Of a DNA stretch of 30,012 nucleotides, positions 1 to 30,012 are shown one piece after another. The DNA lies in the IMG/VR virus record IMGVR_UViG_3300032309_001713, positions 1 to 30,012 of that record, one strand, 5' to 3'. Numbering within the stretch: position 1 is the stretch's first letter; each line of letters starts with the position of its first letter. The notes under the pieces were generated by a model. That model was not told where the DNA came from. It was given only the letters and a program-made list of their open reading frames with translations, and made no database searches. The stretch comes from a virus. A program made the translations under genes and the position numbers.

Positions 1-56
1 GTCGGCAACTGCCAGAGGTTTTCACCCTTCCAAAAAGATTCCTTACCACGGGGGGT

Positions 57-320
57 GGACATGGTGGACATGCCCGGACATGGTCGACTTTCTGACCATG
101 TCCGCTTGCAATTATCTGATCCTTCGCCACTTGCAAAGTGGCGGACATGGTGGACATGGTATGCCCATATCAATGCGGGCGCGCACACACACAGGCACCC
201 GCGCAGGAAAGATTTAGCATCAATGTCCCATCGATAGGCCAATAGCATGTCCACCACATCCGCAATAATCATATCATCTTGAAAGGGAGAGGGATGAGAG
301 GCGGACATGGTCAGGACATG
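57..320. repeat. GGACATG iteron-like cluster, candidate replication origin
   Basis: The heptamer GGACATG occurs at 57-63, 66-72, 76-82, 143-149, 152-158, 303-309 and 314-320. It is inverted (CATGTCC) at 97-103 and 246-252. Neighbouring copies lie 9-11 bases apart and form runs of TGGACATGG. Positions 1-310 contain no credible gene. The cluster abuts the 3' end of the helicase gene and lies two genes from the primase. Multiple short direct repeats beside replication genes are typical of iteron origins, so an origin is inferred. A repressor operator array is the main alternative. Confidence 0.6.
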
Positions 321-1933
321 GTGACCTTCCGGATGACGAATTGCTTGGATACCACTCTGTTCTCGCCGATGCGGGCATCATCACCACGACTGAACTCAAT
401 GTCACCGAACCGGCTACCGTCGAACCTCCCGCATATTTTCCCAAAGGAAGCACGTTCCTTGCGCTTTGCCATATCCATCTCTGGAGCTTCAGAGTCGAGC
501 ACCCATGAGAAAAGCCCACGATCTCTGGCGAAGTCCATCAGGTCACCAGCACTGAACGTCCTTGAATCAGTACCCCATTCTCCCAAGGCATCACCCACCA
601 TCGTCGTGAAGTCACGCAGTGTATCGTCTGCGGCCTTGGATGGTGTCTCCACAGGGTTAGGAAGGCCAAAGTGCTCCATGATACCACCAAAGAGATGCCC
701 CCAGCGGCTGAAAGAAGGGTGGCGTCGTGACCCTTCCGGTCTCCCGGCTGCGTTCCATTCACGGATGAGCGCCCAGATTGCCGCCAATAGCTTCGGACGC
801 ATTGCCAATATCTCATACTCCCCGATAGGATTCTGGATCTTCCGATCCTCGGAGCAGGCTTCGATCATCTCCAGATCCACGATCAATGATCTTCGCCTCA
901 TGTCTGGATTCACCCTGGCATGGTTTCCAGTAATGAAGACCATGCACTCCTTGTTTAAGGCGATCACCTTCGAGACGCCGAGTTGGCGGTCTGAATAGGT
1001 CGTCGAGGTCACAAATGCCTCCAGCGCAGAGTTCCCGATGACTCCCGACCAGTTATCGTAGGCCAGATATGGCACACCCCCCAGCACCGAGGCAAAAAGT
1101 TGCTTCGATAAAGCATCAGGAGAAGTGGTGTTAGGAGGAGCCGAGATCACTGCCGATCCGAATGAAGGGCAGATTGCCAGCCTCAGCATCGTCGTTTTCC
1201 CACTTCCTTCGCGGTTTGCGTTGTAGATCCAGACCGGGCGCTGGTGCGCCGGATCAAGCATCATGTCACCGAAGACAGCGACCATCGCAGTGATTGCAAT
1301 CGACTTGGCCTTCAGCGTCTCATCGCGTGGCCACGGGAACTCCTTAAGCAGATCATCGAATAGCGCGATAGCATCATCCGATTGCATCTCCATATCGTAA
1401 ATCACCGTCCCCATCGTCCAGACACGGGCCTCCGCGTCATATCCCTTGGGCAATAGCTCCAGCGTCCCATTGGCGCGAATCACAGGCTGTGAGACCTGAT
1501 TCACGCGGCGAATCGACCGAAGCGCCCTGATGAACTGCGGCGAAGCCAAGACAAGCGAGGCCCCGGCTGCCGTCATCGTAGCCGCCTCAGTGCGCCGGTC
1601 CTCCCCCATGCCGACCCATTTCTCGAGCCGGACGTAGTCCTCGATCCAAGTGCAGAAAGCCTCCGATCCGATCTGCTCAAGCTTCCCACTGGGAGTTATC
1701 TCCATCACGATCCCGTCACGAGTAAAGATTGGCGCATCCTTCAGCTTTTCAGCCAGAGCAGTTGCAAATTCCGACACGGACTGCCCGTTCCCTGGAAGCA
1801 GCAGCACTGGCCTAAGATCCAGCTTTGGCGGCTTGGCGTCGGCTATATCGCGCTCCAGAGACTTCAGCCAATCATCAGCCGGGATCATCGAGGCGAAGAA
1901 CCTCCCCAACACTTCCTGCTTCGTGCCGCTCAT
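311..1933 (-). CDS. Phage replicative helicase / P-loop ATPase
   Basis: This 540-residue protein carries a Walker A motif REGSGKTT at residues 241-248 and a Walker B-like segment PYLAYDNW near 288-295. A sensor-1-like FITGNHAR follows at 333-340, then a basic MRRRS segment near 345-349. This arrangement fits D5/SF3-like helicases that sit next to phage and plasmid primases. The first 200 residues have no motif I recognise. The start ATG overlaps the stop of the preceding gene as ATGA, so translation is probably coupled. It is the last gene of the early operon, and its 3' end carries one GGACATG repeat. The likely role is origin unwinding with the upstream primase. The exact helicase family is inferred from motifs only. 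Confidence 0.78.
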   Translation of the reverse strand: MSGTKQEVLGRFFASMIPADDWLKSLERDIADAKPPKLDLRPVLLLPGNGQSVSEFATALAEKLKDAPIFTRDGIVMEITPSGKLEQIGSEAFCTWIEDYVRLEKWVGMGEDRRTEAATMTAAGASLVLASPQFIRALRSIRRVNQVSQPVIRANGTLELLPKGYDAEARVWTMGTVIYDMEMQSDDAIALFDDLLKEFPWPRDETLKAKSIAITAMVAVFGDMMLDPAHQRPVWIYNANREGSGKTTMLRLAICPSFGSAVISAPPNTTSPDALSKQLFASVLGGVPYLAYDNWSGVIGNSALEAFVTSTTYSDRQLGVSKVIALNKECMVFITGNHARVNPDMRRRSLIVDLEMIEACSEDRKIQNPIGEYEILAMRPKLLAAIWALIREWNAAGRPEGSRRHPSFSRWGHLFGGIMEHFGLPNPVETPSKAADDTLRDFTTMVGDALGEWGTDSRTFSAGDLMDFARDRGLFSWVLDSEAPEMDMAKRKERASFGKICGRFDGSRFGDIEFSRGDDARIGENRVVSKQFVIRKVTMS

Positions 1934-2139
1934 AGCGAAAGCCTCCTGTTTTGCTCACGCAGCATCCGGCCTGCTCGAGCCAGAGCTATTCCGAAAAGCT
2001 CCCTGTCCCGCTTCTGCCCCGGCTCCATGTTATCCAGCACAAATTCCATCTCCAGAACCAGATCCCTATAGTTAGTGATCGTCCCATCCTCATTGGCGAC
2101 GCGTACCCCGTCGCCATTCCAGTATTCTTCAATAGTCAT
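1930..2139 (-). CDS. Small phage protein of unknown function (69 aa)
   Basis: I do not recognise this 69-residue protein. It is acidic in its first half and basic near the end (REQNRRLSL). The start ATG at 2137-2139 is chosen because a good Shine-Dalgarno AGGAGA lies about five bases upstream; the reading frame stays open further upstream but runs into the primase gene. Its stop overlaps the helicase start as ATGA. Its place between primase and helicase suggests an accessory role in replication, but nothing in the sequence proves it. Confidence 0.7.
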   Translation of the reverse strand: MTIEEYWNGDGVRVANEDGTITNYRDLVLEMEFVLDNMEPGQKRDRELFGIALARAGRMLREQNRRLSL

Positions 2140-2155
2140 AATTTTCTCCTTTTTT

Positions 2156-3031
2156 TTATTCCTCCACCATTGCGGCAGAGACCCAGTCAGTGAAATCCAC
2201 CTTTCCCTCTGTAGCATCCGGCCAGAGCCGTACCCAATCGACGATGCTCACCTTGCACCCCGCTTCATCGAGCGCCTTCGCTACCATCACAGCATGCCGC
2301 CCCCCGGCCAGATCGCGATCAGGACAGATGAATACCGTCCTCCCCTTTAGCGACTCAGTGAAAGATGCCCTCCACTTCCCTGCCCCCATCGGTGAAGTGG
2401 TCGCGAGCAGCCCTAGTTTTAATGCATTATCCGCATCCTTCTCCCCCTCAACGAGGACGACCGGCTCCTCAGCACGGGCGGAAATCTCCGGCAGATTATA
2501 GAGCACCGGCTCGATCCCGCGCAGCGACCACAGCCACCACTCACCCGTGCGCTTGTCGTATTTGGACTCCATGCTCTCGCATTTCTCCCCTTGTCTGGAC
2601 GGCCTCCGCTGCGAGAACGTCTTTGAGTTGTCATCCGTGTATCGGAACTTCAGAGTCTGATGGACTAGGCTTCCAGCCGGATCACGGTAATCATATATGG
2701 CCTCCAGTTGGCGAGGGCGCTTCGCCTTCTCACGCTTCTCTCGCACCTCATCCTGGAATCCGGCCTCCCTCCGCATCCACTCAATGGCCTCCTTGGGAGT
2801 GCATTGCCGGACGAACTTCACGAGGTTTAGGGAATCCCCCCCATCGCCCGTTGCATGATCCTTCCACATCAGTTCAGCCCCCTTCGAGTAGATCGAGAAG
2901 GACTCACTGGCATCAGGCCTTAGAGGGGATGAGAACGATCCGCACTTCCCAGGCCATTCTGAGATACCTAGCCGACGCGCGACCTCATGGAGATCCAGCC
3001 GCGCCTTCATGTCTGCAACCGATACCTTCAC
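2156..3031 (-). CDS. DNA primase, CHC2-like N-terminus plus Toprim domain
   Basis: This 291-residue protein has the layout of a phage or plasmid primase. Residues 25-75 keep the spacing and flanking residues of a CHC2 zinc-binding module (SPLRPDASESFSIY, then HATGDGGDSLNLVKF), but only one cysteine (C30) remains, so the zinc site looks lost. The Toprim domain shows VLVEGEKDADNA at 192-203 (acidic E195) and CPDRD at 236-240 (D238 and D240), which would bind Mg2+. It starts with GTG, overlapping the upstream stop as GTGA. It should make RNA primers together with the helicase encoded just downstream. The missing zinc ligands are its main oddity. Confidence 0.8.
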   Translation of the reverse strand: MKVSVADMKARLDLHEVARRLGISEWPGKCGSFSSPLRPDASESFSIYSKGAELMWKDHATGDGGDSLNLVKFVRQCTPKEAIEWMRREAGFQDEVREKREKAKRPRQLEAIYDYRDPAGSLVHQTLKFRYTDDNSKTFSQRRPSRQGEKCESMESKYDKRTGEWWLWSLRGIEPVLYNLPEISARAEEPVVLVEGEKDADNALKLGLLATTSPMGAGKWRASFTESLKGRTVFICPDRDLAGGRHAVMVAKALDEAGCKVSIVDWVRLWPDATEGKVDFTDWVSAAMVEE

Positions 3032-3273
3032 TCGGTGGGAAGCTTGTTGGACTTACGCTCGATGAACGTGAAGTTGCCGATGATAGGAAGCTCCGGGCGC
3101 TGGGCCTGATCCAGTTCCTCCGAAGTCAGCCTCTGCTTGGCGATTCCGTCATATCCGTACTCATCGCGACCGTTACGGTTCTCAATGAGGATAATGTCCA
3201 GATAGTTGTGCTTCTTGCCACGGTAGATCCTGTTCTTGTCTATAAGATTGGTCTTCAGTTTTAGTGCGATCAT
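3028..3273 (-). CDS. Small phage protein of unknown function (81 aa)
   Basis: This 81-residue protein is rich in charged residues and contains KHNYLDIILIENRNG and LPIIGNFTFIERK, probably beta strands. I do not recognise a family. It starts at ATG 3271-3273, overlapping the stop of the 50-residue gene upstream. Its own stop overlaps the GTG start of the primase as GTGA. The leader before its start is A/C-rich with no clear Shine-Dalgarno, so coupling to the previous gene probably drives its translation. Confidence 0.72.
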   Translation of the reverse strand: MIALKLKTNLIDKNRIYRGKKHNYLDIILIENRNGRDEYGYDGIAKQRLTSEELDQAQRPELPIIGNFTFIERKSNKLPTE

Positions 3274-3422
3274 GGTTTGTTCGGTTGATAGGTGTTTTGA
3301 GTTGGTTTCTTTGTTTTTTTGGGCTTCCAGTTGATGGCCGCGTAATTGCGGCGATAGATTTCGCTGAAATTGTTCCTTGCAGAGTCACCCTTCCCATTGG
3401 CGGCTCTATTCTTGTTATTCAT
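3270..3422 (-). CDS. Basic microprotein (50 aa)
   Basis: This short frame was found by translating the junction between its neighbours. It begins MNNKNRAANGKGD and ends PTQNTYQPNKP, with a basic middle (WKPKKTKKP). Its ATG overlaps the upstream stop as ATGA and its TGA overlaps the next start as ATGA, exactly as elsewhere in this operon. That double coupling is the main evidence that it is real. The high Lys, Arg and Asn content would suit nucleic-acid binding, but no motif supports a specific role. Confidence 0.68.
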   Translation of the reverse strand: MNNKNRAANGKGDSARNNFSEIYRRNYAAINWKPKKTKKPTQNTYQPNKP

Positions 3423-3622
3423 AGTGAGAGAGTTGAGTTCGTTGAGCGCAGGCCGGGCACCTCGAGGGCATCCAGCTTCACCCAGATCCCGGAGCCTCCT
3501 GTTGAGTCAGCAGGGGCCACGCAGACCTCTCGGGTCTTGGCATGGACTTGGACCACCTTCATCAGACGGCCAGAGGAGGTGAGTGTCACCAGATCCCCGA
3601 CCTTGGTTGTTTCGAGCGTCAT
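3419..3622 (-). CDS. Small phage protein of unknown function (67 aa)
   Basis: From ATG 3620-3622 this encodes 67 residues beginning MTLETTKVGDLVTLTSSGR. The pattern of alternating hydrophobic residues (GDLVTLTSS, MKVVQVHA, REVCVAPAD, GIWVKLDALEV) looks like a small beta barrel, perhaps SH3-like. The ATG lies four bases after the previous stop. An earlier in-frame start would overlap that gene by about 20 bases and is less likely. The stop overlaps the next start as ATGA. The function is unknown. Confidence 0.7.
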   Translation of the reverse strand: MTLETTKVGDLVTLTSSGRLMKVVQVHAKTREVCVAPADSTGGSGIWVKLDALEVPGLRSTNSTLSL

Positions 3623-3626
3623 GGCC

Positions 3627-4019
3627 TTAGACCTCCGTCCTGGCACGTTCCCACCGGCGGAAGAGTGCGAGGGAATTGTGGAACTTCTGGATCTCAGCCA
3701 TCGTCAGCGGAGCCACCGAGGAGGGGATCAGCCCGATCCGCTGCCGGATACGGCAGGCGTGGTGATTGGATAATTTGCAGAGGTATTCCAGCCCGTGACC
3801 GGCCAGCCACCCGATCAGCTCCAGCACCTCTGAGGCGCATTGGTAGCCGATGGGCTTGCAATAGCCACGAGTGCCACCGCGCCGAGCCCATGCCGAGACA
3901 TCGACTTCGCGGCCTCGGATGATCGCCTTCTCCTTGAGGTTCACATAGTCCTCGACGGCCTGAAGGATGATCGCCTCGGCGAGCTCGATCAGCGCGTCAT
4001 CCACCTCGACCTGCCTCAT
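3627..4019 (-). CDS. Phage protein of unknown function (130 aa)
   Basis: This 130-residue protein is mainly helical. The N-terminus (residues 1-30) is acidic and contains the helix LIELAEAIILQAVEDY. The middle has several Cys and Gly residues (GTRGYCKPIGYQCASEV), and the C-terminus contains IQKFHNSLALFRRWER. I do not recognise a named family. It overlaps the upstream 73-residue gene as ATGA and is followed four bases later by the next ATG. Its place in the early operon suggests a part in DNA metabolism or takeover of the host, without direct evidence. Confidence 0.68.
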   Translation of the reverse strand: MRQVEVDDALIELAEAIILQAVEDYVNLKEKAIIRGREVDVSAWARRGGTRGYCKPIGYQCASEVLELIGWLAGHGLEYLCKLSNHHACRIRQRIGLIPSSVAPLTMAEIQKFHNSLALFRRWERARTEV

Positions 4020-4237
4020 TTGATCCTACTCTTCTTGGGAGCATCCATGACCATCGACGGGGCGAATCGGTCGAGTTCGATCTGGAGCTTCCTGATTGCC
4101 TTCCCGAGTTCAGGAAAATCCTCCTTTGAGGATTCGCACGACTTGTCCACCACATGGGAGGCAGCCGCCCGGATCCGACGGCACTCGGCCTTCAGTGCTT
4201 GGATCTCATCGCAGAGATCGAGAACGCCTGAATCCAT
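4016..4237 (-). CDS. Small helical phage protein (73 aa)
   Basis: This 73-residue protein has heptad-like spacing of hydrophobic residues in two segments (LCDEIQALKAECRRI and LGKAIRKLQIELDRF), which suggests a helical hairpin or coiled coil. The tail is basic (PKKSRIK). The start ATG shares one base with the upstream stop (TAATG), and the stop overlaps the next start as ATGA. No family was recognised. Chaperone or dimerisation roles are possible but unsupported. Confidence 0.66.
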   Translation of the reverse strand: MDSGVLDLCDEIQALKAECRRIRAAASHVVDKSCESSKEDFPELGKAIRKLQIELDRFAPSMVMDAPKKSRIK

Positions 4238-4725
4238 TATTTGGCCTCCTGATGGAGCAGATAATCGTAGAACTCCACCATCGGGCGCAGCAGTTCACAG
4301 GCTTTTTTCCTGTCCTGAGTCGTCCATTTCGGGATCGACGTGTCCATCTTTCGCCGCCAGATCGAGAATCCCTGGTGAAGGCCCTCGATGGTCACGATGG
4401 CCGTCCCCTTGCCCAGCCCTTCATTCAGCTTCGGCTTGGCCGTCTCCTCCGTGGAGGGGAGCCCCATCGCCAGTTCAAGCTGGGCCTCGATCTGCGCCTC
4501 CGTGTCCTCGACGAACTCCTCGCCGTAGGAGTTGGCTCCATACTCGCGCCACTGGCGCATCCAGATCGACGAGCATTTCTTGGCGACGAGGATCCGGTAG
4601 CCCACCTCGAAGTATTCCTGCCCACTCATCACCTCCGGAAGGACAAGGCCATCCGGTCGGAAATACCCTGCTGGAGTCAGTTCTTGGGGAGAAACCTCTC
4701 CCTCTGTTGCGATTTCTAATGTCAT
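4237..4725 (-). CDS. Phage protein of unknown function (162 aa)
   Basis: From ATG 4723-4725 this encodes 162 residues. A TTG five codons earlier is possible but overlaps the preceding gene, so the ATG four bases after that stop is preferred. The middle carries an acidic stretch (FVEDTEAQIEAQLELAM), and the C-terminal half is basic and aromatic (FSIWRRKMDTSIPKW, MVEFYDYLLHQ). I know of no matching family. It sits between the ParB-like gene and a small helical protein in the early operon. Confidence 0.66.
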   Translation of the reverse strand: MTLEIATEGEVSPQELTPAGYFRPDGLVLPEVMSGQEYFEVGYRILVAKKCSSIWMRQWREYGANSYGEEFVEDTEAQIEAQLELAMGLPSTEETAKPKLNEGLGKGTAIVTIEGLHQGFSIWRRKMDTSIPKWTTQDRKKACELLRPMVEFYDYLLHQEAK

Positions 4726-4729
4726 ATAA

Positions 4730-5524
4730 TTAATTTCCAAAAATTAGGTGAGAAATTTTTTTGAACTCGGACTTGGCTTCGTCTGACCACTTATAGAGTT
4801 TTTTGTAGTCTTTTTTTGATGGGTTAAATACCCGCATAGCTGCTGCAAAAACCTCGTCGGCCCTTGCGCCTGACAATTCATTTGTCGCTACTCTTCGTGC
4901 AAAGAGTGCCGAGATCTTTGTGAAATCCTCATAATTATGATTGGCGAGTGCCCTGTATTGGGAAAATGCATATTCCTGATCACCATTTAGTGCCCAATAG
5001 GTCGCCGCGCACTTAACAGGAGCAGCTGAGAAAACCTTTGAGTTCTTGCCGCAATAATCCACCAGCTCTTGAACTTTAATGCCAAAAGGACTGTCTGCCA
5101 TTGAAAGGACAGATCGTGCTGAAACATCTCTACCGCATTGATTTGTTATAATCCTGCTGGCGTATAAAAGAGTCTCTGTGACTTTTCTATCTAGCCCAGT
5201 TAGATCTGATGTTGTTCTGATTTTGCCCTGATCGAGAGCAAGAATATCGGCATCAGATAACCCTCGAGCCACCCACATTTCTGCTGGAATACCAGCAATG
5301 CAAATTGCCTTCAATCGGTGATGGGCATTTGCAAGCCATCCATCTTGATGAAATGCCACGCCATCGGGCAACCCATGCTGAAACTCTCCACCCTGTAAGA
5401 ACCTAACAAACTTATTGACGTGTTTTGCAATAAGCTGAGTTCTCCTAACCCCATTTCCTCGGGACAGAGATAAATAAAACTCTGCCTTCTGCGGTGTTAT
5501 GATTTCCAATGTTTGTGTTTTCAT
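4730..5524 (-). CDS. ParB-like phage protein of the DGQHRL type
   Basis: From ATG 5522-5524 this encodes 264 residues. Residues 10-110 match the pattern of phage ParB-like proteins: ITPQKAEFYL, then LPDGVAFHQDGWLANAHHR (the usual DGQHRL becomes ANAHHRL), then WVARGLSDADILALDQGK. The C-terminal half is helical and contains an alanine-rich stretch. Such proteins often accompany phage replication or regulation genes; DNA binding or nuclease activity is inferred only. The gene is clearly more AT-rich than its neighbours, which suggests separate acquisition. It has its own non-coding leader, which closely resembles that of the major capsid gene. The longer upstream frame is not used because it covers the preceding gene. 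Confidence 0.65.
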   Translation of the reverse strand: MKTQTLEIITPQKAEFYLSLSRGNGVRRTQLIAKHVNKFVRFLQGGEFQHGLPDGVAFHQDGWLANAHHRLKAICIAGIPAEMWVARGLSDADILALDQGKIRTTSDLTGLDRKVTETLLYASRIITNQCGRDVSARSVLSMADSPFGIKVQELVDYCGKNSKVFSAAPVKCAATYWALNGDQEYAFSQYRALANHNYEDFTKISALFARRVATNELSGARADEVFAAAMRVFNPSKKDYKKLYKWSDEAKSEFKKISHLIFGN

Positions 5525-5573
5525 TTTGTGCGTGTTTGTTTGGTTTTCTTTGGCGTTATTACCTTTGAAATTA
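5525..5573 (-). promoter_or_regulatory. A/C-rich leader shared with the major capsid gene
   Basis: Read on the minus strand, the leader runs from the stop codon of the previous gene through ACTAATTTCA, AATAACGCCA and AACCAAACAAAC to the ATG at 5524. The same three blocks, in the same order and nearly the same spacing, precede the major capsid gene at 24430-24472. No Shine-Dalgarno lies near the start. A translation-initiation or regulatory leader is inferred. Confidence 0.55.
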
Positions 5574-6104
5574 GTGTTTCCGACTGAGTTGCACCGCCGA
5601 GTAGGTGGCGCGGCTACCTTCCGACTTCCTGAACTTCGTGATCGAGAGACCGAGCACATCGGCCCATCCGACCACGTAGTGAGAGATCAGGGCGCGGGTG
5701 CATCCCAGATCCCGAGCGATCTCCGCCTGAGACCGCTTCCCGTTGAGTTGGTCCAGCCCGGCGGCGAAGGCCAGAGCGTGAACCTGAGCCGCCAGATTCT
5801 TGGCACCCAGCAGCAGACCGATTACACGGCCCAGCATCTCCCAAGCCTGACCGGCCAGATTCTTTCTCTCCCTCTCCCGAACCGTCAGACCCCACTGCCC
5901 GGCACAGGCGATCACCTCGCGCATCACCAGCCAGTCGATCTGCATCTTCGAGGGGGGGATGTTCTTCTGGACGAACCAGAAGAACTCCTCTGCCAACTCA
6001 TCACCCTCCCCGTCGATCTCGGCGGCATAGTCGGGCGTGTAGGCCGACTCAGCCGTGTCATTGCTATAGGCGCGGAACGCCTCCTGGGGAGATGCGGAGA
6101 TCAT
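5571..6104 (-). CDS. HTH-containing phage protein (177 aa)
   Basis: From ATG 6102-6104 this encodes 177 residues. A helix-turn-helix is visible near residues 128-158: SQAEIARDLGCTRALISHYV reads like a typical recognition-helix arrangement, followed by GWADVLGL. The N-terminal part is acidic and rich in aromatic residues (ELAEEFFWFVQ). The central part is long and helical. It could be a transcription or replication regulator acting on the early operon or the origin repeats. The start overlaps the upstream stop as ATGA; a longer frame exists but overlaps the preceding gene. The target is unknown. Confidence 0.68.
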   Translation of the reverse strand: MISASPQEAFRAYSNDTAESAYTPDYAAEIDGEGDELAEEFFWFVQKNIPPSKMQIDWLVMREVIACAGQWGLTVRERERKNLAGQAWEMLGRVIGLLLGAKNLAAQVHALAFAAGLDQLNGKRSQAEIARDLGCTRALISHYVVGWADVLGLSITKFRKSEGSRATYSAVQLSRKH

Positions 6105-6364
6105 GCCTTTTTCAGAGACTCCAGTTTGAGCATCCGCTGACGCCGTGCCCGGGCCGCCTCGATGCACCACATCACATCATCAGGGAACTCGATCCCGGCG
6201 ACCGCCAGCACCCGATCCGCAGCCACCACCGACTCGTGGCAGCAGTCGCAGAGTTCCCATGGGAAGACTTGCTCTCCACCGTCCTCGAGGGGAGTCCCGT
6301 GAACCCACTTAGCCTGAGTTAGGCAACCGGGCATCACGCAGATGCCGAGATTGGTGGCATTCAT
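6101..6364 (-). CDS. Small cysteine-rich, probable zinc-binding protein (87 aa)
   Basis: From ATG 6362-6364 this encodes 87 residues. Cysteines at 9, 14, 39, 41 and 42 with H43 (ICVMPGC, then ELCDCCHE) suggest one zinc site, followed by an acidic-to-basic helix (CIEAARARRQRMLKLESLKK). The start overlaps the upstream microprotein stop as ATGA, and the stop overlaps the next start in the same way. I do not know the family. Treble-clef-like early phage proteins often bind host factors or DNA, but that is only suggestive here. Confidence 0.66.
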   Translation of the reverse strand: MNATNLGICVMPGCLTQAKWVHGTPLEDGGEQVFPWELCDCCHESVVAADRVLAVAGIEFPDDVMWCIEAARARRQRMLKLESLKKA

Positions 6365-6453
6365 CGTCCACCTCCCGACTTCCAGAGATTCCAGAGCAGG
6401 GCCGAGGCCGTGACCGCCAGCAGCACTTGGTAGAAGGGAGTGCAGTCCTTCAT
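6361..6453 (-). CDS. Membrane microprotein (30 aa)
   Basis: This frame was found by translating the gap between two coupled genes. The 30-residue product begins MKDCTPFYQ, has one hydrophobic stretch (VLLAVTASALLWNLW, about residues 10-24), and ends KSGGGR. A Shine-Dalgarno GGGAGG lies about six bases before the ATG. Both ends overlap neighbours by ATGA. The features suggest a genuine single-pass membrane peptide of unknown role. Confidence 0.62.
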   Translation of the reverse strand: MKDCTPFYQVLLAVTASALLWNLWKSGGGR

Positions 6454-6566
6454 TTTGACCTCCCTTGGAGGCGGAACTTCGGAGCCAGATGGAGCAACTG
6501 CTCCACGAAGGCGGCGACGAACTCCTCACGGGTCGCGTAGAAGTCGAAGTGAAGCTGAGTGCTCAT
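6450..6566 (-). CDS. Early microprotein (38 aa)
   Basis: The product of 38 residues begins MSTQLHFDFYATREE and ends FRLQGRSK, with an amphipathic helix in the middle (FVAAFVEQLLHLA). It couples by ATGA overlap to the 61-residue gene upstream and to the membrane microprotein downstream. The unbroken chain of overlaps is the main support. No function can be assigned. Confidence 0.62.
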   Translation of the reverse strand: MSTQLHFDFYATREEFVAAFVEQLLHLAPKFRLQGRSK

Positions 6567-6748
6567 TTGCCCCCCTTTACCTTTAGGTTCTTCTCCACCC
6601 GCATGTATTCGCGCCAGAGGGTTGCCTTCACAGCCGCCTCATACCCAGTGATGCGCTTATACCAAGCCCAGATCCGAGCCCAGAACCCGACCGGCTTCTG
6701 GAACTGCCGAGCATAGGCGAGAGCCGCCTCGAGAGTGGGATCGCTCAC
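6563..6748 (-). CDS. Basic aromatic microprotein (61 aa)
   Basis: The 61-residue product starts at GTG 6746-6748, overlapping the upstream stop as GTGA. It contains a tryptophan- and tyrosine-rich segment (VGFWARIWAWYKRITGYE) and a lysine-rich tail (EKNLKVKGGK). The aromatic segment could be an amphipathic membrane-associated helix. A GGGAGG sequence lies about seven bases before the start. The family is not recognised. Confidence 0.64.
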   Translation of the reverse strand: MSDPTLEAALAYARQFQKPVGFWARIWAWYKRITGYEAAVKATLWREYMRVEKNLKVKGGK

Positions 6749-6855
6749 TTGGCACCTCCCGTGAAACGGGCAATCAGCCCGGCAAGGATCTCAGCCAACT
6801 CCCGACGCCCCATAAAGAGGACGACCGTCCCCACAGCAAAAAGCAGGGCGATCAC
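6745..6855 (-). CDS. Membrane microprotein (36 aa)
   Basis: This 36-residue frame starts at GTG 6853-6855 with GGAGG six bases upstream. It has an N-terminal hydrophobic segment (IALLFAVGTVVLFMG, residues 2-16) followed by RRELAEILAGLIARF. It overlaps its neighbours by GTGA on both sides. It is probably a single-pass membrane peptide. The role is unknown. Confidence 0.62.
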   Translation of the reverse strand: MIALLFAVGTVVLFMGRRELAEILAGLIARFTGGAK

Positions 6856-7025
6856 AGGGCACCTCCTTCAGCTTGCAAGAGAAGTGTGATTCCTGCACAC
6901 TGCCCCCTGAAATCGACGGCCTCAATAGCACGAATTGTGAAACTCGTGTGAAACAGGTCACGATTTACAGAGTAAATCACTGCCCTGTGGTGTAACGGTA
7001 ATTTGGATTTTGGTGTTTTTTTCAT
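6852..7025 (-). CDS. First gene of the early operon, small protein (57 aa)
   Basis: This 57-residue frame runs from ATG 7023-7025 to a TGA that overlaps the next GTG start. It begins with a basic tail (MKKTPKSKLPLHHR) and continues with IRAIEAVDFRGQCAG and ITLLLQAEGG, which look like strand and helix. No Shine-Dalgarno is visible (AGTAGAAACC precedes the ATG), so it may use SD-independent initiation. It would be the first gene transcribed leftward from the divergent control region. The family is not recognised; coupling to the next gene is the best support. Confidence 0.6.
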   Translation of the reverse strand: MKKTPKSKLPLHHRAVIYSVNRDLFHTSFTIRAIEAVDFRGQCAGITLLLQAEGGAL

Positions 7026-7100
7026 GGTTTCTACTCTGTTAGGCTGACTTCTGCGCGGTTAAATTCCTTGTGTCATGTGAAACTGTGTGAAACTTTTCAC
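6937..7100. promoter_or_regulatory. Tandem GTGAAAC sites flanking the divergent early/integrase starts
   Basis: GTGAAAC occurs as a pair at 6937-6943 and 6948-6954 and as a second pair at 7077-7083 and 7087-7093, each pair about one helical turn apart. The last copy continues into TTTTCAC, making the palindrome GTGAAA-CT-TTTCAC at 7087-7100 just before the integrase ATG. The pairs bracket the start of the early operon. They could be operators for a ribbon-helix-helix repressor or integrase arm sites. Transcription starts were not identified. Confidence 0.5.
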
Positions 7101-7102
7101 GC

Positions 7103-8203
7103 ATGGCGTTCTTGGTTCGCAAAAAGCGATCCCCGTTCTGGTATGTGCGCTACCGGGATCTGGAGACCCAGCGTTGGCGCGATGAGAATCTGAAGCTGCG
7201 CGCCGACTGCCCGAAGGACTCGGCGAAGGCCGTGAAGGAGGCGGCGCGGCGAGGCTCCCAAGAGGCCATCGTCAGACCGAACAGGGGAGGGGATTTCGTC
7301 GAGTGGGTTCCCGACTACATCACCGCCCACTACAAGAACCCCCGCACTCTCCTGCGATCCCGATACTTCTGGAGCACTGTCCATGTCTTCCTGCACGAGC
7401 AGGGGATCCGCATGCCGAGCGAGGTCACCTACAAGCATGCCCAAGCCTACCTCGACTGGAGGAAGGGGGCAGGAGGCGAACACGCCAGCCACAACACCGC
7501 CCGTGCCGAGTTGAAATTCCTCAGCTTCCTCATGAGCGAGGCGATCCGGCGAGGGCTGGCCGAGACGAACGGCCTCGCCCTGGCACGAGTCCCGATGACC
7601 CCCCCGAAGGAGAAGCGCGAGATCACCCTCCCCGAGATCACTGCGGTGAGGCAGGCCCTGCGCGACCAGCCCGGATGGATGGCCACCGCCTTCGAGCTTC
7701 AGCTTCACCTCGGATGCCGCTTCTCCGAGACCCGCATTCCCATGGATCGGATCGACCTCAAGAGCGCGACCATCCAGATCCGTGATGCGAAGCGGCAGGA
7801 GGGAGATGCTAGGAAGTGGTTCAGCGCACCGATCAATGACCAGCTTGCCAGCTTCCTGAAGGGCATCACCCCGCACGACGGCCATACCCTGCCCGAGATC
7901 GAGCGGACGATGAACCGCGACTTCAACCGGGTGCTGGGCCGGGCGGCTAATGGATTGACGAGTCATTGTCTGCGGGTCTCCTTTATTTCACGGCTCCATC
8001 GAGCCGGGCTCTCCGAGAGCGAAGCGATGCGACTGGTGAATCACTCGACGAGGATGGTCCACCGGCTCTACTCGAAGCTGAACGTCGAGGACGCACGGCT
8101 CGCGATGAAGCGGGTGCCGCTGCCCCCGCCTCCGCCGCCAAAAAAGCGCGCACCCACCGCAGGGTCGTCTTCTTCCCGAAAAAAGGGCACCCGCGCCGCT
8201 TGA
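7103..8203 (+). CDS. int: Tyrosine recombinase (phage integrase)
   Basis: This 366-residue protein keeps the tyrosine-recombinase signature. Box I is LGCRFSE with R206, a catalytic lysine is probably in RDAKRQEGDARK (residues 228-238), box II reads SHCLRVSF with H288 and R291, then NHST with H314 and the nucleophile Y323 in RLYSK. Residues 1-60 would bind arm-type sites and 65-165 form the core-binding SAM-like domain. The C-terminus ends in a proline- and lysine-rich tail (PLPPPPPPKKRAP) that looks added. Its last 221 bases overlap a convergent excisionase-like gene. It should integrate and excise the phage; no attP was located with confidence. Confidence 0.93.
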   Translation: MAFLVRKKRSPFWYVRYRDLETQRWRDENLKLRADCPKDSAKAVKEAARRGSQEAIVRPNRGGDFVEWVPDYITAHYKNPRTLLRSRYFWSTVHVFLHEQGIRMPSEVTYKHAQAYLDWRKGAGGEHASHNTARAELKFLSFLMSEAIRRGLAETNGLALARVPMTPPKEKREITLPEITAVRQALRDQPGWMATAFELQLHLGCRFSETRIPMDRIDLKSATIQIRDAKRQEGDARKWFSAPINDQLASFLKGITPHDGHTLPEIERTMNRDFNRVLGRAANGLTSHCLRVSFISRLHRAGLSESEAMRLVNHSTRMVHRLYSKLNVEDARLAMKRVPLPPPPPPKKRAPTAGSSSSRKKGTRAA

Positions 8204-8300
8204 GGGAGGAGAGTTCCGTCGGGCTCATCCCGACGAGTTCTGCCAAATGGCAGGGGAACTCCAGACGGTCGAGGTCGATCATCGCGGTGGTGGATGTCAT
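7983..8300 (-). CDS. Excisionase-like small DNA-binding protein
   Basis: The first 60 of 105 residues look like a small winged-helix/excisionase protein: HLAELVGMSPTELSSLKRRG, then CPFFGKKTTLRWVRAFLAAE. The remainder is low-complexity Ser/Arg/Ala sequence translated from the antisense of the integrase 3' end. The ATG lies three bases after the stop of the upstream ribbon-helix-helix gene, so the two are probably cotranscribed toward the integrase. The family is inferred from the helix-turn-helix and wing pattern and from position. The overlapping tail may be functionless extension, or the true 3' end may have been lost. Confidence 0.55.
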   Translation of the reverse strand: MTSTTAMIDLDRLEFPCHLAELVGMSPTELSSLKRRGCPFFGKKTTLRWVRAFLAAEAGAAAPASSRAVRPRRSASSRAGGPSSSSDSPVASLRSRRARLDGAVK

Positions 8301-8303
8301 GGG

Positions 8304-8501
8304 TCAGGAAACGGCTTGATCGGCGGGTTCGAGGTCTTCGTGCAGGAGATCGATGGCATCCTCGACTTTTCCGAGTCCGGCAGTGATGGCCTGCCTCAGG
8401 ATCGCAGCCTCGCTGATTCCTGTTTTTTCCTTCAGCGCCTCGGAACGGGCCGCAATGGCGCTTGGAAGCTTGATGTAGAAGGTTTTTGCTTCGGTGGTCA
8501 T
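8304..8501 (-). CDS. Ribbon-helix-helix regulator candidate
   Basis: From ATG 8499-8501 this encodes 65 residues: an N-terminal strand (KTFYIKLPSA), then two helices (RSEALKEKTG and SEAAILRQAITAGLGKVEDA). This is the Arc/CopG ribbon-helix-helix plan. It resembles the protein encoded at 8591-8836, especially in R(Q/M)AITAG(L/I). A longer frame from TTG 8568-8570 also exists. It is divergent from its paralogue and precedes the excisionase-like gene, so a role in the lysogeny switch is plausible. Confidence 0.62.
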   Translation of the reverse strand: MTTEAKTFYIKLPSAIAARSEALKEKTGISEAAILRQAITAGLGKVEDAIDLLHEDLEPADQAVS

Positions 8502-8590
8502 GTGTCTTGTCTGGTAGTGTTTTGGCTTAGATCGTAGTTTGTGGCAAGAAAAAATTGGAAATTCTTTCAAAAAAGATGAAGTGTCAAAAT
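8502..8590. promoter_or_regulatory. Shared control region between divergent RHH genes
   Basis: This 89-base AT-rich spacer separates two head-to-head ribbon-helix-helix genes. On the minus strand it contains TTGACA (8582-8587), and 17 bases downstream a weak -10-like GAATTT, which would drive the leftward gene. A short inverted A/T element (TTTCAAAAAAGATGAA) lies in the middle. Autoregulation by either protein is likely, but no operator could be fixed by eye. Confidence 0.38.
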
Positions 8591-8836
8591 ATGGAAAAAG
8601 AAATCACCAAGACAGTAAGGCTGAAGTGGCCCATTCATGAGCGGATCACCGCTTTGGCCAAACGCGCAGGCACCGACCATTCCTCCATTATGAGAATGGC
8701 AATAACAGCAGGGATTCCACTGGTGGAACGCCACATGGAAGCCTTGTTTCAAGAATCAGCTACTTACCCCATCCCCGAAATCACCGCACTCCATGCGGCT
8801 GAGGAACCGAAAAAATCAAGGAAGCAGTTATTTTAA
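8591..8836 (+). CDS. Ribbon-helix-helix regulator candidate, paralogue of the divergent gene
   Basis: From ATG 8591-8593 this encodes 81 residues. The N-terminal strand KTVRLKWP is followed by helices ERITALAKRAG and SSIMRMAITAGIPLVERH, a ribbon-helix-helix arrangement. The C-terminal 35 residues have no clear fold and end in a basic KKSRKQLF. An upstream in-frame ATG at 8576 would add five residues. With its divergent relative it forms the only regulator pair seen near the integrase, since no CI-like repressor is evident. Confidence 0.62.
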   Translation: MEKEITKTVRLKWPIHERITALAKRAGTDHSSIMRMAITAGIPLVERHMEALFQESATYPIPEITALHAAEEPKKSRKQLF

Positions 8837-8877
8837 GCTTTCCCCACGGGCTACCTTTGTAGAACAAATGCCCTCTC

Positions 8878-9192
8878 ATGAATAGCGTTTTGTTCCTAGG
8901 GGCGGCGGCTTCTACCAGTGCTCAGGCTGGAGTTTTCACAGGGATGCTCGGGGCGGGATTGTTCATGGCCATGGTTTGCTTGATCGGGGGGATCTTACTT
9001 TTTGTCTTCCCATTCATCGTCATGCTCCAGCTTGCCTGGCTGAACACGAAGCTGAAGGCCATCACGGATCAGCATGCCCGTGAATCCACGAATAATCTCC
9101 AGTGGTCGATGACTCTGATGACCGAACTCAAGACTCAGAACGCACTCACCCGCCAGCTTCTCAGGGCCTACGGCCACGAGCCGGAAGCCTAA
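8878..9192 (+). CDS. Membrane protein with cytoplasmic coiled-coil tail (104 aa)
   Basis: Residues 20-57 are strongly hydrophobic (FTGMLGAGLFMAMVCLIGGI, then LLFVFPFIVMLQLAWL) and could form one long or two short membrane spans. Residues 58-98 form a polar helix (LNTKLKAITDQHARES, MTLMTELKTQNALTRQLL). The protein could be a superinfection-exclusion or other lysogenic-conversion factor, but nothing specific supports that. It is convergent with, and overlaps by four bases, the HExxH gene downstream. Confidence 0.6.
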   Translation: MNSVLFLGAAASTSAQAGVFTGMLGAGLFMAMVCLIGGILLFVFPFIVMLQLAWLNTKLKAITDQHARESTNNLQWSMTLMTELKTQNALTRQLLRAYGHEPEA

Positions 9193-9440
9193 AACTCGAC
9201 GCGCCGGTAGCCGTCCTTCCAGAGTAAGTCTGTCAGGCGCGAGGCGTAGGCTCTCACCATCATCTCGCTGGCTTCGGGAATCAATAGGTGCAGTGCCTCA
9301 TGGATCTTCGTGTCCAGGGCTTCTTTTGCAGAAGGATGCTTGGGATCGACCACTACTTCGTCCGGGGCAATGGCCAGCCCATGAGCCCCTTCTCGACCGA
9401 GGCTTCGGTAGGTGAGCTTCAGTCGGCGGGGGAGCTTCAT
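9189..9440 (-). CDS. Minimal HExxH metallopeptidase-like protein (83 aa)
   Basis: From ATG 9438-9440 this encodes 83 residues. The sequence KIHEALHLLIPEASE holds a zinc-metalloprotease motif H47-E48-x-x-H51, with E56 or E59 as a possible third ligand. The N-terminus (MKLPRRLKLTYRSLG) is basic, and a strand-like IAPDEVVVDP precedes the motif, as in very small SprT/ImmA-type phage proteins. Proteolytic activity is not proven and the domain is minimal. An array of GGCTGAA heptamers lies between its start and the upstream gene. Confidence 0.6.
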   Translation of the reverse strand: MKLPRRLKLTYRSLGREGAHGLAIAPDEVVVDPKHPSAKEALDTKIHEALHLLIPEASEMMVRAYASRLTDLLWKDGYRRVEF

Positions 9441-9449
9441 GGATGGGCA

Positions 9450-9468
9450 GGCTGAAGGCTGAAGGCTG
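9450..9468. repeat. GGCTGAA heptamer array
   Basis: About 2.7 tandem copies of GGCTGAA fill the 28-base gap between two minus-strand genes. On the coding strand it reads CAGCCTTCAGCC. The same array with the same TAACAG edge recurs at 9680-9698. Confidence 0.8.
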
Positions 9469-9663
9469 TTAGTCGGGAAGCTGCTGAATCTTCTCCATGA
9501 GCATAGAGTGGAAGTCGGCCAATGCCTCCAGCATGTCTTCGTGGTCGTCTGTCGCGAAGCGGAGCCGGAAGGGCAATTTGATGCCAGTGATGGACACATC
9601 GAGGCTCAGCACCCAGCGGATCTTACCTTCGGGAAGTTGCTCACTCTCGGTGACGACGCTCAT
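9469..9663 (-). CDS. Small phage protein of unknown function (64 aa)
   Basis: This 64-residue protein has two predicted strands (IRWVLSLDVSITGIKLPFRL) and an acidic helix (ATDDHEDMLEALADFHSM). I do not recognise the family. It starts at ATG 9661-9663, 54 bases after the winged-helix gene, with a heptamer array in the leader. It is probably cotranscribed with the metallophosphoesterase and winged-helix genes upstream. Confidence 0.62.
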   Translation of the reverse strand: MSVVTESEQLPEGKIRWVLSLDVSITGIKLPFRLRFATDDHEDMLEALADFHSMLMEKIQQLPD

Positions 9664-9679
9664 CGGGAAGAGGTGTTTA

Positions 9680-9698
9680 GGCTGAAGGCTGAAGGCTG
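9680..9698. repeat. GGCTGAA heptamer array
   Basis: This second copy of the heptamer array lies in the 54-base leader of the 64-residue gene. It shares its full sequence, including the GGCTGTTAG edge, with the array at 9450-9468. Confidence 0.8.
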
Positions 9699-9717
9699 TT
9701 AGGCCAGAGCTATGAGA

Positions 9718-10164
9718 TCACTTTGCCAGGCGGAGCTTGGTTTGCTGGCTCTTGCTGGGGATGGCGATGCGGCCATCTTCCCACTCGATCCTGCAACCAT
9801 TCACGAAGCCGATCCGGGGGGAGTCCATGCGCCGGATCTTCGCCCCCTCGAAGAAGGGCCAGCGGTCGCGGTTGGTAGCTGGGAGCTTGGAGCTAGGAGT
9901 TGGGGATTTGCCTTCGACTCTCGTCTCGGGCTTCGCCCCACCGATGCGGAAGCCGGTCTTGGTGACCTTGCGGCCTGTCTCGGTATCCCAAATGGTGAAC
10001 TGCTTGCACTCGACTTCGCCTGCACGGATCGATGGGGCTAGGTGTTCGCGGACTCGCTCAGGGGAACATTCCAACTGCTCGGCGATCTGCTCGGCAGTAT
10101 CCCAGCCGGGGGGCCATGCGTAGTGCCGGGCGTTCTGCTTGTGCAGGAGTTTTTTCCATTTCAT
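9718..10164 (-). CDS. Winged-helix phage protein (148 aa)
   Basis: Residues 21-60 contain a helix-turn-helix with wing (TAEQIAEQLECSPERVREHL, then RAGEVECKQFTIWD). A Ser/Pro/Lys linker follows near residues 85-96 and is encoded by a heptamer repeat that stays in frame. The C-terminal part (FVNGCRIEWEDGRIAIPSKS) looks like beta structure. It may be a transcriptional regulator or a substrate-recognition protein. Its start overlaps the stop of the phosphoesterase as ATGA, so the two are coupled. Confidence 0.62.
   Translation of the reverse strand: MKWKKLLHKQNARHYAWPPGWDTAEQIAEQLECSPERVREHLAPSIRAGEVECKQFTIWDTETGRKVTKTGFRIGGAKPETRVEGKSPTPSSKLPATNRDRWPFFEGAKIRRMDSPRIGFVNGCRIEWEDGRIAIPSKSQQTKLRLAK
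9871..9905. repeat. In-frame heptamer repeat AGCTNGG inside a coding sequence
   Basis: The plus strand reads GGTAGCTGGGAGCTTGGAGC followed by TAGGAGTTGGGG, a period-7 repeat. It lies within the winged-helix gene and encodes the linker SPTPSSKLPATN. It is distinct from the GGCTGAA family but has the same period. Confidence 0.65.
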
Positions 10165-11174
10165 AGGATGATGGGGGCGGTGATGGTGCGGCCGCGATCC
10201 CGGTCGAAGAGGAAGAAGGTCTGCTGGGGACGCTCATACCCTGCCTTGATCGATACGGCGTAAGCGTTGTAGCCGATCAGCGAGCCGTTGCTTACCCACT
10301 TGGGATTCTGCTGCTGGGTGTGCCAGTGTCCGAAGACATCGAGGTCGGCAACCTTGGCGCGATTCCAACTTGCGATGGCCTTCTCAGTCGGGATCGTGAG
10401 ACCGCCGACGCCGCCTTGATATTTCAGGCCGTCCCCGTGGTGGAAGCGGATGACCTTGCCATAGACCGGGACAAAGGAGAGGTAGCTGTCAGCGACGACC
10501 CACTCTAGGTCGTCTCCCGTGATCTGCGAGGAGAGGATGGAGTAGAGCAGCCATTCGTAGCTGTTCTTGTAGCCTGTGGCATGGCGGGGCTTCTTGGTCG
10601 TCCTGCCGTGGTTCCCGTAGTTGCACACGATCTTGATGGATGAGAACTGCTGGCGGAGGTAGGCGATCCCCTCGGCAAGCTGATCCTTGAGCCAGAGGAT
10701 GGTCTCGGTCGGGGTGAGTTCATTGGTCTCCTGTAGCTCCTCATGGATGAAGCCCGACATGAGGTCTCCCCCGAGCCAGAGGACGGCCTGCTCGATCTTG
10801 CAGCCGCCGCGCTGGATCTCGGTGAGGCGCACCGCCGATGTGAAGAACTTACGCATACGATCCTCGGCGATTCCGAGGTTGAACTCGTTCAGCCCATTCG
10901 TGGAGGCCGAGGTGACCGTCTCCTCGACATGCCAGTCCGAGGCGCAGAGGACGGCGACGGCCTCCCCCTGGTCGAGTGTCACGGGCTTGAGTGCCTTCTT
11001 GGAGAGCTTGCGAGATCCGATGGCAGAGGCGACATCCAACTGGGCTTCCAACTCAGAGACGAGTTGCTGGTAGTTGCCGAGTTGACGCTTGAGGTCTCCG
11101 ATCTCGGCTGAGTGAGCGCGTTCTTGCGCTGACCGGGCGACACTGCCCCAGTCCGTGGCGGGTTTTTTAGCCAT
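10161..11174 (-). CDS. Calcineurin-like metallophosphoesterase
   Basis: The 337-residue protein carries all the core metallophosphoesterase motifs in order: SDWH (D80, H82), GGDLMSG (G136, D137), NYGNHGR (N188, H189), FHHGD (H246) and FGHWHT (H283, H285). These ligands coordinate two metal ions. Residues 20-60 form a predicted coiled coil preceding the catalytic core. Homologous phage proteins act on nucleotides or DNA ends; the substrate here is unknown. TTTGACA lies exactly 13 bases before its ATG. Its stop overlaps the winged-helix gene. Confidence 0.85.
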   Translation of the reverse strand: MAKKPATDWGSVARSAQERAHSAEIGDLKRQLGNYQQLVSELEAQLDVASAIGSRKLSKKALKPVTLDQGEAVAVLCASDWHVEETVTSASTNGLNEFNLGIAEDRMRKFFTSAVRLTEIQRGGCKIEQAVLWLGGDLMSGFIHEELQETNELTPTETILWLKDQLAEGIAYLRQQFSSIKIVCNYGNHGRTTKKPRHATGYKNSYEWLLYSILSSQITGDDLEWVVADSYLSFVPVYGKVIRFHHGDGLKYQGGVGGLTIPTEKAIASWNRAKVADLDVFGHWHTQQQNPKWVSNGSLIGYNAYAVSIKAGYERPQQTFFLFDRDRGRTITAPIIL

Positions 11175-11187
11175 GCTCTGGGGCGAG

Positions 11188-11194
11188 TGTCAAA
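11188..11194 (-). promoter_or_regulatory. TTTGACA start-associated motif (phosphoesterase)
   Basis: On the minus strand the motif ends 13 bases before the ATG of the phosphoesterase gene. No -10 element and no Shine-Dalgarno is visible between them. Confidence 0.55.
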
Positions 11195-11238
11195 ATCTGT
11201 CGCCGGGAACCCACCAAAAAAAAGATTATTTTTTTGTG

Positions 11239-11266
11239 TTTACAATAAAACAAACTGAATTATGGT
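11239..11266 (+). promoter_or_regulatory. Candidate sigma-70-type promoter
   Basis: The AT-rich spacer 11175-11332 contains TTTACA at 11239-11244 and TATGGT at 11261-11266, separated by 16 bases. They lie 66 bases upstream of the rightward gene at 11333. Matches to TTGACA and TATAAT are moderate. Confidence 0.45.
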
Positions 11267-11332
11267 GACTCCAGAAAGTGAAACCACTTCCTGCCGCCGG
11301 GGGCCACCCGGAACAACGAAAACAACGATACA

Positions 11333-11527
11333 ATGAAAACGACAGTCCTCCTCTACAAAAAAGATACTTCTCGCTCATTCATGGAGCTTCCCTGGTGGAT
11401 GTCCACATACAAGGGAGACACAATACCAGTGAAGGGTTTTGAAACGGCAAAAGCCGCCAGAGCTTACGCAAAATCAAAAAAATGGTCAGTTCTCCGCTCC
11501 CCTGGTTGTGATGAACACGGGTCGTAA
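11333..11527 (+). CDS. Small rightward protein of unknown function (64 aa)
   Basis: The 64-residue product contains VLLYKKDTSRSFMELPWWMS, FETAKAARAYAKSKKW and a C-terminal CDEHGS. It is basic and probably soluble. The ATG follows an A/C-rich leader (ACAACGAAAACAACGATACA) with no Shine-Dalgarno. It is followed after one base by the next rightward gene. I recognise no family. It is transcribed against the late operon, as lysogenic or early genes often are. Confidence 0.58.
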   Translation: MKTTVLLYKKDTSRSFMELPWWMSTYKGDTIPVKGFETAKAARAYAKSKKWSVLRSPGCDEHGS

Positions 11528-11528
11528 A

Positions 11529-11708
11529 ATGACTAGCGCCGTAAAACGTGGACGGCCTCCTCTCCCTGCCGGGGAGGGGGCTGCGTCACACCTCCATGTG
11601 AGGGTGAGCCGAGAGCAGAAAGCCGCTTATGTCCGGGCGGCGGTGAAGCAGGAGAAGAAGCTTTCTGAATGGGTGACTAGTCAGCTTGACCGCGCCGCTG
11701 GACGCTAG
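11529..11708 (+). CDS. Small DNA-binding protein candidate (59 aa)
   Basis: From ATG 11529-11531 this encodes 59 residues. The N-terminus KRGRPPLP is an AT-hook-like motif. It is followed by a strand (ASHLHVRVS) and two helices (REQKAAYVRAAVKQ and LSEWVTSQLDRAA), the order seen in ribbon-helix-helix proteins. The last four bases overlap the convergent endolysin gene. It could regulate the divergent gene pair at 11174/11333. Confidence 0.55.
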   Translation: MTSAVKRGRPPLPAGEGAASHLHVRVSREQKAAYVRAAVKQEKKLSEWVTSQLDRAAGR

Positions 11709-12280
11709 GCTACTAGCTCCTTCTTGATCGCCTCGAGGCGGTTCATCCAGCCGTTGCGGAATCTTTCCAGCTTGGGATTGCCTGCGATGATGGCCTCGTA
11801 TCTGCGGCGGGATTTTTGTAAGAAGGCCATCGCGAGGCCCGTGGAGTCTGGCACGGACATGGCGGCGCGGCGCGACTTCTCGCCGAGGATGCCGTCCACG
11901 GAAAGCTGGAAGCCGTAATCGTTTGTCGCGTTCTGAAGCATGCGGATCGCGGTGCCGATGCCTTGGTTCACTCCCTGCACGAAGCAGACCTCCTGCACAG
12001 GTGAAGGGAGGCCAGCGAAGGGCATCCAGTCGGCCTCATAATAATGCGCGGCGATGGCACGGGCAGTCGGCTCGTCAGGCGGCGGGGCGATGCGGTCGTG
12101 GAGGACAGTCAGCCCGGCGAAGGTCGCGCCACCCGGATCGGCGGGATCGTTCTCCCAGCGGATCGTCTCGCCGTCGGGAAGGTAGACGCATTCCCAGCGC
12201 AGGACGAGGCCGAGGGATTTGCGGAATCGTGCAGGGAGGCCAGCGTCCTCAGCGGAGGCGAGGATGTCGAAGCGTTTCAT
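11705..12280 (-). CDS. Endolysin, GH108-type muramidase
   Basis: This 191-residue protein fits GH108 endolysins. The putative catalytic glutamate E30 lies in VLRWEC, followed by the hallmark NDPADPGGATFAGLTV (residues 44-59). QGVNQGIGTAIRMLQ then matches the conserved N-G..A..LQ region, and VDGILGEKSRRA matches the peptidoglycan-binding segment. It should cut the glycan strands of peptidoglycan at lysis. No N-terminal signal is visible, so release would depend on a holin. The gene follows the holin candidate after a repeat-rich 112-base gap. Confidence 0.85.
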   Translation of the reverse strand: MKRFDILASAEDAGLPARFRKSLGLVLRWECVYLPDGETIRWENDPADPGGATFAGLTVLHDRIAPPPDEPTARAIAAHYYEADWMPFAGLPSPVQEVCFVQGVNQGIGTAIRMLQNATNDYGFQLSVDGILGEKSRRAAMSVPDSTGLAMAFLQKSRRRYEAIIAGNPKLERFRNGWMNRLEAIKKELVA

Positions 12281-12295
12281 GGGGAGAGGTGGAAA

Positions 12296-12380
12296 GGCTG
12301 AAGGCTGAAGGCTGAAGGGAAGAAAAATATGGAACTCAGGAAGGGTTTCGCGCAGAGACGCAGAGGCTCAGAGGAGGAGA
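12296..12380. repeat. GGCTGAA heptamers plus GCAGAGACGCAGAGG element
   Basis: The 112-base gap between the holin candidate and endolysin contains three GGCTGAA copies (12296-12318). A second element, CGCAGAGACGCAGAGGCTCA followed by GAGGAGGAG, spans 12347-12380. The latter resembles short dispersed intergenic repeats known from many bacterial chromosomes, which suggests a host origin. Confidence 0.6.
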
Positions 12381-12392
12381 AGGGGGGTTGTG

Positions 12393-12611
12393 TTACTTGC
12401 CCTCGGCGAAGCGTTGGACGAATTTCGTGGTCGCGACTGCACCGATGGCGACTTCCAGCAGCCGAGAGAGTTCGCATGGGATGTCCTGTCCCGTCACAAG
12501 CCACCGCATCACGACAACGACCAGGAGGCCCAGCACAAGGAAGAACCCTATCCGGGTTGTGGAGGCCGAGCCATCCGGCGCGTTGATGACGTTTCTAAGG
12601 AAAGCGGTCAT
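12393..12611 (-). CDS. Two-span holin candidate (72 aa)
   Basis: The 72-residue protein has one strong membrane segment (IGFFLVLGLLVVVVMRWLV, residues 21-39) and a second, weaker one near 52-62 (EVAIGAVATTK). The tail is charged (KFVQRFAEGK). Size, topology and its position just before the endolysin suit a holin. The start overlaps the upstream stop as ATGA. Phage holins are diverse, so the call rests on topology and context. Confidence 0.6.
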   Translation of the reverse strand: MTAFLRNVINAPDGSASTTRIGFFLVLGLLVVVVMRWLVTGQDIPCELSRLLEVAIGAVATTKFVQRFAEGK

Positions 12612-12712
12612 TTGCGGAAGCGGCTCAGGAAGTCACCGATCTCGGGGGAGAATGCGATCAGGATGAACATGGCCAGAACACCGAGCGCGCCTGATAGGAA
12701 GCAGAGGAGCAT
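12608..12712 (-). CDS. Single-span membrane microprotein in the lysis cassette (34 aa)
   Basis: From ATG 12710-12712 the 34-residue product is almost all membrane segment (LLCFLSGALGVLAMFILIAF) with a short polar tail (SPEIGDFLSRFRK). A GTG two codons earlier, which overlaps the previous stop, could be used instead. Its coupling to spanin and holin candidates suggests a small lysis accessory or antiholin. Confidence 0.58.
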   Translation of the reverse strand: MLLCFLSGALGVLAMFILIAFSPEIGDFLSRFRK

Positions 12713-12714
12713 GG

Positions 12715-13125
12715 TCACAGGGCGAGCTTGAGGCCGGAGCGCAGCGCGAACCACGCGGCGACGCTTCCGAGCATGAGGGCGGCGAGGCCGCGCCACATCC
12801 AGAGTTCACGGAGTGCCTTGGCCTGCTTGGCCTGCCAGTAAGCCACATCGGACTGAGCCTGATGGAGGGCGGCGGACTGCTGGTCAACTTGGGCCTCGTA
12901 GGTAGTGACTGCCTGCTCGAGGGCGGCGATGGCTGGCACTCCTGCCGGGGTGACATGGGGGCGGAGCTTCTCGAGGCCCGTCTTGACCGCGACCACGGAC
13001 GGGGCGGCGTAAGATGGCTGGGGCTTGGCCGCGCAGCCTGTGATCCCGAACAGGGCAATCGTGGCGGCGAGCATGGCCGCGCAGAGAAGAAGGAGCAGCT
13101 CGATGGGGTCTGAAAATCGCCTCAT
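12715..13125 (-). CDS. Unimolecular spanin candidate (lipoprotein plus C-terminal membrane span)
   Basis: The 136-residue protein begins with a hydrophobic signal sequence ending in a lipobox ITGC, with the lipidated cysteine at C31. Residues 65-106 form a helical, coiled-coil-like rod (LEQAVTTYEAQVDQQSAALH). Residues 111-129 form a C-terminal membrane span (WRGLAALMLGSVAAWFALR). An outer-membrane lipid anchor plus an inner-membrane span is the layout of T1-type u-spanins, which fuse the two membranes at the last step of lysis. It therefore also indicates a Gram-negative host. TTTGACT lies 13 bases before the ATG. Confidence 0.72.
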   Translation of the reverse strand: MRRFSDPIELLLLLCAAMLAATIALFGITGCAAKPQPSYAAPSVVAVKTGLEKLRPHVTPAGVPAIAALEQAVTTYEAQVDQQSAALHQAQSDVAYWQAKQAKALRELWMWRGLAALMLGSVAAWFALRSGLKLAL

Positions 13126-13138
13126 GGTAGAGGCGCGG

Positions 13139-13145
13139 AGTCAAA
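13139..13145 (-). promoter_or_regulatory. TTTGACT variant of the start-associated motif (spanin)
   Basis: One base differs from TTTGACA. The motif ends 13 bases before the spanin ATG at 13125, the same spacing as at other sites. Confidence 0.5.
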
Positions 13146-13158
13146 AGGGGTTAGATCA

Positions 13159-13401
13159 TCACCTCTTCTCGAGCGTCCGGAGCCGGGTTTCGTGGTCGGC
13201 AAGGAGGATGTCGTGCCGCTTGTCTGTCTCTGCATTGGCCTCCATGCGGATCAGGACGGCCTCGATCTTCTCGATCCGGGTATTGGCCGCCGTGAACTCC
13301 TCCTTGGTCACGAACTTCGTCCCGAGCAGGGCGACCCCTAGCAGGGCGGCGGTCGTGGCTACCTTGAGTGCTAGGTCGAAGTATCGGGCCACGTCGTGCA
13401 T
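13159..13401 (-). CDS. Membrane-anchored coiled-coil protein of the lysis cassette (80 aa)
   Basis: Residues 8-28 form one membrane span (FDLALKVATTAALLGVALLG), and residues 33-79 form a long charged helix (KEEFTAANTRIEKIEAVL, DHETRLRTLEKR). This order resembles small phage DUF2730-like or XhlA-like proteins associated with lysis. The ATG follows the previous stop by two bases. A holin accessory role is inferred. Confidence 0.58.
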   Translation of the reverse strand: MHDVARYFDLALKVATTAALLGVALLGTKFVTKEEFTAANTRIEKIEAVLIRMEANAETDKRHDILLADHETRLRTLEKR

Positions 13402-13403
13402 GA

Positions 13404-13664
13404 CTATGAGCCAGCCAGTTGCTGAACGAGTGCCTTGAGTTGTTCCTGCTTGTCGGCGGGGAGAGTTGCAGCAAGATCGAAGAGAGGAGCCGCCTCTTCC
13501 TTGATTCTCTGAAGTTCTTGCTGGGTGTAGGAGTCCAGTATCTCGTTCACGCGAGCGAGGAGATAAGCCTCTGGCGTGGTCTGCTCGGCTCCATCGACGG
13601 AGTTGAGTCGGGCGACGATGGCGTTGAGGCCGGAGAGCTTGGAGGGGGAGATGGTTAGTTGCAT
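13404..13664 (-). CDS. Small helical phage protein (86 aa)
   Basis: From ATG 13662-13664 the product begins MQLTISPSKLSGLNAIVARL and continues as acidic helix (QQELQRIKEEAAPLFD, DKQEQLKALVQQLA). The preceding stop is four bases upstream, which fixes the start. Proteins of this size next to fibre genes are often fibre chaperones, but no motif proves that here. Confidence 0.58.
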   Translation of the reverse strand: MQLTISPSKLSGLNAIVARLNSVDGAEQTTPEAYLLARVNEILDSYTQQELQRIKEEAAPLFDLAATLPADKQEQLKALVQQLAGS

Positions 13665-13668
13665 GGCT

Positions 13669-13866
13669 CTATAGGAGTGCTGTTCCACCGTCCGAGGGGT
13701 GGGTGTGGGTTTGTGCTGAAGGCTCGTCCTTCTTGATTGCGGCGGCGAGGACTTCGATTGCTTGCTGTATGGAGCAGAAGCCAGCTCTGGAAATTTGGTT
13801 TAGGTTGCGAGGCTCCAACGCTTCGGAGAGGAGTTGCAGGGCTTCTTGCGGGGTCATGTTGTTCAT
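13669..13866 (-). CDS. Small phage protein downstream of the fibre gene (65 aa)
   Basis: The 65-residue protein begins MNNMTPQEALQLLSEAL and ends with a short His- and Thr-rich tail (AQTHTHPSDGG). It is mostly helical with one cysteine. The ATG follows the fibre stop by three bases. The function is unknown; a chaperone or capping role for the fibre is one possibility. Confidence 0.56.
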   Translation of the reverse strand: MNNMTPQEALQLLSEALEPRNLNQISRAGFCSIQQAIEVLAAAIKKDEPSAQTHTHPSDGGTALL

Positions 13867-13869
13867 AAA

Positions 13870-15552
13870 TTAGGCGAGGGCTACGGAAACGAGAGTGCCG
13901 TTATTGTTGGCCCACAGCTTCACGATACCAGTTGTGGTGTTGCGGTAGACTTGCCAGTTGCCCGTGGTGATGGTGGATGTTGTTGGGTCAGCGGCTCCAG
14001 ATGTCTGATTGATTGCCGTTAAGCCGACAATCGATGATCCCGATGATCCCGTAACACCTGTGACCGCGCCGACTGTCATGCCGCCGGTAGTGCTGAACCC
14101 TCGAAGACCGGTGATGTATTGGCTTGTGCCTCCGCCATTAGCTATTTGCAGGGCGGTCGTCGTTCCTGCGGTTACTATATTCAATGCCCTCGCCGTCCCC
14201 GTGCCGCCAGCCTCGGTGCCGATTTCGAGGACGTTGCTGTTCCAGCGCATGAATCCGCGCTCGTAGTTGGATGCGTCCGTGAACGTGTTGTAGAGGCGGA
14301 ATGCCTGTGCATTCGTTCCGTTGCGCAGGGCTAACGTGTTGGCTGCTCCGTCCCTAAAGAGCGTCGTGTCGCCGTTCCATCCAACAGCAAACGTAGCTGC
14401 AAAGTTGAATGTTTTTATGGTGTCTGCTCGGCAGGCAAAGATATTCCCGGCACCACTGTTAAACTGAACCGTTCCCGTGCTTCCAGACGCAAATGAAAAT
14501 GTTCCAGTGTTGCTTGCTGGAGTGAATGAGAACCCGCCAGTTCCACTTGTGCTTCCAAACTTGTTTATAGAAAACGCAGAGGTTCCCGAAGATCGGACAT
14601 CAAGCAGGCGACTCGATCCCGCGCTCGCCGTGTCGGTAACATTCAGCAAGATCCCCCTTGCAACTCCCGTGGTGTTCCAAGTCCCGCTGAGATCGAGAAG
14701 CGGGGTGGTGTTGTCTCCCGTGACGCTGTAGCTTGCAGTCAGGGCAGAGGTGTTCGCAGGGGCGGTGATGCTCTGACCGGAGGTGAAAGCGTTGTCAGAG
14801 CCAGTAATTGCAACGCTGGGTTTGGAAAGCACGTTGCCCCAAGTCAGGTAATCTTCATCAACGATCCTCTTTCTGGGGCCAGTCGATGCCTTTTGATACC
14901 AAAGGTTATTCGTTGCGGAGTCGTAGCCGACAACTCCGCGTAGGACTTCCCAGTTCTCCTTGACAGAAGGGCGAAGCAGTAGCGTTGCGTCTGATCGGAG
15001 TTGCGCCCCGGTGGCGGCGTCTCCCGCGAAGAAGACAGGAGCGACGAACCCTTCCGTGCTGGTTGCTGAATTAAACAGCACATCGTCAGTTGTATTAAGC
15101 GGCTGGTCGCCTCCTCCCGATGGAGTGGTCGGAACCCATGCGGTTCCATTCCATGAGGGAACTTGTCCAGATGTTGCCGATGATTGACTGAGATCAGAAA
15201 GCGGATGGGTATGAGCCGAGGGAGAGAAGGTCGTCGGCTTGCCGCTGATCGCCTCCCAGGTGGAGGCTCCGTCGGCTCCGGCTGGGCCTGTTGCGCCAAC
15301 TGGCCCTTGCGGCCCCTGCGGCCCCGTGGCTCCCGGAGAACCCGTGTCCCCCTTCAGCCCTTGGATACCCTGCGCTCCCGTCGCTCCGGTCGCACCTTGG
15401 GGGCCTGTTGCCCCCGTTGCGCCTGCTGGCCCTTGGGGGCCTGTTGCACCTGTCGCCCCCGTGGCACCTTGGAGACCCGGTGCGCCCGTGGCGAGTTCCA
15501 CCTCGAGGACGGCGGCGGCGGTGGTGACTTCGATCTCGATTTCAGCGGCCAT
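13870..15552 (-). CDS. Collagen-like tail fibre (560 aa)
   Basis: The product begins with a short acidic beta segment. Residues 23-97 are 25 uninterrupted Gly-X-Y triplets, and a fibre linker ([20 protein letters not shown]) with HxH follows. The rest is repetitive and rich in Ser, Thr, Asn and Gly, typical of a trimeric fibre, and ends [16 protein letters not shown]. No enzymatic or self-cleaving chaperone motif is visible. It should form a trimeric host-binding fibre at the tail tip. The gene follows the small baseplate-like protein, and its leader contains TTTCCAC heptamers. The receptor is unknown. Confidence 0.82.
15262..15486 (-). repeat. Collagen-like Gly-X-Y coding repeat
   Basis: Twenty-five consecutive Gly-X-Y triplets, mostly GAT, GPQ and GPA, encode residues 23-97 of the fibre. 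The array is a likely hotspot for length change by slippage or recombination. Confidence 0.9.
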
Positions 15553-15558
15553 GGAGAA

Positions 15559-15589
15559 AAAGTGAAAAGTGGAAAGTGGAAAGTGAAAG
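15559..15589. repeat. AGTGGAA heptamer array in the fibre leader
   Basis: The plus strand shows four imperfect AGTGRAA units. On the coding strand they read TTTCCAC and fill nearly the whole gap before the fibre ATG. The period is the same as in the GGCTGAA arrays but the sequence differs. Confidence 0.75.
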
Positions 15590-15591
15590 GA

Positions 15592-15966
15592 CTAAGCGGC
15601 CACGGTGATGCGGTCGTCCACTTCGACGAGTCCCTGATGGAGGACGATGCGGGTTCCATCGGCGCGGATCATGAGGAGGTCATGCTCGAGGTAGACATCG
15701 GGCTTCGTGCCGGGGAGGGTCGCGGTCACCGATGCAGGAAGAACAAGGGTCGCCTGACCATTCGCCGCATTAGTGATCGTCACCGTAAATTCAGCCAGGA
15801 CAGGAGCGCCGGACTTCTTGCGGATCTGCGACTTCAGCGTGGCACCGACGAGCGAGAGGGCGACCTTCGGCGTGACGGAGCGATTCCACAACTTCACCCC
15901 ATAGGAGTAATCAGCCCCCTGCATGATGCGGTTGTCACCAGTTAAATCAAACGTCGCGGCGGCCAT
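15592..15966 (-). CDS. Baseplate or fibre-attachment-like protein (124 aa)
   Basis: The 124-residue protein has a beta-rich pattern: IMQGADYSYGVKLW, LVGATLKSQIRKKSG, AEFTVTITNAANGQATLVLP and KPDVYLEHDLLMIRADG. This matches the small immunoglobulin-like proteins often encoded just before collagen-like phage fibres, sometimes called BppU-like. It probably links the fibre to the tail tip. Its leader contains a hairpin of heptamers and a 14-codon reading frame, described separately. Confidence 0.6.
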   Translation of the reverse strand: MAAATFDLTGDNRIMQGADYSYGVKLWNRSVTPKVALSLVGATLKSQIRKKSGAPVLAEFTVTITNAANGQATLVLPASVTATLPGTKPDVYLEHDLLMIRADGTRIVLHQGLVEVDDRITVAA

Positions 15967-15970
15967 GAGA

Positions 15971-16015
15971 TTAGGGGATTAGGCTGAAGGCTGAAGGCTG
16001 AAGGCGGGAACCCAT
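15971..16015 (-). CDS. 14-codon leader reading frame within the heptamer array
   Basis: ATG 16013-16015 begins MGSRLQPSAFSLIP and stops at TAA 15971-15973, four bases before the next ATG. It is preceded by TTTGACA with a 13-base spacer, exactly as real genes are. Most of it is encoded by the CTTCAGC heptamers. It may couple translation to the downstream gene. Confidence 0.4.
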   Translation of the reverse strand: MGSRLQPSAFSLIP

Positions 16016-16073
16016 ACGGAGGCCCCTGTGTCAAACCTCTGACCTAACAGTCTTCAGCCTTTAGCCTTCAGCC
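15982..16073 (-). promoter_or_regulatory. Long hairpin formed by inverted heptamer arrays
   Basis: The array at 15982-16004 (GGCTGAA on the plus strand) and its inverse at 16052-16073 match in 21 of 22 positions. They could fold into a hairpin with a loop of 47 bases. The loop holds TTTGACA and the start of the 14-codon frame. A terminator or translation-control structure is inferred. Confidence 0.55.
16029..16035 (-). promoter_or_regulatory. TTTGACA start-associated motif (14-codon frame)
   Basis: The motif ends 13 bases before ATG 16015 rather than before the large gene at 15966, which is why the short frame is taken seriously. Confidence 0.45.
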
Positions 16074-16080
16074 TGTTTTC

Positions 16081-16470
16081 TTACCACTTCCCTTCCGGGC
16101 ATTTGCTGGTCGCCATCCTGAGCTTCGCCTGTGTGCTACAGCCGCACTTCTGACAGCGGCCCGTGCCAGCAAAGCCAGAATGATCCCAGAACTCACATGC
16201 CTTGCAGATCGCCATGCGTCCCGCCAGCGTGGATTCGTCTGCCAACTTGAAGCCACCCTTGGCCCAGCTTCCCGTAGCTTGGGCAAGCGATTTTGCCTTT
16301 TCCAACAGCGACGGATCGGGTGGTGGAACAACGTTCACAGGAGCATTCTCCCGAGTCACGCCATGAGGACATTCCTCGGGTGCTCCTTGTTCCGTTCTCC
16401 AAGGTTTAGAGAATCGGCAGACTCGGCACATCTTCCGATCCCTGCACGATGCCGAATCTAGGAAGTCCAT
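16081..16470 (-). CDS. Zinc-binding cysteine-rich tail-region protein (129 aa)
   Basis: Ten cysteines form two groups: C9, C15, C18 and C34, then C89, C92, C106, C109, C111 and C124. The second group reads CKACEFW, CQKCGC and ends KCPEGKW, a zinc-ribbon-like pattern. Between them lies a proline-rich linker and a helix (LLEKAKSLAQATGSW). It is encoded among distal tail genes, so a role in fibre or baseplate assembly is likely but unproven. The ATG is four bases after the previous stop. Confidence 0.62.
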   Translation of the reverse strand: MDFLDSASCRDRKMCRVCRFSKPWRTEQGAPEECPHGVTRENAPVNVVPPPDPSLLEKAKSLAQATGSWAKGGFKLADESTLAGRMAICKACEFWDHSGFAGTGRCQKCGCSTQAKLRMATSKCPEGKW

Positions 16471-16474
16471 GCTC

Positions 16475-17116
16475 TTAGCTCCATGTCAGGGTCGCCGTTC
16501 CTCCTCGCGTGTTCGGGGAGCTTGGGGTGGAGAAACAGTTCGATCCGTAAATGACCCCTTGATAAGTTAAGCTGTTTTCCGTTTCAGCGATCAGGCACTC
16601 GGCTCGGAACCACTCGATTTGCGTAGAGAAGATCGATGGGCGCACGAACACTTCATTGGGAACAAAAAGCACGTCAGGGTTGGCGGCAACTGCTCCCCCA
16701 TGCGGAGTGGTCTCTATGTTGTAATAACCGGGCTGAGAACCGAACTCGGGATTTACCGGATCAGTCGAACTGTAATAAGTCAGAGTCATGGGGTTGTAGA
16801 GGTTCCCAATACCTAGCATCTGATCAAAAAATCCCGTCCCAGCGATTGTTTCCTCACACGCCGCGCATCCATAGGAATCGCACTCCCCGGAGGAACAAGG
16901 CACCACAACAGCTTCACCAGAACCAAAACTAAAACAACCACAGGGGCAGAACTCGATGTCTGCCAACTGCAAGGTGAATTCACTGACAATGATCGCTCCC
17001 TCTTGAGGCTCCGATCCGGGGGCGAGGAATCGCTTTGAGGTCGTGATCGCTGGGCAACCGCACTCCTCGCAAACTGCTGGTTGGCAGCAGTCGCACTTGT
17101 TCTTGATGAAGGCCAT
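16475..17116 (-). CDS. Cysteine-rich distal tail protein candidate (213 aa)
   Basis: From ATG 17114-17116 the product has at least thirteen cysteines in its first 90 residues: CDCCQPAVCEECGCP at 8-22, CPCGC at 57-61 and CSSGECDSYGCAACEE at 74-89. The C-terminal half is beta-rich and aromatic (MTLTYYSS, IEWFRAECLIAE). The pattern suggests several metal sites or disulphides. Position between tail-tip and fibre genes suggests a structural protein of the tail tip. A longer start would overlap the previous gene. Confidence 0.6.
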   Translation of the reverse strand: MAFIKNKCDCCQPAVCEECGCPAITTSKRFLAPGSEPQEGAIIVSEFTLQLADIEFCPCGCFSFGSGEAVVVPCSSGECDSYGCAACEETIAGTGFFDQMLGIGNLYNPMTLTYYSSTDPVNPEFGSQPGYYNIETTPHGGAVAANPDVLFVPNEVFVRPSIFSTQIEWFRAECLIAETENSLTYQGVIYGSNCFSTPSSPNTRGGTATLTWS

Positions 17117-17126
17117 GGCGTTGGGA

Positions 17127-17834
17127 CTACGGCAGCGCGTAGCCGCCGCCGTGATCAATCGGATACTTCGCCGACTTCCCCCCCTCACAGATGTCGATGA
17201 TCACTTGGTTCTGGCGCAGTCCCTGGACGATCACGGGATTCCCATCGTCGCCCGCATAGCTGTAACCAATCAGCTTTCGGAACGTCTGGAACTTCGCATC
17301 CTCTTCAGCCCCGTCATCCTCGAGGTAGCCGTTGTTCCCACTCCACGGGCCAGCCGTCACGTCGAAGTCGTCATCGTTCCCCCATGAGTTCACGGTGGCC
17401 GAGGTGATGGTCTGAGGGTCGCCGCTACTAAAGACCACAGTCAGCCAGATGGCATCCTCGGCAATCATGTCGAGCCAGCCAGCATCGTCAGGATCGGGGT
17501 TGTTCTCACTCAGAAGGCCCGTGATGGTCTGTTTGTCGTCGGGCTTGAATGACTTAAAGAGTGCTGACTCATAGATGACCCCCCACTGCATCTGTCCGGT
17601 GCTGGTGCCGGGCTTCGACTGCGTAAGGATCTGGAATGGGAAGGAGGCCGAAGAAACCGATCCACCTCCCCCCTTGATCGAGAGTGAGAACCCACCGCGT
17701 GATGCGGTGTAGCTGTAGCCGACGCCCGGCTGGATCTCCCGCGCTCGAAGCTCGGCATCCAGCCACGCGGCGAAGCGATCCCATGCGGCAGGAGTCAGCT
17801 CTCCTCCACTCTGAAGCCGTGGGCAACGTGACAT
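17127..17834 (-). CDS. Distal tail protein of unknown family (235 aa)
   Basis: From ATG 17832-17834, two bases after the previous stop, this encodes 235 residues. It begins MSRCPRLQSGGELTPAAW, followed by an amphipathic helix (FAAWLDAELRAREI). The remainder is beta-rich and strongly acidic (NNPDPDDAGWLD, DDGAEEDAKF). It lies between the tape measure and fibre genes and probably belongs to the tail tip. No catalytic motif was seen. Confidence 0.6.
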   Translation of the reverse strand: MSRCPRLQSGGELTPAAWDRFAAWLDAELRAREIQPGVGYSYTASRGGFSLSIKGGGGSVSSASFPFQILTQSKPGTSTGQMQWGVIYESALFKSFKPDDKQTITGLLSENNPDPDDAGWLDMIAEDAIWLTVVFSSGDPQTITSATVNSWGNDDDFDVTAGPWSGNNGYLEDDGAEEDAKFQTFRKLIGYSYAGDDGNPVIVQGLRQNQVIIDICEGGKSAKYPIDHGGGYALP

Positions 17835-17836
17835 GG

Positions 17837-18508
17837 TCAGTTCCCGTAGAGCATCTGCTCCCAACCTCCCTGTCCGCTGGCCCGATACTCCCGAGTGACA
17901 CGCCACTTTGCGTTGATCAAGGCAATGGCATTCATCCCGGTCAATATCCAGTTCGCGCCGGTAGGCAGCGCGGGTGCATTGGTGAGTCCCGCGGCGATCT
18001 TGCCGATGTCCGCCATGCTCGGCAATGATGACTCGTCAGCGGTGATCGAGAGGGTGATCGATGGCTTCAGGACGGACTCAATGCCCTTCTTGAAGTAGAG
18101 GTAGGCGTAGGCATTCAACCCGCCGCTGCCAGTGAGTTGATCAGCCCATTTCTTAGTCCCAGCTTCACAGTCCTGAATGGTCTTGAGGTCGTCAGCAGAC
18201 AAGGCCCATTCCTGCCCATCGGCAAATTTCCAGAAGCTCTTCAGCGGTTCGCTCGAGGTGGTCGTGTGGATCTCGTAGTTCCAAGTCTGTGAGGAACCAC
18301 CGCCCCCACCGCCGCCGCCGCCATTTGATAGATCGCCGTCCGAATCATAGGTCAGACGATAGACGCCGTCCGAGAAACTCTTGGTGACGTTGACCGCGCC
18401 CGACGGAGCTGAAGGATAGCCACTCAGGCTCTCAAGCGTGGTCGTGGTGATGAACCTACCAAGGCTGGCGACCCACTTGGAGGAGGTGGAAACTGTAGTG
18501 TCGGCCAT
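17837..18508 (-). CDS. Distal tail protein with polyglycine linker (223 aa)
   Basis: The 223-residue protein begins MADTTVSTSSKWVASLGRF. A run of nine glycines at about residues 63-71 joins an N-terminal segment to a larger domain (WNYEIHTTTSSEPLKSFW). Conserved motifs are not obvious. It directly follows the tape measure gene, where a distal tail protein is normally encoded. The leader before its ATG is A/C-rich. Confidence 0.6.
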   Translation of the reverse strand: MADTTVSTSSKWVASLGRFITTTTLESLSGYPSAPSGAVNVTKSFSDGVYRLTYDSDGDLSNGGGGGGGGGSSQTWNYEIHTTTSSEPLKSFWKFADGQEWALSADDLKTIQDCEAGTKKWADQLTGSGGLNAYAYLYFKKGIESVLKPSITLSITADESSLPSMADIGKIAAGLTNAPALPTGANWILTGMNAIALINAKWRVTREYRASGQGGWEQMLYGN

Positions 18509-18523
18509 GATCGTGAGGTGTGG

Positions 18524-20032
18524 TTAGTAGGAGGGCGCGAACTCGGCGATGACGGGCGACATCATGCCCTTGGCCAAGTTCTGGTTGATGGATTGCAGGA
18601 GGCTGGTCTGTCGCTTGTTCTCCTCGAGGATGGGATTGCTCCCCCCGCCGACCGAGATGCCGCCGCCGCCGATCTTGGCCAGCGAGTCGGCGAAGATGGC
18701 CTGCTTGGCGACCTGTCCGATGTCGGAAGGGTTGAATGTGCTCTGACCCATCACTCGGCTTGCGTTATCGGAGGTCGCCTTGGCGTTGACAGCCTTTGTC
18801 GCATCAGACGCGGTCACCACTGGGGCCAGGCTCTCCTTGAGCTGATCCGCAAGAACGCCGATGCGTTCCTTGAGGCTTGATCCGAGAGCGGCCTTGTTCC
18901 CGGCATCCTCCGCGCTGAGATTGGTCAGGCCATTGCCCCGGCTCTGGACTTCGCCTAGGATCTGGTCAAAGGATGTCGCCTTGAACCCTTTCAGGCCTAG
19001 CTTGTCGCCAAGGACTGGGATCTTCCCCACCATCTCCATCGCCGACTCGACGGCCTTCTGGAGTCCGGCCTCCATGTAGTCGAGCGGGGTCTTGAAAGTC
19101 CTGATAAGGAAATCCTTGATCTGAGATCCGATGTAGTAGAAGGAATCCAGGATGACTGAGAGGCCATCCTTGCTAAAGACGAGACCGATCGTGTCACCGA
19201 TGAACTGGACGATCTTGCTCCACTCGCCGGAGAAATCCGTGGAGAAGTTCCCGATGACATTCCCAAGCTTCTGTCCAATCCCGGAAAGGTCGATCCCGTC
19301 GATCCCATTTGCCAGTGAGTCCAACAGTCCGGTCATGCCGCTGGCCATCCCAACGAAGAGTCCTTGCAGCTTGGGGCCGACACGACCCAGCGAGTCGCTC
19401 GCCTTTTCGAAGATCCCGGCATTCTCACCCAGCAGGCGCGCTGTCTCGGAGATGTTCCCGGCAGACTTGAAATTCGGGTCCATGAAGACCTGAAGTAACT
19501 CGCCACTCGATTTCCCAAAGAGGGCCATGGTCGCTGCCGCCCTCTCGGTGCTATTCGGAAGCTGTGAGATGGCATTCCCGATCTGGGCGAACGCCTGGCC
19601 GCTATCCATCGATGCTAGGCTCTGAGGGTCGAGGCCCATCCCCTTCAGCACATTAGCCTCCTTGCCCCCTCCGACCGAAGAGGCGAGGGCCTTCTGCATC
19701 TTGTTCACATAAGGGCCGAGCTTCTCAGCATCCACTCCGGCATCCTTGAACGCCAGTCGCAGCCCGTAAAGTGACTCGACGGCGACGCCTGTCCTATTGG
19801 AGAGATCGACCATCTCGCCCCCAAGATCAAGGGCACCCTTCATCCCGGCCATGATGGCGGTGATGGAACCCACTCCGGCGGCTACTGCGGCAATCGGCCC
19901 TAGTAACTGGCCGAAGCCTGCCGAGGCCATCCGGGATGTCGCCGAGGCAACGGCTGAAGTCGCCCTGTTCAGGGACTGAGTAAGCGGCGCAATATCCAGC
20001 CCGAAACTAGCTTGGAGTGATTCGTTGGCCAT
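18524..20032 (-). CDS. Tape measure protein (502 aa)
   Basis: The 502-residue protein is Ala-, Gly- and Ser-rich and helical. Its N-terminus (IAPLTQSLNRATSAVASA) and hydrophobic stretch (LLGPIAAVAAGVGSITAIMA, near residues 43-62) are typical of tape measure proteins, which set tail length and may line the channel for DNA entry. The region TGVAVESLYGLRLAFKDAG is a common tape-measure core. For a siphovirus it is short, so the tail is probably well under 100 nm. It follows the frameshifted chaperone gene with one gene between. A nine-codon frame lies in its leader. Confidence 0.85.
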   Translation of the reverse strand: MANESLQASFGLDIAPLTQSLNRATSAVASATSRMASAGFGQLLGPIAAVAAGVGSITAIMAGMKGALDLGGEMVDLSNRTGVAVESLYGLRLAFKDAGVDAEKLGPYVNKMQKALASSVGGGKEANVLKGMGLDPQSLASMDSGQAFAQIGNAISQLPNSTERAAATMALFGKSSGELLQVFMDPNFKSAGNISETARLLGENAGIFEKASDSLGRVGPKLQGLFVGMASGMTGLLDSLANGIDGIDLSGIGQKLGNVIGNFSTDFSGEWSKIVQFIGDTIGLVFSKDGLSVILDSFYYIGSQIKDFLIRTFKTPLDYMEAGLQKAVESAMEMVGKIPVLGDKLGLKGFKATSFDQILGEVQSRGNGLTNLSAEDAGNKAALGSSLKERIGVLADQLKESLAPVVTASDATKAVNAKATSDNASRVMGQSTFNPSDIGQVAKQAIFADSLAKIGGGGISVGGGSNPILEENKRQTSLLQSINQNLAKGMMSPVIAEFAPSY

Positions 20033-20034
20033 GG

Positions 20035-20064
20035 CTAAAGAGGCTGAAGGAAAAGACAGATCAT
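20035..20064 (-). CDS. Nine-codon leader reading frame before the tape measure gene
   Basis: ATG 20062-20064 encodes MICLFLQPL and stops at TAG 20035-20037, two bases before the tape measure ATG. TTTGACA lies 14 bases upstream of this ATG. As in the leader at 15971-16015, CTTCAGCC lies within the short frame. Translational coupling is inferred. Confidence 0.35.
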   Translation of the reverse strand: MICLFLQPL

Positions 20065-20078
20065 CACTGCTGAGGGTA

Positions 20079-20085
20079 TGTCAAA
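20079..20085 (-). promoter_or_regulatory. TTTGACA start-associated motif (tape measure leader)
   Basis: The motif lies 46 bases before the tape measure ATG but only 14 before the ATG of the nine-codon frame. Confidence 0.42.
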
Positions 20086-20102
20086 ACGTGGCCTCCAAAG
20101 GT

Positions 20103-20795
20103 TCAGATCCCGCGAACCCTGAAGCCGGGATACTTCTTGGCAATGGTCCCAACCTTCTTGAAGACTCCAGCCCTGACATTCCTGTAAAAATACCCGGTGC
20201 GCCCGTTGATCGCCTTCAACAGCGCGGCCATGCCTCCGCCCCTGATCGCGGCTCTGGTGAAGTTCTCAACCATGAACCCGACCTTGCTCATGCTCACCCT
20301 TCTGGTGTGCCTCACTTCATCCGTGAGTTCCTTGCCGTTCACCCTGGCGGCGGCCACATAGGCCGGGGGCGTCTTCGGTAGCGTGATCCTCATCCCCTTG
20401 GCGAGCAGATACCATGACTTCTTGGCCGTGCCGATTCGCTTGCGGAGTTCCTTGATCCGCTGATCCTTGCTCATGTTGATCCATGACCAGATCTGGTCGG
20501 GATAACGGTGAGCCACTCCTCCTCGTCCCTTGACCATCAGGTAGGCCGTGCCCTTCGATAAGGATGACTGGGGACGCTTCGCAGGAGATGATTCGCTAAT
20601 ATAGACCCACTTCACGAAGCTCCTATCAATGGACGCCTTGGTAGCCTTGGCGGTGTGGGTGATGGTCTGAGAGAGCACACTCCCGATCTCGGACTTCACG
20701 ACATCCTCAAAATTCACGCCGCTCATCCGAGCCATCTCTTTGATGGCCCGGTTGAAGTTGCTGGTGTCGATGGTCAGGGCTTTCTTGCTCACCAC
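20103..20795 (-). CDS. Tail protein of unknown family (230 aa)
   Basis: The 230-residue protein is strongly basic, especially in its second half (RIKELRKRIGTAKKSW, KKVGTIAKKYPGFRVRG). It starts at GTG 20793-20795 or the adjacent GTG 20790-20792, both overlapping the stop of the frameshifted chaperone, so the two are coupled. It lies between the chaperone and tape measure genes. A structural or assembly role is likely, but no family is recognised. Confidence 0.6.
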   Translation of the reverse strand: MVSKKALTIDTSNFNRAIKEMARMSGVNFEDVVKSEIGSVLSQTITHTAKATKASIDRSFVKWVYISESSPAKRPQSSLSKGTAYLMVKGRGGVAHRYPDQIWSWINMSKDQRIKELRKRIGTAKKSWYLLAKGMRITLPKTPPAYVAAARVNGKELTDEVRHTRRVSMSKVGFMVENFTRAAIRGGGMAALLKAINGRTGYFYRNVRAGVFKKVGTIAKKYPGFRVRGI

Positions 20796-21396
20796 TCCTC
20801 CCCCATGTCAACTGCCGCAAAGGCCAGCAACTCGCCGATCTGGACATCGGCAGGAGCCGACTCCCTCACCGTCCAGACATCGTGCGAGCGCAGCGCGGCG
20901 TGGTAGTAGGCATTCACCCGGTAGACGGGCATCTCCATCAAGGCCTGCTCGCTGAAGCCCCCTTCCTTGGCCAAGGTGAAGACCAAGGCCGCGAGGGAAG
21001 GAGGCTCGATCAGTTTGGGGGTGCGGTCTCCGAGGAAGAAGAAGAGGGCTTCGCGATCACCTCGACAGCCGTCTCCTTCTCCAGCCCCGTGACGACTACG
21101 AACCAATCGGCTGCGGCCTTCAGGTCGTCGTCACTCACCCCCTCGAGGAAGGCATCCTTGTCCACAAGGTAGGCAGACTTATTCAGCGTATTCAGGGCGA
21201 CCCGATCAATCGGGGCGGCGATCAGGTAGATGAAGGCAAAAAGGATCTCCTCATTCCGATCTGCCTCGTCGATGTCGAGCCAGCGCAGGATGCGAGAGAG
21301 CTTGAGCTTGACCCGGTTCGAGTAGGGGCGAACCTTCACCCCGGCGATGACCGGCTCCTCGGCGTAGAGGCGTTCGTTCAATGTTTCCTCGCTCAT
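20789..21396 (-). CDS. Tail assembly chaperone, frameshifted long form (GT-type, about 202 aa)
   Basis: A -1 frameshift at the slippery heptamer on 21013-21019 would join the 128-residue short form to a 74-residue extension that ends at 20789. The extension reads LIEPPSLAALVFTLAKEGG, then ALMEMPVYRVNAYYHAALRS, and has no good start of its own. The shift signal, position before the tape measure gene and overlap match the lambda G/GT system, where the long form recruits tail tube subunits to the tape measure. Frameshift efficiency cannot be judged here. Confidence 0.75.
21010..21019 (-). promoter_or_regulatory. -1 programmed frameshift site CCCAAAC
   Basis: On the minus strand the zero-frame codons are C CCA AAC TGA. 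The heptamer C-CCA-AAC (21013-21019) permits both tRNAs to re-pair one base back on CCC and AAA, and a TGA stop (21010-21012) follows at once. Confidence 0.78.
21010..21396 (-). CDS. Tail assembly chaperone, short form (G-type, 128 aa)
   Basis: From ATG 21394-21396 the short form has 128 residues. It begins MSEETLNERLYAEEPVIAG, contains helices VKLKLSRILRWLDIDEAD and DDLKAAADWFVVVTG, and ends in a serine-rich stretch (SSSSSETAPPN) around the shift site. The start lies four bases after the previous stop; a longer frame overlaps that gene. Its size and place fit the G protein of siphovirus tail assembly. Confidence 0.75.
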   Translation of the reverse strand: MSEETLNERLYAEEPVIAGVKVRPYSNRVKLKLSRILRWLDIDEADRNEEILFAFIYLIAAPIDRVALNTLNKSAYLVDKDAFLEGVSDDDLKAAADWFVVVTGLEKETAVEVIAKPSSSSSETAPPN

Positions 21397-21400
21397 AGCA

Positions 21401-21850
21401 TTACAGCTTGGCAAGGAGCTTCTGCCGCTCGGCCTCGGTGGCATTCGCAGGGATGTAGGCGGCGCGGCCTCCACGGGTGACCTTGATCGTCGGGGAGGCA
21501 TTCTTGATCTGGTCGCGGAGCGAGTTGACGTTCTCCATGAGGCACTTCATGAAGGCGATGGGGTGGTCGGGATTCCCCGCGATCCATTCCCTGTCCTGGT
21601 ATCGCTTCAGGAACTCGGCCTGACTGACCTTCTCCCCCTCAAAGGCGCGGAACTCGATCTCGGCATCCTTGAGCAACCAGACAACCGTGCGACGGGGCTT
21701 GCCGTCATTCCCCTGCTCGATGGTGTCGAGGTAGCCATTCTCACCGAGGCAGCCGCCAGAGGTGAGTGCCGCCGCGACGGCGTGGGTATTGGCAGAGGAG
21801 AGTGGGTGCTGGTGATCGACCAGCACGGAGAGCTTTTCGTTGGTATTCAT
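21401..21850 (-). CDS. Tail-region protein of unknown function (149 aa)
   Basis: The 149-residue protein contains VLVDHQHPLSSANTHAVAAA, RRTVVWLLKDAEIEFRAFEG and RDQIKNASPTIKVTRGGRAA. The central region mixes strands and helices. No family was recognised. It lies between the tail-tube-like proteins and the tail chaperone, so a minor tail or assembly function is plausible. The leader of 35 bases contains CTAACAGCC, a fragment of the heptamer-array edge. Confidence 0.58.
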   Translation of the reverse strand: MNTNEKLSVLVDHQHPLSSANTHAVAAALTSGGCLGENGYLDTIEQGNDGKPRRTVVWLLKDAEIEFRAFEGEKVSQAEFLKRYQDREWIAGNPDHPIAFMKCLMENVNSLRDQIKNASPTIKVTRGGRAAYIPANATEAERQKLLAKL

Positions 21851-21885
21851 CGGTTCATTCCAGACTGTTAGTGGCGTGATGGCTG

Positions 21886-22215
21886 TTAGGCCGTGGCTCC
21901 TGGGAACTGCTTCCCGCTATACTTCCACGAGGCGAAGTCGTCGTTCTTCTCGGTCTTGCTGAAGGAATCGATGACGATGATCCCTCCCGAGATGGTGGAG
22001 GGGATGTTCGAGGAGGCCACTCCTAGCGTGATCGCAGGGTAATCGCCCGATCCCTCCACGGAGAACTCGGCTGTCGGGTCGTAGGTGCAGGCGGCAGAGA
22101 AAGCCCCGGTGCGATCCTTGAGCACCTTGGTCTCGGTCTTGCGCGAGGTGGTGACCTTGGAGATGGTGCCGGAGGTGAAGGAAGAGATGCCAATGGCGGC
22201 GGTGACGGCGGGCAT
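21886..22215 (-). CDS. Tail-tube-like protein, copy 2 (109 aa)
   Basis: The product is beta-rich and Ser/Thr-rich: AIGISSFTSGTISKV, KVLKDRTGAFSAACTY and FSVEGSGDYPAITLGVA. It aligns with the protein at 22249-22566 through IGISS, a K-x-(I/L)-(R/K)-D segment, a (K/E)G-(K/S)G segment before P-A-(L/I)-T-L, and a ND/NED..F ending. A duplication is therefore evident. Its position before the chaperone fits tail tube subunits, although 109 residues is small for one. The leader is C/A-rich without Shine-Dalgarno. Confidence 0.65.
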   Translation of the reverse strand: MPAVTAAIGISSFTSGTISKVTTSRKTETKVLKDRTGAFSAACTYDPTAEFSVEGSGDYPAITLGVASSNIPSTISGGIIVIDSFSKTEKNDDFASWKYSGKQFPGATA

Positions 22216-22248
22216 GGTGGGTGGTCGGTTAGGGGTGGTGGGTTGCTC

Positions 22249-22566
22249 TTAGCTCCACTTCATGGCCTCGAGGGAGAAGTCGGGGAAATCCTCGTTGGAC
22301 TCATCGACGGAGACGGAGGTCACGACCGCCGTGCCGGAGGTGACATTGGCATTGACAGCCACAAGCGTGAGCGCAGGAGCACCCTTGCCCTTGACCGAGA
22401 TCTTGGTCTCGGTGAACGGAAGCACTCCGACCTGCTTGGTAACTCCGCTTGAGTCCCTGATCGTCTTGATCTCCTTGGACTCGTCCTGAGTCACCTCAGT
22501 GATGACGCACCCAGCTCCGGGGCTGACAAGGGCTTGAAATGTGGAAGAGATTCCGATGGCAGGCAT
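22249..22566 (-). CDS. Tail-tube-like protein, copy 1 (105 aa)
   Basis: The 105-residue protein has alternating beta pattern (CVITEVTQDESKEIKTIRD, FTETKISVKGKGAPALTLVA, VTSVSVDESNEDFPDF). It is a diverged paralogue of its downstream neighbour. It starts one base after the stop of the 28-residue gene. A tail tube or tail-completion role is inferred from order: after the tail terminator, before the chaperone. Confidence 0.65.
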   Translation of the reverse strand: MPAIGISSTFQALVSPGAGCVITEVTQDESKEIKTIRDSSGVTKQVGVLPFTETKISVKGKGAPALTLVAVNANVTSGTAVVTSVSVDESNEDFPDFSLEAMKWS

Positions 22567-22567
22567 A

Positions 22568-22654
22568 TTACTTGGAGGGCTGGGGTTCGGGAGCAGGGGC
22601 GGGTGATTTCACGACATCCTTTTCGAGGATGAGGGGGTTGGGCTTCTCGCTCAT
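22568..22654 (-). CDS. Proline-rich microprotein (28 aa)
   Basis: A short frame from ATG 22652-22654 encodes 28 residues: MSEKPNPLILEKDVVKS then PAPAPEPQPSK. TTTGACA lies exactly 13 bases before the ATG, and the next gene starts one base after its stop. These features support translation, although the product is very short. The role is unknown. Confidence 0.58.
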   Translation of the reverse strand: MSEKPNPLILEKDVVKSPAPAPEPQPSK

Positions 22655-22667
22655 GGAAGTGAAGGCG

Positions 22668-22674
22668 TGTCAAA
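22668..22674 (-). promoter_or_regulatory. TTTGACA start-associated motif (28-residue gene)
   Basis: The motif ends 13 bases before ATG 22654, in the gap after the tail terminator gene. Confidence 0.55.
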
Positions 22675-22682
22675 TCTCCCAA

Positions 22683-23087
22683 TCACTCCGAGACGCCGAG
22701 CACGGCCTCGACCTCAGCGACCCATGAGTTCCCCTCCTGGCTTGTCTTGGTTCCAGTTGACCAGACTCCGCAGAATGCCGGGGTGCCGCTGACGCTTGGC
22801 CATTTGGCTGTGAGAGAGGTGGAGGTCAGGGCGGCGGCCAAGCCATCGAGCACGGCATCGAGATCGGATAGCGCGGAGGCTCCAAGCAAGGCCGGGGAGA
22901 CAACACGGATGGTCACGGGGGCCTTCCAGAGATTTCCAGCCACATGGTCAACCGTGGCCGCAGAGATAACCAGCGTCGTGGTCTCCGGGGGGATCTCTTC
23001 GTAGCTTGTCCCGGTATGGATCACTGCCGTCGGGAAGGAGACGGCGAGGGCCGTCTTGAAAGCGGATTCAATCGCTAAAGGATTCAT
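22683..23087 (-). CDS. Tail terminator-like protein (134 aa)
   Basis: The 134-residue protein contains IESAFKTALAVSFPTAVIH, a strand-rich core (TTTLVISAATVDH, VTIRVVSPA) and an acidic C-terminus (SWVAEVEAVLGVSE). Length, fold pattern and location between connector and tail-tube genes match lambda gpU-like or DUF3168-type tail terminators, which cap the tube and join it to the head. Sequence identity was not tested. Confidence 0.6.
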   Translation of the reverse strand: MNPLAIESAFKTALAVSFPTAVIHTGTSYEEIPPETTTLVISAATVDHVAGNLWKAPVTIRVVSPALLGASALSDLDAVLDGLAAALTSTSLTAKWPSVSGTPAFCGVWSTGTKTSQEGNSWVAEVEAVLGVSE

Positions 23088-23091
23088 AGGA

Positions 23092-23418
23092 TTAGTCGCG
23101 GAGTGCCTGGACGGTGATCGAGGGATTCACCGGGTCGCCGATGTTGCTGGCGGAGTGCTCGATCCTGAATGTGACGTTCTCATCCTCGAGCTTCAGGACG
23201 GCACCCTTGACGGGCTTCGCAGCGCGGCCAATAGGCCAGACTGCGGTGAGGGATGTGGCGATGTTAAACCCGCCAGTTTCCAAGCTGTCTGAGATCGAGG
23301 GGAAGCTGACCGAGGCAAAGAATGGCTTGCCCCCGGCAATGGAGATCCGTGTGCCTGTCGCGTCGGAGACGTAGCCGATGCGCTTGCGGGATGCCCGGAG
23401 GATGGTGCTGCGCTTCAC
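23092..23418 (-). CDS. Head-tail connector or closure candidate (108 aa)
   Basis: The product starts at GTG 23416-23418 and has 108 residues. The N-terminus is basic (KRSTILRASRKRIGYV), followed by strands (RISIAGGKPFFASVSFP, VKGAVLKLEDENVTFRIEH). It is encoded right after the capsid gene, where closure or adaptor proteins are expected. TTTGACA is placed 13 bases before the GTG, which supports this start over later ones. Confidence 0.58.
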   Translation of the reverse strand: MKRSTILRASRKRIGYVSDATGTRISIAGGKPFFASVSFPSISDSLETGGFNIATSLTAVWPIGRAAKPVKGAVLKLEDENVTFRIEHSASNIGDPVNPSITVQALRD

Positions 23419-23431
23419 ACCAGATCGGAGG

Positions 23432-23438
23432 TGTCAAA
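23432..23438 (-). promoter_or_regulatory. TTTGACA start-associated motif (connector gene)
   Basis: The motif ends 13 bases before GTG 23418. An array of GGCTGAA heptamers lies directly upstream. Confidence 0.55.
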
Positions 23439-23439
23439 A

Positions 23440-23464
23440 CAGCCTTCAGCCTTCAGCCTTCAGT
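23440..23464. repeat. CAGCCTT heptamer array
   Basis: More than three tandem units occur on the plus strand, so the coding strand reads GGCTGAA here, the reverse of most other arrays. It lies between the capsid terminator and the TTTGACA motif. Confidence 0.8.
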
Positions 23465-23479
23465 CTATCCACCTTGCTC

Positions 23480-23523
23480 CACAAAAAGCAGAAGGCCGTC
23501 CCCCACGCACGAGGGACGGCCTT
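23480..23523 (-). terminator. Rho-independent terminator after the major capsid gene
   Basis: A perfect 11-base stem (AAGGCCGTCCC with GGGACGGCCTT; 23513-23523 and 23492-23502) has a 10-base loop. On the minus strand it is followed by CTGCTTTTTG. It lies 25 bases after the capsid stop and may limit transcription of the tail genes relative to the capsid gene. Confidence 0.82.
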
Positions 23524-23547
23524 GCTTGGTTTGCCTAGTGGGAGGAC

Positions 23548-24405
23548 TTAGGCGGCGGCGACGATGAGGCCCATCGTTCCGGAAGTGACAGCCTTCGCGG
23601 CTCCGAACATCACCTCGGCGGAGGCGACGATCGCGCGGGTGCTGCGATCTGCCATCACGTTGTAGTAGATGCTCATGCCGAGCTGCTCAAGAACCACCAC
23701 GTCGCTGACCAGATACTCGTCACGGACGTGATCGAGCGCAGGAGCGGCGGAGGCAATCGCCAGAGCCTCGGGGCTGCAAGCGAAACCAGCGAGGCGGGTC
23801 TGACCGCTGAACTGGTTGGCGTAGAACACGCCGTTGTCGAACCCATACGCGCCCTTGTCGAGCGTGATCGAGGTCGTCGCGGTCGGGATGATGCCGCTGT
23901 AGAGGGTCGGCGAGAGCACGAGGCCCTTGCTGCTGCTCTTGCTAACGGAAGCCCAGAGCTTGGCGAGGTCTCCAGAGGAGAAGTTCGCGGAAGCGGTGGC
24001 GGGAGCGACAACTGCCGAGCCGTAGTTGGCAACGGTGATTGGGGTGGTCACAACGGCCCAGATCTTGTCGGCGAGGGCGTTGAGGTTGATCTTCACCAGC
24101 TTCTCGAGCTTGATGCCGGACTGGATGTCCGAGTAATCAAGGCCGAAGGGCTGATAGAGGTGGTCGAGGGCGACGGTGGCCTTGTCCAGAGTCGTGCCGC
24201 CAGTGCTGTTGAAGCTGGTGGGGTTGGTCTGGGTGCTGGAGGTTGCCGTGGCGACGGGCACCTGGATGGTGTCCTTGGGCTTCTTGACCTCTGCGGAGAA
24301 GTCGGAGGAGAACAGATTCAGAGCTGCGAGGCGGTTGCCAAGCACGGTCTGCGCCTGCTCAGAGATCGTGCTCGCGATGAGCGCGGAATCAATGGTGTTG
24401 GGCAT
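23548..24405 (-). CDS. Major capsid protein (HK97-fold candidate)
   Basis: The 285-residue protein begins MPNTIDSALIASTISEQAQT. It contains strand-rich segments (DTIQVPVATATSS, TVALDHLYQPFGLDYSDIQ), a helix (LEKLVKINLNALADKIWAV) and a C-terminal Ala/Val-rich part (STRAIVASAEVMFGAAKAVT). The order after the protease-scaffold gene and the terminator just downstream support major capsid identity. It is compact for an HK97-fold protein and no delta domain is obvious, because the scaffold is fused to the protease. Its A/C-rich leader resembles that of the ParB-like gene. Confidence 0.83.
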   Translation of the reverse strand: MPNTIDSALIASTISEQAQTVLGNRLAALNLFSSDFSAEVKKPKDTIQVPVATATSSTQTNPTSFNSTGGTTLDKATVALDHLYQPFGLDYSDIQSGIKLEKLVKINLNALADKIWAVVTTPITVANYGSAVVAPATASANFSSGDLAKLWASVSKSSSKGLVLSPTLYSGIIPTATTSITLDKGAYGFDNGVFYANQFSGQTRLAGFACSPEALAIASAAPALDHVRDEYLVSDVVVLEQLGMSIYYNVMADRSTRAIVASAEVMFGAAKAVTSGTMGLIVAAA

Positions 24406-24472
24406 GGTGGTGGGGTTGGGTTGGGTTGGGTTTGCTTGGTTTCCTGTGGCGTTATTGCCTCATGAAATTAGT
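24406..24472 (-). promoter_or_regulatory. Major capsid gene leader with AACCC repeats and shared element
   Basis: On the minus strand the leader runs ACTAATTTCA, AATAACGCCA, GAAACCAAGCAAAC, then tandem AACCC units and CCACCACC to the ATG. Positions 24430-24472 nearly duplicate the ParB-like gene leader. No Shine-Dalgarno lies near the start despite the expected high expression. Confidence 0.6.
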
Positions 24473-25595
24473 TGCGCCGAGCCGCGAAGATTGCGGTCTT
24501 GTGCGCCTTGAAAAGTTCGGCTGCGAGCTTCTTGTCTCCTGCCTCGACGGCGGCGGCATAAGCCTCGACGGGATTGAACGGAGTGGCCTCGGCGGCGATC
24601 TCAAGCTCGACATCGGAGGGGAGGAGGCCCACTGCCCGGAGGGCGGTGCGCTTGATCTCCTCAAGCTTGGCGATGGTGAGATCACGCTTCTCGACTTCAG
24701 CCTTCAGCGCGGAAAGGTTCCGATGGGCGGTCTCCAGATCGGCGCGGAGGGTGATGACTTCGGCCTTGGTGTTCTCGAAATTGAGAACGACATCGGAGAG
24801 CTTGCTCGAGAGCTTTTCCTCGGGGAGGTCTTCCACGGGAGCAGGGGCGACGACGACTTCCTCGATCTTCTCCTCTGCGACAGGCTCGGCCTTCACTTCC
24901 TCATCCTTCTCGACGGGAGCCTCGGCAGGGGCGGCTTCCTCGGGGATGTTCTGAGTCCCCTCGGGGCCTTTCACTTCGAGTTCGGCGGTGACTTCCTCGG
25001 CCTTGATCTCCTCGACGGGAGCCTCGGCGGGAACTTCTACGGGGTTGATGTCTTGTGTCATAGCTTGAAAAAGGCCGGATGGGTTCGCCGCTGGCTGATC
25101 CACGATGTCTGCGGAGTAGATCTCCATGCACCGGGCTGCACGGACGATCTCGACGCCACCCTCGGGGAGTTCGCCGCTATTCGGCTCAACCTCTTCGCTG
25201 TCATCGGAGGGAACCTCGACATCCTCACTTTCTCCGAAGAAGGAGATGGAAAGACCAAAAGAGCTAGGCATGGTCTCTGCCATCTCGAGGATCTTCTCGA
25301 AATCGTCGTGGCTCTTAATGAGGTGCAGATCGGCGCGGAGCTGGAGGCCGTCGATCTGGAAGTCACGGAGGACTCCGACCATGGCGTCGATTCCCGTGTA
25401 GTGATCCATCTTGACGCGGAGGCCGTCGACGTAGGTCTCGGCACAAGCCTTGACTTGCTCAAGCGTCACGCCGTCCACGATCATGCCGTGACCCTTGGCC
25501 TCTCCCTCAGTGATGACCGAGACGCCGCGAAGGACGCCAGCTTCACGGTCTACCCGTGAGCCAGTAGCGGCGGCGAAGAAAGTCAGCTTCTGCAT
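24468..25595 (-). CDS. Prohead protease fused to a scaffold-like domain (375 aa)
   Basis: Residues 1-170 match prohead serine proteases: VKMDHYTG holds the probable catalytic H65, SSFGLSISFF holds the nucleophile S116, and SADIVDQPAANPSGLF follows near residues 160-175. Residues 180-275 are an unusual Glu/Pro/Ala-rich linker. Residues 280-335 form a coiled coil (FENTKAEVITLRADLETAHR, KAEVEKRDLTIAKLEEIKR), typical of scaffolds. The fusion would direct capsid assembly and then be cleaved out. TTTGACA lies 17 bases before the ATG and overlaps the portal stop. Confidence 0.82.
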   Translation of the reverse strand: MQKLTFFAAATGSRVDREAGVLRGVSVITEGEAKGHGMIVDGVTLEQVKACAETYVDGLRVKMDHYTGIDAMVGVLRDFQIDGLQLRADLHLIKSHDDFEKILEMAETMPSSFGLSISFFGESEDVEVPSDDSEEVEPNSGELPEGGVEIVRAARCMEIYSADIVDQPAANPSGLFQAMTQDINPVEVPAEAPVEEIKAEEVTAELEVKGPEGTQNIPEEAAPAEAPVEKDEEVKAEPVAEEKIEEVVVAPAPVEDLPEEKLSSKLSDVVLNFENTKAEVITLRADLETAHRNLSALKAEVEKRDLTIAKLEEIKRTALRAVGLLPSDVELEIAAEATPFNPVEAYAAAVEAGDKKLAAELFKAHKTAIFAARRN

Positions 25596-25612
25596 ATTGA
25601 GGAAATGCGGAG

Positions 25613-25619
25613 TGTCAAA
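25613..25619 (-). promoter_or_regulatory. TTTGACA start-associated motif (protease gene)
   Basis: The motif ends 17 bases before ATG 25595. Its TGA is the stop codon of the portal gene. Confidence 0.5.
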
Positions 25620-27102
25620 CGGCAGGGTCAGTCACCGGGTCTGGTGCCGGAGGTGGAACGGGTGATCCCGGCGCAGGAGGGAAGACTTCGACCACGCTAA
25701 TCTCGACGCCTTCCTCGGCGGCGATCTCCATCACACGCTTCTTTCGGCGGACGGCTGCGCGGATGGTGTCATCCAGCACCTTGTCGTGATCCTTCCCCTG
25801 CATGTTGTAGTAGTCCTGCGGGGAGATCTGACCACGGAGTAGCATGTCGCTGTAGAGGCGACCGTCTCTGCCTATATCGACACTCACTTTCATGGGGGCC
25901 GTCGCCTCCATGCGCCACCAATCAGTCCCATCGTTCGGCATGGGCAAGCGTCCGGCCTCGATCTCCTGCCAGATCCAGAACCTCCAGAACGGAGCAACGA
26001 ATGACTGGATGATGATCTCCTGAATCCGTGAAATGGTCTTGGCGGCATCCTCCATGGCGAAGCGCATGGTCGCGCCCCCGGCCTCCTCGGGATCGAATAG
26101 CACCGAGGCAGGCATGTTGAACCCGTGCGCGATGTCGCGGCGAAGATACTTGAGGAACGTGTCGAGGTTCGCTGAGGGGTGGGCGTTGTTGAAACTTTCG
26201 ATGCGCTCTCCCGGCTTCAACTGCGGGATGATGGAACCCTCGGTGAGAATGTCCTTGGTGATGCTGCCGCCTGCGGCCTGCACCTTCTGAAGTGAGGAGC
26301 CAAGGCCGATCTGCCCGGCCTCGGGCGAGGTGATGACGAAGGCCAGCGAGGAGCCGAGCTTCGCGCTCATCTTCTCGTAGCCAAGGATCTCGGTAATGTC
26401 CTGGAGGTGATCGGCTGCACGGTGGAGCCACGGGCGGGAGCGCACCTGACCGATGCGATCCACCTTCCCGACTCGGGTCAGGTCGTCGGCAGAGATCTCG
26501 TTGTATTCGGCATAGTTGCCGGGAGCCTTCAGAACGCGGTAGCGGGTCGGCGCACCGAGTTTGCTGACCTTCACGCCGTCCACCCATCCGTCCTTCACAT
26601 CCCCATGAGCCGATCCGACGTTCTCGCCCGGCACGATACGGAACATGGCGCGGCCTGAGTTGCTGGTCTGCTTCTGCCAGAAGCAATCGCCAGCGAGGGC
26701 CATCTGCTTCACCAAGATTTCCTGCGCGTCGTAGAAGTTGACTTGCTTGGAGACATCGACTCCAAAGGCCGAATTGCCACAGGCATCCTCGAAAGCCTGC
26801 TCTGCCATGCGGTTCCAGTTCTCATCGGCGGTCTTGGCCTGCGGGATCAATGGCCCGACAAACTTGGCAACGCCATCCACGGCACGGGCGGCGAGGCCGA
26901 TATGCTCATAGAGGAAAAACGACTTCTTGGTCTGCTCGATCCGGGCTGAAGGGGTGAGTGCCTTGCTCGAGTCAAGCGTCGGCGTATAGATCCACATCCG
27001 CTGCGGCGATGCGATGCCGTCGGCTGAGGAGAAGTTGGTTGCCTTCTTCGGGCGACCCGCTCCGGGTCTGTAACCACCACGCTTTGATTTTGGTTCGCTC
27101 AT
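25615..27102 (-). CDS. Portal protein, lambda gpB type (495 aa)
   Basis: The protein has the lambda-like portal pattern: SFFLYEHIGLAARAVDGVAK near residue 65, MALAGDCFWQKQTSN near 140, and RDIAHGFNMPASVLFDPEEA near 330, followed by MRFAMEDAAKTISRIQEIII. It forms the dodecameric ring for DNA packaging. The N-terminus contains SKRGGYRPGAGRPKKAT, an AT-hook-like segment more usual in small terminase subunits. ATG 27100-27102 is preferred because TTTGACA lies 13 bases upstream; a GTG four codons earlier overlaps that spacer. Confidence 0.9.
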   Translation of the reverse strand: MSEPKSKRGGYRPGAGRPKKATNFSSADGIASPQRMWIYTPTLDSSKALTPSARIEQTKKSFFLYEHIGLAARAVDGVAKFVGPLIPQAKTADENWNRMAEQAFEDACGNSAFGVDVSKQVNFYDAQEILVKQMALAGDCFWQKQTSNSGRAMFRIVPGENVGSAHGDVKDGWVDGVKVSKLGAPTRYRVLKAPGNYAEYNEISADDLTRVGKVDRIGQVRSRPWLHRAADHLQDITEILGYEKMSAKLGSSLAFVITSPEAGQIGLGSSLQKVQAAGGSITKDILTEGSIIPQLKPGERIESFNNAHPSANLDTFLKYLRRDIAHGFNMPASVLFDPEEAGGATMRFAMEDAAKTISRIQEIIIQSFVAPFWRFWIWQEIEAGRLPMPNDGTDWWRMEATAPMKVSVDIGRDGRLYSDMLLRGQISPQDYYNMQGKDHDKVLDDTIRAAVRRKKRVMEIAAEEGVEISVVEVFPPAPGSPVPPPAPDPVTDPAV

Positions 27103-27115
27103 GACAGAGCGCACC

Positions 27116-27122
27116 TGTCAAA
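27116..27122 (-). promoter_or_regulatory. TTTGACA start-associated motif (portal gene)
   Basis: The motif ends 13 bases before ATG 27102 and lies between the tRNA-like element and the portal gene. Confidence 0.55.
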
Positions 27123-27142
27123 AATCAATCGGAAATCAAAAT

Positions 27143-27218
27143 TGGCACAGCCCCTCGGAATCGAACCGAGCCAGATGGTTTTGGAGACCTTCTCGCCAGC
27201 CTTGGAACATTGGACTGC
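27143..27218 (-). tRNA. tRNA-Trp(CCA)-like gene, D-arm degenerate
   Basis: On the minus strand a 76-base segment ends in CCA. The acceptor strands GCAGTCC and GGGCTGT pair over seven positions, two of them G-U. The T-arm CTCGG-TTCGATT-CCGAG is perfect. The anticodon loop CTCCAAA, flanked by GGT and ACC, gives anticodon CCA (Trp). The D-arm pairs poorly and position 8 is A instead of U. It could be a working phage tRNA with a weak D-arm, or a decaying copy. It fills the gap between the gpW-like and portal genes. Confidence 0.6.
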
Positions 27219-27232
27219 TCTAGGGGAGAAAA

Positions 27233-27523
27233 TCAAACTGACCAACGCACTGCGCTGAAGTCGGGGCTCGTGCCAAGCTGGCGGCCACCTGTTCCCTGTG
27301 CGATAATCTCCTCGATGGCGGCAAGAAGGAGATTCGCCGGGACGCTGATCTGTCCGCTCACACCACCTCCCTGACCGGAGGAGGAGATCACGACCGACTC
27401 ATCGATCTTGCCGAATGCCTCGTCTGCCAAGGCATCAAGCTCCTCTGCGCTGAACTTGCGCCTCAGATACCGCTTAACACCTGAAAGGTCTTGAAGCTGG
27501 TCAATTTTGTAGGAGTCGGCCAT
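27233..27523 (-). CDS. Head-tail joining candidate, gpW-like by position (96 aa)
   Basis: The 96-residue protein lies between large terminase and portal genes, where lambda encodes gpW. It has a helix (SGVKRYLRRKFSAEELDALA), a turn- and strand-rich centre (SVVISSSGQGGGVSGQISVP), and a second helix (ANLLLAAIEEIIAQG). Helix-strands-helix recalls gpW, but it is longer and the sequence match is not evident. TTTGACA lies 13 bases before the ATG. Confidence 0.5.
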   Translation of the reverse strand: MADSYKIDQLQDLSGVKRYLRRKFSAEELDALADEAFGKIDESVVISSSGQGGGVSGQISVPANLLLAAIEEIIAQGTGGRQLGTSPDFSAVRWSV

Positions 27524-27536
27524 GTAGGCCGCTCCG

Positions 27537-27543
27537 TGTCAAA
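27537..27543 (-). promoter_or_regulatory. TTTGACA start-associated motif (gpW-like gene)
   Basis: The motif ends 13 bases before ATG 27523, three bases after the stop of the large terminase gene. Confidence 0.55.
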
Positions 27544-27546
27544 GGG

Positions 27547-29289
27547 TCACAACTTCCCTTTCAGGATAGCCCATGCCACGCAGTGGAGCTTGGTGCAGTC
27601 GCCGAAGTGGTCGTTCTCGATGTTCTTAAACTGGTAGGGGGTTGCCCTGTTGTTCCTGTTCTCCACCAGCACCTGTCCGCTGTGCCCGGCAATGAAGTCG
27701 CGCGAGGCGTCGGCAGGAAAGTGAAGCAGCGGAGGCAGCCGCTTCTGGATCCTGTCGATATACAGGTGCATCTTCCAAATGTGGTCGGAGTAGCTATAGA
27801 GAATGGTGCCGACTCCAGGAAGCGGACTGGCGTTGAAGTTCTTAAACGTGGCGGCCCCTCCCTTGCTCGGGTAGAAGAGCCCGGACGACCTTGCACAGAC
27901 GGCATACACTCTCTCCGTGAAGTAGCCGCTGTCCAGTAACCCTGCGATTGGTGAGACCTTGGTCTCCCCATCAGGAAGGAGATATGTCCTGGCATTGAGA
28001 AAATCCTCCCTCACGAGGTCGTCCACTTCAGCGACCTCTCCCCAATCGATCACCCAACTCTCGCCGGTTCCTATCCTTGCTTCGACTGTCCAGTGGGTGC
28101 GTGATGCTCCGGGATCGGCGCAAAGTGTCAGGATGGGCGGCTGGCCATCGATCACCGCAGCCTCGGGAATCTCCCTCTGCCGGTAGCCGCCACGCAAATC
28201 AAGCAGGCTCTCGTCCTTGATGGTCGTGGCCCGATCCTGCCACGGGATCCCAAGGTAGGTGTTGTGAAAATCATGGAGGCCGCCGGGGGTGGAGGACTTC
28301 TGAAGGAAGAGCACTGCCATATCTCCCCAACTCAGAGTCGGGGAATACATCGAGGAGATGTGAGCGGAACGGTGATCCATCGGTGCGCTAGGATTCCCGG
28401 CGACCCACCGGTCGGAATCCGCCGCGTCCTTGATGAGTCCGCGTTTGAGATCCTGCCCCCACAGGTCGCCGCATTCCTCGCACTGGTAGCAGGCGTTCTC
28501 GCGCACACTGTCCAAATCCCATCCCGCCTCACAATTAAGATCAGGTGACCATCGGACTTGCTCAAACTTTAGCCATTGGCCCCATCCGCAGGACGGACAT
28601 GCGATGTGGAGGCGATGCTGACTGCCAGCCATGAATTGGCTGTAAATGGCCCCAGTCTCCACCGTGGGTGTCGATGCCAGGACAATTTTGCTGATGTTGC
28701 GGTACTGGATGGTACGCGCCATCGCCAACTCCAGCGCCGGGGCCTCAGTAGCCGTACTGTCCGGCCACTTGTCAACCTCATCGCAGTAGAGGTAGCGGAC
28801 TGGACGACTCGCCAAATTGCTCTGGCTGTTAGACCCGATAAGCTTGAGGGTGCAATTTTTGAACTGCATCTCGGTCTTCTTGAACTGGTCAGGATCATCA
28901 GGAAGCAACCCCCGTAGCGCAGAGCATGATTTAATTCGAGGGATCAGTTCCCGCTCGCTCCAACTCTTTGCATTCTCCCCGGTGCTGGTGACGTAGAGCA
29001 TGGGGCCGGGGTCTTCAGCGATGGAGTATTGAATCAGATTCGCCAGCAGGGTGGTTCCGCCGACTTGGGCCGACTTAACCAAGGTGATCTGGCGGATCGA
29101 GCGGTCACCATACCACTCATGGAGCTTCCGAAGGTATGGGGTGAAATCGCACGAGAATCGCCCAGGACGCGGCGAGAAGCGTGAATCTAGCGTGATGTGC
29201 TCCTCGGCCCATTCGAGAGGTTGCTGCCTTTTACGGGGCTTCCACAGCCCTTCCAGATCCTGACCGATCCCGACCAGTGCCGCCGTCAT
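27547..29289 (-). CDS. Terminase large subunit, lambda gpA family (580 aa)
   Basis: The 580-residue protein has the gpA-type layout. The ATPase domain shows Walker A SAQVGGTT (residues 73-80) and Walker B RYLYCDE (D170, E171), with the coupling segment VLASTPTVETGAIY near 203-216. A zinc-binding insertion follows (CPSCGWG at 231-237, CYQCEECGDLW at 267-277), as in other gpA proteins. The C-terminal nuclease domain contains LTLCADPGASRTHW, AGLLDSGYFT and FGDCTKLH. It would cut concatemers and drive packaging. The start overlaps the small-subunit stop as ATGA. Confidence 0.92.
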   Translation of the reverse strand: MTAALVGIGQDLEGLWKPRKRQQPLEWAEEHITLDSRFSPRPGRFSCDFTPYLRKLHEWYGDRSIRQITLVKSAQVGGTTLLANLIQYSIAEDPGPMLYVTSTGENAKSWSERELIPRIKSCSALRGLLPDDPDQFKKTEMQFKNCTLKLIGSNSQSNLASRPVRYLYCDEVDKWPDSTATEAPALELAMARTIQYRNISKIVLASTPTVETGAIYSQFMAGSQHRLHIACPSCGWGQWLKFEQVRWSPDLNCEAGWDLDSVRENACYQCEECGDLWGQDLKRGLIKDAADSDRWVAGNPSAPMDHRSAHISSMYSPTLSWGDMAVLFLQKSSTPGGLHDFHNTYLGIPWQDRATTIKDESLLDLRGGYRQREIPEAAVIDGQPPILTLCADPGASRTHWTVEARIGTGESWVIDWGEVAEVDDLVREDFLNARTYLLPDGETKVSPIAGLLDSGYFTERVYAVCARSSGLFYPSKGGAATFKNFNASPLPGVGTILYSYSDHIWKMHLYIDRIQKRLPPLLHFPADASRDFIAGHSGQVLVENRNNRATPYQFKNIENDHFGDCTKLHCVAWAILKGKL

Positions 29290-29909
29290 GACTGCTGGCT
29301 GATCGGATTTTCACCCGCGCCCTGTGATGATGATGTTTTTGAAGACCATGGAGCAGATCCTGCCGCTACCGAAATCTCTCTCAGGATCGCCTCCACCTCG
29401 AACCGGACGATGCCGCTCACATCCATGGTGCTATCGAGACGGGCTGAAAGTACGTCTGGAAGGTTTTCGATCTGCTGCTTCACCAGGGCAAGGTTTGTAC
29501 TGATCCACTCTCGGACAGTTTCAGCTTTCACAAGCTGTCCGGTCTGGACATCGAGCTCGGCATTGCGGGCCTGCGCTTCAACGAGGAGCTTGTGGCAGTC
29601 GTTTGCGGCCTTGTTCACCTGAATGAGTGCCGAGAGATCACCTCGTTCAAGAAGCTGGTCGGCGCTGGCGCTCAGGCGGGCCAGCCGGATCGCGGCAGCC
29701 TCCTCAACCTGACGAGCCGTAAGCACCTGGGCGGTGCCTTGAATGAGACTCATCTGGCTTACCGACTCCGATGCGGCAGCCCGGCGGCGCAGAAATTCTA
29801 TCCACCGGCTGTCTCCCTTCTGTCTCCATATCTGGACGGCCCTGACTTGAAGACCATGCTCATCAGCACAAGCCTTGATCAGATGTGATTCGTTTCGCGA
29901 AGTAGCCAT
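29286..29909 (-). CDS. Terminase small subunit candidate (207 aa)
   Basis: The 207-residue protein starts with a helix-turn-helix-like region (SHLIKACADEHGLQVRAVQI) followed by WRQKGDSRWIEFLRRRAAA. A central helical part (LARLSASADQLLERGDLSAL, KAANDCHKLLVEAQARNAEL) follows. It directly precedes the large subunit, with which it overlaps by four bases. It should recognise the packaging site, which is probably in the adjoining 29910-30012 segment. TTTGACA lies 16 bases before its ATG. Confidence 0.75.
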   Translation of the reverse strand: MATSRNESHLIKACADEHGLQVRAVQIWRQKGDSRWIEFLRRRAAASESVSQMSLIQGTAQVLTARQVEEAAAIRLARLSASADQLLERGDLSALIQVNKAANDCHKLLVEAQARNAELDVQTGQLVKAETVREWISTNLALVKQQIENLPDVLSARLDSTMDVSGIVRFEVEAILREISVAAGSAPWSSKTSSSQGAGENPISQQS

Positions 29910-30012
29910 TTGCGGTTCTCTTTCGTGTCAAACGCACACTATGCGAATTGGCGTACGGGCTATGCGCTTCACTCCCAAAGCAGACGCACTCAAAAAGACC
30001 GAGGTCGGCAAC
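29910..30012. other. Segment upstream of terminase: possible packaging site; contig end
   Basis: No gene was found here. The segment contains CTATGCG twice, around GAATTGGCGTACGGG. It ends in GTCGGCAAC, which is identical to the first nine bases of the window. A cos or pac site and late promoter are expected here by comparison with lambda-like phages, but no signal proves either. Confidence 0.4.
29926..29932 (-). promoter_or_regulatory. TTTGACA start-associated motif (terminase small subunit)
   Basis: The motif ends 16 bases before ATG 29909, at the head of the late operon. It could be a real -35 element, but no -10 is visible before the start codon. Confidence 0.5.

Follow-up and report, generated by a model that had tools for sequence, protein, structure and literature searches.

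In phages lambda and P2, the repressor pairs CI/Cro and C/Cox are encoded divergently and repress each other; these proteins have helix-turn-helix (HTH) folds, and an excisionase-like gene lies on the lytic side. A layout closer to the one described here is found in the immI region of phage P22, where two paralogous ribbon-helix-helix (RHH) repressors are encoded head to head, separated by a 90-bp gap that contains both operators (NC_002371). Mnt and Arc control the antirepressor gene ant, and the main switch of this phage is c2/cro. According to the accessible text of one report, Arc has its role during lytic growth and Mnt during lysogeny (PMC7549136).

Other RHH proteins have been connected with the lysogenic state. 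The accessible part of a study on the archaeal virus SSV1 presents F55 as a lone RHH protein, likened to lambda CI, that maintains lysogeny; tandem repeats lie before several early promoters, and that text does not describe a paralogous divergent partner (PMC5569661). In SPbeta, the RHH protein YosL is linked to induction in the available text of PMC10516654. Within what the open-licence literature makes accessible, no RHH-only switch was found for a bacterial phage.

In this work, we describe a pair of small divergent genes in the virus record IMGVR_UViG_3300032309_001713, a record of 30,012 bases, classed linear, which was analysed at its full length (the window). The replication genes (a primase with Toprim and a polymerase/primase-like protein) and the packaging and lysis genes (small terminase-like, TerL and endolysin) are on the minus strand, and the plus strand carries the integrase, RHH2, a small membrane-like gene and a TacA-like gene. 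The last of these, at 11439-11708, is a third RHH-like gene of TacA type (E 0.0035), with a relative only in L008 (66%) among the loci searched (L numbers denote the loci and contigs compared). The best match of TerL is Akkermansia phage Moulinsart (32.6%), from which we guess at a host in the Verrucomicrobiota; a literature search on repressors of Akkermansia phages returned nothing pertinent.

The divergent gene pair and its predicted fold

The features of the region are as follows:
5571-6170, minus strand: 199-aa protein of the leftward replication region, with a sub-threshold HTH match; competing candidate for the repressor
7103-8203, plus strand: tyrosine integrase (phrog_1, E 2e-35; PF00589 over cut-off)
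7983-8300, minus strand: winged-helix/HTH-like open reading frame (ORF), 3 nt after RHH1 and antisense to the 3' end of int
8304-8501, minus strand: RHH1, 65 aa from ATG, type A; first gene of the leftward transcript
8502-8590, no strand: putative divergent promoter/operator gap, 89 bp between start codons
8591-8836, plus strand: RHH2, 81 aa from ATG, type A; subtype common to L004
8878-9192, plus strand: small membrane-protein-like gene downstream of RHH2, replaced by other genes in some relatives

It had been predicted from the sequence that two small related genes diverge here, 89 bases apart and adjoining the integrase, and that they share the motif R(Q/M)AITAG(L/I). The motif is present, as RQAITAGL and RMAITAGI, and the coordinates agree with the predicted layout. 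The two proteins are 37% identical across 51 aligned residues, with an E value of 2e-8 that applies to this single comparison. RHH1 and RHH2 are a paralogous divergent gene pair.

Family scores of the single sequences are weak. Against a curated Pfam RHH_1 cut-off of 20.5 bits, RHH1 reaches 19.7 bits (E 8e-4) and RHH2 12.6 bits (E 0.14), and similarities to a RelB-like NCBIfam model (2.7e-5 and 7e-4) are both below cut-off. The RHH assignment is strengthened by related sequences, since a scan of the related records gave 21 RHH_1 matches in 13 of 22 records (above cut-off in 5), all of which were assigned to the pair by the contig ranges of the loci. A profile search of PDB chains with RHH1 matched VapB26, CopG and Arc, and the type-A profile matched a CopG-family regulator (5e-5); the same kind of search with the type-B RHH2 alignment A6 returned chance proteasome matches only.

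The strand-helix-helix plan originally read from the letters was borne out by structure prediction. Single-chain AlphaFold models have an extended, strand-like N-terminus followed by two helices, at residues 14-27 and 31-54 in RHH1 (pLDDT 83) and at 13-26 and 30-57 in RHH2 (pLDDT 72). On structural rescoring, RHH chains rank best: the top rows are mostly ParD, MazE-like proteins, TacA, PutA, CopG, NikR and Arc, at Z values of 4-6.5, and some unrelated helical proteins appear further down the lists. Such modest Z values are typical for a fold of 45 residues. A Foldseek search with both models gave nothing at E 0.001 or better, which is also usual for folds of this size. AvtR (4hv0) scored a Z of only 2.2 for RHH1 and does not figure in the 50 RHH2 rows; a likeness of either protein to it is nonetheless possible. 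The models and matches support an RHH fold (MetJ/Arc superfamily) for RHH1 and RHH2.

Distribution of the pair and exchange of the cassette

Searches of a virus collection with RHH2, RHH1, integrase, the winged-helix protein and RHH1 alignments yielded 21 further contigs with the pair (21 of the 22 rows were taken into A7 and 20 of the 22 into A8). The divergent RHH pair lies beside the integrase in 22 of the 22 contigs compared, window included, with the proviso that contigs found through RHH1 carry it by construction and are informative for RHH2 and layout only. The integrase-led search, which does not presuppose the pair, recovered it in 10 of 11 loci. The exception, L017, is outside the 22, as is L028, which matches the winged-helix alignment over a short stretch at 46%. 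At 6225-7328, L017 encodes an integrase 51% identical to that of the window, with a winged-helix homologue alongside and no RHH pair seen adjacent. The intergenic gap measures 89-102 bp in 21 of the 22 contigs and 152 bp in L050. RHH1 and RHH2 had no match among isolated phages, and relatives were not found when bacterial genome contigs were scanned with the integrase and with RHH1.

The pairs fall into two types: type A (n = 6) comprises the window and L004-L008, and type B (n = 16) comprises L009-L016, L036, L038, L039, L043, L044, L046, L047 and L050. Mixed pairs are absent from the 22 contigs. Mean core scores between RHH1 and RHH2 are 72.9 for A-A and 60.6 for B-B, against 30.6 for A-B and 30.2 for B-A; same-position proteins score 29.6 between types, both for RHH1 and for RHH2. 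By hhalign, RHH1A and RHH2A reach 97.6%, RHH1B and RHH2B 97.2%, and RHH1A and RHH1B 7.7%. The hhalign value for RHH2A and RHH2B, 97.8%, is at odds with their core-only score of 29.6, and for that reason we attribute it to the common C-terminal tail. In these sequence comparisons, partners within one type are more alike than members at the same position across types.

The boundaries of this divergence are visible in the DNA when the window is compared with type-B relatives whose integrases are 90-95% identical. Similarity ends at 8302-8312, at the RHH1 stop codon, and restarts at 8777 within the RHH2 tail; this right-hand similarity is absent in L013 and L014. Two segments are delimited in this way:
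8313-8776, no strand: exchanged cassette, where DNA similarity to type-B relatives is undetectable and the flanks are similar
8777-8899, plus strand: conserved right flank, with the RHH2 C-terminal tail (EITALxAAEEPKKSR) and the leader to the next gene

The leader, at 8837-8870, contains a conserved element (TTTTatCCTTTCCCGACGG...TTTGTAgaACaAAT) that is common to different RHH and integrase types.

Within type A, L007 is a hybrid with its junction inside RHH1. The 5' half, which encodes the DNA-reading strand (KTLSIKLP), is L005-like, and the 3' half is window-like. L007 and L005 belong to one RHH2 class, and so the 5' half of RHH1 follows the RHH2 subtype. Distances of RHH1 and RHH2 are correlated across 18 of the 22 contigs (Mantel r 0.83, p 1e-4; L010, L013, L036 and L044 left out) and within type B alone (r 0.36, p 0.001; 12 contigs).

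The integrase follows a different pattern. A window-like integrase accompanies both type A (window, L004, L007, L008) and type B (L009-L016), and an L006-like integrase likewise occurs with A (L006) and B (L036, L038, L039, L043, L044, L046, L047); L005 combines a third integrase with a type A pair. The identity of the winged-helix protein broadly follows the integrase. Because both RHH types occur with different integrase types, we regard int with the winged-helix gene, and the RHH pair, as separately travelling modules. Between phages, RHH1 and RHH2 travel together in one cassette that is independent of int and the winged-helix gene.

Candidate operators and the putative attachment site

The gap of the window itself gives little signal. 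Repeats and inverted repeats in it are no better than in shuffled sequences (89 and 11 of 100 shuffles, respectively, reach the observed value; these tests used 17 of the 22 contigs), and a scan of 6700-9300 for sigma-70-like promoters found none. Comparison among type-A gaps points to two blocks:
8514-8522, plus strand: GTAGTGTTT block, conserved in all type-A gaps but one (5 of 6); candidate element of an operator or promoter, below significance when the window is taken by itself
8582-8588, plus strand: TGTCAAA block, in all 6 type-A gaps, immediately upstream of the RHH2 ATG

The type-B gaps are more telling. With the near-duplicates L010, L013, L016, L036 and L044 left out, the remaining 11 of the 16 gaps contain 20 TTGN4ACA sites, compared with a mean of 1.4 and a maximum of 7 in 1000 shuffles. 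The sites are mostly mirror-placed, about 8-9 bp ahead of each start codon, and TACATTG occurs 10 times, against 0.2, at 5-7 nt ahead of the RHH2 start. The site centre varies with a residue of the RHH2 strand: Q goes with GTAT in L011, L012 and L013, L with ATAT in L043 and L044, and R with GC-richer centres. L011, for example, has a pair of TTGGTATACA sites in its gap. Exact TTGN4ACA sites are absent in L047 (strand residue Q) and L015 (R). In a search of whole records that covered 9 of the 16 type-B records, TTGRTATACA occurred in exactly two copies, confined to the gap, in L011, L012, L013, L043 and L044, and in zero copies in the other four. Being present twice, between the pair only, in five whole records, these sites seem to serve the switch exclusively. 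Type-B gaps thus hold a mirror-placed, operator-like pair of sites to which binding is putative.

Leaderless mRNA was considered as a trait of the pair and discarded. A Shine-Dalgarno-like sequence precedes 4 of 22 RHH1 genes and 3 of 22 RHH2 genes, and, of the window's other listed genes, only 9 of 31 (for two of the 31, the start point is not on a start codon). Such sequences are scarce before these genes too, so leaderlessness is not specific to the pair.

Operators had originally been sought in pairs of GTGAAAC repeats, which are absent from the gap at 8502-8590 and are found upstream of int:
6936-6955, plus strand: tandem TGTGAAAC pair, GTGAAAC at 6937 and 6948; probable integrase arm-type sites
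6983-7001, plus strand: conserved core CCCTGTGGTGTAACGGTAA, between the tandem pairs; probable attP core
7076-7094, plus strand: second tandem TGTGAAAC pair, GTGAAAC at 7077 and 7087; probable integrase arm-type sites

The repeats, in the form GTGAAAC or GTGGAAC, hold their position in relatives with other RHH types; in L017, the sequence around the core CCCTGTGGTGTAACGGTAA differs and the core itself is kept. Since the repeats flank the core and persist across RHH types, and since the core has other flanks in L017, we read them as attP arm sites. They stay with int and attP rather than with the RHH type, and this part of the original prediction was not supported: judged by sequence, a role as arm sites for the integrase, on both sides of attP, is more likely for the GTGAAAC pairs than one as operators.

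The core CCCTGTGGTGTAACGGTAA presumably resembles the 5' end of a tRNA; an Rfam search of the attP region returned no tRNA, only sub-threshold chance matches. Elsewhere in the window, a tRNA-Trp-like gene with a CCA anticodon lies at 27143-27218 on the minus strand, between the TerL and portal genes, and L013 also carries one, at 218-292. The accessible text of PMC10865867 describes tRNA-dependent lysogeny, which is possibly relevant to the tRNA-Trp-like gene and the tRNA-derived-looking attP core.

The proposed switch, its alternatives and known systems

We consider it probable that this group of temperate phages has, in the RHH pair and its gap, its switch for lysis-lysogeny and immunity. 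The model is backed by the RHH paralogy, the divergent arrangement, the conservation of the pair, its coupled exchange, its independence from int and the type-B repeats. We infer for the pair DNA binding, mutual repression, an immunity function and a role in lysogeny. Each RHH protein would dimerise and read DNA through its paired N-terminal strands, binding gap operators beside two divergent promoters; by repressing each other's promoter, RHH1 and RHH2 would give rise to bistability, as CI and Cro do. The lytic side would be the leftward one, in which transcription starting with RHH1 continues into the winged-helix gene, runs antisense to int and heads for the replication genes, and the lysogenic side would be the rightward one, with RHH2 and the accessory gene. 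From gene order, strand and neighbours, we lean towards a Cro-like (lytic) RHH1 and a CI-like (lysogenic) RHH2. More tentative, and possible rather than probable, is the broader proposal that the whole group of temperate tailed phages governs lysis-lysogeny and superinfection immunity by two RHH repressors and two private operators alone, so that a swap of about 0.5 kb changes the immunity type. In this broader scheme, integration would also sever the leftward RHH1 transcript from replication, because attP separates int from the replication genes.

An unlikely alternative, though the best placed, is a secondary switch of the P22 immI kind. The pair would then run a side circuit of the accessory gene and the winged-helix gene, and lysogeny would be kept by a main repressor that went unrecognised, for instance the protein of 5571-6170 or the product of a gene outside the contig. 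P22 provides the precedent, with mnt/arc head to head and c2/cro elsewhere, and the 199-aa HTH protein has a homologue in 14 of the 21 relatives' loci searched; it could be a regulator or repressor. Against this, scans of Pfam, PHROGs and NCBIfam gave nothing Ant-like for the genes flanking the pair. The claim that no CI/Cro-type repressor is visible elsewhere also stood: HTH_3 is over cut-off in 0 of 22 records and S24 matches in 0 of 22, in records that are metagenomic and possibly incomplete, and may therefore lack a repressor that the phage has; in control genomes HTH_3 responds in 14 of 14 and S24 in 11 of 14. Weak HTH_3 matches in 9 records appear to be homologues of the 199-aa protein. 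That protein is encoded on the replication strand and does not follow the exchanged cassette, because the window (A) and L013 (B) agree completely in its HTH segment, and L007 (A) has a variant in common with L009/L010 (B). The variants of this protein swap independently of the RHH cassette.

Less credible still, and in our view quite improbable, is that the pair sets only the direction of recombination, through the balance of an excisionase-like winged-helix gene and the integrase, and does not encode immunity repressors. In 21 of the 22 contigs the winged-helix ORF does follow RHH1 on the same strand, with a spacing of -4 to +27 nt, and in the contigs compared its overlap with the convergent int, at the 3' end of the latter, measures 77-311 nt; by position, it may be excisionase/Cox-like. 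The RHH module nevertheless recombines independently of the int/winged-helix module, and a fast turnover of types is what one would expect from immunity, not from recombination control.

In the window, the 3' end of int and the winged-helix frame overlap on opposite strands over 221 nt (7983-8203), and both are conserved in relatives. The winged-helix ORF has weak similarity to a Nu1-type terminase-small family (phrog_57, E 6.7e-7 in L005); an assignment as small terminase subunit was rejected in view of a separate small-terminase-like gene at 29286-29909.

That the RHH genes are antitoxin or plasmid-type (CopG/partition) cargo is highly improbable. In favour of it are weak NCBIfam similarities to RelB-like antitoxins and ORF56 copy control, all below cut-off; against it, the scanned neighbours gave no toxin-family or notable PADLOC defence match, no partition gene was seen, an integrase and an attP-like site are present, and position and divergent layout are fixed in 22 contigs.

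If the pair acts as the proposed switch, pair type and operator core may allow immunity groups of uncultured phages to be predicted from sequence, and the natural cassette swaps, together with the hybrid L007, offer ready tests of how strand residues and operators match.

Among known systems, CopG, the plasmid regulator Reg576 and RelB-ParD are alike in fold and DNA-reading strand, by sequence or structure matches, but they serve in copy control, plasmid regulation and antitoxin roles and are not divergent phage pairs. Lambda and P2 share with this locus the divergent arrangement and the excisionase-like gene on the proposed lytic side; unlike their HTH repressors, both proteins here are RHH and paralogous, and an S24 domain was not found. 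The likeness to P22 immI is closest, with differences in setting: no ant was found after RHH1 (7983-8300) or RHH2 (8878-9192), c2/cro is not recognisable, and the pair adjoins the winged-helix and integrase genes, is swapped as a cassette and is apparently the main switch. Divergent RHH repressors are thus already known from P22, as a secondary circuit; if the pair described here is the only switch, the logic of CI and Cro can be built on another fold.

Follow-up and report, generated by a model that had tools for sequence, protein, structure and literature searches.

Short sequences placed repeatedly in front of start codons have been described in phages and in bacteria. The SAS/ESAS motifs of cluster K mycobacteriophages, which have the consensus GGGATAGGAGCCC and a Shine-Dalgarno core, lie 3-7 bp from the start codons of non-structural genes; they are short, asymmetric and phage-specific, occur in essentially one orientation before many start codons, are absent from the host, and have no known function (PMC3203893). 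Bacterial chromosomes of the Beggiatoaceae carry TAACTGA heptamer repeats before start codons, built from one fixed unit (MacGregor 2015, PMC4679880), and in Xanthomonas and Nostoc the G-quadruplex-forming heptamer GGGAATC makes up dispersed intergenic tandem repeats (PMC4692102).

Here we analyse a window of 30,012 nucleotides, a 30 kb IMG/VR phage contig, in which a motif of the first kind and heptamer repeats of the second meet in the leader of a tail gene. The motif, TTTGACA, resembles SAS/ESAS in being a short, asymmetric phage sequence that precedes many starts in essentially one orientation, with some copies containing the upstream stop codon. It differs in that it lacks a Shine-Dalgarno core, stands 13-17 nt from the start, precedes mainly virion genes, and occurs in very diverse phages of another phylum. 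Neither its sequence nor its spacing is that of the cluster K family (GGGATAGGAGCCC, 3-7 bp from the start), and by analogy TTTGACA appears to work like the SAS of those mycobacteriophages while being unrelated to it in sequence. A literature search found no published description of a TTTGACA start signal.

The heptamer leaders of these phages share with the TAACTGA repeats a short intergenic array, mostly in one orientation, before starts that have no Shine-Dalgarno site, but they are built from several units (CTTCAGC, CTTTCCA, AACTCCC and AGCTTTT) that differ between relatives at one and the same leader. Like GGGAATC they are dispersed intergenic tandem repeats of seven bases; GGGAATC, in contrast, forms G-quadruplexes and is unrelated to start signals or short frames. 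Finally, in translational coupling and leader peptides a short frame stops no more than 4 nt from the start codon that follows. A 14-codon frame in the tail-gene leader likewise ends within 4 nt of the next start; unlike known coupling frames, it consists largely of a tandem repeat and is started by a phage-specific signal.

The tail-gene leader and the TTTGACA signal

The genes of the window lie on the minus strand and include those for terminase, portal, capsid-like, tape-measure and tail-fibre proteins, an exonuclease, an endolysin and a primase. Along the coding strand, gene 16081-16470 ends and a GGCTGAA array follows, then TTTGACA, 13 nt and the ATG of the short frame; the 14-codon frame, with a CTTCAGC array inside it, then runs to its stop, which is separated by TCTC from the ATG of the tail gene. 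This bears out an earlier note on this DNA, which had placed TTTGACA between two opposed arrays, an ATG 13 nt after it, and a 14-codon frame ending four bases before the next gene; the stop is at 15973-15971 and the ATG of the gene at 15966, and all these elements lie on the minus (coding) strand. The note had also called the downstream gene baseplate-like; a tail gene it is, but that label is loose, as the protein matches PHROG 1084 (unknown function) and PHROG 3304 (L-shaped tail fibre assembly).

TTTGACA occurs ten times in the window, always on the minus strand, where 2.6 copies would be expected on both strands together, and most copies stand 13-17 nt before a start codon (Table 1). Across the window and 29 related phage loci (L003-L031; 420 kb) we counted 165 copies on the coding strand and none on the opposite strand, and 133 of the 165 fall within 12-20 nt of the start of an open reading frame of at least 40 aa. 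The spacing peaks at 13 nt, which is also its mode among these 133, and extends to 17 nt, with almost nothing below 13. The same behaviour is shown by just two one-base variants, TTTGACT and, to a lesser degree, GTTGACA. At gene 24468-25595 the motif is present in each of the 22 orthologues compared (33-92% identity) while the surrounding sequence differs. The start codons downstream of TTTGACA appear genuine, since most orthologues preserve codons 3-4 (K-L) through synonymous changes. TTTGACA therefore has what defines a start-associated sequence, namely one orientation and a fixed short distance to many start codons; rather than being a feature of one loop, it is a recurrent gene-start signal across this phage group.

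Table 1. Positions of the tail-gene leader elements, of TTTGACA copies and of the tape-measure short frame in the window.
Feature	Position	Strand	Remarks
Upstream array, GGCTGAA on coding strand (hairpin 5' arm)	16052..16074	-	between end of gene 16081-16470 and TTTGACA
TTTGACA gene-start signal of tail-gene leader	16029..16035	-	16035-16029 in minus-strand reading
14-codon frame MGSRLQPSAFSLIP + stop; probable leader/coupling frame	15971..16015	-	ATG 16015, TAA 15973-15971
Leader array (CTTCAGC)3.6 within 14-codon frame (hairpin 3' arm)	15981..16005	-	unit differs in L031
Downstream tail gene, 124 aa	15592..15966	-	PHROG 1084/3304 matches; ATG 15966
TTTGACA, 16 nt before ATG of terminase small subunit gene	29926..29932	-	
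TTTGACA, 13 nt before ATG of gene 27233-27523	27537..27543	-	
TTTGACA, 13 nt before portal gene ATG	27116..27122	-	
TTTGACA, 17 nt upstream of the gene 24468-25595 ATG; the TGA within it serves as portal stop codon	25613..25619	-	22/22 orthologues
TTTGACA, 13 nt before GTG of gene 23092-23418	23432..23438	-	preceded by GGCTGAA array 23440-23463 and terminator-like hairpin 23523-23492
TTTGACA, 13 nt before conserved 28-34-codon small gene (MSEKPNPLILEK...)	22668..22674	-	
TTTGACA of tape-measure gene, displaced by CTTCAGC-containing leader	20079..20085	-	
9-codon frame in tape-measure leader	20035..20064	-	starts +14 from TTTGACA, ends 2 nt before gene ATG (20032)
TTTGACA, 13 nt before ATG of exonuclease/metallophosphoesterase gene	11188..11194	-	

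The signal could be read from DNA or by the ribosome. It is possible, at somewhat less than an even chance, that TTTGACA is a promoter element of leaderless or near-leaderless mRNAs read by a phage-dedicated factor, in which case the 14-codon frame would be the start of the mRNA and the upstream array would lie outside the transcript. The sharp cut-off at 13 nt, below which start codons hardly occur, agrees with this reading, as does the lack of enrichment before host genes (see below). Also in its favour, the genes of the window and its relatives hold no antisense copies, against 16.6-17.4 expected (16.6 under synonymous shuffling). In a ranking of 12,960 7-mers by depletion, antisense TTTGACA comes within the top five, where several of the other words include restriction-like palindromes. 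This avoidance suggests a DNA-level signal and is unexplained by a purely ribosomal role, but in other phages it was not significant (6 seen versus 10.9 expected). A DNA-level role is also favoured at gene 23092, where a strong terminator-like hairpin (23492-23523, minus strand) follows the capsid-like gene; in the window a heptamer array separates the hairpin from TTTGACA, and in two relatives, L028 and L006, TTTGACA follows it directly.

Against a promoter, the conserved bases number only seven, no -10 hexamer was found at a usable distance from TTTGACA, and the sequence logo has no second conserved block. Nor does TTGACA have the -10 hexamer 16-18 nt downstream that a sigma-70 promoter would require, and no promoter pair of that type was found in 15800-24000. 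The search for a recognition protein turned up neither a sigma factor nor an RNA polymerase in the window, and gave only a sub-threshold HTH_40 match for the 148-aa product of 9718-10164. A ribosomal role, for its part, would account for the constant spacing between signal and start codon.

The coding sequence of the window and its relatives is also strongly depleted in palindromic words, including CCTTAAG, TGGGCCC and words containing GTAC, as under restriction avoidance.

Heptamer arrays, displaced leaders and short frames

GGCTGAA is five-fold over-represented in the window (29 copies versus 5.8 expected), and a good share of the copies form short arrays where genes meet. Period-7 repeats are the commonest tandem class in the phage group (30 arrays, versus at most nine for any other period of 5-12) and are built from ten different units; the same habit is seen in some Verrucomicrobiota genomes and is absent in others. 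Among 28 distinct CTTCAGC arrays, drawn from the relatives of the window and a second phage group, 20 end 4-38 nt, mostly within 20 nt, before an ATG that opens a frame of at least 40 aa on the same strand, and so stand in forward orientation just before start codons as the TAACTGA repeats do. Arrays that read GGCTGAA on the coding strand are often upstream of TTTGACA. The orientation of arrays relative to the gene is not random and is largely consistent.

Two further observations concern the arrays. The leader of the collagen-like tail-fibre gene 13870-15552 (15558-15588) is made of the CTTTCCA heptamer and lies beside genes with CTTCAGC leaders. The second phage group (L194-L197), from similar samples, does not have the TTTGACA signal; each 10-15 kb of its DNA contains several CTTCAGC arrays, most of which immediately precede an ATG.

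Arrays can displace the signal from its gene. At the tape-measure gene, TTTGACA stands about 13-16 nt from the ATG in the array-free relatives L013, L014, L031, L024, L011 and L006, versus 46-67 nt in the window and L004, where CTTCAGC repeats lie between, and 48 nt in L008, where another heptamer does; this difference indicates that arrays have repeatedly entered the spacer. The tape-measure leaders of the window and L004 differ by 21 nt, or three heptamers, so that the reading frame is kept. Three of five independent displaced leaders have a short frame that starts at +13, +14 or +16 after TTTGACA and leaves 4, 2 or -4 nt to the ATG of the gene (shuffle P ~5e-7, in a post hoc test made after the cases had been seen). 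The remaining two have none, which means that TTTGACA can stand 33-48 nt from a gene without a short frame. Counted across 754 distinct sites, coupled short frames at offset 13 exceed background about ten-fold; some of the loci in this count were fetched by scans requiring ATGGC at +13, and it includes a few chance matches.

The short frame of the tail gene is known from close relatives only, with 14, 14, 14 and 10 codons in four of them; the 10-codon version, in L031, ends 17 nt before the gene. A conserved small gene of 28-34 codons (22568-22654, minus strand), shorter than gene callers usually accept, is a real gene with the same geometry: 13-14 nt separate TTTGACA from its start, and its end is 1-3 nt ahead of gene 22249-22566 or the relatives of that gene. 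The matching geometry of three displaced leaders makes it probable that ribosomes translate the 14-codon frame and that the tail gene is translationally coupled to it.

The best joint explanation, to which we give roughly an even chance on the sequence comparisons, combines the start signal, displacement by arrays, a coupling frame and an incidental hairpin. TTTGACA, and also TTTGACT, would be a start signal in phages that infect Verrucomicrobiota and would set the start codon 13-17 nt downstream. With pyrimidine-rich CTTCAGC heptamers between the signal and the tail gene, the signal would now start the 14-codon frame; a ribosome would read through the array, which has no stop in any frame, end 4 nt before the gene ATG, and restart there by translational coupling. 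The second, inverted array upstream would be an independent member of the family, and any hairpin it forms would be incidental or minor in effect.

One may postulate instead that nothing functional is present beyond the gene start, and that the leader consists of heptamer slippage arrays in intergenic DNA together with a chance short frame. Period-7 arrays of many units do abound in these phages, as they do in some Verrucomicrobiota genomes, and because CTTCAGC repeats are free of stops in every frame, any ATG before one opens a short frame. We nevertheless consider this scenario unlikely, as TTTGACA is conserved and keeps its distance to the start codon, short frames ending at the gene start recur, and the arrays keep a largely consistent orientation to the gene.

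The inverted arrays and the hairpin

The opposed GGCTGAA arrays reported by the earlier note are present, with arms at 15981-16003 and 16052-16074 that are 23 nt long, 22/23 (96%) complementary and 48 nt apart; the short frame, whose ATG stands at the usual distance from TTTGACA, overlaps the 3' arm. The coding strand of the leader folds at -58 kcal/mol, versus -44.2 for shuffles (z -3.25), and the plus (non-coding) strand folds more strongly still (-68.5, z -6.0). The better-than-shuffle fold arises because two arrays of the same family stand in opposite orientation, and with two neighbouring arrays drawn from one heptamer family an inverted pair is unsurprising. The upstream array is probably an independent member of the family to which the leader array belongs. 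A pattern scan for further copies of the leader core found none, and the leader had no Rfam match.

The tail gene is kept at 90-94% identity in four close relatives (L028-L031). L029 and L030 retain both arms, better matched than in the window; L031 has a shorter 5' array and a different leader heptamer unit, and pairs only with the help of G-U. In L028 unrelated sequence replaces the 5' arm, yet the signal, the frame and the gene are retained. Covariation of the arms, which the earlier note had offered as a check, was not seen: no compensatory change occurs across the four relatives, and L029 and L030, the two with both arms, are near-identical here, leaving no covariation visible. Complementary arms are thus neither conserved nor compensated among the relatives, and at other genes a single array stands on one side of TTTGACA only. 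Together, the loss of the 5' arm in L028, the lack of compensatory change and the one-sided arrays elsewhere indicate that the hairpin is not a conserved module.

These results bear on the attenuator-like switch that the earlier note had proposed, in which pairing of the arms would shut off the tail gene until a ribosome translating the short frame melted the hairpin; in spite of the complementary arms, the stable fold and the pairing retained in L029, L030 and L031, we find this very improbable in view of L028, the uncompensated arms, the mostly one-sided arrays, and the fact that no T run or alternative hairpin, as attenuators have, was identified. The short frame, by contrast, is better supported: it starts exactly where this phage group puts start codons after TTTGACA, and two other displaced leaders share its geometry. 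The preferred reading remains the start signal with a coupling frame, and the hairpin, which appears to arise simply because a common heptamer repeat is present twice, would be incidental or have a minor effect.

TTTGACA in other phages and its implications

A scan of viral contigs, which yields many chance matches, included among the matches listed phages with distantly related terminase and portal proteins that carry TTTGACA start sites, 3-6 in each. Relatives of the portal of one such phage occur in 11 of 388 Verrucomicrobiota genomes; several of these genomes, G070 most clearly, have TTTGACA-N13-ATG matches clustered on the prophage contig. For the phage of the window, the nearest terminase matches are to an uncultured Verrucomicrobia MAG (23%), Akkermansia phage Moulinsart (33%) and one Verrucomicrobiota genome (34%). 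Of the named Verrucomicrobiota phages, Moulinsart has no TTTGACA at gene starts; in P8625, which has few copies, TTGACA mostly stands some 30 nt from the ATG, and there is no avoidance of antisense copies.

TTTGACA showed no enrichment before genes across 241 Verrucomicrobiota genomes, and none in nine genomes chosen mainly for their heptamer arrays; a general gene-start signal of the Verrucomicrobiota was rejected on these grounds. The motif is thus found in phages and is not enriched before host genes, a comparison made on Verrucomicrobiota genomes in general.

A small hairpin or a TGAC...GTCA palindrome is frequent in the spacer between TTTGACA and the ATG in L206, L207 and other phages with the motif, modestly above shuffles in this broader group. 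A conserved hairpin in the 13-nt spacer was rejected as a rule, the tendency being modest only.

Tentatively, and with rather less confidence than we place in the account of the tail-gene leader, these observations may mean that phages of Verrucomicrobiota share TTTGACA as a single-block signal, that their virion genes are expressed from near-leaderless mRNAs through a factor or mechanism other than the ordinary one of the host, and that arrays which break the spacing are tolerated by means of coupling frames. If very different phages of a little-studied phylum do share one precisely spaced signal, this would open a direct way to study how their virion genes are expressed. The signal would aid in calling gene starts and small genes, in assigning phages to Verrucomicrobiota, and in finding the factor that reads it. 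The leaders described here also show that simple repeats can be tolerated inside the leaders of genes.
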